NCBI RefSeq assembly: GCF_000697965.2 | Contig: NZ_CP015880.1 | Location: 1,240,001 to 1,304,000, forward strand | Direction of reading: 5' to 3' | Length of the DNA stretch: 64,000 nucleotides | Origin: Ensifer adhaerens | Lineage (GTDB): Bacteria > Pseudomonadota > Alphaproteobacteria > Rhizobiales > Rhizobiaceae | Shown here: positions 1-64,000 of the stretch, one piece after another | Layout: every line of letters starts with the position of its first letter | Position numbering within the stretch: the first letter of the stretch is position 1 | Notes under the pieces: model-generated | The model's input: the letters and a program-made list of their open reading frames with translations, nothing else | The model's database searches: none | What the model was told of the DNA's origin: nothing | Program-made: the position numbers and the translations under genes

Positions 1-399
1 ATCGGCGGCGGCTCGGGCTTCATGTCCGCGCGCGGCACGGCCAATGCGCTGACCCGCACGACGGCGATCCTTGCCGCGCTCTTCTTCGTCCTGGCGCTCG
101 GCATGGGCATTCTCGCGCGTTACCAGCCGCAGGCGACCGACATCCTCGACCGTATCCCGGGCACCAGCTCGAACGGCGGTGGCGTTCTCAATTCGCTCGG
201 TGGCGGCGCTCCGGCTCCGGCTGGCGGTGCGACTGGACAGCAGCCGGCAACCGGCAACGCCGCTCCGGCCGACAATGGCGTTCCCTCGACGACCGCACCG
301 GCAACGACGGGCGAAGCCCCGGCCGGCGGCGCAACGACCCCGGCGCCCGCCGCTGGCGCCAACAGCAATACGGGATCGCAAGTTCCCAGCGGCCAATAA
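1..399 (+). CDS. secG: SecG, preprotein translocase subunit (5' end outside the window)
   Basis: Open frame enters at base 1 and stops with TAA at 397-399, so only the C-terminal part is present. SecG is a small two-helix membrane subunit of the SecYEG protein export channel. The visible part starts with the SecG-type stretch IGGGSGFMSARGTANALTR, followed by the second hydrophobic helix (TTAILAALFFVLALGMGILA). After the helix comes a long low-complexity tail rich in Ala, Pro, Gly and Thr, which is usual for alphaproteobacterial SecG and longer than in enterobacteria. An ATG at base 22 lies inside the conserved stretch and is not the gene start. The gene sits just upstream of pyrG, the usual alphaproteobacterial order. 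Confidence 0.9.
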   Translation: MGGGSGFMSARGTANALTRTTAILAALFFVLALGMGILARYQPQATDILDRIPGTSSNGGGVLNSLGGGAPAPAGGATGQQPATGNAAPADNGVPSTTAPATTGEAPAGGATTPAPAAGANSNTGSQVPSGQ

Positions 400-421
400 G
401 GTCGCAATTCTGAAGAACCCG

Positions 422-453
422 CCGGCGGATGTTTCATCCGCCGGTTTTGTTTT
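422..453 (+). terminator. Rho-independent terminator after secG
   Basis: A 9-bp perfect stem (CCGGCGGAT / ATCCGCCGG) with a 5-nt loop is followed by TTTTGTTTT. It lies 22 bases after the secG stop and before pyrG. Confidence 0.8.
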
Positions 454-459
454 GTGTGA

Positions 460-2175
<1,716 letters not shown>

Positions 2176-2195
2176 GGCGCACAGGAAAGACAAGC

Positions 2196-2226
2196 AAAAG
2201 GCCGGTCGCAAGACCGGCCTTTTTCA
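2196..2226 (+). terminator. Rho-independent terminator after pyrG
   Basis: Stem AAGGCCGGTC / GACCGGCCTT with a GCAA tetraloop, then TTTTC. The first 15 bases match those of the terminator after the phasin gene near the window end. Confidence 0.85.
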
Positions 2227-2269
2227 TTTCTGCCGTTGCGCTGCGGCCGAGCTGCGACGCCTGGAGCCA

Positions 2270-2917
2270 CTAACTGCGACGGGCGATGTGGTAGCTATAG
2301 AGCGCTGCAATTGCGACCGGCAGCAGCAGCGCGGCGATCGTCGCTGCGGCAAGCGCTGGACCGGTGCTCATGACGAGGGCCAGCAGCGCCAGGGTGATAC
2401 CGGCGCAGACCATCAGCAGGCCCGCAAGCCGGTGCGTTGCCCGCCAGTTGGCGTTATCGGCGAGCGTCCACGGCAGCCGAATGCCGGCAAGGCCGTTCGG
2501 CTGCGATTTCGGCAGGACGTTGCCGACGACGATCGACAGAAGTCCGAGGCCGAAGGCGATCACGCGCGTCATCGAGAGGTCGCCGCCAAGCCCGATCAGC
2601 ACGATCACAGTTTGAATGGCGGCAAAGAGCGCGAGGATCGCCGGGAGGGTGACTTCGGCGATATGCCGGCCCGCCTGAAGCTCGGCCTGTGGTGCGAACC
2701 GACCGACGACGAACGAGAATGCGGCAAGCACGGCGACCGCCACAGGCGCCAGCGCTAGCGCCCGGTTACGCGGCCAGAAGGCATCGGCCGTGCCGTCAAC
2801 ACCCCAATGGATCGGAAGCAGCGCCTCGGCGGGGATTGCGAGATAGCCGACGAGCGTCGCGGAAAAAAGTATGCCGCCAGCGACCAGCGCGATCGGGGAA
2901 CGCAAAAGCAAGGTCAT
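2270..2917 (-). CDS. SdpI/DUF1648-family membrane protein
   Basis: A 215-residue membrane protein with about six hydrophobic segments. The N-terminal half (MTLLLRSPIALVAGG through LLPIHWGVDGTADAFWPRN) fits DUF1648. The C-terminal half, with NVLPKSQPNGLAGIRLPWTL and NWRATHRLAG, fits the SdpI family. Bacillus SdpI is an immunity and signalling protein of about this size. The start codon overlaps the stop of the upstream ArsR gene by 4 bp (ATGA). The frame continues further upstream, but that part overlaps the ArsR gene and is not credible coding. Family placement is from recognisable motifs; the function here is unknown. Confidence 0.85.
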   Translation of the reverse strand: MTLLLRSPIALVAGGILFSATLVGYLAIPAEALLPIHWGVDGTADAFWPRNRALALAPVAVAVLAAFSFVVGRFAPQAELQAGRHIAEVTLPAILALFAAIQTVIVLIGLGGDLSMTRVIAFGLGLLSIVVGNVLPKSQPNGLAGIRLPWTLADNANWRATHRLAGLLMVCAGITLALLALVMSTGPALAAATIAALLLPVAIAALYSYHIARRS

Positions 2918-3183
2918 GGTGCTTGATCCCTTGTGCTGAGGAGACCGCCGAGCGCCTCTTCGAGAATGGACATGTTGAGGTGGTAGATGAGGCTCGTGCC
3001 GCGCCGCTCGACCGCGACGAGTTCTGCCTCGCGCAGCTTGTTGAAATGCACGGAAAGCGTCGGCTTGGTCAGGTCGAAATGCTCGGCGAGTTCGCCGGCG
3101 CTCATCGGCCCGGCCTTCAACAGTGCCAGGATCTGCCGCCGCACGGGATGAGAAAGCGCCTCGAAAACCCTGTTGATCCGCAT
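2914..3183 (-). CDS. ArsR-family transcriptional repressor (SdpR-like)
   Basis: An 89-residue winged-helix protein. MRINRVFEALSHPVRRQIL is the typical ArsR N terminus, and the recognition helix region reads LTKPTLSVHFNKLREAELV. The cysteine pairs of metal-sensing ArsR proteins are absent, so it is not an obvious metal sensor; SdpR-type members also lack them. It is translationally coupled to the SdpI-like gene by a 4-bp overlap, which reproduces the sdpR-sdpI arrangement of Bacillus. An inverted repeat just upstream is a candidate operator for autorepression. No gene resembling the Sdp toxin is nearby. Confidence 0.88.
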   Translation of the reverse strand: MRINRVFEALSHPVRRQILALLKAGPMSAGELAEHFDLTKPTLSVHFNKLREAELVAVERRGTSLIYHLNMSILEEALGGLLSTRDQAP

Positions 3184-3211
3184 CGTCTCCGCTCGCTTGT
3201 TGTCTCAATAT

Positions 3212-3227
3212 TTAGACAAACATCTAA
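3212..3227. promoter_or_regulatory. Inverted repeat, candidate ArsR operator
   Basis: TTAGA-N6-TCTAA lies in an AT-rich patch 29-44 bases upstream of the ArsR start. This is a plausible position for autorepression; protein binding is inferred only. Confidence 0.45.
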
Positions 3228-3275
3228 TTAGAGTCAAAGCGAAATAGTGCCGAACTGCGTCTCAAGCCAGGAAGC

Positions 3276-3305
3276 GAAAATGCCCAGCGCCGAAGGCGCC
3301 GGGCA
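3276..3305 (-). terminator. Terminator of the DUF418 gene
   Basis: On the minus strand TGCCCGGCGCC-TTCG-GCGCTGGGCA (one wobble or mismatch pair) is followed by TTTTCG. It sits about 30 bases after the DUF418 stop. Confidence 0.65.
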
Positions 3306-3335
3306 GCATTGGTTGCGGGAATTGGCTGGTGTCCG

Positions 3336-4523
3336 TCAGCGCGCCTCCGCCGGGCGGCGCCACTGCGGCACGCGGCCGATGGTGATGAAGCGCAGGATCC
3401 ATTCGAGCGGGCCATAGGCGAAACGGGCCATCCACCAGTGGCTGATGAAGAGCTGGGCGGCAAAGATCGCAAGCGCGATCAGCACGCTTGCCAAAGGCGC
3501 GACCTGGCCGATGAGACCAAGGCCGTAACCATGGAAGATCAGCGCCGCGATCAGCGACTGCAGCAGATAGTTGGACAGCGCCATGCGGCCGGCAGGCGCC
3601 AGCAGGTTGCGCAGGCTGTGGCCGGTTTCGGATCCGAAGAGCAGCATCATGGCGCCGACATAGGCGCCGGTGAGAAGCGGGCCGGTGGCGAGCCCGATCG
3701 AAAGCGCGATGACCGCGATTGGCGATTCGGGCATCTCGACGCTGACATAGGCATAGATGACGGCGCCAGGCAGGCCGATCCAGAGACCGGTACGAACGAG
3801 GCGCTGGAACAACGCCGTGTTCTCCTCCGGCCGCGCCAAGGTCTTGCGACGCCCGGCGATCAGGCCGAGCAGGAACATCGCCAGCGCGCACGGCGCTTGC
3901 AGCAGGACGAGGATGATCCAGACCGAGTTGAGCTCCGTAAGGTGCTGACCGATGACGGCTTGCCAGTCGCCTTGGAAGGCAAGCTCGGCCGCCTCCGCGG
4001 CGGAAAGAATGGCAGACCGATCGAGCGGTACCGGATCCAGCGTGATGAGGATGCCGAGTGTGCCCCAGACCACTGCAAGGATAAGGACCAGCCATTTCGC
4101 CAGGCGGAAGAGGGCCCCATCGCTGCGGTTTTTGAGCATCAGGAGGACGATGCCAAGCACCGCGTAGGTGGTGAGAATATCGCCATGGAAAAGCAGGACC
4201 GCATGGGCAAGCCCGATCAGCCAGAGGCCCATCTGTCGGCGCAGGAGCCTGGGAACGAAGGCCTCGCCGGATTTTTCCGCCGAACGCATCTGCAGGGTGA
4301 AGCTGTAGCCGAACAGGAACGAGAAGAGCAGGTAGAATTTCATTTCGAAGAACAGGGCGATCACGAAATGCACGCTGCGATCGAGGATGCCGCCGAAGGC
4401 GGGGTCGGAAATTTCCAGCCCGTAGAAGGCGGAGGCGAAGGCCATGATGTTGACAAGGAGGATGCCGAGCAAGGCAAAGCCACGCAATGCATCGACGTCG
4501 TCGATGCGGTCTGGGGTACTCAT
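3336..4523 (-). CDS. DUF418 (YeiB-like) multi-spanning membrane protein
   Basis: A 395-residue polytopic inner-membrane protein with roughly ten hydrophobic segments. The N terminus (RIDDVDALRGFALLGILLVN) is the family hallmark DxLRGFALLGI. The C-terminal DUF418 part contains GRMALSNYLLQS and a closing FAYGPLEWILR motif. The family is related to acyltransferase-3/heparan acetyltransferase-type proteins, and its biochemical role is not established. A gap of 244 bases separates it from the lipid operon upstream, and a terminator follows it, so it is probably its own unit. Confidence 0.9.
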   Translation of the reverse strand: MSTPDRIDDVDALRGFALLGILLVNIMAFASAFYGLEISDPAFGGILDRSVHFVIALFFEMKFYLLFSFLFGYSFTLQMRSAEKSGEAFVPRLLRRQMGLWLIGLAHAVLLFHGDILTTYAVLGIVLLMLKNRSDGALFRLAKWLVLILAVVWGTLGILITLDPVPLDRSAILSAAEAAELAFQGDWQAVIGQHLTELNSVWIILVLLQAPCALAMFLLGLIAGRRKTLARPEENTALFQRLVRTGLWIGLPGAVIYAYVSVEMPESPIAVIALSIGLATGPLLTGAYVGAMMLLFGSETGHSLRNLLAPAGRMALSNYLLQSLIAALIFHGYGLGLIGQVAPLASVLIALAIFAAQLFISHWWMARFAYGPLEWILRFITIGRVPQWRRPAEAR

Positions 4524-4674
4524 TCGTGTTCTCCGTTACGGGAGGCGCTATAAATTTGCGCCGTAACCGATTGAAAAAGTTTGCTTTCAGGAAGCTGCGA
4601 CCATGTGCCTGATCCCCGCCGATCTTGGTGCGCGAGAGCATTCGTTCATCGCCGATGCTCGTAGCATTTAATAA

Positions 4675-4688
4675 ATAGACTAATCTAT
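4675..4688. promoter_or_regulatory. AT-rich inverted repeat upstream of the DUF418 gene
   Basis: ATAGA-CTAA-TCTAT lies in an unusually AT-rich stretch (about 4660-4700) in the 244-base gap before the DUF418 gene. It resembles the size of a repressor half-site pair, but no regulator gene is adjacent. Confidence 0.25.
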
Positions 4689-4767
4689 CTAATAATTGGC
4701 ATGGACATACGTCAAGAGGGCCGCGCGATGTTGCTGCGGCCTCGTTCATGATGCGTGAAGAGGGTGT

Positions 4768-5424
4768 TTAGCCTTTGTGGGGAGCGTTTTGCCGAAGCCA
4801 GGCAATCTGGCGACGAGCGCGCAGCAGGGCCGTAAGCGCAGCCCCAGTCGAGATCGCAAGGAGCGCGATCCACAGCAGTTCGCCATCGCCGAGCCAGAGG
4901 CCTTCGAAGGCGGACACCACGGCGGCCAGCGTCATCGTCGCCATGCGGTGTTGTTTGGCCATCGGGCCGGAGAAATCGCCCGGCGCGCCATTGGCACGGC
5001 CGAGCTCGCGCACGTAGGCGGTCAGCACGCCGAAGGTGGCCGCGGCAAAACCGAGAGCCGGCACGCCGATGGCAAATCCGGCGCCGACGAAGATGAAGAT
5101 GTCGGCGATGCGATCGGGAAACTCGTTCCAGAAGGGACCATCGGCCTCGCCCTTGCCACCCTCGACGGCGACCATGCCATCGAAAAGGTTGCAGAGCAGG
5201 CGCAACTGGCAGAAGAGCGCGGCGGCGATGAACAGGCTCGCCCTTACGCCGTCCTCGCTTTCGCCCGTGAGCCAGAAGGAAAGGCCGGCAAGGGCGGCCG
5301 CCAGCATGCTTGCCTGCGAGATCCGGTTTGGCGTGAGGTTCATCGATGCCAGGCGGCGCGCAGTGGCCTGCGCCCAGCGGGTGTTGCGGCTTGCGAGCGG
5401 CCTGCGGTCACCGGTCTCGGTCAT
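4768..5424 (-). CDS. CDP-alcohol phosphatidyltransferase family protein
   Basis: A 218-residue integral membrane enzyme of the class that transfers a phosphatidyl or diphospho group from a CDP-linked donor to an alcohol. The catalytic signature is present in a degenerate form: LFDGMVAVEGGKG is followed by GPFWNEFPDRIAD, giving the paired Asp residues of the DGxxA...G...DxxxD motif, although the usual AR is replaced by AV. The start at 5424 (MTETGDRR) was chosen because upstream sequence overlaps the previous gene more deeply and is not conserved-looking. It overlaps the upstream 4-TM gene by 17 bp and is last in a four-gene lipid operon. The acceptor alcohol cannot be told from sequence. Confidence 0.85.
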   Translation of the reverse strand: MTETGDRRPLASRNTRWAQATARRLASMNLTPNRISQASMLAAALAGLSFWLTGESEDGVRASLFIAAALFCQLRLLCNLFDGMVAVEGGKGEADGPFWNEFPDRIADIFIFVGAGFAIGVPALGFAAATFGVLTAYVRELGRANGAPGDFSGPMAKQHRMATMTLAAVVSAFEGLWLGDGELLWIALLAISTGAALTALLRARRQIAWLRQNAPHKG

Positions 5425-5806
5425 GTTCGCCTCGGCTGATGGAATAGTTGTAGATGGCGGCGTAGGTGGTCGAAACCGTGAGCGGCAGCGCAATCGTTTT
5501 CAGGATCTCGGGCGTGCCGCTGGCGGCATGGATCGCGACCAGAATTGCAGACGAGCCGAGGCACGCGAAGAGCGGTGGCAGAACCAGGCGCCTGGCGCCG
5601 TTGAACCGCCTGGAAAGCGCATCGATCGCCGTCTTGAGGTAGAGGGTAAGCAGCGCCGAAAGCGTTCCCTGGACGAGGCCGGCAACAAGCGGCTTGGGCA
5701 TGGGGTGATGGCGGTTGGCGAAAAGCGCCCAGCCGCCCATGGCGAAAAAGGCGAAGGCCACATGTACGACCCCGCTTGATGCCAGCCCCTTCAGTTTCGC
5801 GCTCAT
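5408..5806 (-). CDS. Small 4-TM membrane protein in lipid operon
   Basis: A 132-residue protein with about four predicted transmembrane helices (around residues 10-28, 38-58, 72-92 and 102-122). The start MSAKLKGLASSGVVHVAF overlaps the stop of the upstream CDP-diglyceride synthase-like gene by 4 bp, which implies translational coupling. I do not recognise a family. Its position between a CdsA-like enzyme and a phosphatidyltransferase suggests a lipid handling or transport role, but that is inference from context only. Confidence 0.75.
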   Translation of the reverse strand: MSAKLKGLASSGVVHVAFAFFAMGGWALFANRHHPMPKPLVAGLVQGTLSALLTLYLKTAIDALSRRFNGARRLVLPPLFACLGSSAILVAIHAASGTPEILKTIALPLTVSTTYAAIYNYSISRGEHDRDR

Positions 5807-6753
5807 GTCAGCGACCACCAGTAGCGCGTCAGGTGGAAGAAGATCGGCGCGGAGAAGACGACGGAATCGAGCCGGTCGATCAGCCCGCCATGGCCTTCGA
5901 TCAGATGGCCCCAGTCCTTGACGCCGCGGTCCCGCTTGATCGCCGACATCACGAGCCCGCCGAAGAATCCCATCAGGGTTATGATGAGCGACATCAACGC
6001 GGCTTGCGCCGGGGTGAACGGGGTAATCCACCAGAGCGAGGCGCCGATCAGCGTTGCGCTCGCAACGCCGCCGACGAAACCCTCGACCGTTTTCGACGGC
6101 GAAAGGGTTGGCGCGATCTTGGTTTTGCCGAAGAGCTTGCCCCAGACATATTGCAGCACGTCGCTCGACTGAACGACGATGACGAGGAAGGCGATGAGAA
6201 GCACGTTGCGTCCCTCATAGCCCGGAATCTGCAGCGTTAGCAGCGCCGGCACGTGCGAGGCGCAGAAGACGCAGATCATCAACGCCCATTGCACCTCGGA
6301 GATCCGGACCAGGAAGTCGCGCGTGTCGCCGCGAAGAACCGCAACGATCGGCATCAGCAGGAAGGCGTAGACCGGCACGAAGATCGAATAGATGCCGTAT
6401 TGCTCGGCCCAGAGCAGGAAGTAGTTGATCGGCAGGACGACGAAGAAGGCGCCTGCGATCGCCCAGTGGTCGCCGCGCCGCGTGTTGATGAGCGTGATGA
6501 ACTCGCGCAGCGCCGCAAACGAGCAGAAGGCAAAGAGCAGGAGCACGCCGACCCGTCCGGCAACGAAGGCGATGGCGATCAGCACTACCATTGCCCACCA
6601 CGCCTTGATGCGGGCGTTGAGGTTCTCGATCGAGCCGTTCGACCCGTCAGGCGACAGCTTCTGCTTGAGCATGTAGCCGACGCTTGACGCCAGCACGAGA
6701 ACGCCGCCGACGCCGAAGAGCAGCTTGAGCATGTCCAGGCTGGCCGCGCTCAT
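5803..6753 (-). CDS. Phosphatidate cytidylyltransferase (CdsA-like) paralogue
   Basis: A 316-residue polytopic membrane protein that would make a CDP-activated lipid from CTP and a phosphatidate-like substrate. The CdsA signature is clear near the C terminus: SAIKRDRGVKDWG followed by GHGGLIDRLDS. It is coupled by 4-bp overlaps to the acyltransferase upstream and the 4-TM gene downstream. The operon partners and divergence from the housekeeping CdsA context (no uppS, frr or dxr nearby) suggest a second, dedicated CDP-lipid branch, comparable in outline to the ynbAB genes of enterobacteria. Confidence 0.9.
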   Translation of the reverse strand: MSAASLDMLKLLFGVGGVLVLASSVGYMLKQKLSPDGSNGSIENLNARIKAWWAMVVLIAIAFVAGRVGVLLLFAFCSFAALREFITLINTRRGDHWAIAGAFFVVLPINYFLLWAEQYGIYSIFVPVYAFLLMPIVAVLRGDTRDFLVRISEVQWALMICVFCASHVPALLTLQIPGYEGRNVLLIAFLVIVVQSSDVLQYVWGKLFGKTKIAPTLSPSKTVEGFVGGVASATLIGASLWWITPFTPAQAALMSLIITLMGFFGGLVMSAIKRDRGVKDWGHLIEGHGGLIDRLDSVVFSAPIFFHLTRYWWSLT

Positions 6754-7397
6754 GCGCCGTCATCCGTCGATGAAGGCGCGAGCGAAAGCAGGGCGGTCTC
6801 GGCGCGAGCGATGAACTCTTCCTTCGTCTCCTGCGCCTTGAGGCGCATCGGTTCGCCGAAATTGACGGTGCAGATGAGCGGGATCGGCACGAACTCCCCC
6901 TTGGGCATGACGCGGTTGAGATTGTTGATCCAGACGGGAACCAGCGCCACGTCCGGGCGCTTGCAGGCGAGGTGATAGAGCCCGCTCTTGAACGGCAGCA
7001 GTCGCGCTTCGGTCTGGTTGCGCGTTCCCTCGGGAAAGAGAATGAGCGACGATCCGTCGTTGAGCACGGCCGTCATCTGCTCGACCGGGTCCTGCGTGCG
7101 CGCATCCGGGTCGCGCTCGATCAGCACCGCGTCGAAGACGTCGCGGCCGATGAAGGTCGAAAGCTTCGATTTCAGCCAGTATTCGGCACCTGCGACCGGC
7201 CGCGCGCGTTCCCTGAGCCAGGGCGGCAAGACCGCCCAGATCAGCACGAAATCGCCGTGGCTGGAGTGGTTGGCGAAATAGATGCTCTGCTTCGGCGGCA
7301 GGCCGGTCTCATGCCAGAGGGCGCGCGCCGCCGTCAGCGCCCGCGCAAACATCATGATGGCGATGGAAGCCAGCTTGGCCATCATCTCGCGCATCAT
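6750..7397 (-). CDS. plsC: 1-acyl-glycerol-3-phosphate acyltransferase family protein
   Basis: A 215-residue PlsC-fold acyltransferase. The NHX4D catalytic motif is present as NHSSHGDF, and the acyl-acceptor motif as FPEGTRNQ. One N-terminal hydrophobic segment anchors it. It is first in the four-gene lipid operon and overlaps the CdsA-like start by 4 bp. Several ATGs crowd the N terminus (MMREMMAKL), so the exact start is uncertain by up to about six codons. The housekeeping PlsC is probably elsewhere, and the acyl donor and acceptor are unknown. Confidence 0.88.
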   Translation of the reverse strand: MMREMMAKLASIAIMMFARALTAARALWHETGLPPKQSIYFANHSSHGDFVLIWAVLPPWLRERARPVAGAEYWLKSKLSTFIGRDVFDAVLIERDPDARTQDPVEQMTAVLNDGSSLILFPEGTRNQTEARLLPFKSGLYHLACKRPDVALVPVWINNLNRVMPKGEFVPIPLICTVNFGEPMRLKAQETKEEFIARAETALLSLAPSSTDDGA

Positions 7398-7926
7398 GTG
7401 GGTTTGTGCCCGGTTGGGAGCCGAGTCAGTGTGCCGAAGCGCCCCTTGGCGTGACTCGGCCGTGCCCGGATGCGTTTCTTGTCTTGCGACTCAATAATCA
7501 AATGCTGCCCCTCAGCCTGCTGCCCGGCATAACTCCAGGCTGCAATGACGAATTTTACGCAATTGTGACGGCTTCTCAAGCGGTTGAAATCATGCGCAAC
7601 ATGATAACGCGCAGACCATGCCGGATATTCGTTCGCCGACACCATGACGGAGAAACCATTGCGGCGGCACGTCGCAGCCGTGGGCCTCCGTTCGCGTTGA
7701 CCATCCGCAACTTAGCCGCTAGCTTGCGGCTTCCAGTAAGGGGAGCGTCGTCCAATGCGCCAGTAATGCCCGGTGAAAACCGAATCGCCTCAACTTCGCT
7801 TGCGAAGAAGATGGACGATGGCATTGCTGCGATCCGCATCGACGGACGAACGCTAGGGCATTTCTGCCTGCGATCTCCATTCGCCTTCGTGAGCGGTCAC
7901 ATCAGGACAAGTTCCAGGGACCGAAC
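7398..7926. other. 529-base intergenic region with one long hairpin
   Basis: The gap separates the divergent lipid operon and the methyltransferase gene. The only structure seen is an inverted repeat at 7421-7459: CCGAGTCA / TGACTCGG arms with an inner GCCGAAG / CTTGGC pairing. It would form a hairpin in the leader of the acyltransferase transcript. Open frames here lack convincing start signals and run into the methyltransferase in another frame. No RNA gene was recognised. Confidence 0.5.
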
Positions 7927-8739
7927 ATGCAAGACATTTCCTCCTCCAATCTCGATATCATCGATCACAATCGCCAGGCGTGGGACAGGCAGGCAAGCCA
8001 GGACTGCGAATGGTCCCGCCCGGTCACACGCGAGATGATCGCCGACGCCCGCAAAGGGCAGTGGCAGGCGCGGCTGACGCCCGGCGATCTGCCTGAGGGC
8101 TGGTTGCCCGACGTCAAGGGCAAGAAGATCCTCTGCCTGGCGTCCGCCGGCGGGCAGCAGGCGCCGACCCTGGCCGCCGCCGGTGCGGACGTTACGGTCT
8201 TCGACCTCTCCGAGGGACAGCTCGAACAGGATCGGCGCGTCGCCGAACGCGAAGGGCTTTCGCTTTTGACCGTGCAGGGCGACATGCGGGACCTCGCGAC
8301 CTTTGCGGACGAAACCTTCGACATCGTCTTTCATCCGATCTCGAACCTCTATGTTCCCGACATCCAGCCGGTCTGGCGGGAGTGCCACCGGGTGCTGAAG
8401 ACCGGCGGTCGGCTGCTTTCGAGCTTCTACAATCCGATCGTTTTCGTCGGCGACCGCGATCCGGCCCATGCGGAAAAGGGCCTTATCCGCCCGGCTTACC
8501 GGCTCCCCTTTGCCGAGGTGGAGCATCTCGCGCCCGATGTCGTGCAGGCCAAGGTCGATCGGGGCGAGGCCCTGGTCTTCGGACACAGCCTTTCTGCGCA
8601 GATCGAGGGGCAGCTGAAGGTCGGTTTCCTGTTGGCCGGCTTTCACGAGGATTGGCAGCCGTCGGCTCGTTTCCTGATCGACAGGTTCGTGCCGACTTTC
8701 ATCGCCACCTTTGCCATCAAGAGCGATCTTCATCCCTGA
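7927..8739 (+). CDS. Class I SAM-dependent methyltransferase
   Basis: A 270-residue cytoplasmic enzyme with a Rossmann-type SAM domain. Motif I is KILCLASAGGQQAPTLAAAG, the acidic end of strand 2 is VTVFDLSEGQL, and motif II is QGDMRDLATF. The VFHPISNLYV stretch follows where the substrate side opens, and HRVLKTGGRL is the classical post-II motif. The substrate is not identifiable. It is monocistronic as far as can be seen, with 529 bases of gap before it and 195 after. Confidence 0.9.
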   Translation: MQDISSSNLDIIDHNRQAWDRQASQDCEWSRPVTREMIADARKGQWQARLTPGDLPEGWLPDVKGKKILCLASAGGQQAPTLAAAGADVTVFDLSEGQLEQDRRVAEREGLSLLTVQGDMRDLATFADETFDIVFHPISNLYVPDIQPVWRECHRVLKTGGRLLSSFYNPIVFVGDRDPAHAEKGLIRPAYRLPFAEVEHLAPDVVQAKVDRGEALVFGHSLSAQIEGQLKVGFLLAGFHEDWQPSARFLIDRFVPTFIATFAIKSDLHP

Positions 8740-8934
8740 TGCGGCAGGCCCGGCGCTCTGTTCGGGCCCGCAAGCTCGCACGCAACGAGGGCAGTCGCAG
8801 CGGCCGGAAGGCGCTGCGGTTGCCGATCCCGGCTTCCGCACCGCCTTTTTACCTCGCGTTACTGTTACGTACTCGCCAACGCATCGGTTTCGTACTTTCC
8901 TGTCGTCAGCGAAACTGGAAAGGGGTCAATCCAT

Positions 8935-9105
8935 ATGCGCTTCATCGCTTTGTTGTTCGTGCCTTTGGCGGTTGCCGTGCTGGGGCTTTCGGGTTGTGCC
9001 TCGACGTCCTCGACCAATACATCCTACACGCAGCCCCAGACGTTCGCCCCCGGTCTCGGTGCGGGGAACACGGCGAACGCCACGACGGCGCCGGGCTACT
9101 ACTGA
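8935..9105 (+). CDS. Small lipoprotein (56 aa)
   Basis: A short gene reading MRFIALLFVPLAVAVLGLSG then Cys21-Ala-Ser. It has a basic n-region, a hydrophobic core and a lipobox (LSGC), so signal peptidase II processing at Cys21 is expected. The mature part is only 36 residues, rich in Ser, Thr, Gly and Asn, and ends in PGYY. A GGAAAGG ribosome-binding site lies about 8 bases upstream. The lipobox and RBS together make this a credible gene despite its size. Function unknown. Confidence 0.72.
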   Translation: MRFIALLFVPLAVAVLGLSGCASTSSTNTSYTQPQTFAPGLGAGNTANATTAPGYY

Positions 9106-9285
9106 CCTTCCGGCGGTTCGTCTCCCGCTGACAGGCATAATCCGCGGCGGGCGCAGCCGGCCGCGGACGGCTCACTTTGCGGCAACGGCCCGAACCCGGA
9201 TGGCCGATCCGGCCCCTGGCGGTGACCCGGCTTGCATTCGCCGGCCAAAAGTTGCAAACAGCGGCGAACCATCAGGGAACACGCC

Positions 9286-10176
9286 ATGAGCCTCTCCAAG
9301 CGCACCACCCGCCCGCTCGATCACCTCGTGCTGCCGGTGGATACGCTTACCCAGGCGCGGCGTCGGCTTTCCAATCTCGGCTTCACCGTCGCCGACGATG
9401 CCCGCCATCCGTTCGGCACCGAAAATGCCTGCGTCTTCTTTGCCGACGGCACCTATCTCGAACCGCTAGCCATAGCGTCCCGCGAGGAGTGCGAGGCGGC
9501 GGCACTCGACGGCAACGCCTTTGTGGCGCGTGACCAGGCGTTTCGTTTCCGCCAGGGACCGGAAGGCCTCTCGGCGCTGGTCTTCGGCACCGAGGATGCG
9601 GCGAGCGACCACATTCGTTTTAGGGCGCGGGGCATCTCCGGCGGTGACATGCTGGAGTTTTCCCGGCCGATGAAGTTGCCGGATGGCCGCGAAGGACTGG
9701 GCTCGTTCCGTCTTGCCTTTGCGGCCGACCTGCGCGCGCCGGATCTCTTTCTTTTCAGCTGTCAGCGCGTTCGCGCACTCCCCACCGATCGGGCGGCGCT
9801 GGAGCGACACGACAACGGCGTGATCGGCATAAGCGAAGTGGTGCTGTCGGAAGCCAATCCGACTGATTTCCAGTATCTGCTGCAGGAAGCGGTCGATGAG
9901 CGCGAGGTTTCGGCGCATTCCTTCGGCATGGATGTCGCGACCACCAACGCCAAGATCTCGGTGCTGAACGCCGCCGGCATGGAAGCCTTCTTCGGTCGCT
10001 CGGTGCGCGGTGCCGAACGGGGCCTTCGCGGACGGGCGGTCGTCTTCCGTGTTGCCGATCTCGAGGCAACGCGGGCGCTCTTTGCCGAGAACGATATCGA
10101 ATTTGCAGAAATGGGCGGGCGCCTCATTGTCCCCGAAATGCCGGGGCAAGGGGTGATCTTCGCGTTTGGAGCTTGA
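9286..10176 (+). CDS. VOC (glyoxalase-like) family protein
   Basis: A 296-residue protein built from vicinal-oxygen-chelate repeats. The N-terminal module begins [23 protein letters not shown] and contains [13 protein letters not shown]; a second module starts near [14 protein letters not shown]. It fits the glyoxalase_3-like families. The start at [14 protein letters not shown] was preferred to an upstream in-frame ATG because the conserved domain begins here. Its TGA overlaps the kdsA ATG by one base (TGATG), so the two are co-translated. The substrate is unknown; linkage to kdsA may be only transcriptional. Confidence 0.85.
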
Positions 10177-11018
10177 TGATGAAAACCAATGCCAGAGTCG
10201 TTGTCGGTGAGGGCGCCCGTCAGGTCGCCTTCGCACAGACCGAGAAGTTGTCGCTGATCGCCGGCCCCTGCCAGATGGAGAGCCGTGAACACGCCTTCAT
10301 GATGGCGGGCGCGCTCTCAGAACTCTGCAACAAGCTCGGCCTCGGCCTCGTCTACAAGTCCTCCTTCGACAAGGCCAACCGCACCTCCCTTTCGGGCAAG
10401 CGTGGCATCGGTCTCGACAAGGCGATGGAAATCTTCGCCGACCTGAAAAGGGAATTCGGCTTTCCGGTTCTGACCGACGTGCACACCGAAGAGCAATGTG
10501 CTCTGGTCGCGCCGACGGTCGATATCCTGCAGATCCCGGCCTTCCTGTCGCGCCAGACCGATCTTCTGGTCGCAGCCGCCAAGACCGGCCGCGCGATCAA
10601 CGTCAAGAAGGGCCAGTTCCTGGCGCCCTGGGATATGAAGAACGTGTTGGCGAAGTTCACCGAGAGCGGCAACCCCAATGTCATGCTCTGCGAGCGTGGC
10701 GCTTCCTTCGGCTACAACACGCTGGTCTCCGACATGCGCTCGCTGCCGATCATGGCTTCGCTCGGCGCGCCGGTCGTCTTTGATGCGACCCATTCGGTTC
10801 AGCAGCCGGGCGGGCAGGGCGGCTCTTCGGGCGGTCAACGAGAATTTGTCGAGACCCTGGCGCGTGCGGCCGTGGCGGTTGGCGTCGCAGGTGTGTTTGT
10901 CGAGACGCACGAAGACCCGGACAACGCACCCTCGGACGGCCCGAACATGGTGCATCTGAAGGATATGCCGAGGCTGCTCGAAAAGCTGCTGGCTTTCGAC
11001 GCGATCGCCAAGGGCTGA
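10176..11018 (+). CDS. kdsA: 3-deoxy-8-phosphooctulonate (KDO-8-P) synthase
   Basis: Condenses arabinose-5-phosphate with phosphoenolpyruvate to make KDO-8-P for the lipopolysaccharide core. A 280-residue TIM-barrel protein with [22 protein letters not shown] and [13 protein letters not shown] near the N terminus, LTDVHTEEQ and [15 protein letters not shown] in the middle, and [19 protein letters not shown] at the end. All are standard KdsA blocks. Either of two adjacent ATGs (10176 or 10179) could be the start. It sits just before eno, whose pathway provides phosphoenolpyruvate. Confidence 0.97.
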
Positions 11019-11050
11019 GACCCGCGCGACGCTTCGTGAAATTTTCATGA

Positions 11051-12430
<1,380 letters not shown>

Positions 12431-12460
12431 TCGCCGCCTGATTTTTGTCTGAAAACTGAG

Positions 12461-12498
12461 CCCGCCCACACAGCCCCGTGTGGGCGGGTTTCTATTTT
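12461..12498 (+). terminator. Rho-independent terminator after eno
   Basis: An 11-bp perfect stem CCCGCCCACAC / GTGTGGGCGGG with a 6-nt loop, followed by TTTCTATTTT. Confidence 0.88.
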
Positions 12499-12576
12499 CC
12501 TGCCGTTCATGGTCAACGGTCGGTTAATCAATCGACGCTAATCTGATTGCCGTACTGCGTATCAGGGCGGGAATGC

Positions 12577-12897
12577 ATGTGGACACGGCATCATAAGAAA
12601 CGGAAACTGGGTCGGCTGGTGATGCCGCTGATCGCGGTCGCCTTTCTCTCCTACTTCGGCTATCATTCCATTCACGGCGGCTATGGCCTGAAGGCGACCG
12701 AGCAATTCGATCGTCAGATCGTCGAGCGGCAGGCGCGGCTGGATAAGCTCACGAAGCAGCGAATGATCCTCGAAAAGGAGGTTCAGCTGATGAGTGATGG
12801 GTCGCTGGAACGGGACATGCTGGATGAAAAGGCTCGCCTCGCGCTGAACATGTCGCGAAGTGACGAGATCGTTATTTTTCACCGTGCCGCAAATTAA
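12577..12897 (+). CDS. ftsB: FtsB/DivIC-type septum formation initiator
   Basis: A 106-residue bitopic membrane protein. A basic N terminus (MWTRHHKKRKLGR) precedes one transmembrane helix (LVMPLIAVAFLSYFGYHSIH). A coiled-coil segment with LDKLTKQRMILEKEVQLM follows, and the short C-terminal region reads DMLDEKARLALNMSRSDE. This is the FtsB/DivIC architecture; those proteins bridge divisome subunits in the periplasm. The eno-ftsB order is conserved in many proteobacteria and supports the call. The start after GGGCGGGA fits better than the in-frame ATG ten codons upstream. Confidence 0.85.
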   Translation: MWTRHHKKRKLGRLVMPLIAVAFLSYFGYHSIHGGYGLKATEQFDRQIVERQARLDKLTKQRMILEKEVQLMSDGSLERDMLDEKARLALNMSRSDEIVIFHRAAN

Positions 12898-13033
12898 CCA
12901 GAATTCAGTTAATTGAAATTTGTAAAGCAAAATCAATTATTTGCGTGGAATGTGAGCCATGCAAATATGGCATTGCTGTGTCTGCTTTCTTTCCCTATGG
13001 TAACCGCAAAAGGCTAACCATTGGGAGGAACGA

Positions 13034-14080
13034 ATGGCTCCGCGAAAATCCGCGTCCGTTTCCAGCCGCAAGAGTGCCGCAAAGCCGGCGAAGAAAGACT
13101 TCAACGGCGGCACGTTCGCCGACTTCTCCAAACAGGAAGATCTGAGTGCCTACCGCGAGATGCTGCTGATCCGGCGTTTCGAGGAAAAGGCCGGCCAGCT
13201 CTATGGCATGGGCTTCATCGGCGGCTTCTGTCACCTCTACATCGGCCAGGAAGCCGTTGTCGTCGGCATGCAGATGGCGCTGAAGGAAGGCGACCAGGTC
13301 ATCACCGCCTACCGTGATCATGGCCACATGCTGGCCTGCGGCATGAGCGCCCGCGGCGTCATGGCCGAACTCACCGGTCGTCGCAGCGGCCTTTCCAAGG
13401 GGAAGGGCGGCTCGATGCACATGTTCTCCAAGGAAAAGCACTTCTATGGCGGCCACGGCATCGTCGGCGCCCAGGTGTCGCTCGGCACCGGTCTTGCCTT
13501 TGCCAACCGCTATCGCGGAAACGACAATGTGTCCGTTGCCTATTTCGGTGACGGCGCTGCCAACCAGGGCCAGGTCTACGAAAGCTTCAACATGGCGCAG
13601 CTCTGGAAGCTGCCGGTGATCTACGTGATCGAGAACAACCGCTACGCCATGGGTACTTCCGTTTCGCGGGCTTCGGCACAGACCGACTTCTCGCAGCGCG
13701 GCGTCTCCTTCAACATTCCGGGCTTCCAGGTCGACGGCATGGACGTGCGCGCGGTCAAGGCCGCTGGCGACGAGGCGGTCGAGCATTGCCGCTCGGGCAA
13801 GGGTCCGATCATCCTTGAGATGCAGACCTATCGCTACCGCGGTCACTCGATGTCCGATCCGGCGAAGTACCGCTCGAAGGACGAAGTGCAGAAGATGCGC
13901 TCGGAGCATGACCCGATCGAGCAGGTGAAGGCGCGTCTGACCGAAAAGGGTTGGGCGAACGAGGATGAGCTGAAGCAGATCGACAAGGAAGTCCGTGACA
14001 TCGTTGCCGACAGCGCCGATTTTGCCCAGGCCGATCCGGAGCCGGATGCATCCGAGCTCTACACCGACATCCTGCTTTGA
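13034..14080 (+). CDS. pdhA: Pyruvate dehydrogenase E1 component, alpha subunit
   Basis: Thiamine-diphosphate-dependent decarboxylation of pyruvate, as a heterotetramer with PdhB. A 348-residue protein with a basic Ser/Lys-rich N-terminal extension. The phosphorylation-site-like and active-site regions read [20 protein letters not shown]. The TPP-binding motif runs from GDGAANQG to [15 protein letters not shown] is also characteristic. GGGAGGAA precedes the ATG by 6 bases. It is first of the pdhA-pdhB-pdhC operon, with gaps of only 15-17 bases. Confidence 0.97.
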
Positions 14081-14097
14081 TCCGGGGAGGGACAAAC

Positions 14098-15468
14098 ATG
14101 CCAGTAGAAATTCTTATGCCCGCCCTTTCCCCGACCATGGAGGAAGGCACGCTCTCGAAATGGCTGAAGAACGAGGGGGACAAGGTGTCCTCCGGCGACG
14201 TCATTGCCGAAATCGAGACCGATAAGGCAACGATGGAAGTCGAAGCCGTCGATGAAGGCACGATCGGCAAGCTCTTGATTGCCGCCGGCACCGAAGGCGT
14301 CAAGGTCAATACCCCGATCGCCGTGCTGCTGCAAGACGGCGAAGGCGCTGGCGACATCGCCGCTCCGAAGGCCGAAGCGCCGAAGGCAGCCGCTGCCGAA
14401 GCGCCGGCCGCTTCCGCGCCGGCTCCGGTTGCAGCCCAGCCGAAGGTCGAAGTCGCTGCTGATCCGGCGATCCCTGCCGGCACCGAAATGGTGACGATGA
14501 CCGTTCGCGAAGCACTTCGCGACGCCATGGCCGAAGAAATGCGCGCAAGCGACGACGTCTTCGTCATGGGTGAAGAAGTCGCCGAATATCAGGGCGCCTA
14601 CAAGATTACCCAGGGCCTGCTGCAGGAATTCGGCGCCCGCCGTGTCATCGATACCCCGATCACTGAGCACGGCTTTGCCGGCGTCGGCGTCGGCGCTGCC
14701 ATGACCGGCCTTCGTCCGATCGTCGAGTTCATGACCTTCAACTTCGCCATGCAGGCGATCGACCAGATCATCAACTCCGCTGCCAAGACACTCTATATGT
14801 CCGGCGGCCAGATGGGCGCGCCGATCGTCTTCCGTGGCCCGAGCGGTGCCGCTGCCCGCGTGGCCGCCCAGCACTCGCAGTGCTACGCCGCCTGGTACAG
14901 CCATATCCCGGGCCTCAAGGTCGTCATGCCCTACACGGCTGCCGACGCCAAGGGCCTGCTCAAGGCTGCGATCCGCGACCCGAACCCGGTCATCTTCCTC
15001 GAAAACGAAATCCTCTACGGTCACTCCTTCGAAGTGCCGAAGCTTGACGATTTCGTGCTGCCGATCGGCAAGGCCCGTATCCACAAGATCGGCAAGGACG
15101 CAACGATCGTTTCCTTCGGTATCGGCATGACCTACGCCGTCAAGGCGGTTGCCGAACTCGAAGCCCAAGGCATCGATGTCGAACTGATCGACCTGCGCAC
15201 CATCCGTCCGATGGACCTGCCGACGGTCATCGAATCCGTCAAGAAGACCGGCCGTCTGGTCACCGTCGAAGAAGGCTATCCGCAGTCTTCCGTCGGCACC
15301 GAGATCGCAACCCGCGTCATGCAGCAGGCCTTCGACTACCTTGACGCCCCGATCCTGACGATCGCCGGCAAGGATGTGCCGATGCCTTACGCCGCGAACC
15401 TCGAGAAGCTCGCGCTTCCGAACGTCGCAGAGGTTGTCGATGCGGTGAAAGCCGTTTGCTACAAATAA
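14098..15468 (+). CDS. pdhB: Pyruvate dehydrogenase E1 component, beta subunit with N-terminal lipoyl domain
   Basis: A 456-residue protein. Residues 1-80 form a biotinyl/lipoyl domain with the lipoylation motif ETDKATM (Lys43). An Ala/Pro-rich linker (about 85-125) connects it to a normal E1-beta domain from [18 protein letters not shown] onward, with [29 protein letters not shown] and a C-terminal [11 protein letters not shown] block. A lipoyl domain on E1-beta is known from several alphaproteobacteria and is absent from most other bacteria. The start at [12 protein letters not shown] has a GGGGAGGGA ribosome-binding site. Confidence 0.97.
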
Positions 15469-15483
15469 GGGGAGGGCCCTTCG

Positions 15484-16821
15484 ATGCCTATCAACATCAC
15501 AATGCCTGCCCTCTCCCCGACGATGGAAGAAGGCAATCTGGCCAAGTGGCTCGTCAAGGAAGGCGACAAGGTCAAGTCCGGTGACGTGATTGCCGAGATC
15601 GAGACCGACAAGGCGACGATGGAAGTCGAAGCCGTCGACGAAGGCACCGTTGCCAAGATCGTCGTTCCCGCCGGCACCGATGGCGTCAAGGTCAATGCGC
15701 TGATCGCCGTTCTCGCCGCCGATGGCGAGGATGTCGCCGCCGCCGCCAAGGGCGGCAACGGCGCGGCAGCACCGGCACCCGCCGCCAAGGCCGAAGCGCC
15801 TGCACCGGCAGCGCCGAGCGCTCCGGCTGCGGCTCCTGCCGCTGCACCGGCAGCAGCCCAGCCGGCCAGGGCCGAGGGCGGCGCACGCGTCTTCTCCTCG
15901 CCGCTCGCACGCCGTCTGGCAAAGGACACGGGCATTGACCTGTCGGCAGTTGCCGGCACCGGTCCTCATGGCCGCGTCGTCAAGAAGGACGTCGAAGCCG
16001 CCGTCTCCGGTGGCGCTGCCAAGCCCGCCGCCGCACCGGCCGCCGGCGCTGCTGCTCCTGCAGCCGCACCGCTTGCCAAGGGCATGTCGGAAGACGCCGT
16101 TCTCAAGCTGTTCGAGCCGGGTTCCTACGAACTCGTGCCGCATGACGGCATGCGCAAGACGATCGCCAAGCGTCTCGTCGAATCCAAGCAGACGATCCCG
16201 CACTTCTACGTGTCGGTGGACTGCGAACTCGACGCGTTGCTGGCACTGCGTGCGCAGCTCAACGCAGCGGCTCCCGAGCAGGGTGGCAAGCCGGTCTACA
16301 AGCTCTCCGTCAACGACATGGTCATCAAGGCCCTGGCGCTGGCACTGCGCGATGTTCCGAACGCGAATGTCTCGTGGACCGAGAGCAACATGGTCAAGCA
16401 CAAGCACGCCGACGTCGGCGTTGCCGTGTCGATCCCGGGCGGCCTGATCACCCCGATCATCCGCCAGGCGGAACTGAAGAGCCTGTCGGCCATCTCCAAC
16501 GAGATGAAGGACCTCGGCCAGCGTGCCAAGGACCGCAAGCTAAAGCCCGAAGAATACCAGGGCGGCACGACTGCCGTCTCCAACATGGGCATGATGGGCG
16601 TCAAGAACTTCGCCGCCGTCGTCAACCCGCCGCATGCCACGATCCTCGCGGTCGGCGCCGGCGAGGAGCGCGTCGTCGTCAAGAACAAGCAGATGGTCAT
16701 CGCCAACGTCATGACCGTCACGCTTTCGACCGACCATCGCTGCGTCGATGGCGCGCTCGGTGCCGAACTGCTCGGTGCCTTCAAGCGCTACATCGAAAAC
16801 CCGATGGGCATGCTGGTCTGA
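15484..16821 (+). CDS. pdhC: Dihydrolipoamide acetyltransferase (E2 of pyruvate dehydrogenase)
   Basis: Core of the pyruvate dehydrogenase complex, transferring acetyl from lipoamide to CoA. The 445 residues hold one lipoyl domain (1-80, Lys43 in ETDKATM), an Ala/Pro linker, and a peripheral-subunit-binding domain ([32 protein letters not shown]). After a second linker comes the catalytic domain with the active-site motif DHRCVDG (His418, Asp422). Its lipoyl domain is very similar to that of PdhB just upstream, which suggests intra-operon domain duplication. A terminator follows within 10 bases. Confidence 0.97.
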
Positions 16822-16830
16822 GTTGGATGA

Positions 16831-16862
16831 GGGCCGGCCTTCGGGCCGGTCCGTTCCTTTTC
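16831..16862 (+). terminator. Terminator after pdhC
   Basis: Nine-base stem GGGCCGGCC / GGCCGGTCC (one G-T wobble) closed by a TTCG tetraloop, followed by GTTCCTTTTC. Confidence 0.75.
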
Positions 16863-16887
16863 GCGCAGTCGAAGGCGGGCCCGGACG

Positions 16888-17529
16888 ATGAAAACAGTTC
16901 TCTGCTATGGCGACAGTCTGACCTGGGGCTATGATGCCACGGATGGCGGTCGACATGCGCTTGCCGATCGCTGGCCGAGTGTCTTGCAGAAGGCGCTGGG
17001 GCCGGACGTCCAGGTCATCGCCGAGGGGCTGAACGGCCGCACGACCGCCTACGACGATCACCTCGCCGATTGCGACCGCAATGGTGCGAAGGTGCTGCCG
17101 ACGCTGCTGCACAGCCACGCGCCGCTCGATCTCATCATTCTTCTTCTCGGCGCAAATGACATGAAGCCGGTGATCCACGGAACCGCCTTCGGCGCCGTGA
17201 AGGGCGTCGAGCGGCTGGTCAATCTGGTGCGCCGTCACGATTGGCCGGTTGAGAGTGAGGACGGCCCGGAGATCCTGATCGTGTCGCCGCCGGTGCTTTG
17301 CGAAACTGCCGACGCCGGCTTTGCCGCAATGTTCGCAGGCGGCATCGAGCAGTCTTCGATGCTGGCGCCCCTTTATCGCGATCTCGCCGACGAACTCGAT
17401 TGCGGCTTCTTCGATGCCGGATCAGTGGCGGTGACGACGCCGCTCGATGGCGTGCATCTCGATGCGGAAAACACGCGTGCGATTGGCCGGGGTCTGGAAC
17501 CGGTCGTGCGGATGATGCTCGGGGTCTGA
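16888..17529 (+). CDS. SGNH/GDSL-family hydrolase (arylesterase-like)
   Basis: A 213-residue esterase with all four SGNH blocks: GDSLTWG (Ser10), GLNGRTT, GANDMK and DGVHLD (Asp187, His190). No signal peptide, so probably cytoplasmic. Length and motifs match the aryl esterase/acyl hydrolase subgroup common in rhizobia. It lies between pdhC and lpdA, two bases before an acetyltransferase gene. The natural substrate is unknown. Confidence 0.92.
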   Translation: MKTVLCYGDSLTWGYDATDGGRHALADRWPSVLQKALGPDVQVIAEGLNGRTTAYDDHLADCDRNGAKVLPTLLHSHAPLDLIILLLGANDMKPVIHGTAFGAVKGVERLVNLVRRHDWPVESEDGPEILIVSPPVLCETADAGFAAMFAGGIEQSSMLAPLYRDLADELDCGFFDAGSVAVTTPLDGVHLDAENTRAIGRGLEPVVRMMLGV

Positions 17530-17531
17530 GA

Positions 17532-18113
17532 ATGGTCGGGGGCGTCACCATACGTCCGGCCGAAAGACGTGAGGCGGCGGAACTCGCCATCCTCGTCGAT
17601 ATCGCCGCGCATGGCTTTGCCACCTGGCTCTGGTACGGCGCCGTCCAGCATGGGGTGACGGATACGGCTTTTGAGCGCGGGCGCAACAAGCTGCGCGAAG
17701 AGCCGGGTCCGGGGAACTGGCGTGATGCGCTGGTTGCCGAGGTCGATGACGAGGTTGCCGGACTGTCGCTCGGCTATGGGGTCGGGCCGGAAGCGGCTGA
17801 GATTGTTGCCGGGCACCCGGTTCTCGAGCCCCTGCTGGCGCTGCAGCGGCAGATCGTCGGCCACTGGTTCATAGAGAGCCTGGGCGTCTATCGCCATCAG
17901 CGCGGCCGGGGGATCGGCAAGGCGCTTCTGGCAAAGGAATTCGAACGCGCCGGATCGGCGCCGGTGAGCCTGATCACCGAGAGCCACAACGGCAGGGCTC
18001 AGGCACTATACAGGGCAAACGGTTTCGGCGAGGCAGCGCGCGCCGAGGCGGTTCCGCTCTTTGAGGAAAGCAAGAAACACGACTGGGTGCTCTTCACCCG
18101 CAAAGTCGCTTGA
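17532..18113 (+). CDS. GNAT-family N-acetyltransferase
   Basis: A 193-residue protein starting MVGGVTIRPAERREAAELA. The acetyl-CoA-binding signature is VYRHQRGRGIGKALLAKEF, and the C-terminal pattern ESHNGRAQALYRANGFGEA is standard for GNAT proteins. The start ATG lies 2 bases after the esterase stop, so the two genes are co-transcribed and probably translationally coupled; lpdA follows after 18 bases. The substrate is unknown. Confidence 0.9.
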   Translation: MVGGVTIRPAERREAAELAILVDIAAHGFATWLWYGAVQHGVTDTAFERGRNKLREEPGPGNWRDALVAEVDDEVAGLSLGYGVGPEAAEIVAGHPVLEPLLALQRQIVGHWFIESLGVYRHQRGRGIGKALLAKEFERAGSAPVSLITESHNGRAQALYRANGFGEAARAEAVPLFEESKKHDWVLFTRKVA

Positions 18114-18131
18114 GACAAAGGCAGGAAACAC

Positions 18132-19577
18132 ATGGCTGAGAATTACGACGTCATCGTCATCGGTTCGGGTCCGGGGGGCTATATCGCCGCCATTCGTGCG
18201 GCACAGTTGGGTCTCAAGACCGCGGTCGTCGAGCGCGAGCATCTGGCCGGCATCTGCTCCAACTGGGGCTGCATCCCGACCAAGGCGCTGCTGCGCTCCG
18301 CCGAAGTTCTGCACTACGCCCAGCACCCGGGCAGCTATGGCATCAAGATCGAAGGCACGGTGACGCCGGACCTGAAGGCGATCGTTGCACGCTCGCGCGG
18401 CATTGCCGAGCGCATGAATGGCGGCGTCGGCTTCCTGATGAAGAAGAACAAGGTCGATGTGATCTGGGGTGAAGCCAAGCTCACGAAGCCCGGCGAAATC
18501 GTCGTCGGCAAGTCGACGAAGCCGGTCGTCCAGCCGCAGGCGCCGCTGCCGAAGAACACCAAGGGCGAGGGCACCTACACCGCCAAGCATATCATCATCG
18601 CGACCGGCGCCCGCCCACGCGCGCTGCCGGGTATCGAGCCCGATGGCAAGCTGATCTGGACCTACTTCGAGGCGATGAAGCCTGAGGAAATGCCGAAGTC
18701 GCTGCTGGTCATGGGCTCGGGCGCGATCGGCATCGAATTCGCCTCCTTCTACCGCACCATGGGTGTGGACGTGACGGTCGTCGAAGTGATGCCGAACGTG
18801 ATGCCGGTCGAAGATGCCGAGATTTCGAACATCGCCAAGAAGCAGTTCGAAAAGCAAGGCATGAAGATCCATCTCCAGGCCAAGGTGACGAAGGTCGAGA
18901 AGGCTGCCAACTCGATCACCGCCCATGTCGAGATGAAGGACGGCAAGGTCGAGAAGATCACCGCTGACCGCATGATCTCGGCCGTCGGCGTTCAGGGCAA
19001 CATCGAGAACCTCGGCCTCGAAACGCTCGGGGTCAAGACCGACCGCGGCTGCATCGTCATCGACGGCTACGGCAAGACCAACGTTCCCGGCGTCTACGCC
19101 ATCGGCGACGTCGCCGGACCGCCGATGCTCGCACACAAGGCCGAGCATGAGGCCGTCATCTGCGTCGAAAAGATCGCTGGCCTGCCGAACGTCCACCCGA
19201 TGGACAAGCTGAAGATCCCGGGCTGCACCTATTGCCACCCGCAGGTCGCCTCCGTCGGCCTTACGGAAGCCAAGGCCAAGGAACTCGGACGCGACATCCG
19301 CGTCGGCCGTTTCCCCTTCGTGGCCAACGGCAAGGCGATCGCGCTCGGCGAGGACCAGGGCATGGTCAAGACGATCTTCGACAAGAAGACCGGCGAACTC
19401 TTGGGCGCCCACATGGTCGGTGCGGAAGTCACCGAACTGATCCAGGGCTTCGTCGTCGCGATGAACCTCGAGACGACCGAAGAAGATCTGATGCACACGA
19501 TCTTCCCGCATCCGACGATCTCCGAGACGATGAAGGAAAGCGTGCTCGACGCCTACGGCCGCGCGCTCAACGCCTGA
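18132..19577 (+). CDS. lpdA: Dihydrolipoamide dehydrogenase (E3)
   Basis: A 481-residue flavoprotein that reoxidises dihydrolipoamide on E2, reducing NAD. The FAD-binding GSGPGG lies at residues 11-16. The redox-active disulfide is CSNWGC (Cys42, Cys47), followed by IPTKALLRS. The NAD-binding GSGAIGIEFASF and the second FAD motif VYAIGDVAG are present, and the C-terminal His-Pro active site is HPTISE. It lies downstream of pdhABC, so it most likely serves as E3 for pyruvate dehydrogenase. Confidence 0.97.
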   Translation: MAENYDVIVIGSGPGGYIAAIRAAQLGLKTAVVEREHLAGICSNWGCIPTKALLRSAEVLHYAQHPGSYGIKIEGTVTPDLKAIVARSRGIAERMNGGVGFLMKKNKVDVIWGEAKLTKPGEIVVGKSTKPVVQPQAPLPKNTKGEGTYTAKHIIIATGARPRALPGIEPDGKLIWTYFEAMKPEEMPKSLLVMGSGAIGIEFASFYRTMGVDVTVVEVMPNVMPVEDAEISNIAKKQFEKQGMKIHLQAKVTKVEKAANSITAHVEMKDGKVEKITADRMISAVGVQGNIENLGLETLGVKTDRGCIVIDGYGKTNVPGVYAIGDVAGPPMLAHKAEHEAVICVEKIAGLPNVHPMDKLKIPGCTYCHPQVASVGLTEAKAKELGRDIRVGRFPFVANGKAIALGEDQGMVKTIFDKKTGELLGAHMVGAEVTELIQGFVVAMNLETTEEDLMHTIFPHPTISETMKESVLDAYGRALNA

Positions 19578-19651
19578 TGGTTTCGGCGCCGGCGTTTTTG
19601 GTGTAGCTTTGGCATTGATAATGGGCGCATTTTCAATGCACGGAGACCAAA

Positions 19652-19903
19652 ATGAGCGTGAACGGCGTCGGTATTTTGGCTGCGATCATCGTCGGCGGTT
19701 TGGCTGGGTGGCTCGCGGAGAAGTTCATGGGCAGCAGCATGGGGCTGATCATGAACATAGTGCTCGGCATCATCGGTGCGGTGGTGCTGAATTTCGTCCT
19801 GGCGGCCTTCGGCATGGCCTATGCCGGCTGGGTCGCCTACCTGATCATCGGCTTCATCGGCGCATGCCTGTTGATCGCCGCTGGTCGGGTCGTAAAACGA
19901 TAG
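19652..19903 (+). CDS. GlsB/YeaQ/YmgE-family (transglycosylase-associated) membrane protein
   Basis: An 83-residue very hydrophobic protein with three transmembrane helices and regular glycine spacing (GGLAGWLAEKFMG, LGIIGAVVLN, GFIGACLLIAAGR). This is the pattern of the GlsB/YeaQ family, small stress-associated inner-membrane proteins of unknown activity. A CGGAGA ribosome-binding site precedes the ATG. It stands alone between lpdA and lipA. Confidence 0.88.
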   Translation: MSVNGVGILAAIIVGGLAGWLAEKFMGSSMGLIMNIVLGIIGAVVLNFVLAAFGMAYAGWVAYLIIGFIGACLLIAAGRVVKR

Positions 19904-19940
19904 TCTGCCGGGCCTTCTGTGCTTCCGTCGGGCTTCGAAA

Positions 19941-19975
19941 ATAGACGGCCTGACATTTCTGGTCGGGCCGTCTAT
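19941..19975. terminator. Hairpin between the YeaQ-like gene and lipA
   Basis: ATAGACGGCC / GGCCGTCTAT perfect arms continue inward to about 14 pairs with one wobble. There is no U-tract, only ATATAGAG. It could end the YeaQ-family transcript or act in the lipA leader. Confidence 0.45.
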
Positions 19976-20034
19976 ATAGAGCGAAAATGGGTCATCCGGC
20001 CTGATGCCGAACCCGCCGCGACGAGGAAGACAGT

Positions 20035-21006
20035 ATGGTAACGGTGTTCGATGCCGTCTCTGACCGGGCGCAACGCGTCCGCCACCCGGAAAAGGCCCAC
20101 AAGCCCGACACGGAAGTGATGCGCAAGCCGGAGTGGATCCGCGTCAAGGCGCCGATGTCCAAGGGCTACCAGGAGACGCGCGAGTTGGTGCGTTCGCACA
20201 AGCTCGTGACCGTGTGCGAGGAAGCCGGTTGCCCGAACATCGGCGAATGCTGGGACAAGAAGCACGCCACCTTCATGATCATGGGCGAGATCTGTACCCG
20301 CGCCTGCGCCTTCTGCAATGTCGCGACCGGGAAGCCGAATGCGCTCGACATGGAAGAGCCGGCCAACATCGCCAAGGCCGTCAAGCAGATGGGCCTCAGC
20401 CACGTCGTCATCACTTCGGTCGACCGTGACGATCTGGAAGATGGCGGCGCCGAACATTTCGAGAAGGTCATCTGGGCGATCCGCGAGGCCTCGCCGACGA
20501 CGACCATCGAGATCCTGACGCCGGACTTCCTGAAGAAGCCGGGCGCTCTGGAGCGCGTCGTTGCCGCCAAGCCCGACGTCTTCAACCACAATATGGAAAC
20601 GGTTCCCGGCAACTACCTGACGGTCCGCCCCGGTGCGCGCTACTTCCACTCCGTCCGCCTGCTGCAGCGCGTGAAGGAACTGGACCCGACCATGTTCACC
20701 AAGTCCGGCATCATGGTCGGCCTCGGCGAAGAGCGCAACGAAGTGCTGCAGTTGATGGACGACCTGAGGACCGCCGATGTCGACTTCCTGACGATCGGCC
20801 AATATCTGCAGCCGACGCGCAAGCACCACAAGGTCGAAGCGTTCGTCACGCCCGAGGAGTTCAAGTCCTACGAGACCGTCGCCTACACCAAGGGCTTCCT
20901 GATGGTGTCGTCGAGCCCGCTGACGCGCTCGTCGCACCACGCCGGCGACGACTTTGCGCGGCTGCGTGCAGCCCGCGAAAAGAAGCTGGCGGCCGTGGCA
21001 GGCTGA
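20035..21006 (+). CDS. lipA: Lipoyl synthase
   Basis: Radical SAM enzyme that inserts two sulfurs into protein-bound octanoyl groups to make lipoyl cofactors, such as those on PdhB and PdhC. The 323 residues carry both iron-sulfur clusters: the auxiliary cluster cysteines (Cys61, Cys66, Cys72 in [12 protein letters not shown]) and the radical SAM CX3CX2C (Cys87, Cys91, Cys94 in CTRACAFC). The C-terminal [15 protein letters not shown] contains the conserved RSS(Y/H) serine. Linkage to pdh/lpd fits the pathway. Confidence 0.98.
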
Positions 21007-21030
21007 CGGCTCGGCTGCTCAAAAAAGACC

Positions 21031-21057
21031 GAAACTCCGGCCCCGCGCCGGAGTTTC
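21031..21057 (+). terminator. Hairpin after lipA, probable terminator
   Basis: An 11-bp perfect stem GAAACTCCGGC / GCCGGAGTTTC with a 5-nt loop, only 24 bases after the lipA stop. The following tract is poor in T, so termination strength is uncertain. Confidence 0.55.
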
Positions 21058-21097
21058 GTATTGGGTTTCGTTGTTCCCGAGTTCCGCGGGAGTTTCC

Positions 21098-21688
21098 ATG
21101 GACCTGCTGTCAAAACCGGCAATCGTCAACTATGTCGACGATGCCGTTGCCGCCGACCATATTCGCAGTGCCAGGCGTATCCTCGTTGTCGGGTGCTCCG
21201 GCGGCGGCAAGTCGATGCTTTCACAGAAGCTCGCCCGTCAGTTCCAGTTCACCTACATCTCGATCGATCGCGATATCCGGTGGTTGCCGGGTTGGGCAGA
21301 GCGTGACCGGGCGGAGCAGCGCCAGCGCATTGTCGAGAGGATCGCCGCCGATCGCTGGGTCATGGATGGCACCGGTCCGTCCACATTCGATATCCGGGTG
21401 CCGAGGAGCGACATCGTGATCTGGGTGCGTATGCCGCGGCTTGTCTGCATATGGGGCGTCGTCACCCGCTGGCTGAAACATTTCGGCCGCACCCGCCCGG
21501 AGATGGCGCCGGGCTGCATCGAAAAGGTCGATTGGGATTTCCTTCAGTTCATCTGGACGTTTGAGCAGAAGTTTACGCCGCACATCGTCGCAGGTCTGGC
21601 GAAGCACGGCCCTAACGTGCCAGTTCTGCAGTTGAAATCGCGGCGCCAGATGCGCAGGCTCCTTGATCTTCTCGGTTCTCCCGCTTAA
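21098..21688 (+). CDS. P-loop kinase-like protein (FlaR/adenylate kinase-like)
   Basis: A 196-residue protein with a Walker A motif GCSGGGKS near residue 35, then YISIDRDIRWLPGW. The latter is the typical acidic and aromatic lid-side stretch of the FlaR-like topology-modulation/AAA family. DRWVMDGTGPSTFDIRV and DIVIWVRMPR correspond to the substrate and Walker B-type strands. It is related to small nucleoside or shikimate kinases but lacks a recognisable substrate signature. It ends 9 bases before the RatA-like gene, so the two are probably co-transcribed. Confidence 0.82.
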   Translation: MDLLSKPAIVNYVDDAVAADHIRSARRILVVGCSGGGKSMLSQKLARQFQFTYISIDRDIRWLPGWAERDRAEQRQRIVERIAADRWVMDGTGPSTFDIRVPRSDIVIWVRMPRLVCIWGVVTRWLKHFGRTRPEMAPGCIEKVDWDFLQFIWTFEQKFTPHIVAGLAKHGPNVPVLQLKSRRQMRRLLDLLGSPA

Positions 21689-21697
21689 CTCCCCTCT

Positions 21698-22147
21698 ATG
21701 CCGCATTTCGAAACCAACCACGTCGTCAAGCACACCGCAGACCAGATGTTCGACCTCGTTGCCGACGTCGAGCAGTATCCGCAGTTCCTGCCGCTCTGTG
21801 AGGCGCTGACGGTGCGCTCGCGCAAGGAGCGCGATGGCAAAGTGCTGCTGCTTGCCGATATGACCGTCGGTTACAAGGCGATCCGCGAGACCTTCACGAC
21901 GCAGGTGCTGCTGAACAAGGCAGAGCGGACGATCGACGTCAAATACATCGACGGGCCGTTCAAATATCTCGACAACCGCTGGCACTTCGAGCCTTCGGGC
22001 GAGGGGCAGTCGATCGTGCACTTCGACATCGACTACGAGTTCAAGAGCCGCATCCTCGGGGCCTTGATGGGCTCGATGTTCGACCGTGCCTTCCGCATGT
22101 TCTCCGACGCCTTCGAAAAGCGCGCCGACAGCATCTATTCGGCCTGA
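21698..22147 (+). CDS. RatA/Coq10-family START-domain protein
   Basis: A 149-residue SRPBCC/START-fold protein with the family N-terminal pattern [21 protein letters not shown] and the C-terminal helix [16 protein letters not shown]. Coq10 homologues bind ubiquinone and support respiration; E. coli RatA is reported to act on 70S ribosome assembly. In alphaproteobacteria with a lipA neighbour a quinone-binding role is the likelier reading, but this is inference. Its last 13 bases overlap the convergent cinA-like gene. Confidence 0.88.
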
Positions 22148-22632
22148 GCGATCTGCGTGAGCAGATCGAGTGCGGTGCGGATGGTCGCAAGCCTTATGTT
22201 GCTGCGGCCGATATCGCCGTAGCGCATCTCGCGATGCAGCAGCGCGCCGTTTCGCCCTGCCGCAGCGAGATGCACAAGGCCGACAGGCTTTTCAGCCGAA
22301 CCACCGCTCGGCCCGGCGATGCCGGTGACGGCAACGGCGAAGTCAGCCGCCGAATGCGCGATTGCGCCCTGTGCCATCTCGATCGCCGTCTGCCGCGAGA
22401 CGGCACCGTGGGCGACGAGCGTCGCCGTCTCGACGCCGAGCATTGCGACCTTTGCCTCATTGGAATAGGTGACGAAGCCGCGGTCGAGGACTGCCGACGA
22501 ACCGGAGATCTCGGTCAGCGCACCGGCGATCAGGCCACCAGTGCAGGATTCGGCGGTCGCGACCTTGCGGCCATTTGCCGTGAACTGCGCGATGATCTCA
22601 CCGGCTTTGACTTCGATGTCGGCGGACCACAT
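22135..22632 (-). CDS. cinA: CinA C-terminal-domain protein (nicotinamide-nucleotide amidase-like)
   Basis: A 165-residue single-domain protein corresponding to the C-terminal half of CinA (PncC type). It contains [19 protein letters not shown], with the catalytic Ser/Thr region, then [16 protein letters not shown] and [19 protein letters not shown]. PncC deamidates NMN to nicotinate mononucleotide. The N-terminal competence/MoeA-like domain is absent, which is common in proteobacteria. Its ATG overlaps the ispDF stop by one base (TGATG), so the two are co-translated. Confidence 0.9.
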
Positions 22633-23837
22633 CACGAAAGGTTCCCATAGACGACCGTCGCCGTGGCGATCGCGGCGATGCCTTCGTCGCGGCCGACGAA
22701 ACCAAGGCGTTCGTTGGTCGTTGCCTTGACCGAGCACCGGTCGAGTGAAATCCCCAGCATGTCCGAGAGATTTTCGCGCATCGTCAGGCGGTGCGGCCCG
22801 ACCTTCGGCGCTTCGGCGATCAGCGAAACGTCTGCATTGGTGATGATGCCGCCGCGCTCGCGCACGATTTTGGCCGCGTGCTCCAGGAAAATGCGAGACG
22901 GCGCGCCCTTCCATTGCGGATCGGACGGCGGGAAATGATCGCCGATGTCGCCGGCGCCACAGGTGGCGAGCAGCGCGTCGGTGAGCGCATGCAGCGCCAC
23001 GTCGGCATCGGAATGGCCGGAAAGTTTCTTGGTGTGCGCAATGAAGACGCCACAGAGCGTGACGCCGTCGCCCTCGACGAGCTGGTGCACGTCGTAGCCG
23101 TTTCCGGTGCGCACATCGGGCAGGGCAATCCGATTGAGTTTCTCGTCGGCCATGGCGATATCCCTTTTCAGCGTAAGCTTGACGTTGTCGACGGCGCCTT
23201 CGACGAGCACGACCTTGAGGCCGGTCCATTCAGCGATCGACGCGTCGTCGGTAAAATCCGTGCGGCCGCTTCTCGCCGCCTCCCGGTGAGCGGCAAGAAT
23301 GGCCTGGAGATCGAATGTCTGTGGCGTCTGTGCGCCGTAGAGGCCGTCGCGCGGCACGGTTTCCGTGACCATGCCATCCTTGCCGGCACGCTTCAGCGTG
23401 TCTGCGACGGCGACCGCCGGCAGTACGGCCCTGACGTCCTCACTCAATGCCGCAGCGCACCGCGACAGCAGCGCGTGATCGGCAAAGGGGCGCACCGCAT
23501 CGTGGATCATCACGCGGCGCGCGCCGATGTCGGCCAGGGCTTCGAGGCCGGCGAGCACCGATATCTGCCGGGTCGCGCCACCGTGGACGATGATCACGTC
23601 GCTGGCCACGGAGCGCTTGCATGCAGCGTCGAACAACGCCTCGTCGTCCGGATGGATGACGACGACGATCGGACCGGCGCCCGGCCATGTCGCGAAAGTG
23701 TCAAGCGTATGGGCGATAACGGGGCGGTCGCCGATGGTTCGGTACTGCTTCGGGCCCTCGGCGGATTGCCCGGCGCGTTCGCCGCGTCCTGCCGCGACGA
23801 TAACCACGCCGCACTTGAACTGTTCTTGAGGCTGCAT
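22632..23837 (-). CDS. ispDF: Bifunctional IspD/IspF (MEP isoprenoid pathway)
   Basis: A 401-residue fusion catalysing steps 3 and 5 of the MEP pathway: the cytidylyltransferase that makes CDP-methylerythritol, and the cyclodiphosphate synthase. The IspD part (about 1-230) has [24 protein letters not shown] and [15 protein letters not shown]. The IspF part (about 240-401) starts [11 protein letters not shown] with the metal-binding Asp-x-His and continues with [18 protein letters not shown] and [11 protein letters not shown]. Such fusions are typical of alphaproteobacteria. The start at 23837 precedes the IspD motif by nine residues; an upstream ATG at 23858 is an alternative. Confidence 0.95.
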
Positions 23838-23941
23838 TTTCTGTATGAGGTCCCGCATTCGCCGATCTTCGCCGTGATGTACCGCGAAGGGTCGTGCTTT
23901 GCCAGCTGAGCTTAGAATTTTGCGCGCCGCGCCGAAATCGC

Positions 23942-23970
23942 TTGGCAAGTCCGAGAACAGTGTCTAAAAA
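23942..23970 (+). promoter_or_regulatory. Candidate sigma-70 promoter of the dusB-ntrBC operon
   Basis: TTGGCA and TAAAAA are separated by 17 bases in the divergent ispDF/dusB gap, putting the start point a few bases before the dusB ATG. No clear NtrC-type dyad or sigma-54 -24/-12 element was found beside it. Confidence 0.3.
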
Positions 23971-23985
23971 TAGTGCAGGAACAAC

Positions 23986-25029
23986 ATGTGCCTGAAAGAT
24001 ATGCATTTGCCAATTCCGGCTCTTTCGTCTCCGCTTCGCATCGGATCCATCGAAATCCGCAACCGAGTTGCGCTCGCGCCTATGTCCGGCGTCACCGATC
24101 TCCCATTCCGGCGGCTTGCCTGGCGCTTCGGTGCGGGTTTCGTCGTGACCGAAATGGTGGCTAGCCGTGAACTGGTCGGCAATGCCCAGGAATCCTGGGC
24201 GCGGCTGAAGAACTCCGGGATCGAGCCGCACATCGTCCAGCTTGCGGGCCGTGAGGCCCACTGGATGGCGGAGGCCGCGAAGATCGCTGCCGACAATGGC
24301 GCCGACATCATCGACATCAATATGGGCTGCCCGGCAAAGAAGGTGACGGGCGGTTATTCCGGTTCGGCCCTGATGCGCGACCCCGATCACGCGTTGTCGT
24401 TGGTCGAGGCGACCGTCAACGCCGTCGATGTGCCCGTTACGCTGAAGATGCGGCTCGGCTGGGATGAAAACTCGATCAATGCGCCGCTGATTGCCAAGCG
24501 CGCCGAAGAGGCGGGCGTGAAGGCAATTACCGTGCACGGCCGCACGCGCATGCAGTTCTACAACGGCAAGGCGGATTGGGATGCGATCCGATTGGTCCGC
24601 GAGGTCGTCACCGTGCCGCTGGTCGCCAATGGTGACGTGGAGACGGTCGCCGATGCAGAAGAGATTCTCCGCCGATCGGGCGCGGACGCCGTCATGGCCG
24701 GCCGGTCCTCGCAGGGGCGCCCGTGGCACGTCGGGCTTCTCGCCGGGGCGGTCACGCATCCGTCAGCGGCGGAGGTCGCCGATATCTTTGCGGAGCACTA
24801 CGAGATGATGCTCGAGTTCTATGGCGTTGAGGTCGGCCTCCGGCATGCCCGCAAGCATGTCGCCTGGTATCTCGATCGCGCCGCCCCTGACCTTGCGGGC
24901 CCGGAAAAGGCCGCAATCCTGACATCGACCGATGCCCGTTTCGTCCGTGACAGGGCCCGTGCGGCGATGCTCGACGCCACCTCGAGTAAGCCGGAAGGCG
25001 AGGCGGTAGCAGAAGGAATTGCCGCATGA
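23986..25029 (+). CDS. dusB: tRNA-dihydrouridine synthase (NifR3/DusB)
   Basis: A 347-residue FMN-dependent TIM-barrel enzyme that reduces uridines in tRNA. Motifs: [28 protein letters not shown] with the catalytic Cys, [36 protein letters not shown] and [13 protein letters not shown]. It is first in the nifR3-ntrB-ntrC operon, a gene order known from Rhodobacter, Azospirillum and rhizobia. The start could be at 23986 or at the ATG five codons later (MHLPIPAL). Its stop overlaps ntrB by 4 bp. Confidence 0.96.
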
Positions 25030-26177
25030 CCGAGAAACCGAGCATGCCGGATGCCGTCGCCAACGGTCTGTCGATGGCGGTTCTGAACGCCATCCAGAAC
25101 CCGGTGATCATGGTGGACGCCAAGGGTCTCGTCGCCTTTGCCAACTGGGAGGCCGAATCGTTTTTCGGCGCCAGCGCCAACCACCTGGCGCGCCATGACA
25201 TCAGCGCCTTCATTCCCTTTGGTAGTCCGCTGCTGACGCTGATCGAGCAGGTGCGCGAGCGCAAGGCGCCGGTCAACGAGTATCGCGTCGACCTGAGTTC
25301 GCCGCGCCTTGGGGCGGACAAGCTGGTCGATCTCTATGTCGCCCCTGTACTGTCCGAGCCGGGTGCGGTCGTCGTCGTCTTCCAGGAGCGTTCGATGGCC
25401 GACAAGATCGACCGGCAGCTGACGCATCGCGGTGCTGCCCGTTCGGTGACCGGTCTCGCCTCGATGCTGGCGCATGAAATCAAGAACCCGCTCTCGGGCA
25501 TCCGAGGTGCTGCGCAACTGCTGGAGACCTCCGCCAACGACGAGGACCGCGCGCTGACGCGACTGATCTGCGACGAGACCGACCGCATCGTTTCGCTGGT
25601 CGATCGCATGGAGGTGTTTTCCGACGAGCGCCCCGTCGATCGCGTGCCGCTGAACATCCATTCGGTGCTCGACCACGTGAAGGCGATCGCCAAGGCCGGC
25701 TTCGCCCGCCACATCAAGTTCGCGGAGCACTACGATCCGTCGCTGCCGCCCGTCTATGCCAACCGCGATCAGCTGGTTCAGGTGTTCCTGAACCTGATCA
25801 AGAATGCGGCCGAAGCGATCGGCGAACGCCACGACGGCGAAATCCTGCTGACGACCGCCTACCGGCCGGGCATTCGCCTGTCGGTTGCCGGGACGCGCGA
25901 GAAGATCTCGCTGCCGCTGGAATTCTGCGTGCACGACAATGGCCCAGGCGTCCCTCAGGACCTGCTGCCGCTCTTGTTTGACCCCTTCATCACCACCAAG
26001 ACCAATGGTTCAGGCCTGGGTCTCGCTCTGGTTGCCAAGATCATCGGCGGCCATGGCGGGATCGTCGAATGCGACAGCCAGCAGAACCGCACCACCTTCC
26101 GCGTGCTGATGCCTGCCTCCAAGGGCCAGGCCGCGGATGACGACGACATGCCGATGACAAAAGGAAACCTTGCATGA
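25026..26177 (+). CDS. ntrB: Nitrogen regulation sensor kinase NtrB (GlnL)
   Basis: A 383-residue soluble histidine kinase/phosphatase that phosphorylates NtrC when nitrogen is limiting, under PII control. It has an N-terminal PAS domain (about 15-120), then the H-box [19 protein letters not shown] with His150. The N-box is [11 protein letters not shown], the G1 box VHDNGPGV, and the G2 box [13 protein letters not shown]. There is no transmembrane segment. It overlaps dusB and ntrC by 4 bp each, giving tight translational coupling. Confidence 0.97.
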
Positions 26178-27628
26178 CCGGTGCCACGATCCTCGTCGCG
26201 GATGACGACGCCGCCATTCGCACCGTGCTGAACCAGGCGCTGAGCCGCGCCGGCTACGATGTCCGCATCACCTCCAACGCGGCGACGCTGTGGCGCTGGA
26301 TTGCGGCGGGCGATGGCGATCTGGTCGTGACCGACGTGGTGATGCCGGACGAAAACGCCTTCGATCTTCTCCCGCGCATCAAGAAGGCGCGCCCCGACCT
26401 GCCGGTGCTGGTCATGAGCGCCCAGAACACATTCATGACGGCGATCAAGGCCTCGGAGAAGGGCGCCTACGACTATCTGCCGAAGCCTTTCGACCTGACC
26501 GAGTTGATCGGCATCATCGGCCGGGCGCTGTCGGAGCCGAAGCGCCGGCCGGCAAAGCTCGACGACGACACCCAGGACGGCATGCCGCTGGTCGGCCGCT
26601 CGGCTGCGATGCAGGAAATCTACCGGGTGCTGGCGCGCCTGATGCAGACCGACCTGACCCTGATGATCACCGGCGAGTCCGGCACCGGAAAGGAGCTTGT
26701 TGCCCGCGCGCTGCACGACTATGGCAAGCGCCGCAACGGTCCGTTTGTCGCGATCAACATGGCGGCGATCCCGCGCGACCTGATCGAATCGGAACTGTTC
26801 GGCCACGAGAAGGGCGCGTTTACCGGCGCGCAGATGCGCTCGACCGGGCGTTTCGAGCAGGCCGAAGGCGGAACGCTCTTCCTCGACGAAATCGGCGACA
26901 TGCCGATGGACGCGCAGACGCGTCTTCTACGGGTCTTGCAGCAGGGGGAATATACGACCGTCGGCGGACGCACGCCGATCCGCTCCGACGTGCGTATTGT
27001 CGCGGCAACCAACAAGGACCTGAAGCAGTCGATCAATCAGGGCCTGTTCCGCGAAGACCTCTACTATCGTCTGAACGTCGTGCCGCTGCGGTTGCCGCCG
27101 CTGCGCGACCGTGCCGAGGACATTCCGGACCTCGTGCGCCACTTCGTCCAGCAAGCGGAAAAGGAAGGCTTGGACGTCAAGCGCTTCGACCATGAGGCGC
27201 TGGAGCTGATGAAGGCGCACCCCTGGCCAGGCAACGTTCGCGAGCTGGAGAACCTGGTGCGGCGCCTGACGGCACTTTATCCACAGGATGTCATCAGCCG
27301 CGAGATCATCGAAAACGAGCTTCGCTCCGAGATCCCGGATAGCCCAATCGAGAAGGCGGCGGCGCGTCCGGGCTCGCTGACGATTTCGCAGGCGGTCGAA
27401 GAAAATATGCGCCAGTATTTCGCAAGCTTTGGCGAGGCCTTGCCTCCGGCCGGCCTTTACGACCGGGTACTTGCGGAAATGGAGTATCCGCTGATCCTCG
27501 CAGCGCTCACCGCCACCCGCGGCAACCAGATCAAGGCGGCCGATCTGCTCGGACTCAACCGCAACACGCTGCGCAAGAAGATCCGTGAGCTCGGTGTTTC
27601 GGTCTATCGCAGCTCACGCAGCGCTTGA
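26174..27628 (+). CDS. ntrC: Nitrogen regulation response regulator NtrC (GlnG)
   Basis: A 484-residue sigma-54 activator. The receiver domain has the phospho-acceptor Asp54 in [11 protein letters not shown]. The AAA+ domain has Walker A GESGTGKE, the sigma-54 contact loop in [10 protein letters not shown], and Walker [13 protein letters not shown]. The C-terminal Fis-type helix-turn-helix reads [20 protein letters not shown]. The intact GAFTGA contrasts with NtrX downstream. It activates nitrogen-scavenging genes when phosphorylated by NtrB. Confidence 0.98.
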
Positions 27629-27849
27629 CTTGGCCGCACCCACCGTTGCATTTTCGCCACAATGCGTTGCTTGAACGGATAACGGCCGCCGAATCGCGCG
27701 TCGTTGCCGTCCTGTTCAATCGATTTGACCCAATCGATTGACGGGGGGGCCGCGCGGCAGCCCATCTGGGTGGTGAGGTCAACCTTTGACCCGAGAATGC
27801 AAGCAAGAGATGCCGTCGCCGGCCGGCGACGGTTGGGGGAACGCTTTTC

Positions 27850-30120
27850 ATGGTGGACGCAATGGCCTTGCCGCTGGGCACAGATGAGGGACTGGCGGCG
27901 CAGGATCGCCGTGGCTCCTTTGCCCTGCCGGGCCTGATGTTGGCAACCGGCGCGCTGATCTGTGCGACCGTCTCCCTGCTCGTGCTTCTCGGCCTGACGC
28001 CAATCAAGCTCGAACGAAATATCGTCATCGCCTGTGCGGCGATCAACAGCCTCTTCGTCGTCGGCCTCATCTATCTGATCGCCCGTGAAATCCTGCGTCT
28101 GCTGCGCGCCCGCCACAAAGGCCGTGCCGCAGCCCGACTGCACGTGCGCATCGTCGCGCTGTTTTCAATCGTGGCGATCACGCCGGCGGTTCTCGTCGCG
28201 ATCTTTGCCAGCATCACGCTCGATGTCGGCCTTGACCGCTGGTTCTCGCTCCGAACCCAGGCGATCGTCCGCTCCTCGATCAACGTGGCGCAGGCCTACG
28301 TGCTCGAGAATGCCAGCTATCTCCAGGGCCAGACCGTCTCGATGGCGAACGACCTCGAGCGCAACCGTCAGCTCTACAGCCTCGACCGTACGGGCTTTGC
28401 CGAGCTGATGACCCGCCAGGCGCGCGGACGCGGCATGCTTGGCGCCTTTCTTGTGCGTGCCGACGGCAGCCCCATCGTGCAGGCCAACATCTCGACCGAT
28501 CGGCCGCTGCCGGCGATCCCGCCGGATGCGTTGAAGAGTTCCGTCTCCGGCCAGCCGACCCTGATCCCGCCAGGGATCACCAACCTTGTCGGCGCAGTCA
28601 TCCCGCTTGACGACATCCCGGGCACCTTCCTCTACACGGTTCGCAACGTCGATCCGGAGGTGATGCGCTCGCTCCGGCTGATGGAGGAGAACACCGCCGA
28701 GTACAAGATGCTCGAGGCCGGGCGAACCTTCACCCAGATCGCCTTCGGCGTCCTCTATCTCGGCTTTGCCCTCATCGTACTGCTGGCCGCGATCTGGACC
28801 GCGATCGCCGTCGCTGACCGGATTGTCCGGCCCATCCGCCAGCTGATCGGTGCCGCCGACAGCGTCGCTTCCGGTAATCTCGATGTCGTCGTGCCGGTGC
28901 GCGCCGTCGATGGCGACGTCGGTAATCTGTCACGAACCTTCAACAAGATGGTTTCTGAGATCCGCAGCCAGCAGGAGCAGATCCTGGAGGCCAAGGACGA
29001 AGTCGACCACCGCCGCCGCTTCATCGAGGCGGTTCTGTCGGGCGTGACCGCGGCTGTCATCGGTGTCGGTCGTGACCGCCAGATCACCATTGCCAATCCG
29101 TCGTCCGAAGATTTCCTGAAGAAGGCCGCGCCGGATCTTCTCGGTGCCGATCTCAGGCAGATCGCGCCCGAGATCGAGGAGGTCCTGGTCGAGGCCGAAG
29201 GGCGCCATCGCAACGATTACCGCAAGCAGATCAACGTTATGCGCGGCGGAACCGAGCGCACGCTGAACGTTCAGGTGACGCGCGAAGAGGGCGGCGAGGC
29301 GAACGAATCCTACGTCATCACCATCGACGACATCACCGATCTCGTCATCGCCCAGCGCTCGACCGCCTGGGCGGACGTGGCGCGCCGCATCGCCCACGAG
29401 ATCAAGAACCCGCTGACGCCGATCCAGCTTTCCGCCGAGCGCCTGAAGCGGCGCTACGGCAAACAGATCAATCAGGACGACAAAGCCGTTTTCGACCAGT
29501 GCACGGACACCATTGTGCGCCAGGTGGAAGACATCGGACGCATGGTGGACGAGTTCTCGGCCTTCGCGCGCATGCCGAAGCCGACAAAGGAACGGGCGGA
29601 TCTTCGCGCGATCCTGAAGGATGCAGTGTTCCTGCGCGAAATGGGCAACAACCACATCAACTTCGTGCGCGATCTCGGCGAGGAGCCGCTTGAGGGCTCG
29701 TTCGACGGGCGCATGCTCGGTCAGGCCTTCGGCAACATCGTCAAGAATGCCGTGGAATCCATCGAGGCGGTGCCGGCAGATGCGGTCCGCGGCCAGCCTG
29801 TCGTCGTGGCGCGTGCGCGAACCGATGCGGCGACCGGCCAGTTTGTCGTCGACATCATCGACAACGGCAAGGGTCTGCCCACGGAAAACCGGCACCGTAT
29901 TCTGGAGCCATACATGACGATGCGCGAGAAGGGCACGGGCCTGGGTCTCGCCATCGTCAAGAAGATCATTGAGGACCATGGCGGACAATTGGAATTGCAC
30001 GACGCGCCTGCCGAATACGACGGCGGTGTCGGGGCGATGATCCGCGTGATCCTGCCGCCTGCCGGAGAAACCGGGGGCGAAGAGAGTTTGAAGGATAAGG
30101 GTGCGAGCGATGGCCGCTGA
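27850..30120 (+). CDS. ntrY: Nitrogen/redox-response sensor kinase NtrY
   Basis: A 756-residue membrane histidine kinase. The N terminus has three transmembrane segments (about 27-50, 58-78 and 95-117), then a periplasmic sensing region and a further helix near 290-315. A HAMP domain (DRIVRPIRQLIGAADSVASG), a PAS domain and the kinase core follow. The H-box is [20 protein letters not shown] (His516), and the ATP lid reads GTGLGLAIVKKIIEDHGG. It pairs with NtrX, whose gene it overlaps by 11 bp. A 221-base gap after ntrC suggests its own promoter as well as possible read-through. Confidence 0.97.
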   Translation: MVDAMALPLGTDEGLAAQDRRGSFALPGLMLATGALICATVSLLVLLGLTPIKLERNIVIACAAINSLFVVGLIYLIAREILRLLRARHKGRAAARLHVRIVALFSIVAITPAVLVAIFASITLDVGLDRWFSLRTQAIVRSSINVAQAYVLENASYLQGQTVSMANDLERNRQLYSLDRTGFAELMTRQARGRGMLGAFLVRADGSPIVQANISTDRPLPAIPPDALKSSVSGQPTLIPPGITNLVGAVIPLDDIPGTFLYTVRNVDPEVMRSLRLMEENTAEYKMLEAGRTFTQIAFGVLYLGFALIVLLAAIWTAIAVADRIVRPIRQLIGAADSVASGNLDVVVPVRAVDGDVGNLSRTFNKMVSEIRSQQEQILEAKDEVDHRRRFIEAVLSGVTAAVIGVGRDRQITIANPSSEDFLKKAAPDLLGADLRQIAPEIEEVLVEAEGRHRNDYRKQINVMRGGTERTLNVQVTREEGGEANESYVITIDDITDLVIAQRSTAWADVARRIAHEIKNPLTPIQLSAERLKRRYGKQINQDDKAVFDQCTDTIVRQVEDIGRMVDEFSAFARMPKPTKERADLRAILKDAVFLREMGNNHINFVRDLGEEPLEGSFDGRMLGQAFGNIVKNAVESIEAVPADAVRGQPVVVARARTDAATGQFVVDIIDNGKGLPTENRHRILEPYMTMREKGTGLGLAIVKKIIEDHGGQLELHDAPAEYDGGVGAMIRVILPPAGETGGEESLKDKGASDGR

Positions 30121-31474
30121 TATTCTGGTTGTGGACGATGAGGAAGATATCCGCGAGATCGTGTCGGGTATCCTGTCCGACGAGGGGCACGAAACGCGCA
30201 CCGCCTTCGACAGCGACAGCGCGCTGGCGGCGATCAGCGATCGCGTGCCGCGGCTGGTCTTCCTCGACATCTGGATGCAGGGAAGCCGCCTCGACGGCCT
30301 GGCGCTGCTCGACGAGATCAAGGGGCGGCACCCGGATCTTCCGGTTGTCATGATTTCCGGTCACGGCAACATCGAGACCGCGGTCAACGCCATCAAGCGC
30401 GGCGCCTATGATTTCATCGAGAAGCCCTTCAAGGCTGACCGTCTGATCCTGATCGCCGAACGGGCGCTGGAAAATTCCAAGCTCAGGCGCGAAGTCTCGG
30501 AGCTGAAGAAGAAGTCCGGCGATCCGGTCGAGCTGATCGGCACGTCCGTTGCCGTCTCGCAGCTTCGCCAGACGGTCGAAAAGGTCGCGCCGACCAACAG
30601 CCGCATCATGATCCAGGGGCCCTCTGGTTCCGGTAAGGAACTGGTCGCGCGTATGATCCACCGCAAGTCGACGCGATCGACGGGCCCCTTCGTGGCGCTG
30701 AACGCAGCGGCGATCACGCCGGACCGAATGGAAATCGCGCTCTTCGGGACCGAGGGCACGCCGGGCCAGCCGCGCCGCACGGGCGCGCTCGAGGAAGCCC
30801 ATGGCGGCATCCTTTATCTCGACGAGATCGGCGAAATGCCGCGCGAGACGCAGAACAAGATCCTGCGCGTGCTCGTCGACCAGCAGTTCGAGCGTGTCGG
30901 CGGCACCAAACGCGTGAAGGTCGACGTCCGGATCATCTCGTCGACGGCCTACAATCTCGAAAACATGATCTCCGAGGGCCTGTTCCGCGAAGACCTGTTC
31001 CACCGGCTGGCGGTCATTCCGGTTCGTGTTCCGGCACTCGCCGAGCGGCGCGAAGACATTCCGTTCCTCGTCGACATGTTCATGCGCCAGGTCAGCGAGC
31101 AGGCGGGCATCCGTCCGCGCAAGATCGGCGACGACGCGCTGGCGGTGCTGCAGGCGCATGACTGGCCGGGCAACATCCGCCAGCTTCGCAACAACATCGA
31201 GCGGCTGATGATCCTTGCCCGCAGCGACGGTCCGGATACGCCGATCTCGGCCGACATGCTGCCGACCGAAGTGGGTGACACCCTGCCGAAGATTTCGGCC
31301 CAGGGCGACCAGCACATCATGACCTTGCCGTTGCGCGAGGCTCGCGAAATGTTCGAACGTGATTATCTGATCGCGCAGATCAACCGATTCGGCGGCAATA
31401 TTTCGCGCACGGCGGAGTTTGTCGGTATGGAGCGGTCGGCGCTGCATCGGAAGCTGAAGTCGCTGGGCGTCTGA
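30110..31474 (+). CDS. ntrX: Response regulator NtrX
   Basis: A 454-residue NtrC-family regulator. The receiver domain has Asp53 in LVFLDIWMQGS. The AAA+ domain has Walker A GPSGSGKE and Walker B GGILYLDEIGEM. The C-terminal Fis-type helix-turn-helix is GGNISRTAEFVGMERSALHR. Where NtrC has GAFTGA, this protein reads LFGTEGTPGQPRRTGALEE, so the sigma-54 contact loop is missing. This is reported for some alphaproteobacterial NtrX proteins and implies regulation without classical sigma-54 activation. The start at 30110 (MAADILVVDDE) was preferred over a GTG nine bases upstream. Confidence 0.97.
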   Translation: MAADILVVDDEEDIREIVSGILSDEGHETRTAFDSDSALAAISDRVPRLVFLDIWMQGSRLDGLALLDEIKGRHPDLPVVMISGHGNIETAVNAIKRGAYDFIEKPFKADRLILIAERALENSKLRREVSELKKKSGDPVELIGTSVAVSQLRQTVEKVAPTNSRIMIQGPSGSGKELVARMIHRKSTRSTGPFVALNAAAITPDRMEIALFGTEGTPGQPRRTGALEEAHGGILYLDEIGEMPRETQNKILRVLVDQQFERVGGTKRVKVDVRIISSTAYNLENMISEGLFREDLFHRLAVIPVRVPALAERREDIPFLVDMFMRQVSEQAGIRPRKIGDDALAVLQAHDWPGNIRQLRNNIERLMILARSDGPDTPISADMLPTEVGDTLPKISAQGDQHIMTLPLREAREMFERDYLIAQINRFGGNISRTAEFVGMERSALHRKLKSLGV

Positions 31475-31522
31475 ACCGGAATTTCCGGCCAACCCGCCCG
31501 CGCTCGCATGTGAAAGAACGAC

Positions 31523-32899
31523 ATGAAGGTAGTCATTTGTGGCGCGGGGCAGGTCGGTTACGGCATTGCCGAGCGACTGGCGCAGGAAGACAACGACGTT
31601 TCGGTGATCGATACGTCGGCGGCGCTGATCGCCAACATCACCGAGAGCCTCGACGTGCGCGGTTACGTCGGCCATGGCGCGCATCCGGATGTGCTCGCCA
31701 AGGCGGGTGCTGACCAGGCCGACATGCTGATTGCGGTCACGCTGTCCGACGAAGTCAACATCGTCGCCTGTGAAGTGGCGCACGCGATCTTCAACGTGCC
31801 GACGAAGGTTGCGCGCATTCGGGCGCAGAGCTATCTCGCGCCTGAGTATGCGAACCTGTTTTCGCGCGAGAACGTGCCGATCGACGTCACCATCTCGCCC
31901 GAAGTTGAGGTCGGGCGGCTCGTGCTGCGGCGCATTTCCTTTCCCGGCGCGATCGACGTTGTGCGTTTCGCCGATGACCGCATCGCCATGGTCGCCTTCG
32001 AGTGCCTGGAAGACTGTCCCGTCGTCGGCACGCCGCTGCAACAGTTGAGCGAACTGTTTCCTGACCTGCTTGCGACCGTCACCGGCATTTTCCGCAACGG
32101 CAAGGTGATCGTGCCCCATTCCGACGACCAGTTGCAGGCGGGCGATATCGCCTATGTCGTTTGCGATCGGGATCATGCGCGGCGCACGCTGACGCTCTTC
32201 GGCCACGAAGAGCAGGAGGCGCGGCGCATCATCATTTTCGGCGGCGGCAATGTCGGCTATTTCGTCGCCAAGACGATCGAGGAACACCAGCCGCGCACGC
32301 GGGTGAAGCTGATCGAGAGCGATCGCGACCGCGCGGTGATGATGGCCGACAAGCTGAGCAGCACGGTTGTCCTCAACGGGTCGGCCATGGACCAGCGGAT
32401 CCTCGCGCAGGCCGATGTCCAGGACGCCGATCTCGTCGTGGCGCTCACGAACAACGACCAGATCAACATCCTCGGCAGCATGATGGCGAAACACCTGGGT
32501 GCAAAGTCCACACTCGTCCTCATCAACGAACCGTCCTACCAGGATTTTGCCGCGACTGCCGGCGTCGACGCCTATGTGAACCCGCGCGCGGTGACCATTT
32601 CGCGCGTGCTGCAGCATGTCCGCAAGGGCCGCATCCGCTCGGTCTATGCGGTGCAAAAGGGCATGGCCGAGGTGATCGAGGCCGAGGCTCTGGAAACGTC
32701 CCCGCTCGTCGGCAAGGCCCTGCGCGACCTCGAACTTCCCGACGGAATCCGCATCGGCGCGCTCTATCGCGACAAGACGTTCATCCGCCCCGATGGCGCC
32801 ACCCGGATCAAGGCGAAGGACCGCGTCGTGCTCTTCGCCACCGCCGATGCGGTGCGCCATGTCGAGCAACTGTTCCGCGTCAGCATCCAGTATTTCTAA
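31523..32899 (+). CDS. trkA: Trk system potassium uptake protein TrkA
   Basis: A 458-residue peripheral regulatory subunit of Trk/Ktr potassium channels. It has two RCK repeats: the first Rossmann domain starts MKVVICGAGQVGYGIAERL, the second IIIFGGGNVGYFVAKTIEE. Each is followed by a TrkA-C domain (about 140-225 and 370-455). The ntrX-trkA order is characteristic of alphaproteobacteria. No trkH or trkG lies in the window, so the channel subunit is encoded elsewhere. Confidence 0.96.
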   Translation: MKVVICGAGQVGYGIAERLAQEDNDVSVIDTSAALIANITESLDVRGYVGHGAHPDVLAKAGADQADMLIAVTLSDEVNIVACEVAHAIFNVPTKVARIRAQSYLAPEYANLFSRENVPIDVTISPEVEVGRLVLRRISFPGAIDVVRFADDRIAMVAFECLEDCPVVGTPLQQLSELFPDLLATVTGIFRNGKVIVPHSDDQLQAGDIAYVVCDRDHARRTLTLFGHEEQEARRIIIFGGGNVGYFVAKTIEEHQPRTRVKLIESDRDRAVMMADKLSSTVVLNGSAMDQRILAQADVQDADLVVALTNNDQINILGSMMAKHLGAKSTLVLINEPSYQDFAATAGVDAYVNPRAVTISRVLQHVRKGRIRSVYAVQKGMAEVIEAEALETSPLVGKALRDLELPDGIRIGALYRDKTFIRPDGATRIKAKDRVVLFATADAVRHVEQLFRVSIQYF

Positions 32900-32909
32900 G
32901 GTCGAGACG

Positions 32910-33773
32910 ATGTCCCGAATTGCCTATGTCAACGGCGCCTACGTGCCGCACGCGGACGCCGGCGTCCATATCGAGGACCGCGGTTATCAGTTCGCCGACG
33001 GGGTCTACGAGGTCTGCGAGGTCCGTCACGGCTATATCGTCGATCTCACCCGTCATCTCGATCGCCTCGGCCGCTCGCTCAGCGGACTGCGCATCGACTG
33101 GCCGATGACAAGGGCCGCGCTCGTCCACGTGATCCGCGAAGTCATCCGGCGCAACCGGGTGAGAAACGGCCTGTTCTACATGCAGGTCACGCGCGGCGTG
33201 GCGCGCCGCGATCACGTCTTTCCCGTAGCGGAAACACGCCCGTCGATCGTGGTGACGGCGAAGCGCACCGACGCTGCAGCCATTGCCAGGAAGGCGACCC
33301 ATGGCATTGCGGCGATCACGGTGCCGGAAAACCGTTGGGATCGTGTCGATATCAAGTCGGTCGGGCTTCTGCCCAACGTGCTGGCGCGCCAGAAAGCCAA
33401 GGAGGAAGGCGCACAGGAGGCGATCTTCGTCGATGCTGACGGCACGGTGAAGGAAGGCGCAGCGACCAATGTCTGGATTGTCGACCGCGACGGAAACCTG
33501 CGCACACGACCGGCAGAACACGGCATCCTCAAGGGAATCACCCGCACCACCTTGATGGATGTGGCGGTGCCGCTTGGGCTTAAAATCGAGGAGAGGGCGT
33601 TCTCGGTCGATGAGATGCTCGCGGCGCGCGAAGTCTTTATTACGGCCGCCACCAGCATCTGTTTTCCGGTCGTTTCGATCGACGGCAAGCCGATCGGCAA
33701 CGGCCATCCAGGAAGCATAGCACAGAATATTCGCGAAGCCTTTTTCGGCGTTGCGGAAAAGACATTGATTTGA
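32910..33773 (+). CDS. dat: D-amino acid aminotransferase
   Basis: A 287-residue fold-type IV PLP enzyme interconverting D-amino acids and 2-oxo acids, supplying for example D-glutamate. Motifs include HIEDRGYQFADGVYEVCEV near the N terminus, DIKSVGLLPNVLARQKAKE around the PLP lysine, FVDADGTVKEGAATNVWIV, and TAATSICFPVVSIDG for phosphate binding. The start 10 bases after the trkA stop suggests an operon. A branched-chain or 4-amino-4-deoxychorismate enzyme of the same fold is possible, but the motifs fit Dat best. Confidence 0.9.
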   Translation: MSRIAYVNGAYVPHADAGVHIEDRGYQFADGVYEVCEVRHGYIVDLTRHLDRLGRSLSGLRIDWPMTRAALVHVIREVIRRNRVRNGLFYMQVTRGVARRDHVFPVAETRPSIVVTAKRTDAAAIARKATHGIAAITVPENRWDRVDIKSVGLLPNVLARQKAKEEGAQEAIFVDADGTVKEGAATNVWIVDRDGNLRTRPAEHGILKGITRTTLMDVAVPLGLKIEERAFSVDEMLAAREVFITAATSICFPVVSIDGKPIGNGHPGSIAQNIREAFFGVAEKTLI

Positions 33774-33843
33774 TACCAACTCTGAAGAGGTGTCGGGGAA
33801 GGTACTTGTGGCGCCTCTGATTGCTGAATTTGACAAAAATGCA

Positions 33844-33860
33844 CCGGCGCAAAACGCCGG
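33844..33860. terminator. Short hairpin between dat and hfq
   Basis: CCGGCG-N5-CGCCGG, 22 bases before the hfq start. It has no T-run, so it may be a leader structure rather than a terminator. Confidence 0.35.
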
Positions 33861-33882
33861 CAAATAAGAAAGAAGCGGCGCG

Positions 33883-34125
33883 ATGGCGGAACGTTCTCAA
33901 AACTTGCAGGATCTCTTTCTCAATACGGTCCGCAAGCAAAAGATTTCCTTGACAATTTTTCTCATCAACGGCGTCAAGCTTACCGGCGTTGTGACCTCGT
34001 TCGACAACTTCTGCGTCCTGCTGCGTCGCGACGGCCACTCGCAACTGGTCTACAAGCACGCGATCTCGACCATCATGCCCGGCCAGCCGCTGCAGATGTT
34101 CGAGAACGAAGAAGCCGCATCCTGA
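33883..34125 (+). CDS. hfq: RNA chaperone Hfq
   Basis: An 80-residue Sm-like protein forming a hexamer that pairs small RNAs with mRNAs. The Sm1 motif [20 protein letters not shown] with [19 protein letters not shown], and the Sm2 motif YKHAISTI, are complete. The C-terminal tail is very short ([15 protein letters not shown]), as in other rhizobial Hfq proteins and unlike the long E. coli tail. An AGAAAGAAG ribosome-binding site precedes it. hflX follows, the classical pairing. Confidence 0.98.
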
Positions 34126-34161
34126 CGGGACGTTAGGCACATTACCAAACGTGATTCAAAA

Positions 34162-35529
34162 TTGTCGTCGATCATTCCGGAGCTCGAGAAGCTCCGCGAC
34201 GACATGCGCGCGGTCGTCATCGTTCCAGTCTTGAAAAAGACCGGACGGCAGTCCGCAGATATGCTCTCGACCACCACGACGCGCTCGGACGAAAGTCGCC
34301 TCGAAGAGGCGACCGGTCTCGCCATGGCGATCGATCTTGAGGTCGTGCATGGCGCCATCGTTCCGGTGGCGCAGCCGAAGCCGGGCACCTTGCTTGGTAC
34401 CGGCAAGATCGAAGAGATTGGCCACATCCTCGTCGAGCTCGATGCCGGTCTTGTCATCGTCGACCATCCGCTGACGCCGGTGCAACAGCGCAATCTCGAG
34501 AAGGAATGGAACGCCAAGGTCATTGACCGTACGGGCCTCATTCTCGAAATCTTCGGCCGCCGCGCCTCCACCAAGGAAGGCACGCTGCAGGTCGATCTCG
34601 CGCATCTCAACTATCAGAAGGGCCGCCTGGTCCGAAGCTGGACCCACCTTGAGCGCCAGCGCGGCGGTGGCGGCTTCATGGGCGGTCCGGGTGAAACCCA
34701 GATCGAAGCGGACCGGCGCTTGCTGCAGGATCGCATCGTCAAGCTCGAGCGCGAGTTGGAGCAGGTGCGCCGCACACGGCAGTTGCATCGCTCTAAGCGC
34801 AAGAAGGTACCGCACCCGATCGTCGCCCTCGTCGGCTACACCAATGCCGGCAAGTCGACGCTGTTCAACCGCATGACCGGGGCAGGCGTTCTGGCCGAGG
34901 ATATGCTGTTTGCGACGCTCGACCCGACGCTTCGGCGGCTGAAGCTGCCGCATGGCCGGATGGTCATCCTCTCCGACACTGTCGGCTTCATTTCCGACCT
35001 GCCGACCCATCTCGTAGCCGCGTTTCGCGCGACGCTGGAAGAGGTGCTGGAGGCGGATCTGATCCTGCATGTCCGCGACCTCTCGGACCCGGACAACCAG
35101 GCACAAGCAAGCGACGTTCTCAGAATCCTGTCCGATCTCGGCATCGACGAGAAGGAAGCCTCCGAGCGCCTGATCGAGGTCTGGAACAAGATCGACCGGT
35201 TGGATGACGAATCACGCGAGGCATTGCGCGGCAAAGCGGCGACGTCCAACAACACGGTTGCCGTTTCCGCGATCACCGGTGACGGCGTCGACGAACTGCT
35301 CGGCGAAATCGGCCGTCGTCTTTCCGGCGTCCTGACGGAATGCACTGTCGTTCTCGGCATCGATCAGCTGCAGCTTCTGCCCTGGGTCTACCAGCACGCG
35401 ATCGTCGACGGTCGCGAAGACCTGGAAGACGGGCGTGTGAGCCTTGATCTCAGGTTGACCGAGAACGAGGCCTCCGAGCTGGAGCGTCGCCTTGGAAACG
35501 GGCCGAAGCCCGTCGAGGAAGACTGGTAA
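34162..35529 (+). CDS. hflX: GTPase HflX
   Basis: A ribosome-associated GTPase that splits stalled or stressed 70S ribosomes. N-terminal HflX domain with the glycine-rich GGGGFMGGPGETQIEADRR. The G domain has G1 GYTNAGKST, G3 DTVGF and G4 NKID. The only starts giving the full N terminus are TTG at 34162 (455 residues) or ATG at 34204 (MRAVVIVPVL, 441 residues); no ATG exists further upstream before an in-frame stop. TTG is listed because it keeps a conserved-looking helix. It is 36 bases after hfq. Confidence 0.95.
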   Translation: MSSIIPELEKLRDDMRAVVIVPVLKKTGRQSADMLSTTTTRSDESRLEEATGLAMAIDLEVVHGAIVPVAQPKPGTLLGTGKIEEIGHILVELDAGLVIVDHPLTPVQQRNLEKEWNAKVIDRTGLILEIFGRRASTKEGTLQVDLAHLNYQKGRLVRSWTHLERQRGGGGFMGGPGETQIEADRRLLQDRIVKLERELEQVRRTRQLHRSKRKKVPHPIVALVGYTNAGKSTLFNRMTGAGVLAEDMLFATLDPTLRRLKLPHGRMVILSDTVGFISDLPTHLVAAFRATLEEVLEADLILHVRDLSDPDNQAQASDVLRILSDLGIDEKEASERLIEVWNKIDRLDDESREALRGKAATSNNTVAVSAITGDGVDELLGEIGRRLSGVLTECTVVLGIDQLQLLPWVYQHAIVDGREDLEDGRVSLDLRLTENEASELERRLGNGPKPVEEDW

Positions 35530-35618
35530 GCCGTAGCTTTCCAGGGGTCGGCGGCTAGCGGGCTGTCGGCCTCAGCTTTGGGAAAGGGGACGTATGGCGG
35601 GCACGCGTCCCGCTCGTT

Positions 35619-36452
35619 CTAGCCCAGCTGTCGCTCGATCGCCTTGGCTGCCTGCCAGAGCTCTTCCATCCGCTCCAGCGTTGCCTCATCCAGCGTCTCG
35701 CCGGCCGCGCCGAGTTCCCGCTCGATATGGGCGAAGCGGCGGCGGAATTTGGTGTTGGTGCCGCGAAGCGCCATCTCCGGATCGGTGCCGACATGGCGCC
35801 CGATGTTCACCACGGCAAAGATCAGGTCGCCCAGTTCGTCGCTGACTTTGGCGCGGTCCTTTTCTCGCAGAGCCTGGCGCAACTCGCCGATTTCCTCCTC
35901 GATCTTGTCGAGGATCGGTTCCGGCTCCGACCAGTCGAAGCCGACTTTTGCGGCGCGCTCCTGCAGCTTCAGGGCTTCTACGAGCGCCGGAAATGAGCGC
36001 TGCACCGAGCCCAAATGGTTTGCGGCTGCATCAGGCGCGAGGCCGCGCTTGGCGCGCTTTTCTTGCCGCTCGGCCTTTTCGGCCTGCTTGATCTCATCCC
36101 ATTGCAGCTTCACCGCCTCGGGCGTATCGGCGTCGGAGCGGGCAAAGACATGCGGGTGCCGGCGGATCATCTTGCGGGTCACCGCCTCAACGACGTCGCC
36201 GAAAGCGAAGTCGCCGGCCTCTTCGGCCATACGGGCGTGGAAGACCACCTGCAGCAGCAGGTCGCCGAGCTCGTCGCAGAGGTCGTGCATGTCACCGCGC
36301 TCAATGGCGTCGGCAACCTCATAGGCCTCTTCGATCGTATAGGGCTTGATGGTCTCGAAGGTCTGGACGATGTCCCAGGGGCAGCCGGTCTCGGGCTGGC
36401 GGAGCGCCGCCATGATGTCGAGCAGGCGCGTTATGTCGCGTGAAGGTTCCAT
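35619..36452 (-). CDS. mazG: Nucleoside triphosphate pyrophosphohydrolase MazG
   Basis: A 277-residue all-alpha NTP pyrophosphatase that removes non-canonical or excess NTPs. Two MazG modules are visible: the N-terminal one with CPWDIVQTFETIKPYTIEEA and DLCDELGDLLLQVVFHARMA, and the C-terminal one with KIEEEIGELRQAL and KVSDELGDLIFAVVNIGRH. Both carry the EExxE...ExxD magnesium-binding pattern. Convergent with hflX, with no clear terminator in the 89-base gap. The deaminase gene lies 5 bases upstream in the same direction. Confidence 0.96.
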   Translation of the reverse strand: MEPSRDITRLLDIMAALRQPETGCPWDIVQTFETIKPYTIEEAYEVADAIERGDMHDLCDELGDLLLQVVFHARMAEEAGDFAFGDVVEAVTRKMIRRHPHVFARSDADTPEAVKLQWDEIKQAEKAERQEKRAKRGLAPDAAANHLGSVQRSFPALVEALKLQERAAKVGFDWSEPEPILDKIEEEIGELRQALREKDRAKVSDELGDLIFAVVNIGRHVGTDPEMALRGTNTKFRRRFAHIERELGAAGETLDEATLERMEELWQAAKAIERQLG

Positions 36453-36457
36453 GGATC

Positions 36458-37045
36458 TCAGTTCAGCGGAATGGCGTTGTCGTCCTTACCCGACTGGTAG
36501 CTGTCGGAAAGGCTCTGGTAGCGGGCGCGGATGCGGGCATCCTGGGCGGAAAGCCGATCGCGGGTTTCGGCATCGGCGTCTTTCGAGAGTGCAGCAATCG
36601 AGGCCGAGTGCCAGAAGGCGTTGTCTTGCGCGTAGCCACCCGGTTCCAGCCGGAAGACCTCCTTCAGAATTTTGAGGTCGTGCGGGATCGCGAACGCGTC
36701 GCGCGAATCCTCGTGGCTGAAGAAATAGTAGAAATTGTCGAAGCCGGCCCAGGTGATGGCAGAAAGGCACATGGAGCAGGGCTCGTGCGTCGAGAGGAAG
36801 ATGAGGTCGCGCGTGTCCGGTTTCTCCGCCATCTCGTAGAAACGCTTCAGCGTGTGCACTTCGCCGTGCCAGAGCGGATTTTCCGTCTCGTTGTTGGTTT
36901 CGGCAAGCACCAGCGACAGATCGGACTTGCGCAGGATCGCTGCGCCGAAGACCTTGTTGCCGGCGGCAACACCCTTTTCGGTAAGCGGCAGGATATCCTG
37001 CTCGATGACGGTCAAAAGCCGTTCGGCGAGTTCGGGTTTTGTCAT
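36458..37045 (-). CDS. Cytidine/deoxycytidylate-deaminase family protein
   Basis: A 195-residue zinc-dependent deaminase fold with the two zinc motifs HGEV (His and catalytic Glu) and EPCSMC (two Cys). The substrate-determining loops do not match TadA or CDA clearly; the C-terminal half (SIAALSKDADAETRDRLSAQ) is outside the core family. A nucleobase or nucleotide substrate is likely. It lies 5 bases upstream of mazG, so a nucleotide-pool role together with MazG is a reasonable inference. Confidence 0.85.
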   Translation of the reverse strand: MTKPELAERLLTVIEQDILPLTEKGVAAGNKVFGAAILRKSDLSLVLAETNNETENPLWHGEVHTLKRFYEMAEKPDTRDLIFLSTHEPCSMCLSAITWAGFDNFYYFFSHEDSRDAFAIPHDLKILKEVFRLEPGGYAQDNAFWHSASIAALSKDADAETRDRLSAQDARIRARYQSLSDSYQSGKDDNAIPLN

Positions 37046-37275
37046 GTCTTGGGCCTCCGGCAGGTCGTTGACGGCATTTAACGGAGGTTACCCATGCGGC
37101 GCAATGGCCGCGCCAAGGTCGGCGATTGAACAGGCTCGGAGATATTTGCTCAAAATGGTGCACCGCCGAGCAAAACAATACGTGCCTGGAAAGGCATTGA
37201 AATTTCTGTTCCTTCAATTGTCGTGCGCCATAAGGGATATTCGCCGCAGCCTGTAGAAGGAACGACCGCCAGACC

Positions 37276-38736
37276 ATGTCGCAGCAGCTCGCCGTTTTCC
37301 CCGCATTCTTTCGCGTCGCGCAAAAGCGCGTGGCGGTTTTCGGCAATGGCGACGAAGCCTTTGCCAAGGTGCGGCTGCTGCTGAACACCGAAGCGTCGAT
37401 CGTCGTCTTCGCCGACGCGCCGGAAGCGGAGTTCGCACAATACCTTCGTGACCGTGGGATCGAACATGTCGCGGCCGCCTTCGCACCCGAGCAGCTCGAC
37501 GGCGCTATTCTCGTTTTTGCCGCCACCGGCAATGCCGTCGAGGATCAGCGCATCGTCCTTGCAGCGCGTGAACGCAAGATCCCGGCAAATGCCGTCGACC
37601 AGCCCGACTTCTGCGACTTCTTCACGCCGGCGCTCGTGAACCGTGCCCCCGTTGCAGTCGCCATCGGGACCGAAGGGGCAGGACCCGTTCTGGCGCAGAT
37701 GATCCGTGCGCAGATAGATCAGCTGCTGTCCCCCTCGCTCGGCGTCGTTGCTTCGCTTGCCGCGAGCTATCGCGAGGCCGTCGATCGCCTGGTGCCGCGC
37801 GGCGTTGCCCGCCGCATGTTCTGGCGCCGGTTTTTCCAGGGGCCGGTGGCAGACAAGGTCGCCGGCGGCGATCTGGCTGCTGCCCGCCGTGAGGCTTCGC
37901 GTCTGCTCGATGCGCCCGAGAAGGCGAGGGGCCATGTCTGGCTCGTCGGTGCCGGTCCAGGCGCTGAAGACCTGCTGACGCTCCGCGCCCAGCGCGTGAT
38001 GATGGAAGCCGATGCGATCGTTTATGATGCGCTGGTGCCGCAGACGATCGTTGATATGGGTCGTCGTGACGCCGAGCGCCTGTCGGTCGGCAAGCGCAAG
38101 GGCTGCCACACCAAGTCCCAAGACGAGATCAACCAGCTGCTGGTGACGCTGGCTGCCGAAGGCAAGCGCGTCGTCCGTCTGAAGTCCGGAGATCCTTTGG
38201 TTTATGGCCGCGCCGGCGAAGAGATGGCGGCGATGCGCGAAGCCGGTATCAGCTATGAGATCGTCCCGGGTATCACTTCGGCCTTCGCCGCGGCGGCCGA
38301 TTTTGAACTGCCGCTGACGCTTCGCGGTGTTGCCTCCTCGCTGGTCTTCACGACCGGCCACGATCTGACCGGCGAAGTCCTGCCCGATTGGGCGCGGCTT
38401 GCCGTCTCGGGCGCAACGATCGCCGTCTACATGGGGCGCACTGTTGCGGCGTCGGTCGCCGGTCGTCTGATGCAGGCAGGTCTTCCGCCGGAAACGACGG
38501 TTGCCGTCATCGAGAATGCCAGCCGCGCCGATCGCCGCCTGCTGCACGGCACGCTGAAGGACCTTCCGGATCTCGAAAACCGCAGCGAGCTTGCAGGTCC
38601 GGTCATGGTCATCATCGGCGATGCCGTCGCCGGCGCCAATTTCGAGCGGTCCGAACCGCTTGTCGCAGGCAAGGCACGTGGCGAGAAGAAAAACATTGAA
38701 GCCGCTTTCGGGCGCGACGAACAGATTTTGAACTGA
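37276..38736 (+). CDS. cysG: Siroheme synthase CysG
   Basis: A 486-residue multifunctional enzyme. The N-terminal module (about 1-205) is the precorrin-2 dehydrogenase/ferrochelatase with VAVFGNGDEAFAKVRLL. The C-terminal module is uroporphyrinogen-III methyltransferase with VWLVGAGPGAEDLLTLRA, YDALV, RLKSGDPLVYGRAGEE and VPGITSAFAAAA. The product, siroheme, is the prosthetic group of the sulfite reductase encoded two genes downstream, so the operon makes enzyme and cofactor together. Confidence 0.97.
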   Translation: MSQQLAVFPAFFRVAQKRVAVFGNGDEAFAKVRLLLNTEASIVVFADAPEAEFAQYLRDRGIEHVAAAFAPEQLDGAILVFAATGNAVEDQRIVLAARERKIPANAVDQPDFCDFFTPALVNRAPVAVAIGTEGAGPVLAQMIRAQIDQLLSPSLGVVASLAASYREAVDRLVPRGVARRMFWRRFFQGPVADKVAGGDLAAARREASRLLDAPEKARGHVWLVGAGPGAEDLLTLRAQRVMMEADAIVYDALVPQTIVDMGRRDAERLSVGKRKGCHTKSQDEINQLLVTLAAEGKRVVRLKSGDPLVYGRAGEEMAAMREAGISYEIVPGITSAFAAAADFELPLTLRGVASSLVFTTGHDLTGEVLPDWARLAVSGATIAVYMGRTVAASVAGRLMQAGLPPETTVAVIENASRADRRLLHGTLKDLPDLENRSELAGPVMVIIGDAVAGANFERSEPLVAGKARGEKKNIEAAFGRDEQILN

Positions 38737-38746
38737 GGAAGAGGTC

Positions 38747-39061
38747 ATGGTGAGTAAGGTTTTGACGGCAAATCGACTTTCGGACGGCATTTCCGTCTGG
38801 CTGGATGCCGCGGGCAACTGGGTCGAGCAGCTTCAGGATGCCTTCATCGCTCGCCATGCCGAGGCCGTGACGGCGCTCGAAGCCACCGGTAAGCAGGCGT
38901 TCGATGACAACAAGGTCGTCGATGCCAACGTCGTCGACGTCGAAGAGATCAACGGCACACTTCGCCCGCTGCGCATGCGCGAGCGCATCCGCGCTGAAGG
39001 CCCCTCGATCCCCTACGCTGCCGGCTACAATGGCCTTTCCGGCCCGAAACACGCTGCCTGA
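38747..39061 (+). CDS. DUF2849 protein in sulfite reduction operon
   Basis: A 104-residue protein with MVSKVLTANRLSDGISVWLD at the N terminus, matching the DUF2849 family. It is found between cysG and cysI in many alphaproteobacteria. No transmembrane segment and no cysteines are visible. Its strict operon position (10 bases after cysG, 14 before cysI) suggests an accessory role in siroheme delivery or sulfite reductase function; direct evidence is lacking. Confidence 0.88.
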   Translation: MVSKVLTANRLSDGISVWLDAAGNWVEQLQDAFIARHAEAVTALEATGKQAFDDNKVVDANVVDVEEINGTLRPLRMRERIRAEGPSIPYAAGYNGLSGPKHAA

Positions 39062-39075
39062 GGAACCGATACCCG

Positions 39076-40746
39076 ATGTACCGTTACGATGAATTCGACC
39101 ACGCCTTCGTTTCCTCCCGCGTCGAACAGTTCCGCGATCAGGTCGAGCGGCGACTGAGTGGCGAGCTTGCCGAAGACGCCTTCAAGCCGCTGCGCCTGAT
39201 GAACGGCGTCTACCTGCAGCTTCACGCCTATATGCTGCGCGTCGCCATTCCCTATGGCACGCTGTCGAGCCGCCAGATGCGCATGCTCGCCCATATCGCG
39301 CGCAAATATGACCGCGGCTACGGCCACTTCACCACGCGCCAGAACATCCAGTACAACTGGCCGCGTCTGTCCGACACGCCGGATATCTTGCAAGAGCTCG
39401 CAAGCGTCGAGATGCATGCGCTCCAGACCTCGGGCAACTGCATTCGCAATGTGACCGCCGATCACTTTGCCGGCGCGGCCGCCGATGAGGTCGCAGACCC
39501 AAGGCCTTACGCCGAGATCTTGAGACAGTGGTCGAGCGTACATCCGGAATTCTCGTTCCTGCCGCGCAAGTTCAAGATCGCCGTCACTGGCGCTGAGCGC
39601 GACCGCGCCGCAATCCAGGTCCATGATATCGGTCTGCACCTGAAGAAGGACGAAAACGGCCGCATCGGCTTTGCCGTCTATGTCGGCGGTGGTCAGGGCC
39701 GCACGCCGATGATCGCCAAGAAGATCCGCGACTTCCTGCCGGAGGAGGACCTGTTGTCCTACACGACGGCGATCATGCGCGTGTACAACCTGCACGGCCG
39801 CCGCGACAACAAGTACAAGGCCCGCATCAAGATCCTCGTACACGAGACCGGCGCCGAAGAATTGTCGCGTCAGGTCGAAGTCGAGTTCGCGGCCCTCAAG
39901 GACACCGAGCTGAAGCTGCCGGAGACCGACATCCAGGCGATCTCCACCTATTTCGCACCACCGGCCCTCGAAAACCGTGCTGAAGGCTGGGAGAGCCTCG
40001 CGCGCTGGAAGAAGACCGATCCCGAGTTTGCCCGTTGGGTGCAGCAGAATGTGCAGCCGCACAAGCACCCGGACTACGGCATGGTGACGATCTCGCTGAA
40101 GCCGATCGGCGGCATTCCGGGCGACGCCAGCGACGCGCAGATGGATGCCGTTGCCGATATCGCCGAGGAATACGCCTTCGACGAAATCCGAGTCAGCCAC
40201 GAACAGAACCTGATCCTGCCGCATGTGGCGCTGGCCGATCTCGAGCCGGTCTACCGCGCGCTGGTCGCCTCAGGTCTTGCCACTGCCAATGCCGGCCTGA
40301 TCACGGATATCATCGCCTGTCCTGGGCTGGACTACTGCGCGCTTGCCAATGCGCGCTCCATCCCCGTGGCGCAGGAAATTTCGACCCGCTTCGGTTCGCC
40401 CGAGCGTCAGGCCGAGATCGGTGAGTTGAAGATCAAGATCTCCGGCTGCATCAATGCCTGCGGTCATCACCATGTCGGCCATATCGGGCTGCTTGGCGTT
40501 GAAAAGAAGGGTGCGGAACTCTATCAGATTACGCTTGGTGGCTCCGGCGACGAAAACACCTCGATTGGCGAGATCATCGGCCGCGGCTTCGAACCGGAGA
40601 AGGTGACCGACGCCGTCGAGACCATCGTCGACACCTACTTGGGACTGCGCCGCGACGGTCAAGAGACCTTCCTCGAAGCCTATCGCCGCGTCGGCCCACA
40701 ACCCTTCAAGGATGCGCTCTACGGCAGCGCGCAGGAAGCTGCCTGA
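39076..40746 (+). CDS. cysI: Sulfite reductase hemoprotein (nitrite/sulfite reductase family)
   Basis: Six-electron reduction of sulfite to sulfide. A 556-residue siroheme/Fe4S4 protein with two ferrite-like repeats. The cluster cysteines appear as CPGLDYC and GCINACGHHH, that is CX5C and CX3C, the latter bridging siroheme. The siroheme-binding arginine region HFTTRQNIQYNWP is present in the N-terminal half. No cysJ flavoprotein is adjacent, so the enzyme is probably ferredoxin-type; fpr nearby could feed electrons. Confidence 0.95.
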   Translation: MYRYDEFDHAFVSSRVEQFRDQVERRLSGELAEDAFKPLRLMNGVYLQLHAYMLRVAIPYGTLSSRQMRMLAHIARKYDRGYGHFTTRQNIQYNWPRLSDTPDILQELASVEMHALQTSGNCIRNVTADHFAGAAADEVADPRPYAEILRQWSSVHPEFSFLPRKFKIAVTGAERDRAAIQVHDIGLHLKKDENGRIGFAVYVGGGQGRTPMIAKKIRDFLPEEDLLSYTTAIMRVYNLHGRRDNKYKARIKILVHETGAEELSRQVEVEFAALKDTELKLPETDIQAISTYFAPPALENRAEGWESLARWKKTDPEFARWVQQNVQPHKHPDYGMVTISLKPIGGIPGDASDAQMDAVADIAEEYAFDEIRVSHEQNLILPHVALADLEPVYRALVASGLATANAGLITDIIACPGLDYCALANARSIPVAQEISTRFGSPERQAEIGELKIKISGCINACGHHHVGHIGLLGVEKKGAELYQITLGGSGDENTSIGEIIGRGFEPEKVTDAVETIVDTYLGLRRDGQETFLEAYRRVGPQPFKDALYGSAQEAA

Positions 40747-40763
40747 GGCGCTGAGGAACGGAA

Positions 40764-41264
40764 ATGACGAAAATCTGGAAGGAAACCGGTTTCGTGGGCG
40801 ATGATCCCTGGGTCATCGAGACGGAGGAAACCAAGGCAGGCTCGAACGAGAAGGCGATCGTCGGTCTCGACGCATTCCTGGCCAAGGTTGCAGACAGCGA
40901 CGAAACCGGTCTTGGCGTGGTCATCGCGCCGGCAGACGACGTGACGAAGCTCGCACCGCACCTTGATCGCCTTGCGCTGGTCGCCGTCGCGTTCCCGGCG
41001 TTCAATGACGGCCGCGCCTTCAGCCATGCGTCGCTGCTGCGCGCGCGCCTTGGCTTTACCGGCGAGGTGAGGGCGGTCGGCGACGTGCTGATCGACCAGA
41101 TCCCGCTGATGCTGCGCTGTGGCGTCGAAAGCTTCGCTGTCAGCAATGCGACGGCGCTGAAGCGTTTGTCCGAAGGACGCCTGCCGGGCATTGCTGTGCA
41201 CTACCAGCCGACCGCCAAGCCCTCGACCGATGCTAAATCCTATAGCTGGCGCCGGGTGTCATAG
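40764..41264 (+). CDS. DUF934 protein (sulfite reduction associated)
   Basis: A 166-residue protein of the DUF934 family: LGVVIAPADDVTKLAPHLDR, VAFPAFNDGRAFSHASLLRAR and GEVRAVGDVLIDQIPLMLRC are its hallmark blocks. Members nearly always sit after cysI in proteobacteria. Their biochemical role is unproven, but an oxidoreductase-assembly or electron-transfer role is suspected. Lies 17 bases after cysI. In many relatives cysH follows, but here the next gene is fpr after a 147-base gap. Confidence 0.92.
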   Translation: MTKIWKETGFVGDDPWVIETEETKAGSNEKAIVGLDAFLAKVADSDETGLGVVIAPADDVTKLAPHLDRLALVAVAFPAFNDGRAFSHASLLRARLGFTGEVRAVGDVLIDQIPLMLRCGVESFAVSNATALKRLSEGRLPGIAVHYQPTAKPSTDAKSYSWRRVS

Positions 41265-41411
41265 GGTAGGGTTGGCCGCGACAGTGTGAAGCACGCCGAA
41301 ATCCCCAAAAGCGACTATATTTGGAAGAGATTTCCTTTCAACAAGGCGCAGCTTGGAATATCGGCTTATTGTTGATAGACAGGGTCATCATTTACAGGAC
41401 TTGTAGCTAAG

Positions 41412-42224
41412 ATGAATGCTCCGGCAAAAACGGAAGATTTCGCGATCCAGGCACCGGCAGGCGTCTACGTCGAGACGGTGACCAGCGTTGAACACTATAC
41501 GGATCGGCTCTTCCGCTTCCGCATGACCCGCCCTGCCGAATTCCGCTTCCGCTCGGGCGAATTCGCGATGATCGGCCTAATGGTCGGCGACAAGCCGGTC
41601 TATCGCGCCTATTCGATCGCTAGCCCCGCCTGGGACGAAGAACTCGAGTTCTTCTCGATCAAGGTGCCGGATGGCCCGCTGACCTCGCACCTGCAGGGGA
41701 TCAAGCCGGGCGACAAGGTGCTGATGCGCAAGAAGCCGACCGGTACGCTGGTGCTCGACGCGCTCGTTCCCGGGCGCCGTCTCTACATGTTCTCGACCGG
41801 CACCGGCATTGCGCCCTTTGCAAGCCTGATCCGCGATCCCGAGACCTATGAAAAATTCGAGGAAGTGATCCTCACCCATACCTGCCGCGATGTTGCCGAA
41901 CTGAAATACGGCTTCGATCTGGTCGAGGAAATCCGGAACCATGAGTTCCTGAACGAGATTGTCGGCGACAAGCTGCGCCACTACGCGACGGTGACCCGCG
42001 AAGACTTCCCGTTCAAGGGCCGCATTACCGACCTGATGGTAAACGGCAAGTTCTTCTCCGATCTCGGTCTGCCGCCGCTCGATCCGGCTGTCGATCGCGG
42101 CATGATCTGCGGCTCGACCGCGATGCTGAAGGACACCAAGGAAATCCTCGAGGCCGCTGGTCTCACCGAAGGTGCCAACAACAAGCCGGCCGAATTCGTG
42201 ATCGAACGCGCCTTCGTCGGCTGA
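41412..42224 (+). CDS. fpr: Ferredoxin/flavodoxin-NADP reductase
   Basis: A 270-residue FAD enzyme moving electrons between NADPH and ferredoxin or flavodoxin. FAD site: FRSGEFAMIGL and YRAYSIAS. NADP site: MFSTGTGIAPFASLIRD and TCRDVAELKYG. The C terminus is ERAFVG, a short bacterial-type ending. It sits after the sulfite reductase genes, which lack a dedicated flavoprotein, so supplying reduced ferredoxin for CysI is a plausible job. It also marks the last conserved gene before the accessory block. Confidence 0.96.
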   Translation: MNAPAKTEDFAIQAPAGVYVETVTSVEHYTDRLFRFRMTRPAEFRFRSGEFAMIGLMVGDKPVYRAYSIASPAWDEELEFFSIKVPDGPLTSHLQGIKPGDKVLMRKKPTGTLVLDALVPGRRLYMFSTGTGIAPFASLIRDPETYEKFEEVILTHTCRDVAELKYGFDLVEEIRNHEFLNEIVGDKLRHYATVTREDFPFKGRITDLMVNGKFFSDLGLPPLDPAVDRGMICGSTAMLKDTKEILEAAGLTEGANNKPAEFVIERAFVG

Positions 42225-42251
42225 CCCTTTTTTGTGCAGTTTATCGTTAGA

Positions 42252-42274
42252 GGGGCGCGCCAAGGGTGCGCCCC
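42252..42274 (+). terminator. Possible terminator after fpr
   Basis: GGGGCGCGCC-AAG-GGTGCGCCCC, a 10-bp stem with one wobble pair, 27 bases after the fpr stop. No strong T-tract follows. Confidence 0.4.
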
Positions 42275-42482
42275 GCGTCGTTTAAGGCGAAATGCCATCG
42301 AGCTATGCGTCGGCGGTAGTTCCGCCTTGCCCATTCTGCGTACCGCCCTGCGGTCCGAGCGGCTATCGTGCTCCTGCAAATCTTCATAGCGTGCGCACGC
42401 AGACATGCGAAAATAAGCGCACGACGAACCAAGCCCGCGCCGTCCTGATATGAGCCTCGTGGGCCATTTCTGGGAGTGCCCG

Positions 42483-44003
42483 ATGAGTCATGTTCCGCCA
42501 ACCGACCTGGAAGCCAGGATCCGCTGCAAATCGCTGCGTGATCGCATCGCTACGCCGGAAGAGGCGGCCGCGCTGATCAAGGACGGCATGACCATCGGCA
42601 TGAGCGGCTTCACCAAGGCCGGTGACGCGAAGGCCGTGCCGCTTGCCATGGCCGAACGGGCCGCACGGGAGAAGTTTCGCATCACGCTGATGACGGGCGC
42701 CTCGCTCGGTCATGACATCGACAAGACGCTGACAGAGGCGGGTGTTCTTGCCCGGCGCCTGCCGTTCCAGTCGGACCCGGTTCTGCGAGCGGCGATCAAC
42801 CGCGGCGAGGTGATGTTCATCGATCAGCATCTCTCGGAAACCGTCGAGCAGTTGCGGTCCGGCCAGATCAGCCCGATCGACTATGCAGTGGTCGAGGCGG
42901 TGGCGATCACCGAAGACGGCGGCATCGTTCCGTCGACATCGGTCGGCAATTCGGCAAGCTTCGCGATCCTGGCGAAGAAGGTGATCGTCGAGCTCAATCT
43001 CAGCCACAGTCCCGAACTCGAAGGCCTGCACGATATCTTCATTCCGGCGAAGCGACCGAGCCGCACGCCGATCCCGGTCGTTGCCTGCGATAGCCGTGCG
43101 GGCTCGCCCTACATTCCTGTCGATCCGGAAAAGATCGTCGCAATCGTCGTCACCGAGAAAGAGGACAGCGCCGCACGGATCTCTCCGCCGGATGCGGAGA
43201 CGACGGCGATCGCCGGCCATCTGATCGCCTTCTTGCAGGAGGAGGTGCGCAAGGGCCGCCTCGACATGACGCTCAACCCGCTGCAGGCGGGCATCGGCGT
43301 CATCGCCAATTCGGTGCTGAGCGGCCTGGTCGACAGTCCGTTCCATGATCTGCGTATGTATAGCGAGGTGCTGCAAGACAGCACGTTCGAGCTTTTCGAG
43401 GCCGGCAAGCTGAGCTTCGCCTCGGCCTCGTCGATGACGCTTTCCAGCGCCTGGGCTGATCGCGTGTTCCGCAACATCCGCGCCTACAAGGACAAGCTGG
43501 TGCTGCGGCCGCAGGAGGTGAGCAATCATCCGGAGATCATTCGGCGCCTCGGTGTCATCGGCATCAACACGGCGCTCGAATTCGATATCTACGGCAACGT
43601 CAACTCGACCCATGTCGGCGGTACCGACATGATGAACGGTATCGGCGGCTCCGGCGATTTCGCCCGCAACGCCTTCCTGTCGATCTTCGTCGCCAAGTCG
43701 GTTGCCAAGGGCGGGGCGATATCGTCTGTCGTGCCGATGGTGTCCCATGTCGACCACACGGAGCACGACGTCGATATTCTGGTGACCGAGCATGGTCTTG
43801 CAGATCTGCGCGGCCTGGCGCCGCGGGAGCGCGCACCCGTCATCATCGAAAACTGCTGCCACCCGGCCTATCGGGAGCTTTTGTCGGATTACTTCAATCG
43901 TGCGGTCGCCACCCGTGGCGGACAGACCCCGCATATTCTGGAAGAGGCTTTCGACTGGCATGTGCGCCGGCTGAAGACCGGCAGCATGATGCCGACGGCC
44001 TGA
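42483..44003 (+). CDS. Acetyl-CoA hydrolase/CoA-transferase family protein
   Basis: A 506-residue protein of the Cat1/Ach1 family, which either hydrolyses acetyl-CoA or transfers CoA between succinate and acetate. Motifs: DGMTIGMSGFTKAGDAKAVP, PIDYAVVEAVAITEDGG, LRMYSEVLQDSTFELFEAG, THVGGTDMMNGIGGSGDFA and VTEHGLADLRGLAPRERA. The start MSHVPPTDLEARI was preferred over an ATG 11 codons upstream. A succinyl-CoA:acetate CoA-transferase role is as likely as hydrolysis. The convergent GntR gene is a candidate regulator. Confidence 0.92.
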   Translation: MSHVPPTDLEARIRCKSLRDRIATPEEAAALIKDGMTIGMSGFTKAGDAKAVPLAMAERAAREKFRITLMTGASLGHDIDKTLTEAGVLARRLPFQSDPVLRAAINRGEVMFIDQHLSETVEQLRSGQISPIDYAVVEAVAITEDGGIVPSTSVGNSASFAILAKKVIVELNLSHSPELEGLHDIFIPAKRPSRTPIPVVACDSRAGSPYIPVDPEKIVAIVVTEKEDSAARISPPDAETTAIAGHLIAFLQEEVRKGRLDMTLNPLQAGIGVIANSVLSGLVDSPFHDLRMYSEVLQDSTFELFEAGKLSFASASSMTLSSAWADRVFRNIRAYKDKLVLRPQEVSNHPEIIRRLGVIGINTALEFDIYGNVNSTHVGGTDMMNGIGGSGDFARNAFLSIFVAKSVAKGGAISSVVPMVSHVDHTEHDVDILVTEHGLADLRGLAPRERAPVIIENCCHPAYRELLSDYFNRAVATRGGQTPHILEEAFDWHVRRLKTGSMMPTA

Positions 44004-44011
44004 AGTGTGTT

Positions 44012-44053
44012 GAAGAAACAACCGTGAAAGCAATCGCTTGCCGTTGTTTCTTC
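44012..44053. terminator. Bidirectional terminator between CoA-transferase and GntR genes
   Basis: An 11-bp perfect inverted repeat GAAGAAACAAC / GTTGTTTCTTC. The 20-base loop contains a further AAGC / GCTT pairing. T-rich or A-rich arms serve both convergent genes. Confidence 0.6.
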
Positions 44054-44072
44054 TCGTGCAGGCAAGGTTTCT

Positions 44073-44690
44073 TCAGGCGTCTGATAGATAGCTCATCAGG
44101 TCCGCCATCGCGGCCGACGCGCCTTCAGCGTCGGCCCGCTCGATCGCATCGATCACCGTGACATGGCGGCGGACCGATCCGGCCATCTTTTCAGGCGAGG
44201 ACGAAGCAAACCAGATGCGGCGCGCATGTGTCTGCAGCGGGGCAAGTGCTGCGGTCAGGAACCGGTTGGGGCAGGCTTCTTCCATCAGTTCGTCGAACAC
44301 CTTGTCGGCGACGAGAAAGCCCTCCATTTCGCCCGCATCAAGACAGGTGGCCATCTCCGCACCGCAAGCTTTCATCGCGCTTCGCTCCTCGGCGCTTGCG
44401 TGCGTTGCGACGAGGGCGGCGGCAAGCGGCTCCAGTTTCTGGCGCGTCTGCATGACATGCACCTGGTCGTCCGGCCGGATCGTGGTGATTTGCAAGCCGA
44501 CACGGGGACGGATATCCATGAGACCCTGCCAGGCCAGCTTCTGGATCGCCTCGCGAACCGGTGTTCGCCCAAGCCCGGCAAGTTCGATCAACTGCCTCTC
44601 GGTGACCAGGGCGCCGGGCTCGAGCTTCAGAGTGACGATCAGGCGTTCGAGCGCGAGATAGGCGAGGTGAGCCTGAGATTGCGGTGACAT
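44073..44690 (-). CDS. GntR-family regulator, FadR/FCD subfamily
   Basis: A 205-residue repressor-type protein. The N-terminal winged helix reads ALVTERQLIELAGLGRTPVREAIQKLAWQGLM. The C-terminal FCD ligand domain has the metal/ligand pattern around DKVFDELMEEACPN and HVTVIDAIERADAEGA. FCD regulators usually sense small carboxylates or sugar acids. The start MSPQSQAH was chosen because the longer frame lies across a palindrome likely to be its operator. Candidate targets are itself, the convergent CoA-transferase gene and the divergent redox/caspase operon. Confidence 0.9.
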   Translation of the reverse strand: MSPQSQAHLAYLALERLIVTLKLEPGALVTERQLIELAGLGRTPVREAIQKLAWQGLMDIRPRVGLQITTIRPDDQVHVMQTRQKLEPLAAALVATHASAEERSAMKACGAEMATCLDAGEMEGFLVADKVFDELMEEACPNRFLTAALAPLQTHARRIWFASSSPEKMAGSVRRHVTVIDAIERADAEGASAAMADLMSYLSDA

Positions 44691-45060
44691 GCCGTTCCTT
44701 TGGTTCTGATATATCAGTAGCTTGCACGATTTCATACAACCAGGCAAGCGCGCCGGTTGCCTGGCTTTGTGCAGGTCAAAGGGGGTGGTTTGCCTATGTG
44801 ATCAATAAAATAAGCGAATGCTTAAAAAATACGAATTTCAAAGGCATGAATAAACGAACCTCATAGGACGTTTCCAATAGGAATCGTGTTGACGAACCGA
44901 GAGGTGCTTGCCACTCTCCCAACAAAGGCCCGGCGTGAAAGAGGCGCGTGGGTCGTTGCGGCAAGAAGCTGGTTGCATGTTTCCTTGGTCGCTAGGGATC
45001 GAAGGCAACAGGCACAAGGCAAGGCAACAACCGTCAGCCATCGGCGTTGAGGGGCGCAAG
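44691..45060. other. 370-base divergent region between GntR gene and redox/caspase operon
   Basis: It holds the GntR palindrome at 44706-44717, then an AT-rich stretch (about 44795-44880) followed by TTGACG at 44889 without a good -10 partner. The frame of the flavocytochrome gene is open back to 44908, but that part reads as a polar, non-membrane sequence with no RBS. I therefore treat it as leader rather than coding. It is the likely control region for the five-gene operon. Confidence 0.5.
44706..44717. promoter_or_regulatory. Palindrome, candidate GntR operator
   Basis: CTGATATATCAG is a perfect 12-bp palindrome starting 16 bases upstream of the GntR start codon. The size and AT-centre are like known FadR/FCD-type operators. 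Binding is inferred. Confidence 0.5.
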
Positions 45061-46320
45061 ATGCAAGTGGGCGCGTTTCTGGTCTGGTCCTTGATGGCAT
45101 TTGCGGCGCTGCTGGCCGTACCCGCAGTCAGTCACACCAATGCATTGACGACATTTTCGCTGATGGCGTCGTCGGCGGCCTTTGTCGGCATGGCCGTCGC
45201 GCAGTTCATGGCCGCGCGCCCGCCGTTCGTCGAGGCTCTCTTCGGGGGGCTCGACCGTGTCTATCATTTTCATCGCAGGATAGGCATCTCGGTGCTGTGC
45301 CTCATCCTCGTGCACTATTTCCTGAAACCAGACTTCAAGGGCCTGGCGCTGACGAGCGGTCTGAACCAGCTTGCTGCATCCGCCGGCAAATATGCCTTTT
45401 ACGGTTTCGTCGTGCTGCTCGTTCTCAGTATCGTCAAGATCATACCGCGGACGAAGATCGAGATCCCCTACCATCTGTGGCGCTACACGCACCGCTTCAT
45501 CGGCCTGCTCTTCGTGATGGTCGCCTTCCACCAGATGTTCATCAAGCGCCCCTATGACGGTACCGCGCTTCTGGCGGTCTACCTCAACGCCTTCGCAGCA
45601 CTTGGCATCCTGAGCTACACCTATACCCAGCTGCTGCCCTGGCTCCGAACCCGCGGCTACGAAGTCTTCGATGTCGCCCGGGAGGACGGGGCGACGGTGA
45701 TTGCGGCGCGGCCGCTGCGCCGTGCCTTGCGCGCCAAGCCCGGGCAATTCGGTTTTCTGCGGGTGCTGAAGCCTGGGCTGCGCGAGCCGCATCCGTTTAC
45801 GATCGCTGGTATCGAGCCCGACGGGGTCGTGCGCTTCGCGATCAAGCCGCTTGGCGACTACACCCAGGCCCTGCGCGACGGAATCGCTGTCGGCGACCGG
45901 TTGAAGCTCGAGGGTGGCTATGGCCGCTTCAACCACCGCCGTGGCGGCAAGAAGCAGATCTGGCTCGCCGGCGGCATCGGCGTTACACCGTTCCTGGCGA
46001 TGGCGCGGCATCTCAATGGCGACGAGGGGCAGGACATCCACATGGTCTATTGCGTGCGCGACCGGCGCGAGGCGATCGGGCTGGAGACCTTCGAGGGGCA
46101 GGCCGGAAAGCTCGGCAACTTCACTTTTGTCCTGCACGATTCCTCCGTGGACGGGCGCCTGGATGCGGCCAAGCTCGCGAACGGTAGCGCGATCGATCCG
46201 GCGGAAGCCGATCTGTGGTTTTGCGGCCCGCCACCTCTCAGGGAGGCGATCGTCAAAGGTCTGAAAGATCTCGGCAAGCGGCCGAAGCGGGTTGAATTCG
46301 AGCGATTTCAGTTTCGATAG
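45061..46320 (+). CDS. NOX/ferric-reductase-like membrane flavocytochrome b
   Basis: A 419-residue protein that should carry electrons from cytosolic NAD(P)H across the inner membrane. N-terminal ferric-reductase-like domain (about 1-195) with six hydrophobic segments and two histidine pairs placed for bis-haem ligation: His71/His85 and His144/His157. C-terminal ferredoxin-reductase domain with the FAD motif HPFT (244-247), the nucleotide motif GGIGVTP (304-310), FCGP (387-390) and a terminal aromatic FQF. ATG at 45061 follows GAGGGG. It resembles bacterial NADPH oxidases; the acceptor (iron, oxygen or the next gene's cytochrome) is not known. First gene of a five-gene operon, 47 bases before the cytochrome gene. 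Confidence 0.88.
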   Translation: MQVGAFLVWSLMAFAALLAVPAVSHTNALTTFSLMASSAAFVGMAVAQFMAARPPFVEALFGGLDRVYHFHRRIGISVLCLILVHYFLKPDFKGLALTSGLNQLAASAGKYAFYGFVVLLVLSIVKIIPRTKIEIPYHLWRYTHRFIGLLFVMVAFHQMFIKRPYDGTALLAVYLNAFAALGILSYTYTQLLPWLRTRGYEVFDVAREDGATVIAARPLRRALRAKPGQFGFLRVLKPGLREPHPFTIAGIEPDGVVRFAIKPLGDYTQALRDGIAVGDRLKLEGGYGRFNHRRGGKKQIWLAGGIGVTPFLAMARHLNGDEGQDIHMVYCVRDRREAIGLETFEGQAGKLGNFTFVLHDSSVDGRLDAAKLANGSAIDPAEADLWFCGPPPLREAIVKGLKDLGKRPKRVEFERFQFR

Positions 46321-46367
46321 TGCAGCGGATTTCAGTAGCGATTCTATTGTTTTAGGGAGTGGGTTTC

Positions 46368-49300
46368 ATGCGCGGTCTGCAGAGAAAGCGAGAAGGCGCC
46401 TCGTCATTGTCCGGTCTTGGCCGCGGATATTGGGCCGTTTCATTTGCGGCGCTGGTCGCAGTCTCGCTCTGTCCCGCTGGTGCCTCGGCGCGCGATGCCT
46501 TCGCTGAGGATGCCTTCTCCACCTACAAGGCCAACGTCGACAACGGCAAATACATGTTCAACGCCGCAGGCTGCGGCGCCTGCCACGGCTCCGGCGACAA
46601 CACCGAACTGCTCTCCGGCGGCATGGAGATGAAGACGGCGATCGGCACCTTCTATGCGCCGAACATTTCGCCGCACGCCAATGGCATCGGCGGCTGGACC
46701 AATGCGCAGTTTCTGAATGCGGTTCTGGTCGGTCTCGATCGCGAGGGCAACAACCTCTATCCGGTTATGCCCTACACCTCCTATGGCGGCATGAAGCCGG
46801 AGGATGCGCTCGACATCAAAGCCTATATCGAGACGTTACCCCAGGCGGATGCAGTGTCGAAAGAGGATGAGATTGCTTTTCCGTTCAGTCGTCAGACGAC
46901 GATCACGCTCTGGAAGCGCAGCCACTTCACGGTGCCGGCCTACCAGCCGCGCGAGGAGACGCAAGCCGAGCGCGGCCGCTATCTGGTCGAGAATGTCGGC
47001 GGCTGCGGCGATTGCCACACACCGCGCACCACGACCTATGGGCTCGACCTGGAGCGCGCCTATGAGGGCGAAAAGGATTTGAGCGGCGCGGTCGCGCCCG
47101 ACATCAGCAAGACGAAGATGGCCGGTCTTGCCTCGCCCGACGTTTTCACCAGGGGCCTGATCGAGGAAGGCAAGAAGCTCTCGGGCGCGCCGATCAGCGA
47201 TCCGGTGATGCGGCGTATAGCCAAGGGGCTGAGCGTTCTTTCTGACGACGATCGCCGCGCGATCTATGCCTTCCTTGCCGATCGTGAAGTGAAGGCCCCC
47301 GCGCCGGTGGCGCAGTCGGTCACGGCCGTCTGCAAGGAGAATACGGCGACCGAAGCGCTGGGCGGCGGCAATGCGGCGCTGGCGCAGCAGGCCGATGCCT
47401 TCATCGGCAGATACTGCCGCAACTGTCACGGGCCGGGCGAAAGTTCGCAGGGGAGCTACCCGGCGGGCGAACTCGCCTCGATTGCCGCCGACGCAAACTT
47501 CGTGACCCCCGGAGATGCCTCGAAGTCACGGCTCTACGCGACTGTGGTCAGCGGCCGCATGCCGCTTGGCAAGCGCCCCTCTGCCGAAGAGATCAAGGTG
47601 CTGGAGGACTGGATCAACGCACTGAACGAAAAGAGCCTGCCGCAGACGGTGGCCGCAAAACCGGCGCGCGCCCGCCCGATGTTGGGTTATGGCCAGTTCG
47701 TCGATGCGGCGCTGAAGGACATCGAGACGGTCAGTGCCCTCGACCGCCCCTACATGCGCTACTTTTCCTATCGCGACCAGTACAACGGCATGATGGGCTG
47801 CGAGGACGACCAGACCTTCATGAAGCGCATGGACGTGCTTGCCGGCGGCTTTAAGAAGTTGCTGAATTCGCTGTCCTACGGGCCAAAGCTGGTGCTTCCG
47901 ACAGAGGTCGACGGCACCAATGGCTTGCTGGTGCGCGTTGATCTGCGCGAACTGCAATGGGACGCGGCGGACTATGACTTCCTGATCAAACGCTATTTCT
48001 ATGGGATTGATCCCGAGAGCGATGCGTCGCTTTCGGCCCTTTCGAAGGAAACGGCGACGCAACTGCCGATCATGCGGGTCGACTGGTTCATGAGCAACGG
48101 CGCGCGCCCGGAGATCTACAACCGGCTGATGAAGTTGCCGACCGAGATCGCCGAACTCGAAAAGCGCTTCAAGATCGACGTGGCCGGCAACATTCGCAGG
48201 CGCGATGTGTTGCGGGCCGGTTTCGCCGACGGCTCGTCCGGGGTTTCCGACCACAACCGCATGCTCGAACGGCACGACATGCCGTTCGGCGGCTACTACT
48301 GGAAGTCCTATGATTTCGGCGGCGACATCGGCAAGCAGGTGCTGAAGCGCTTCCCGCACGGGCCTCGGGAATTGGCACCGCTCGACGCGGGCCTCGTGCC
48401 CTTCGAGCACGACGGCGGCGAAATGATCTTCTCGTTGCCGAACGGCCTGCAGGGCTACTACCTCTCGACGTCAGCAGGAAAGCAGCTTGATGTCGGGCCG
48501 ACCACCATCGTGTCCTTCCGCAAGCGCCCGATCGGCAAGGGCGTCGAGATCATCAACGCGCGGTCCTGTGTCGATTGCCACGCCGATGGCATCCTTTCGA
48601 AACGCGATCAGCTGCGCGAGCAGATCGAGACGTCGACGCTGTTCAGCAAGGACCAACAGGACGTGCTGCTTGCCATGTATGTGAAGCAGGAGGAACTGGA
48701 CGAAACCTATCGCAAGGACCGCGAGCGCTTCGTCAACGCGTTGAAGGTGCTGGGCATCACGGAGCCGACGCCCGATGGGGGCCTCCAGAGCAAGCATGCG
48801 CCGGGCGAGGCGGAGCTCATCACCTACTTTGCCGACAAGTACGAAGACGAGCTCGACTTCGATGCCCTGGCGGCCGAGTTTGACATGACGCCCAGGCAAT
48901 TCTCAGAAACGATCAAGCGGGTGACAAACACCGATGTCCTGCGCCTCGGGCTCGACTGGGTGACGACGCTGGAAGCGGGCGGAACCATTCCGCGCAACGA
49001 GGTCGAGCAACAATATGCATTGCTGATGGCGCCGCTAACCCAGCGCCGTCCGCTCGACACGACGGCGATCGTCATTGCCGGTTCCGAGCCGATGGTGGAC
49101 GACAGGCCGCAGTCGGTCGCGGCCGCCGTGCCGGACTATCGCAAGGAGGATGCGGGGACTGGCCACAAGCTCGAGCTGGCCCTGAACGTGAAGTCGACGA
49201 CGGCGAAGGTTGGCGACGAGCTTTCCTTCGAACTCAGCGCCAACCAGGCCTGCGAGCTGCAAATCCTCTATGTCGAGGAGAACGGCAACGTCGAGGTCAT

Positions 49301-49595
49301 CCCGGACGTGATGATCGGCAACACCACGCTTAAGCCGGGCGAGAGACGCCTGATCCCGCAGCCGGGCACGGGCACGCTCACCTTCGACACACCTGCGCCC
49401 GCCGAAACGATGCTGGCCTTCTGCCGTGCCGGCGGGCTCGGTGACCAGAAGCTGACGGTGGAGAAGGCACGCCAATATGTCGCGACGTCGCGGTTGCCGC
49501 CGACACGGGGACTCGCGATCAACCTGGCCAAGCGGGCGCAGGGTGACGCGGGTGCCAGCAGTGTTCAGATGGTGACGTTCGAGATCAAGGATTGA
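46368..49595 (+). CDS. Large exported tetrahaem cytochrome c with DUF4384-like C terminus
   Basis: A 1075-residue protein with a signal peptide (basic RKREG, hydrophobic core, cleavage after AGASA near residue 41). Four CXXCH haem sites: Cys69-His73, Cys213-His217, Cys350-His354 and Cys734-His738. Residues 55-305 resemble the two-haem cytochrome subunits of membrane alcohol/gluconate dehydrogenases (GIGGWTNAQF, LYPVMPYTSYGGM). The third haem domain ends SGRMPLGKRPSAEEIKVLEDW, a planctomycete-type cytochrome signature. A 290-residue haem-free stretch then leads to the fourth haem, where FSLPNGLQGYYLS precedes ARSCVDCHADG. Residues about 935-1020 look like a DUF4384 beta domain. ATG at 46368 with AGGGAG was preferred over an in-frame GTG. 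Confidence 0.88.
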   Translation: MRGLQRKREGASSLSGLGRGYWAVSFAALVAVSLCPAGASARDAFAEDAFSTYKANVDNGKYMFNAAGCGACHGSGDNTELLSGGMEMKTAIGTFYAPNISPHANGIGGWTNAQFLNAVLVGLDREGNNLYPVMPYTSYGGMKPEDALDIKAYIETLPQADAVSKEDEIAFPFSRQTTITLWKRSHFTVPAYQPREETQAERGRYLVENVGGCGDCHTPRTTTYGLDLERAYEGEKDLSGAVAPDISKTKMAGLASPDVFTRGLIEEGKKLSGAPISDPVMRRIAKGLSVLSDDDRRAIYAFLADREVKAPAPVAQSVTAVCKENTATEALGGGNAALAQQADAFIGRYCRNCHGPGESSQGSYPAGELASIAADANFVTPGDASKSRLYATVVSGRMPLGKRPSAEEIKVLEDWINALNEKSLPQTVAAKPARARPMLGYGQFVDAALKDIETVSALDRPYMRYFSYRDQYNGMMGCEDDQTFMKRMDVLAGGFKKLLNSLSYGPKLVLPTEVDGTNGLLVRVDLRELQWDAADYDFLIKRYFYGIDPESDASLSALSKETATQLPIMRVDWFMSNGARPEIYNRLMKLPTEIAELEKRFKIDVAGNIRRRDVLRAGFADGSSGVSDHNRMLERHDMPFGGYYWKSYDFGGDIGKQVLKRFPHGPRELAPLDAGLVPFEHDGGEMIFSLPNGLQGYYLSTSAGKQLDVGPTTIVSFRKRPIGKGVEIINARSCVDCHADGILSKRDQLREQIETSTLFSKDQQDVLLAMYVKQEELDETYRKDRERFVNALKVLGITEPTPDGGLQSKHAPGEAELITYFADKYEDELDFDALAAEFDMTPRQFSETIKRVTNTDVLRLGLDWVTTLEAGGTIPRNEVEQQYALLMAPLTQRRPLDTTAIVIAGSEPMVDDRPQSVAAAVPDYRKEDAGTGHKLELALNVKSTTAKVGDELSFELSANQACELQILYVEENGNVEVIPDVMIGNTTLKPGERRLIPQPGTGTLTFDTPAPAETMLAFCRAGGLGDQKLTVEKARQYVATSRLPPTRGLAINLAKRAQGDAGASSVQMVTFEIKD

Positions 49596-49605
49596 TGGTC
49601 GAGTC

Positions 49606-50505
49606 ATGGTTCAGCTACGAGCATTTCTCCTCGCTTCGGCGGTTCTGGCGGTCTTCACCGCGCCGGTCATGGCCTGCGACGGTCTTCGCCTGGCCTCCGA
49701 GGCGCTGAACCGCGCCGACGAGGCCGGCACTAAGGTGGCGGCCGACCCCGTAAACATGAAGGGTTGCTCGGCGACCGAGATCGCGCTCACCCGGCGCATC
49801 GCGGCGCTCGCAACCTTCAACCGGGTTGCAGCGGCAGTGGGGCAAGGCGCGAAGCTTGAAACCTTCGAAGCGGAACTGACGGCCGCAAGCCGCGACGCCG
49901 GCGGCCCCTGGCAGATCCTCGATGCGCTCGGCGATATCAAGCGTGAGCGCAAGGATTACGACGCCGCGGCGACCTCCTATCAGCAAGCGCTGGAAGATGC
50001 GGCAAACGAGGAACTGACACCGGATTGGATGGCGCCGGACAAGGCCTACATCGAGCGGCTGGACCGCCTGGCTTCGGAAATGCGGCTCGCTGCAACCAAG
50101 CCGGTCAAGCTCGTCGCGCGCGGCGCCTGCAAGTTCTCCTATCGCGGTGTTTCGATCCGGAAAAAGGCGACGCCGGTGCGCTACGTCTTCGGCACGGCCG
50201 AGTTTACGCCCGAAGGCCTCGAGTCGGCCAGGGACCTGTTCGAGTGCCTGAAGTCGGCAAAGCCGGCCGCGATCACCCTGATCGGTCACACCGATCCGGT
50301 AGGTACCCCCGAGGCGAACATGGCGCTCTCGCTCGCCCGTGCAAAAGCGTTGGCTCAATACCTCGTCGACGCCGGTTATCCCGGCACCTGCACGGTTGTC
50401 GGCAGGGGCGAGGACGAACCGTTCAAACCCGATGATCCGACCGCCTATAGCGAGGAGATGTTGCACCAGCTCGACCGGCGCGTGGATGTGGATGTGGGGA
50501 AATGA
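49606..50505 (+). CDS. OmpA-like peptidoglycan-binding protein with TPR-type helices
   Basis: A 299-residue exported protein. The signal peptide ends VMA before Cys24. This is a weak lipobox, since Pro at -4 breaks the usual pattern, so either a soluble periplasmic protein or a lipoprotein is possible. A TPR-like helix pair (ALGDIKRERKDYDAAATSYQ) lies near 107-126. The OmpA C-terminal domain (about 190-299) has LIGHTDPVGTPEANMALS, ALAQYLVDAGY, GRGEDEP and LDRRVDV, the residues that contact meso-diaminopimelate in peptidoglycan. It starts 10 bases after the cytochrome and overlaps the first caspase gene by 4 bp. Likely anchors the system to the cell wall. Confidence 0.88.
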   Translation: MVQLRAFLLASAVLAVFTAPVMACDGLRLASEALNRADEAGTKVAADPVNMKGCSATEIALTRRIAALATFNRVAAAVGQGAKLETFEAELTAASRDAGGPWQILDALGDIKRERKDYDAAATSYQQALEDAANEELTPDWMAPDKAYIERLDRLASEMRLAATKPVKLVARGACKFSYRGVSIRKKATPVRYVFGTAEFTPEGLESARDLFECLKSAKPAAITLIGHTDPVGTPEANMALSLARAKALAQYLVDAGYPGTCTVVGRGEDEPFKPDDPTAYSEEMLHQLDRRVDVDVGK

Positions 50506-52055
50506 CAGTGCTGTGCAGAACCCTGCTTGCGATGAGCTTGCTCGCATTGCCGGCGGCCCCGGCGATGGCCTCGACCTCGGCGCTGGTCGTCGGGGTGGAC
50601 AAGTATCCGCACGAAGTAAGCCTCGATGGTGCCGTCCGCGATGCGCAAGACGTCACGCAGGCGCTGAAGGCGGCGGATGTCGCCCCGATCCGCCAATTCA
50701 TCAACGAACAGGCGACCAAGGATGCAATCCGTGCGGCCTGGGGCGAGCTTGTGGCGGCCGCTGAGCGCGGCGATACGATCGTCTTCACCTATGCCGGGCA
50801 CGGTGCGCAGATGCCGGAGCTGGTCGCCGGCAGTGAGGAGGACGGGCTCGACGAATTCCTGGAGTTGCCGGGCTTCGACCGGGCGCGTGCTGAGGAGACG
50901 GCGAGCGAAATCATCGTCGACAACGAGCTCAGCGCCTGGTTCGCGGAGGCGGAAGCCAAGGGCATTCATGTCCTGTTCGTCTCCGACAGCTGTTATTCAG
51001 GCGGCATGAACCGCTCGATCTCCGGCAAGACGCGGCTGGCGCCGATGGTGCGCGCCAAGCTGCCGCCGCCATCCAAGGAGGCGCTGTCCGGCGCCAAGGT
51101 GAGGGACGTGGAGCTGTCGCAGGTGACGATCCTCGCCGCATCGCTCGAAAGCCAGCCGACCCCGGAAGTGGTTATCGGCGGCGAGCCCCGCGGCGCCCTG
51201 AGCTGGAGTTTTGCCCGTGCGTTGGAAGGCGCCGCCGATCGCGATGGCGACGGGCGGATTTCGCGGGTCGAACTCGAAGACTACGTGTTTTCCAACGTCA
51301 AGCTGCAGTCGGAAGCCCTGCAGGTGCCGAACTTCACGCCGCAACTGGCGCGCTCCGACAAGGAAATCGTGCTGTCCCTGCCGCGTAGCGCCAAGGTCGG
51401 CGTGGCGCCAACAGTGAGCGGCACGAAGCATGCACTGAAGTCGCCGCGCGAAACCGGATGGACGGGCAATTTGCCATTGAGCGTCGTCGGTGACATGCCT
51501 GATCTTGCCAATATCGGTGGCGACGGCGTGCCCTACCGGTGGGAGGCGACATCCGGTGTCTTCTATACGCCGAACGGGGACGTCGCCGCGGAACATGTCG
51601 CGCCCAAAAGGCTCCAGGGCGTGGTCGACAAATTCATCCTGGTGGATTTTCTGAAAGCACTTGCGGCGCAGAGCCCGGGAGCCGTTTCGCTGAAGCCCGT
51701 CAAGGACATCTACTTTGCCGGCGACCGCCTGAACGTCGAGGCGCCGCAGGGCGGCTATGCCAACATGCTGGTCTTCAACCTCGCCAATACCGGCGAAGCA
51801 CAACTGCTCGACGTGCAGATTGCCGGCAGCGAAAGCCATGCCTTCAAGCTGCGTGACCTGGAGGTGGTCAAGCCCTTCGGTGCGGACCATCTGGTCGTCA
51901 TCGCGACCAATGCGCCTGTCGACGCGATCGCGGCCGCCTTTGCCAATTCGGACCTCGACGCAGCGGCCTTGCTGCGCTTGCTCGAAACGCGCCTGGAAGG
52001 GAGTGAGAGTACGATCGCGGTTCAACCGCTTTACACGAGAGGTCAGGGCCAATGA
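50502..52055 (+). CDS. Exported caspase-family (C14) peptidase with EF-hand-like loop, paralogue 1
   Basis: A 517-residue protein with a signal peptide (cleavage after about residue 23, PAMA). The caspase p20-like domain spans about 25-260: ALVVGVDKYP, TYAGHGAQ with His100, and SDSCYSGGM with Cys164. Asp162 two residues before the Cys is as in metacaspases and predicts cleavage after Arg/Lys. Residues 246-257 (DRDGDGRISRVE) match the 12-residue EF-hand calcium loop. About 397-475 form a beta-rich DUF4384-like domain (DIYFAGDRLNVEAPQGGY, NMLVFNLANTGEAQLL). Overlaps OmpA and the second caspase gene by 4 bp each. Substrates unknown. Confidence 0.88.
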   Translation: MTVLCRTLLAMSLLALPAAPAMASTSALVVGVDKYPHEVSLDGAVRDAQDVTQALKAADVAPIRQFINEQATKDAIRAAWGELVAAAERGDTIVFTYAGHGAQMPELVAGSEEDGLDEFLELPGFDRARAEETASEIIVDNELSAWFAEAEAKGIHVLFVSDSCYSGGMNRSISGKTRLAPMVRAKLPPPSKEALSGAKVRDVELSQVTILAASLESQPTPEVVIGGEPRGALSWSFARALEGAADRDGDGRISRVELEDYVFSNVKLQSEALQVPNFTPQLARSDKEIVLSLPRSAKVGVAPTVSGTKHALKSPRETGWTGNLPLSVVGDMPDLANIGGDGVPYRWEATSGVFYTPNGDVAAEHVAPKRLQGVVDKFILVDFLKALAAQSPGAVSLKPVKDIYFAGDRLNVEAPQGGYANMLVFNLANTGEAQLLDVQIAGSESHAFKLRDLEVVKPFGADHLVVIATNAPVDAIAAAFANSDLDAAALLRLLETRLEGSESTIAVQPLYTRGQGQ

Positions 52056-53575
52056 GCATGGGCGCCAGATCGCGAGTGCCGTTCCTTCACGCCCTTGCGT
52101 GTTTCATGCTGCTGGCTGCTCCTGCGGTCGCCGGAGATCGGGCTTTGCTGATCGGGGTCGGCAACTATCAGAATCTGCCGACCGAGTTTTCCCTGCCCGG
52201 ACCGGCGAACGATCTGGTCGCGATGCAAAGGCTGCTCACGGAACGGCTCGGCTTCGACAGTGCCTCGATCCGCGTGCTGAAGGACGGGCAGGCGACCAGA
52301 GCTGAAATCCTGTCATCCATGAACGGCTGGCTTGTCGATGCGACGAAGCCCGGCGATCGCGTCTATCTCTATTTTTCAGGCCACGGCCTGCAGGTGAAGG
52401 ATGCGGATGGCGACGAAGCGGATGGGCTGGATGAAGCGATTGCGCCTGCCGACATTGCCGCCGGTGAAACGGACTGGCAAGGCGCTGTCCTCGACGACGA
52501 GATCGATGCGGTGCTGGAGCGCCTGAAGGGGCGCGCTGTGACGGTCGTGATCGACGCCTGTCACTCCGGCACGATCTCCCGGTCGCTGTCCGAGGACATC
52601 AAAAAGCCTATCGACGGCGCCCGCTTTCTCCCGCGTCCCGATGCCAAGCCGGTCGAGCAAGCGCTGACCCGCGGCCTTAGGATTGATCTTGCCCTCGTCG
52701 ACAAGCCGAAGCTCGTCGATGCCGGGGTGACCGCCTGGAGTGCGGCGGCGCCCTATCAGGTCGCCTGGGACGATGTCCGGCTACCGACAGCGGATCGGCA
52801 CGGGGTTTTCACCGCAGCCTTCGTCGCCGGCCAGACCGGCGACGCTGCCGATGGCAATGGCAACGGATTGACGAGCAACGCCGAGCTTCTTGGATATGTA
52901 AAGGCGCAATCTGCCTCCTACTGCGCCTTGCAGGAGCAATGCGGCAATCTCGACCCGCAGTTGGAAGGCAGACCCGAGGCGCTCGGCGACAGCGCGATGG
53001 TGCCGGAAAAGCGCGATGCGGATGGCAGCGGGCAGGGTGCGTATACCATTACTCCGAATGCAGCGGTGCCGAGCTATCAGGCGGCCAACCCCATCGATGC
53101 CGTCGGTGATATCATCGGCAAGAGCGAAGCCGGCGATGTCATGCTCTCTATCGACAAGCCGACCACCATGAAGGCCGGCGAAGTCTTCAAACTGACGGTC
53201 AACAGCCACACGGCCGGCAATCTCCTGATTTTCGACGTCAACAGCCAGGGCAATGCAACACAGATTTTCCCGAACGAGTTCGCGCAAAAGATCACGACGT
53301 TGGCGCCGGACGTGCCGCTGACCTTGCCGGATGAATATTACGGCTTCGATTTCGAGGCCTCGGGCGAGGGGGACGGCATTTTCGTGGCGCTTGTCGTCAG
53401 CGATGCTGTCGACTTGAGCGATCTTGCGCCGATATCGCGGGGCCTCAAGGTGGAGGTCGATGCGCGCGAGACCTTGAGCGAGATCATCGCGCGGCTGCAG
53501 AAGAACTGGACCGAAGATCTCGACACGCGCGGAATCCATTGGTCAGTCGGCACCCTGCGCTATCGCGTCGAGTAG
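52052..53575 (+). CDS. Exported caspase-family (C14) peptidase with EF-hand-like loop, paralogue 2
   Basis: A 507-residue protein with a signal peptide (LACFMLLAAPAVA, cleavage near residue 27). The caspase domain has ALLIGVGNYQNLP, YFSGHGLQ with His111, the acidic DADGDEADGLDEAI and DACHSGT with Cys170. The DxCHSG form is the metacaspase signature, implying basic P1 specificity. A second EF-hand-like loop, DGNGNGLTSNAE, lies at 267-278. The C-terminal DUF4384-like domain (about 363-451) contains KAGEVFKLTVNSHTAGNL and FDVNSQGNATQIFPNEF. It shares layout with the upstream paralogue but is clearly diverged, so the duplication is old. Last gene of the operon, followed by a strong terminator. 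Confidence 0.9.
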   Translation: MSMGARSRVPFLHALACFMLLAAPAVAGDRALLIGVGNYQNLPTEFSLPGPANDLVAMQRLLTERLGFDSASIRVLKDGQATRAEILSSMNGWLVDATKPGDRVYLYFSGHGLQVKDADGDEADGLDEAIAPADIAAGETDWQGAVLDDEIDAVLERLKGRAVTVVIDACHSGTISRSLSEDIKKPIDGARFLPRPDAKPVEQALTRGLRIDLALVDKPKLVDAGVTAWSAAAPYQVAWDDVRLPTADRHGVFTAAFVAGQTGDAADGNGNGLTSNAELLGYVKAQSASYCALQEQCGNLDPQLEGRPEALGDSAMVPEKRDADGSGQGAYTITPNAAVPSYQAANPIDAVGDIIGKSEAGDVMLSIDKPTTMKAGEVFKLTVNSHTAGNLLIFDVNSQGNATQIFPNEFAQKITTLAPDVPLTLPDEYYGFDFEASGEGDGIFVALVVSDAVDLSDLAPISRGLKVEVDARETLSEIIARLQKNWTEDLDTRGIHWSVGTLRYRVE

Positions 53576-53594
53576 GATCGATAACGGACAGAAC

Positions 53595-53630
53595 GAAAAA
53601 ACCCGCCTCGATGAGGCGGGCTTCTTTTTG
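53595..53630. terminator. Bidirectional terminator between caspase operon and aapP
   Basis: An A-run, then CCCGCCTC-GAT-GAGGCGGG, then CTTCTTTTT. It is symmetric enough to stop the caspase operon on the plus strand and aapP on the minus strand. Confidence 0.88.
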
Positions 53631-53647
53631 TGTCGTCTCGTCCGGTT

Positions 53648-54424
53648 CTAGTGCAGGATCTGGCTGAGGAAGAGCTTGGTGCGCTCGTGCTGCGGATTGT
53701 CGAAGAACTCAGCCGGCGAGTTCTGCTCGACGATCTGGCCCTGGTCCATGAAGATCACGCGGTTGGCGACCTGGCGGGCGAAGCCCATTTCGTGGGTCAC
53801 GCACAGCATGGTCATGCCTTCTTCGGCGAGCGACACCATGGTGTCGAGCACTTCCTTGACCATTTCCGGGTCGAGCGCCGAGGTCGGCTCATCGAAGAGC
53901 AGGATCTTCGGCTTCATGCACAGCGAGCGGGCGATCGCCACGCGCTGCTGCTGGCCGCCCGAAAGCTGGCCCGGATACTTGTTCGCCTGCTCGGGGATCT
54001 TGACGCGCTTCAGGAAGTGCATCGCGATTTCTTCGGCCTGCTTCTTCGGCATCTTGCGCACCCAGATCGGGGCAAGCGTGCAGTTTTCGAGGATCGTCAG
54101 GTGCGGGAAGAGGTTGAAGTGCTGGAACACCATGCCGACTTCGCGGCGCACTTCGTCGATCTTCTTCAGATCGTTGGTGAGCTCGATGCCGTCGACGACG
54201 ATCTTGCCCTTCTGGTGCTCTTCGAGCCGATTGATGCAGCGGATCATCGTCGACTTGCCGGAGCCCGACGGGCCGGCAATGACGATGCGCTCGCCCTTCA
54301 TAACCTTCAGGTTGATGTCACGAAGGACGTGGAAGTCCCCGTACCACTTGTTCATTCCAGTGATTTCGACTGCGACATCCGTTGCGGAAACAGTCATTTT
54401 GGAAGCAGTGGCTGCGTTTGCCAT
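53648..54424 (-). CDS. aapP: General L-amino acid ABC transporter, ATP-binding protein
   Basis: A 258-residue ABC ATPase energising broad-specificity amino acid uptake. Walker [11 protein letters not shown]-loop [14 protein letters not shown], signature LSGGQQQR, Walker [14 protein letters not shown] and the H-loop [11 protein letters not shown] are all intact. It is last of aapJ-aapQ-aapM-aapP on the minus strand, 17 bases after aapM. Aap is known in Rhizobium leguminosarum and related genera, where it is important in symbiotic amino acid cycling. Confidence 0.97.
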
Positions 54425-54441
54425 GCGATCCTCCCCTCATT

Positions 54442-55599
54442 TTATCGTTTATGGGCCGTGTCGAGCACGCGTTCCATGAAACCTGAATAGCGCGACATAC
54501 CAAAGCAGAAAAGCCAGAATATGAAGCCAGCGAAAATTAGCCCTGAGATCGGCGTCACCGAAGAGGCCCAGTTGGCGTCCGTGAAGTTGAAGCGGACGAT
54601 GCCGAGCAGGTCGAACATGCCGATGATCGACACCAGTGACGTGTCCTTGAAGAGGCCGATGAAGGTGTTGACGATGCCCGGAATCACGAGCTTCAGCGCC
54701 TGTGGCAGCACGATGAGGTTCATCTTCTGCCAGAAGCTGAGGCCGAGGGAATCCGCGCCCTCATACTGCCCCTTCGGGATAGCCTGGAGGCCGCCGCGCA
54801 CCACTTCGGCCATGTAGGCCGAGGCAAAGAACGACACGCCGATCAGTGCACGCAGGAACTTGTCGAAGGTGACGCCCTGCGGCAGGAACAGTGGCAGCAT
54901 GACGCTCGCCATGAAGAGCACGGTAATCAGAGGGATGCCGCGCACCAGTTCGATGAAGGCGGTGCAGAGCATCTTGATCACAGGCATATGCGATCGCCGC
55001 CCCAGTGCCAGAAGAATGCCGAGTGGCAACGACACGGCAATGCCGACGAACGAAAGGATGAGCGTCACCATCAGACCGCCCCAGAGCGGCGTCTCGACGT
55101 AGGTCAGTCCGAACCAGCCGCCGGGAAGCAGGATCAAGGAAATGATCGGCAGCACGGCGAAGAGCAGGATGGCGTTGATGCCCTTGAAGGGAGCCTTCGG
55201 GATCAACATCGGAATGAGGAAAAGCACGAAGAGGATGCCGACCAGCGTCGGTCTCCAACGCTCATCGAGCGGGTAGCGGCCGTAGGCGAATTGGTCGAGT
55301 TTTGCGTTGACGAAGGCCCAGCACGCACCGCTCCAGCCATCCGGCTGCGAGCCTCCTTGAGCAACCGTGGCGCAAACGCCACGGCCGCCGCCGGTCCAGG
55401 CGGCGTCGATGAAGAGCCACTGGATGGCCGGAGGCACGAGCCACGCAAGCGCAAGCAGGCTGACGATGGTGAGCACCGCATCCTTTGGCGTCGCGAACAG
55501 GTTTTCGCGCAGCCAATGGACGATGCCACCTTCGGCGACCGGCGGGGCGGACCCTTCGATCATTGAGGTACGGACAAAAGTTGCCTGGTGTGTGTTCAT
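54442..55599 (-). CDS. aapM: General L-amino acid ABC transporter, permease
   Basis: A 385-residue inner-membrane permease of the polar amino acid (HisM/GlnP) family. A long N-terminal extension with extra helices is followed by the core permease, including the EAA-like loop ([21 protein letters not shown], split here across residues around 270-290) that docks on AapP. Start MNTHQATFV was chosen; an ATG 11 codons upstream would overlap aapQ. Only 4 bases separate it from aapQ. Confidence 0.96.
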
Positions 55600-55603
55600 G
55601 ATC

Positions 55604-56797
55604 TTATCTCTCCACCAGGGCCATGCGGGCATTGAACCAGTTCATGAACAGCGACGTCGCAAGGCTCAGCGACAGGTAGACGACGATCCAGATCGTGACG
55701 ATCTCGATCGATTGTCCTGTCTGGTTGAGGATGGTGCCACCGACGGCGACAAGATCCGCGTAACCGATCGCAACGGCGAGCGACGAGTTCTTGGTAAGGT
55801 TCAGATACTGGCTGGTGAGCGGCGGAATGATGATCCGGAGCGCTTGCGGAACCACCACCAGTCGTGTCGTCAGGCCGGGGCGTACACCGAGCGCGTGCGC
55901 GGCTTCCGTCTGCCCCTTGGATACGCCGCGGATGCCGGCACGCACGATCTCGGCTATGAAGGCGGCCGTGTAGAACGAGAGCGCCAGGAACAGCGACAGG
56001 AATTCCGGTCCGATGACCGAGCCGCCGGTGAGGTTGAATTTGCCGGCGACGGGGACGTCGAAGGTGATAGGCGATCCCGTGGCAAGGAAGACCAGCAACG
56101 GCAGACCGATGATCAGGCCGAGCGACGCCCAAAGAACCGGGAAACGCTGTCCGGTGGCCTCCTGCTTCTTGCGCGCATAGCGTGACAGGAGGAAGCTGGC
56201 GACGATCGCGAGGACAAAGGCTAGAACCGTGTACAGCGAACCGTCACCAAAGATCGGCTTGGGAAAGGCAAGGCCGCGGTTGTTGAGGAACATGTTGAGC
56301 GGCAGTGCTGCCGATTCACGCGGCTGCGGCAGGATCGCCAGGACGCCGCTGTACCAGAAGAAGATGACCAGCAGTGGCGGGATGTTGCGGAAGATCTCGA
56401 CATAGGCGAGCGACAGCTTGGCGATCAGCCAGTTGTGCGACAGGCGGCCGATCCCGACTGCAAAGCCGATGATGGTGGCGGTGAAAATACCGCAGACGGC
56501 GACCAGCAATGTGTTGAGCAGGCCGACGACAAGTGCGCGCTGATAGGTGGAATCGCTGGTATAGGCGATCAGCGATTGCCCGACGTCAAAACCAGCGCGT
56601 CCATTGAGGAAGCCGTAACCGGAAGCGATGTTCGCCCGTTTGAGATTCTCGATCGTGTTGTCGGCCACCCAATAGACGAAGGCCCCGAGTAGGACGACGG
56701 TAATAACCTGATAAAAGATGCCGCGGACCTGCGGGTCGTTGATGATCGACCCCGACGGTTTCGATTTCTCAGGCGTAGTTGTGACGCCAATCGCCAT
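55604..56797 (-). CDS. aapQ: General L-amino acid ABC transporter, permease
   Basis: A 397-residue permease paired with AapM. It has about eight transmembrane segments, a periplasmic insertion typical of Aap[21 protein letters not shown] in the core, and the ATPase-docking loop with [20 protein letters not shown]. It is separated from aapJ by a 93-base gap that contains a stable hairpin, whereas aapQ-aapM-aapP are packed closely. Confidence 0.96.
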
Positions 56798-56848
56798 GCA
56801 ATGCCTCTTTCCCCTTTTTCACCCTTTTGGGTGTTTTTATCGTTGGGA

Positions 56849-56874
56849 CGGGGAAGCGGTTGTCCGCTTCCCCG
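56849..56874 (-). terminator. Intercistronic hairpin between aapJ and aapQ
   Basis: An 11-bp perfect stem CGGGGAAGCGG / CCGCTTCCCCG with a 4-nt loop, just after the aapJ stop. A second small hairpin (CACCC-TTTT-GGGTG at 56820-56833) lies beyond it. The position suits an mRNA stabiliser or partial terminator that raises binding-protein output over the permeases. Confidence 0.65.
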
Positions 56875-56890
56875 GTATTTTCGGTTCGCT

Positions 56891-57916
56891 TTAGCGGACC
56901 GGCGGAGCGTACTGGATGCCGCCCTTGTTCCACAGCGCGTTGAGGCCGCGCTCGATCTTGAGCGGGCTGCCGGCGCCGATGTTGCGGTCGAAGACTTCGC
57001 CGTAGTTTCCGACGGCCTTGATCACGTTCACGGCCCATTCGTTGGTGAGGCCGAGGTCGGTGCCGATCTTCGAGTCAGCTTCGACGCCGAGGAAGCGCTG
57101 AACGTCCGGGTTGGTGGACTTCTTCATTTCTTCGACGTTGGCCTGGGTGACGCCGAACTCTTCAGCCTGGATCAGCGCGTAGTGAACCCAGCTGACGATA
57201 TCGAACCACTGGTCGTCACCCTGGCGCACGGCCGGGCCGAGCGGCTCCTTCGAGATGATTTCCGGCAGGATCATGTGATCGTCCGGCTTCGACAGCGTCA
57301 GACGCAGCGAATAAAGGCCGGACTGGTCGGTCGTGTAGACGTCGCAACGGCCGGCGTCATAGGCGGCGTTGACTTCTTCAAGCTTTTCGAAAACGACCGG
57401 ATTGTACTGCAGGTTGTTCGACTTGAAGTAGTCGGCGAGGTTGAGCTCGGTGGTGGTGCCCGTCTGCACGCAGACAGCGGCGCCCGAAAGCTCCAGCGCG
57501 GATTTGACGTTCAGGCCCTTGCGAACCATGAAGCCCTGGCCGTCATAGTAGTTGACCGGGCGGAAGTTGAAGCCGAGCGCGGTGTCGCGGTTGATCGTCC
57601 AGGTGGTGTTACGGGCAAGCACGTCGACTTCGCCCGACTGCAGCGCCGGGAAGCGTTCCTTGGCGGAGGTCGGGGTGTACTTCACCTTGCTGCCATCCGC
57701 GAAGATCGCGGCGGCGATTGCCTTGCAGTAGTCTACGTCGAATCCGCTCCAGTTGCCCGAAGCATCCGGCGCTGCGAAGCCGGCGAGACCGGTGTTCACG
57801 CCGCACTGGACAAAGCCCTTGGCTTTGACGTCATCAAGAGTAGCGCCCGAAGCCGCCTGTGTGCCAATCCCCATGACAGCAGCGCCAACGAGAGCTGTCA
57901 GAATTCTTTTTGCCAT
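56891..57916 (-). CDS. aapJ: General L-amino acid ABC transporter, periplasmic binding protein
   Basis: A 341-residue solute-binding protein. The signal peptide (MAKRILTALVGAAVMGIG, cleavage after ASG-A near residue 25) exports it to the periplasm. Family blocks include VQCGVNTGLAGFAAPDASG, GFDVDYCKAIAAAIF, EVDVLARNTTWTINRDT, CVQTGTTTELNLADYF and CDVYTTDQSGLYSLRL. The length and the aapJQMP order match the rhizobial general amino acid permease. A likely sigma-70 promoter lies about 100 bases upstream. Confidence 0.97.
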   Translation of the reverse strand: MAKRILTALVGAAVMGIGTQAASGATLDDVKAKGFVQCGVNTGLAGFAAPDASGNWSGFDVDYCKAIAAAIFADGSKVKYTPTSAKERFPALQSGEVDVLARNTTWTINRDTALGFNFRPVNYYDGQGFMVRKGLNVKSALELSGAAVCVQTGTTTELNLADYFKSNNLQYNPVVFEKLEEVNAAYDAGRCDVYTTDQSGLYSLRLTLSKPDDHMILPEIISKEPLGPAVRQGDDQWFDIVSWVHYALIQAEEFGVTQANVEEMKKSTNPDVQRFLGVEADSKIGTDLGLTNEWAVNVIKAVGNYGEVFDRNIGAGSPLKIERGLNALWNKGGIQYAPPVR

Positions 57917-58013
57917 TTTTAGAACCTTTTTCTGTTGTCGTTAGTTCCAGTCTGCACCGTCGCGTCTCCTAGCGCGGTGAGCCTCCGCCACCCTCCTGGC
58001 GCGAGTGTCGGCT

Positions 58014-58042
58014 ATCTCATGCTCAATTTCCATGAGGGTCAA
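58014..58042 (-). promoter_or_regulatory. Candidate aapJ promoter
   Basis: On the minus strand TTGACC and TGAGAT are separated by exactly 17 bases, about 100 bases upstream of the aapJ start. The -35 fits the rhizobial CTTGAC consensus; the -10 is weaker. Confidence 0.4.
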
Positions 58043-58129
58043 GAGAGGCCGCCGATTTTCTGGTTTTGCATGTGAAAAACTCGAAACAAGCCAGAAAGTT
58101 AGGCAGATCTTGGGGGTGTGAATCACGCT

Positions 58130-58148
58130 CTGGCGGAAAATTCGCCAG
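58130..58148. promoter_or_regulatory. Palindrome in aapJ/metC gap
   Basis: CTGGCG-GAAAATT-CGCCAG, 6-bp perfect arms with an AT-rich centre, located about 108 bases before metC. Plausible operator for an unidentified regulator. Confidence 0.35.
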
Positions 58149-58256
58149 AAGTGGCCTCGCGACGGTCAAAACGACGCTTCATGATTTTTGCCACTTGACC
58201 GCGATTGTGGCTCGTTCGAAGAGTTTTGCATTCGAAATCTAGAAGCGGAATGAGCA

Positions 58257-59447
58257 ATGGCAGACAGTGGCAATGTGAACGGCAAGGCAGGCATCAACAC
58301 GCGTCTCGCCCATAGCGGCAACAACCCCTCCGATTACTTCGGCTTCGTCAATCCGCCGGTCGTGCACGCCTCCACGGTGCTGTTCCCGAACGCCAAGACC
58401 ATGGAGACGCGGGCGCAGAAGTACACCTACGGCACCCGCGGAACGCCGACCACGGACGCGCTCTGCGACGCGATCAACGAACTCGAAGGGTCCGCCGGAA
58501 CGATCCTCGTGCCTTCGGGGCTGGCGGCGGTCACGGTGCCGTTCCTCGCCTATCTCTCGGCCGGCGACCACGCCTTGATCGTCGATTCGGTCTACTTCCC
58601 GACGCGCCATTTCTGCGACACGATGCTGAAGCGACTTGGCGTCACGGTCGAATACTACGATCCGATGATCGGCGCTGCGATCGAGAGCCTGATCCGCCCG
58701 AACACGCGCCTGGTACACACCGAAGCACCGGGATCGAACACCTTCGAAATGCAGGACATCCGCGCGATTGCCGATGCCGCCCATCGCCATGGCTGCATCG
58801 TCACCATGGACAATACCTGGGCGACGCCCGTCTACTTCAAGCCGCTCGACCATGGCGTCGATGTGTCGATCCATGCGGCCACCAAGTATCCGTCCGGCCA
58901 TTCGGACGTGCTCTTCGGTACCGTTTCGGCCAATGCCGAGCACTGGCCGGCCCTGACAGAGGCCATGGTGACGCTCGGCGTCTGCGTCTCGCCCGATGAC
59001 AGCTACCAGATCCTGCGTGGCCTTCGCACCATGGGCATCCGTCTCGAGCGGCACCAGGAAAGCGCCCTGACGCTGGCGAAATGGCTGGAAACACGCGACG
59101 AAGTGGCCCGCGTGCTGCATCCGGCGCTGCCGAGCTTCCCCGGCCACGAGCTCTGGAAGCGCGATTTCACCGGCGCGAGCGGCATCTTCTCCTTCGTGCT
59201 GAAGGCGGAGAGCCCTGACCGCTTCAGGGCCAAGGCGCACGCCTTCCTCGATGCGCTGAGATTGTTCGGGCTCGGCTATTCCTGGGGCGGTTTCGAAAGC
59301 CTCGCGCTCCATGTCGGTCTCGGAGATCGCAAGGTGGCGCTGGCGCCGACCGAAGGTCCGGTTCTGCGCCTGCAGATCGGCCTTGAGGACGTGCCGGATA
59401 TCCGGCGCGACATCGAAGCGGGCCTGGCTGCGGCAAACGCCGTTTGA
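58257..59447 (+). CDS. metC: Cystathionine beta-lyase (Cys/Met metabolism PLP enzyme)
   Basis: Converts cystathionine to homocysteine, pyruvate and ammonia. A 396-residue fold-type I PLP enzyme: NPPVVHASTVLFPN, YTYGTRGTPTT, VPSGLAAVTVPFLAYLSAGD, TMDNTWATPVYFKPLDHG and the PLP lysine motif HAATKYPSGHSD (Lys210). LGYSWGGFESLAL near the end is typical of MetC rather than MetB/MetZ. Divergent from aapJ and adjacent to it in related rhizobia, and followed by a terminator. Confidence 0.95.
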   Translation: MADSGNVNGKAGINTRLAHSGNNPSDYFGFVNPPVVHASTVLFPNAKTMETRAQKYTYGTRGTPTTDALCDAINELEGSAGTILVPSGLAAVTVPFLAYLSAGDHALIVDSVYFPTRHFCDTMLKRLGVTVEYYDPMIGAAIESLIRPNTRLVHTEAPGSNTFEMQDIRAIADAAHRHGCIVTMDNTWATPVYFKPLDHGVDVSIHAATKYPSGHSDVLFGTVSANAEHWPALTEAMVTLGVCVSPDDSYQILRGLRTMGIRLERHQESALTLAKWLETRDEVARVLHPALPSFPGHELWKRDFTGASGIFSFVLKAESPDRFRAKAHAFLDALRLFGLGYSWGGFESLALHVGLGDRKVALAPTEGPVLRLQIGLEDVPDIRRDIEAGLAAANAV

Positions 59448-59462
59448 CGAAGGCAATGACGG

Positions 59463-59493
59463 ACGCCGCGGTCATCCGCGGCGTTCTGCTTTT
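59463..59493 (+). terminator. Rho-independent terminator after metC
   Basis: A 9-bp perfect stem ACGCCGCGG / CCGCGGCGT with a TCAT loop, then TCTGCTTTT. Confidence 0.75.
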
Positions 59494-59557
59494 CTGGACT
59501 AGATCTTTCGCGCGCCGGCAGTTTATCGAACGGATCGCGGTGAATGGCCGTCGCTTC

Positions 59558-60724
59558 TTAGCGCTCCGGCGCCCCGTAGCCGTAGAGCCAGTCGAGGTCG
59601 GCTGCGAGCGCGTCGGGCCCCTTGAGCTTCAACACCATGTCGCGGCCGATACGCACCGGGCCGCGGGCGTGATAGGCGAAATGGTTGAAGGCCGCACGGC
59701 GGCGGACGCGCGCGATGCGTGGCCTGCGAAGCGCCTCGAATTTCCGCAAGGAATCCGCGACGCTGAGGTTTTCAGACAGGCAAGCCGCAAGCGCGGATGC
59801 GTCCTCGATGGCCATGGCCGCACCTTGCGCCGCAAAGGGCGTCATCGCATGGGCCGCGTCGCCGATCAGCACTGTTTTTTGACCATCATGCCAGGCGCCG
59901 TCGTCGACGGTGCAGAGCGGCCAGTAGGTGGGCGCCACGGCCTTATCGAGAAGCGAGCGGATGCCTGGGCTCCAATCGGAAAAGGCGTTGAGGCAATCCT
60001 GGCGCCGCGCGTCCGAATCCTTGCCGACCCAGATCGCGTCGGTCTCCTTGCCCTCGATGATGGCGACGAGATTGAAACCGCCGACTTCCCGCAGAGGATA
60101 GGCAACGAGGTGGGCGCGCGGGCCGAGGAAGGCGGTGACCTCACCGCGCTTGAGCACGCCTGCAGCAAGGTCGCCTGCAAGCGTCATGCGCCAGGCGATA
60201 TTGCCGGAGAACCGGACACGGCCGGCGGCGGGCACGGTTTCGCGCAGCCGCGACCAGATGCCGTCGGCGCCGATGACGACGTCCGGCATGCGCCCCGTCA
60301 CTGCCGCGATCGCCTGGTCCCCGGGCTTGTCGATCTGGCATCCAAGGTGGAGACGGCAGCGCGGTTCGGATTGAACAGCCTGAAACAGCATTTTCTGAAG
60401 GCTGGCTCGGTGGAGAACGGCATAGGGCGCATGCCAGCGGCGGCGCGCGAAGGTCCCGGCCGGCACGCTGGCAAGCGCGCGCAGAGAGCGGCCGTCAACG
60501 AGCCCGATGCGCTCGGGCTCCGTCCATACACTCTCAAGCTGCGCCAGCAGGCCGAGCTCGATGAGGATACGGGAGGCGTTCGGTGAAAGCTGCAGGCCGG
60601 CTCCAACCTCGGTCAGTGCCGTCGCCCGCTCGATGATATCGACGTCGAAGCCGCGCCGGGCAAGGCATAGGGCAGCCGTGAGGCCGCCGATGCCGGCACC
60701 GATGATCGCGACGGGGCGCGACAT
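59558..60724 (-). CDS. FAD-dependent monooxygenase (salicylate hydroxylase/UbiH-like)
   Basis: A 388-residue class A flavoprotein hydroxylase. The FAD/NADH-binding GXGXXG motif is IIGAGIGGLTAALCLARRG. The DG motif is DVVIGADGIWSRLR. The GD motif is VLIGDAAHAMTPFAAQGAAMAIEDA, spread over residues around 285-310. The substrate is unpredictable: aromatic acid or quinone precursors are usual for the family. The zinc-finger gene lies 9 bases upstream in the same direction, so they are co-transcribed. Confidence 0.9.
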   Translation of the reverse strand: MSRPVAIIGAGIGGLTAALCLARRGFDVDIIERATALTEVGAGLQLSPNASRILIELGLLAQLESVWTEPERIGLVDGRSLRALASVPAGTFARRRWHAPYAVLHRASLQKMLFQAVQSEPRCRLHLGCQIDKPGDQAIAAVTGRMPDVVIGADGIWSRLRETVPAAGRVRFSGNIAWRMTLAGDLAAGVLKRGEVTAFLGPRAHLVAYPLREVGGFNLVAIIEGKETDAIWVGKDSDARRQDCLNAFSDWSPGIRSLLDKAVAPTYWPLCTVDDGAWHDGQKTVLIGDAAHAMTPFAAQGAAMAIEDASALAACLSENLSVADSLRKFEALRRPRIARVRRRAAFNHFAYHARGPVRIGRDMVLKLKGPDALAADLDWLYGYGAPER

Positions 60725-60733
60725 CGTCGCTTA

Positions 60734-60979
60734 TCAGGCGGCTTTATGGGCGAAGAGGCAGCCGGGGGGATTGGTTTCGGTCGCCTTCAGCTTCGGATTG
60801 TAGCGATAGAGCGTAGAGCAGTAGGAGCAGACCTTCTCGTCGTCGTCACCCATGTCGATGAAGATGTGCGGGTGATCGTAGGGAATGGATGCGCCGGTGC
60901 ACATGAATTCCTTGACGCCGATTTCGATTGCCTGATGTCCGCCGTCGTTCTGGAAATGCGGGATGCTGTGGCCGGCCAT
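60734..60979 (-). CDS. zf-CHCC zinc-finger protein (NDUFS6-like)
   Basis: An 81-residue protein with the CHCC zinc motif: Cys in EFMCTGASIPYDHPHIFIDM, the His of the same block, and VCSYCSTLYRYN with the last two cysteines. The family is homologous to the zinc-binding domain of the NDUFS6 subunit of respiratory complex I and is widespread in alphaproteobacteria. The start MAGHSIPHFQ is used; an ATG seven codons upstream is possible. Confidence 0.9.
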   Translation of the reverse strand: MAGHSIPHFQNDGGHQAIEIGVKEFMCTGASIPYDHPHIFIDMGDDDEKVCSYCSTLYRYNPKLKATETNPPGCLFAHKAA

Positions 60980-61153
60980 GTCATGCTCCGATGAATGCAA
61001 GTCTGAAGGTCAAATTTGGCGGCACCATAGTCAGCTTTGCCGGAAATGTGTAGCGGCAAAGCTGCCGCAGTTGTGGTTTTTGCCGGTGCGGGGTTTCGCC
61101 CGCCAAGGCGACGAACTAGGTTGCGCCGGATCGATATGCCCAAGGATGAATAG

Positions 61154-61939
61154 ATGGATCTCACCCCGCCGCCGTTTTCCCGTTTCAATCATGACGGTCT
61201 GGAGATCGCCTTCTTCGACGAGGGCGACCCGTCCGGCGCGCCCGTTCTGCTCATTCACGGCTTTGCATCCAGCGCCAACGTCAACTGGGTTTTCCCGGGC
61301 TGGCTGAAGACGCTGGGTGACGCCGGCTACCGCGTCATCGCGCTCGACAACCGAGGTCATGGCAAGAGCAGCAAGCCCTACGACCCGGAACTCTACCACC
61401 CTCAGCAGATGGCGGGTGACGCCGCCGCATTGCTTGGGCATCTCGGGATCGCCGAGGCTCATGTCATGGGCTATTCGATGGGCGCTCGCATCTCGGCCTT
61501 CCTGGCGCTCGCGCATCCCGACCGCGTGCGCTCGCTGGTCTTCGGCGGGCTCGGCATCGGCATGGTGTCGGGGGTCGGGGATTGGGATCCGATTGCCGAC
61601 GCTCTGGTGGCGCCGTCGCTTGACGACGTGACCCATGCGCGCGGGCGCATGTTCCGCGCCTTTGCCGACCAGACCAAGAGCGACCGGCAGGCGCTTGCGG
61701 CATGTATCTCGACCTCGCGGGATCTGCTGACGGCACAGGATATGGCGCGCATCGAGCAGCCGACGCTGATTGGCGTCGGGACGACCGATGACATCGCCGG
61801 ATCGGCGCAGGAACTGGCAGCGCTGATGCCGCGTGCGCGTGCGCTCGACATTCCGGGTCGCGACCATATGCTCGCCGTCGGCGACCGGGTTTTCAAGAAA
61901 GCGGTGCTCGAATTTTTGGCAGAGATCGATCGCATCTAG
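61154..61939 (+). CDS. Alpha/beta-hydrolase
   Basis: A 261-residue alpha/beta-hydrolase fold enzyme. The oxyanion-hole motif is LLIHGFASS, and VIALDNRGHGKSSKP is the usual strand 4 region. The nucleophile elbow is MGYSMGA with Ser108, and the C-terminal catalytic His is in PGRDHMLAVGD. No export signal. Divergent from the zinc-finger gene. The substrate cannot be assigned. Confidence 0.93.
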   Translation: MDLTPPPFSRFNHDGLEIAFFDEGDPSGAPVLLIHGFASSANVNWVFPGWLKTLGDAGYRVIALDNRGHGKSSKPYDPELYHPQQMAGDAAALLGHLGIAEAHVMGYSMGARISAFLALAHPDRVRSLVFGGLGIGMVSGVGDWDPIADALVAPSLDDVTHARGRMFRAFADQTKSDRQALAACISTSRDLLTAQDMARIEQPTLIGVGTTDDIAGSAQELAALMPRARALDIPGRDHMLAVGDRVFKKAVLEFLAEIDRI

Positions 61940-62027
61940 CGTATCGTCATTGCCGCCAGACGCCATTTAAGTCACGCCTGATTTCCCCTATAGTGATAGC
62001 AGGCACGGACAAGGAAGGAGAGCGACG

Positions 62028-62855
62028 ATGGTCGCCAAGACCGAACTTCGCCAGGCAGAAGCGCTGCAAGTGATGGACCCGATTTGGAATAGCCTGCGCG
62101 AAGAAGCCCGGATTGCCGCCGAGCAAGACCCAATGCTCGCGGCCTTCCTCTATTCCACCGTGGTCAATCAGCACTCTCTCGAAGAAAGCGTGATCTACCG
62201 CATCTGCGAACGGTTGGATCACCCGGATCTGCAGGCAAACCTTTTGCGCCAGACCTTCTCGGAGATGCTGGAGGACTGGCCGGAATGGGGCACCATTCTG
62301 CGTGTCGACATCCAGGCCGTCTACGACCGTGACCCAGCCTGCACCCGCTTCATCGAGCCGGTGCTCTATTTCAAGGGCTTCCATGCGATCCAGACGCATC
62401 GCCTGGCGCATTGGCTATTGAAGCGCGGCCGCAAGGATTTCGCCTTCTACCTGCAGAGCCGGGCGTCGAGCGTCTTCCAGACGGACATCAACCCCGCCGC
62501 CCGCATCGGCCGCGGCATCTTCCTTGATCATGCCACCGGCCTTGTCGTCGGCGAGACCGCGGTCATTGGTGACAACGTCTCGATCCTGCACGGCGTGACG
62601 CTCGGCGGCACGGGCAAGGAAGGCAGCGATCGCCACCCGAAGATCGCCGACGGTGTGCTGATTGGCGCCGGCGCCAAGATCCTCGGCAATATCCATATCG
62701 GACACTGCTCGCGCGTCGCTGCGGGTTCGGTCGTGCTGAAACCGGTGCCGCCGAAGTCGACGGTCGCCGGCGTACCGGCAAAGGTCGTGGGCGAGGCCGG
62801 CTGTTCCGAGCCGTCGCGCCAGATGGACCAGATCCTTGCCAGCTTCGATATCTGA
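62028..62855 (+). CDS. cysE: Serine O-acetyltransferase
   Basis: A 275-residue enzyme making O-acetylserine, the acceptor for sulfide in cysteine synthesis. The N-terminal helical domain (LYSTVVNQHSLEESVIYRIC) is followed by a left-handed beta-helix with hexapeptide repeats (INPAARIGRGIFLDHATG, VVGETAVIGDNVSILHGVTL, IADGVLIGAGAKILGNIHI). The catalytic Asp/His pairs are DRDPAC and IFLDHATG. The C-terminal tail ends in FDI: the final Ile is the residue CysE uses to dock on CysK. An AAGGAGAG ribosome-binding site precedes the ATG. Confidence 0.97.
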   Translation: MVAKTELRQAEALQVMDPIWNSLREEARIAAEQDPMLAAFLYSTVVNQHSLEESVIYRICERLDHPDLQANLLRQTFSEMLEDWPEWGTILRVDIQAVYDRDPACTRFIEPVLYFKGFHAIQTHRLAHWLLKRGRKDFAFYLQSRASSVFQTDINPAARIGRGIFLDHATGLVVGETAVIGDNVSILHGVTLGGTGKEGSDRHPKIADGVLIGAGAKILGNIHIGHCSRVAAGSVVLKPVPPKSTVAGVPAKVVGEAGCSEPSRQMDQILASFDI

Positions 62856-62954
62856 CATGCGGGAACCGGTGTGTAGCCTCTTTCGAGGGGTTTACACCCG
62901 CCGATGCAGCGTGCGAGAAGCGCCGCACAGTTTAAACGGCTACGGAGACGTGTT

Positions 62955-63158
62955 TTGAAGCCCGAAGAAATCCGCAAGCTTGAAGCCTACTTCAAGCGCA
63001 CCTTCAATCAGCAGATGGTCGTCAAGGCTCGCCCGAAGAAGGACGAGTCCGCTGAAGTCTATCTCGGTGACGAGTTCCTCGGTGTGGTCTTCCGCGATGA
63101 GGAAGACGGCGAGCTTTCCTACAACTTCTCCATGGCGATCCTCGACATCGACCTCTAA
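62955..63158 (+). CDS. DUF3126 protein
   Basis: A 67-residue acidic protein starting at TTG (read as MKPEEIRKLEAYFKRTFNQQ). This start has GGAGA about 8 bases upstream and gives the family N terminus. The longer ATG-initiated frame 17 codons upstream adds a basic segment unlike the family and lacks a good RBS. DUF3126 members are small, alphaproteobacteria-restricted proteins of unknown function, often located near cysE. A strong terminator follows. Confidence 0.85.
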   Translation: MKPEEIRKLEAYFKRTFNQQMVVKARPKKDESAEVYLGDEFLGVVFRDEEDGELSYNFSMAILDIDL

Positions 63159-63182
63159 GTCGCGACGCCGGACGCTTTCAGT

Positions 63183-63226
63183 ATAAACCCCGAAAATCCA
63201 TGGGATTTTCGGGGTTTATTGTTTTG
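63183..63226 (+). terminator. Rho-independent terminator after DUF3126 gene
   Basis: A 17-bp perfect inverted repeat (ATAAACCCCGAAAATCC and its complement) with a 3-nt ATG loop, then TGTTTTG. Confidence 0.85.
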
Positions 63227-63371
63227 TGCGGGATGTTGATGTCTTGCTGGGCAATTGCTCGCTAGTGCTTATCTTGCGGCTGTAGCGAGCGCAGCAAGAA
63301 ATTTCATGCCGAACCGCGATATTTCATCAAGTTGTTGCATCTGTTGTATTTTATTGCATCGCACACTCGTC

Positions 63372-63400
63372 TTGACTTTTTGTGCAGTGCACATAGACTG
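63372..63400 (+). promoter_or_regulatory. Phasin promoter with PhaR-like palindrome
   Basis: TTGACT at 63372 is followed 16-17 bases later by TAGACT/AGACTG. In the spacer is the perfect 13-bp palindrome TGTGCAGTGCACA (63381-63393), and two further TTGCATC repeats lie just upstream (around 63334-63360). TGC-rich, TGCA-containing sites are the known type of PhaR targets in alphaproteobacteria, so repression by PhaR is likely but not shown. Confidence 0.5.
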
Positions 63401-63437
63401 AAGCCTCCAGATCAGGCCGTCACCAAGGAGACACCGG

Positions 63438-63794
63438 ATGTTCAACTTCGACGATGCAAACAAGAAGAGCAAGGAAGCCATTGATGTGGCTGTGAAGAGC
63501 TATTCCGCTTGGACCAAGGGTCTCCAGGCTATCGCGACCGAAGCTGCCGACTTTTCGAAGAAGTCCTTCGAGGACAGCGTCGCGCATGTCGAAAAGCTGA
63601 CGAGCGTCAAGAGCGTCGAGGCTGCTTTCGAACTGCAGACCAACTTCGTGAAGTCGAGCTACGAAGGCTTTGTCGCCGAAGCAACGAAGATCGGCGAAAT
63701 GTATGCCGACCTCGCCAAGGACGCCTACAAGCCCTACGAAGCGCCGGTTGCCAAGGCAACGGCAGCAGTCAAGGCCGCCGCTGCAGCAGCCTGA
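63438..63794 (+). CDS. phaP: Phasin family protein
   Basis: A 118-residue polyhydroxyalkanoate granule surface protein. It is almost wholly alpha-helical and has the phasin pattern around AIDVAVKSYSAWTKGLQAIA, FSKKSFEDSVAHVEKL and AFELQTNFVKSSYEGF. The C terminus is Ala/Lys-rich (AKATAAVKAAAAAA). An AAGGAGA ribosome-binding site lies 9 bases before the ATG. It coats PHB granules and influences their size and number. Regulation by PhaR is suggested by the upstream palindrome. Confidence 0.93.
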   Translation: MFNFDDANKKSKEAIDVAVKSYSAWTKGLQAIATEAADFSKKSFEDSVAHVEKLTSVKSVEAAFELQTNFVKSSYEGFVAEATKIGEMYADLAKDAYKPYEAPVAKATAAVKAAAAAA

Positions 63795-63819
63795 TCACCG
63801 GCTAAAACAATTTCTCAAT

Positions 63820-63862
63820 AAAAAGGCCGGTCGCAGCGCTTGCGACCGGCCTTTTTGTTTTT
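63820..63862 (+). terminator. Rho-independent terminator after phasin gene
   Basis: A 16-bp perfect stem AAAAAGGCCGGTCGCA / TGCGACCGGCCTTTTT with a GCGCT loop, then GTTTTT. The remaining 138 bases to the window end show no gene. Confidence 0.92.
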
Positions 63863-64000
63863 CGCATAAGCTGTGCGCAGCCCAAAGAAAGTTGATCAAT
63901 CTTGCCGGTCAACGTGCGATTATGATTGCAGTGTGTTGGTTCGGTCTTAAAATCTGAAAACGAACCATTAGATAAAGGGCAAGCAGGCTGCGGCCGAGTT

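Follow-up and report, generated by a model that had tools for sequence, protein, structure and literature searches.

The window analysed in this study is a 64,000-nucleotide stretch of the Ensifer adhaerens contig NZ_CP015880.1. Five consecutive genes, designated g1 to g5, were recognised by ORF calling and Pfam at positions 45061-53575 of the forward strand, on which all features described below are located. The gaps g1/g2 and g2/g3 measure 47 and 10 bases, and g3/g4 and g4/g5 overlap by 4 bases each. These ORF coordinates reproduce the spacing given in the original prediction base for base, and its family assignments (g1 NOX-like, g2 a tetrahaem cytochrome, g3 OmpA, g4 and g5 C14) were recovered from Pfam, the CXXCH motifs and the catalytic dyads. 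The DUF4384 modules, the domain of g2 without a known fold and the restriction of g3 to the wall-binding domain of OmpA are additional to it. Hydropathy and visual inspection reveal hydrophobic, signal-like segments at the N-termini of g2 to g5. A terminator-like hairpin with 8 pairs, 7 of them G-C, and a T-rich tail (CTTCTTTTTG) lies 3' of g5 at 53602-53620, between convergent genes. It had been taken for a single strong terminator. Of 10 terminator-like sites scored between positions 43500 and 55000 it is the strongest, but shuffled sequence yields 9.0 such sites on average, so that the hairpin scan by itself proves little. No RNA element was found in the same region with Rfam at the gathering score.

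The first gene (g1, 45061-46320) encodes a SpNOX-like membrane flavocytochrome b of 419 aa with Pfam Ferric_reduct, FAD-binding and NAD-binding domains. Its start is the ATG at 45061, and the frame is open further upstream to a TTG at 44908. The four haem-ligand residues His 71, 85, 144 and 157 are all present in 89/89 aligned rows. Like the bacterial NOX of Streptococcus pneumoniae (SpNOX), g1 possesses two bis-His pairs 13 and 12 residues apart (His71-X13-His85 and His144-X12-His157) and FAD and NADPH motifs (HPFTI at 244 and GIGVTP at 305), and it passes the published NOX motif filters. The match is near whole-length, with residues 32-418 aligned at E 4.8e-39 to 8qt6, which we take to be SpNOX, and at E 8.1e-27 to 8qq5. 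The latter is SpNOX DH (PMC11031084). Cytochrome c is reduced directly by SpNOX, under argon too, with lower efficiency (PMC5676040). Unlike SpNOX, g1 is paired with a multihaem cytochrome c and shares its operon with genes for a wall binder and peptidases. Electrons are supplied to the periplasm by a ferric-reductase-type membrane haem protein in the MsrPQ and YedZ-type extracytoplasmic reductases as well, which g1 resembles in protein type and in its presumed periplasmic electron delivery. However, the molybdopterin MsrP domain is absent from the five genes according to Pfam, and the probable acceptor is the tetrahaem cytochrome.

This cytochrome (g2, 46368-49595) is a c-type protein of 1075 aa with four CXXCH motifs and Pfam matches to Cytochrom_C and DUF4384, and the CXXCH residues inspected are conserved in the aligned rows reaching them (91 rows). 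Residues 57-426 (46536-47645) constitute a trihaem arm with the fold of the cytochrome subunit of Gluconobacter fructose, alcohol and aldehyde dehydrogenases. In contrast to that subunit, the arm is fused to a domain lacking a fold match, which carries the fourth haem, and to DUF4384; no gene for a catalytic dehydrogenase subunit was found by Pfam among the five genes. The middle domain with the fourth haem site (residues 425-905, 47640-49082) has a confidently predicted structure, and the CXXCH of this haem (residues 734-738, 48567-48581) is kept in at least 90% of 43 sequences, comprising 20 alphaproteobacterial rows and 23 proteins outside them. The isolated model gave no convincing match to the PDB by Foldseek or VIA; because VIA re-examines Foldseek's own list, and its rows mostly cover model residues 168-374, this denotes an absent match rather than a proven new fold. 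The domain displays a dense conserved core that is common to Planctomycete-type cytochromes, and it has relatives in Planctomycetes. Proteins of the PSCyt1 type contain the same middle domain, mostly at 32-39% identity, often together with the PSCyt1 haem and in some cases with DUF4384. They differ from g2 in that WD40, TPR, kinase or FGE-type domains are joined to several of them, and the trihaem arm is absent in the six sequences inspected. The DUF4384 module of g2 (residues 947-1018, 49206-49421; PF14326, 27.6 bits at a cut-off of 27) aligns with that of g5 by hhalign at E 4.5e-05 and a probability of 69%.

The third gene (g3, 49606-50505) encodes an OmpA-type protein of 299 aa, with weak TPR matches ahead of a peptidoglycan-binding OmpA domain (residues 193-278, 50182-50439; PF00691, E 1.7e-12). 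An Asp and an Arg are the peptidoglycan-binding residues of OmpA domains, and D230 and R245 of g3 are present in 50/50 aligned rows. The N-terminal membrane barrel of the OmpA porin is absent by domain content, Pfam showing only OmpA and the weak TPR matches.

Bacterial caspases are common. Two C14 caspases are encoded at the end of the locus, g4 with 517 aa (50502-52055; PF00656, E 5.9e-12) and g5 with 507 aa (52052-53575; PF00656, E 1.6e-21). The dyad of g4, His100 (50799-50801) and Cys164 (50991-50993), is present in 50/50 rows reaching the site, with one row gapped; in g5, His111 (52382-52384) is found in 47/50 aligned rows and Cys170 (52559-52561) in 49/50. An EF-hand-like loop occurs near residues 246-257 of g4 (EF-hand_5, E 0.016), and g5 bears a DUF4384 module (53171-53377; PF14326, E 5.3e-11). 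A DUF4384 module in the C-terminal part of g4 was considered and rejected by alignment (E 0.03 to 0.07, probability about 1%). The C14 domain and the His-Cys dyad are shared with bacterial metacaspases and orthocaspases, and among solved structures the closest relatives of g4 and g5 are metacaspases together with GSU0716, a bacterial C14 protein. A fully supported branch of the C14 tree separates the two proteins from the other sampled C14 domains.

The genomic neighbourhood was compared across 80 loci, the best of 286 related ones as chosen by similarity to g2. A g1 gene lies directly 5' of g2 in 78/80 loci, and the remaining two are cut by contig ends; the automatic count was 76/80, as the g2 frames of L086 and L103 are overlong across a g1 that is present in both. 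Broken genes (L048, with g1 in two pieces, L061, L065, L078 and L123) are described as they stand. The original prediction had named rarity of the complete set as evidence against itself, yet all five genes were found in order in 48 of the 80 loci, and a 49th is truncated by a contig end. A single gene order is common to 44/80 loci, mostly from closely related genera. Outside the loci with the complete ordered set, gene order varies and the peptidase is often non-orthologous; CHAT proteins replace the C14 peptidases at some loci. Of the 66 loci with more than 5 kb on both sides, 64 carry OmpA at a distance of up to 3 kb, 64 carry a C14 or CHAT peptidase at up to 5 kb, and 62 carry both. The 14 loci with less flanking sequence contain OmpA within 3 kb in 12 cases (the misses are L082, by 82 bases, and L098) and a peptidase within 5 kb in 10 (missing in L073, L074, L098 and L105). 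No C14 or CHAT gene was found in the stretches of L083 and L085, which have g1, g2 and OmpA, nor across 8.5 kb downstream in L074. The background density, calculated from 157 matches in 30 genomes of this kind, is about 1.1 C14 genes per Mb, and in 19 control stretches around C14 genes away from g2, OmpA was found in two and g1 or g2 in none. In a separate collection, a Neorhizobium plasmid shows the same four families side by side, its genes having been annotated by others as caspase, OmpA, ferredoxin reductase and c-type cytochrome. The comparison of the 80 loci, together with the control stretches and this plasmid record, argues against a chance neighbourhood, which was rejected, and the gene set, which is conserved in some soil and marine bacteria, co-occurs far beyond chance. 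The association of g1-g2 with OmpA and C14 or CHAT genes, and with it a functional tie of the module to caspase/CHAT proteolysis, is well supported: g1-g2 is the constant core, usually accompanied by OmpA and by a C14 or CHAT peptidase that in many cases is no orthologue. An envelope unit joining transmembrane electron transfer, haem c, wall binding and caspases is supported as originally proposed, but the five genes as found here represent one form of a broader module. Redox sensing, stress response, cell death and defence, the functions suggested there, are candidates.

A tree of 74 C14 domains was constructed from 24/80 loci, the window and the control stretches, with domains below 60 bits dropped. 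The peptidases beside g2 belong to several C14 lineages and have attached SH3, Sel1 or WD40 plus NADase_transloc domains. On the tree, the label "next to g2" changes 16 times, and at least 10 of the changes are forced by starred branches. Shuffled labels gave a mean of 21.1 changes, and only 1/500 shuffles was as low, so the label is more clustered than in shuffles and the association is partly plain inheritance. Repeatedly, the redox core is paired with C14 or CHAT peptidases that are not orthologous, which argues for a working partnership between this core and a peptidase of that kind. A different genome has the g3-g4-g5 block without g1-g2, preceded by a protein containing two stretches of DUF4384, and the caspases are hence not always dependent on g1-g2 as an electron source.

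Within the genus, g1, g2 and g4 are present in 16/16 searched genomes. Homologues of the flanking regulator and ABC transporter occur within the fetched stretch of 11/11 loci closest to the window (L029-L038 and L065). At a threshold of E 1e-50, g2 was matched in only one of 72,556 plasmid records, and in PADLOC-DB 2023, g4 and g5 matched the generic caspase model only and g3 gave weak MotB-like (ZorB) and TPR matches. On these observations, a mobile or defence cassette is not supported.

We propose that the locus encodes an envelope redox-protease module in which the redox state of g2 controls the peptidases, a reading to which we assign a probability of about 0.4. The products g2 to g5 are probably exported, electrons probably move outward and the products may form a complex. 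Electrons from cytosolic NAD(P)H would pass through FAD and two haems b of g1 across the inner membrane and be handed over to g2, where the trihaem arm would deliver them to haem 4, the likely reaction centre, in the domain without a known fold. The assembly would be anchored to peptidoglycan by g3, and g4 and g5 would provide the proteolytic output, for which other lineages may use a C14 or CHAT peptidase that is not orthologous. Possible contacts are offered by the DUF4384 modules of g2 and g5. The redox state of g2 might read out the electron supply or the oxidant load at the wall and control the peptidases directly or via the catalytic thiol, and redox stress could then lead to cleavage of damaged or regulatory envelope proteins. 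Control of the caspases by redox state is conjecture, as is their substrate. Gene adjacency alone is no demonstration of physical or redox coupling.

The same genes may instead be parts of one envelope stress or quality-control regulon, with g1-g2 as its reductive part, the OmpA-caspase genes as its proteolytic part and peptidases free of redox control. The OmpA-g4-g5 block that stands alone behind the two-DUF4384 protein suits such a regulon, and interchange of non-orthologous peptidases is expected if any such protease suffices; we regard it as somewhat unlikely in view of the 64 of 66 loci that have a C14 or CHAT peptidase at up to 5 kb. An oxidant module with DUOX-like logic, in which g1-g2 makes extracytoplasmic superoxide, peroxide or a haem-4 oxidant and the caspases serve regulated lysis, neighbour killing or defence, would agree with the NOX filters and with the SpNOX dehydrogenase domain among the nearest solved relatives of g1. 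However, the multihaem partner beside g1 suggests haem c, and not O2, as the acceptor, and the genus-wide presence with homologous flanks, the PADLOC matches and the single plasmid record also make this module quite improbable.

Since dehydrogenases are the best-known setting of the trihaem arm, electrons could run in the opposite direction, from an envelope substrate oxidised by the fold-unmatched domain of g2 through the arm to g1 or quinone. The resemblance of residues 57-426 to fructose, alcohol and aldehyde dehydrogenase cytochrome subunits is in keeping with this, as is the dense conserved core, also seen in Planctomycete-type cytochromes, of the domain after the arm; but oxidation of NAD(P)H is the normal activity of FNR-type NOX domains, and the five genes are without a dehydrogenase subunit, which renders reverse flow very improbable. 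The ferric-reductase-like Pfam label of g1 would fit ordinary metal or extracellular electron transfer genes lying near caspases by accident, an account that is hardly credible against an adjacency recurring in several gene orders and with non-orthologous peptidases.

Returning to redox control of the peptidases, a bolder version, which we consider rather unlikely, would have electron flow from NAD(P)H, by way of a NOX-type protein and an extracytoplasmic cytochrome c, turn secreted caspases or CHAT peptidases on or off at the wall, with the reaction centre housed in a haem domain whose fold would be new. If true, it would be a redox-to-proteolysis relay of independent origin, analogous to the cytochrome c-caspase link of animal apoptosis. 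Coupling of the two activities, if demonstrated, would represent a new kind of extracytoplasmic redox-controlled proteolysis. Secreted caspases have a concrete, testable setting here, in the company of predicted electron export from NAD(P)H, a multihaem cytochrome and a wall binder, and the fold-unmatched haem domain recurring in Planctomycete-type proteins gains a genomic one. The gene set was not described in the titles and abstract openings among the matches listed from the open-access literature. In a survey of 217 metacaspase operons, the word "cytochrome" is absent from the main text, 70 operons were left without an assigned function, and OmpA was noted in 14 (PMC3501461).

The original prediction of five consecutive ORFs at 45061-53575 on the forward strand (g1 to g5), with gaps of 47 and 10 bases and two overlaps of 4 bases each, was confirmed by ORF analysis, and a terminator-like site was found at the operon end as described. 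The first gene, g1, encodes a ferric-reductase membrane domain followed by FAD- and NAD-binding domains, g2 four CXXCH motifs and a DUF4384 domain, g3 an OmpA domain, g4 a C14 domain, and g5 a C14 domain together with DUF4384. On its 5' side the operon is flanked by a regulator gene in divergent orientation, judged GntR-like by eye, and on its 3' side by convergent ABC-transporter genes, also named by eye. The genome comprises 7.27 Mb in three contigs.

A total of 286 relatives of g2 were found, and the loci of the best 80 were analyzed; the closest named relatives among these 80 belong to Ensifer adhaerens strains (92%). We consider linkage at the level of a module to be well supported, with a probability of about 0.8. 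In these best 80 of 286, g2 lies directly after g1 in 78 loci, the other two (L046 and L096) being cut, and ordered orthologues of g2-g3-g4-g5 are present in 49. They are also preceded by g1 in 48 loci, one of which (L108) has an extra OmpA-C14-C14 set in between; the 49th is the cut locus L046. Eight further loci of the 80 possess g1-g2 with weaker g3-g4 orthologues. Distances were counted on either strand in the 66 loci with more than 5 kb on each side, with neighbors defined as phmmer matches of at least 40 bits to queries taken from the same loci. OmpA is found within 3 kb in 64 of the 66, the exceptions being L072 (4.1 kb) and L100 (7.1 kb). Likewise, 64 have a peptidase of the C14 or CHAT family within 5 kb, L083 and L085 having none, and both neighbors occur together in 62. 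Among 26 different neighbor proteins scanned with Pfam, 13 were assigned to C14 (10), CHAT (2) and OmpA (1); the rest were other genes or gave no match.

At least three tandem C14 genes follow OmpA and adjoin g1-g2 in L120 (genome G214) and L104, and at L072:4359-8330 the gene between OmpA and g1 encodes a protein of 1324 residues whose C14 domain is C-terminal. Genes for an alpha-2-macroglobulin and a penicillin-binding protein (Transgly, Transpeptidase and BiPBP_C by Pfam) precede C14-SH3, OmpA, g1 and g2 at L094:2-8452, and the same arrangement was assigned by similarity clusters at L089:2-8446; a protease-inhibitor and wall-synthesis pair adjoins the module in both. A 967-residue protein adjoining OmpA in the peptidase-less L083 (13966-16866) has no convincing Pfam match and could conceal an unrecognised peptidase. 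Divergent g2-like proteins with two CXXCH adjoin OmpA-like genes in L121 and L129, with no recognised g1 in the stretch.

In 30 genomes selected on the basis of g2 (G749 on that of a divergent relative), 157 C14 matches over a summed ~143 Mb correspond to about 1.1 per Mb, so that about 1.6% of sites are expected to have C14 within 5 kb by chance. Twenty control stretches were fetched around C14 genes; one (L150) is itself a g2 locus, and of the remaining 19, two contain OmpA (L143 and L154) and none contains g1 or g2. In a separate collection of 72,556 plasmid records, a relative of g2 at E 1e-50 was found in a single record (a Neorhizobium plasmid, 40.6% identity), whose annotation lists consecutively a caspase family protein, an OmpA family protein, a ferredoxin reductase family protein and a c-type cytochrome.

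Among 297 genomes sampled within the family, 30 were matched by the profile of the g2 middle domain (residues 425-905), some of these being partial or divergent; the class sample gave 2 of 385 and the phylum sample 3 of 398, each count including the window's genome. A g1 match of at least 397 bits is present in 20 of 61 relatives, and the identical 20 genomes hold long g2 matches, split over two contigs in G016. Weaker g1-like genes without g2 occur in G019, G043, G057 and another contig of G027, and g4-like genes without g2 in G046, G041 and G045. A complete OmpA-g4-g5 block lacking g1-g2 was found at L156:6356-10200; the protein encoded ahead of it contains two stretches of DUF4384 and is possibly an alternative front end; L157 holds an OmpA fragment with g4, and L155 g4-g5, both without g2. 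These three loci denote that g3-g5 form a separate block which g1-g2 can join. Every part except the g2 middle domain is a member of a known family, and no named system matching the five-part combination was found in open-access literature searches. Any novelty concerns the combination of parts; the function itself is putative.

A functional link is indicated most strongly by the recurrent pairing of g2 with non-orthologous peptidases of the caspase or CHAT type. On a tree of 74 C14 domains, built by a quick method with long branches flagged, the state of being next to g2 requires 16 changes, at least 10 of them forced by starred branches. Shuffled labels require 21.1 on average, and the state is thus partly inherited. 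A branch with full support sets the g4 and g5 lineages apart as 19 rows, 17 adjoining g2 and two lying further off in L108. Elsewhere g2 is accompanied by C14 with SH3, Sel1 or WD40 plus NADase_transloc domains, or by CHAT with TPR or Sel1 repeats.

The catalytic His and Cys of g4 are kept in all 50 aligned rows reaching them, one row being gapped, and those of g5 in 47 and 49 of 50, respectively; for alphaproteobacterial metacaspases, PMC3501461 reports 75% dyad conservation. Besides its catalytic Cys, g4 contains only one other, in the signal-like segment. Such a lone thiol in a presumably oxidising compartment prompts the idea of redox control, though we regard redox control of the peptidases as rather doubtful.

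Electrons probably flow from g1 to g2. The solved structures nearest to g1 are bacterial NOX, with residues 32-418 matching 8qt6, which we take to be SpNOX, at E 4.8e-39. The match to 8qq5, given as the SpNOX dehydrogenase domain in PMC11031084, has E 8.1e-27. In a motif check, g1 satisfies all three NOX motif filters of PMC5676040, where SpNOX is also described as reducing cytochrome c directly and independently of oxygen, at lower efficiency.
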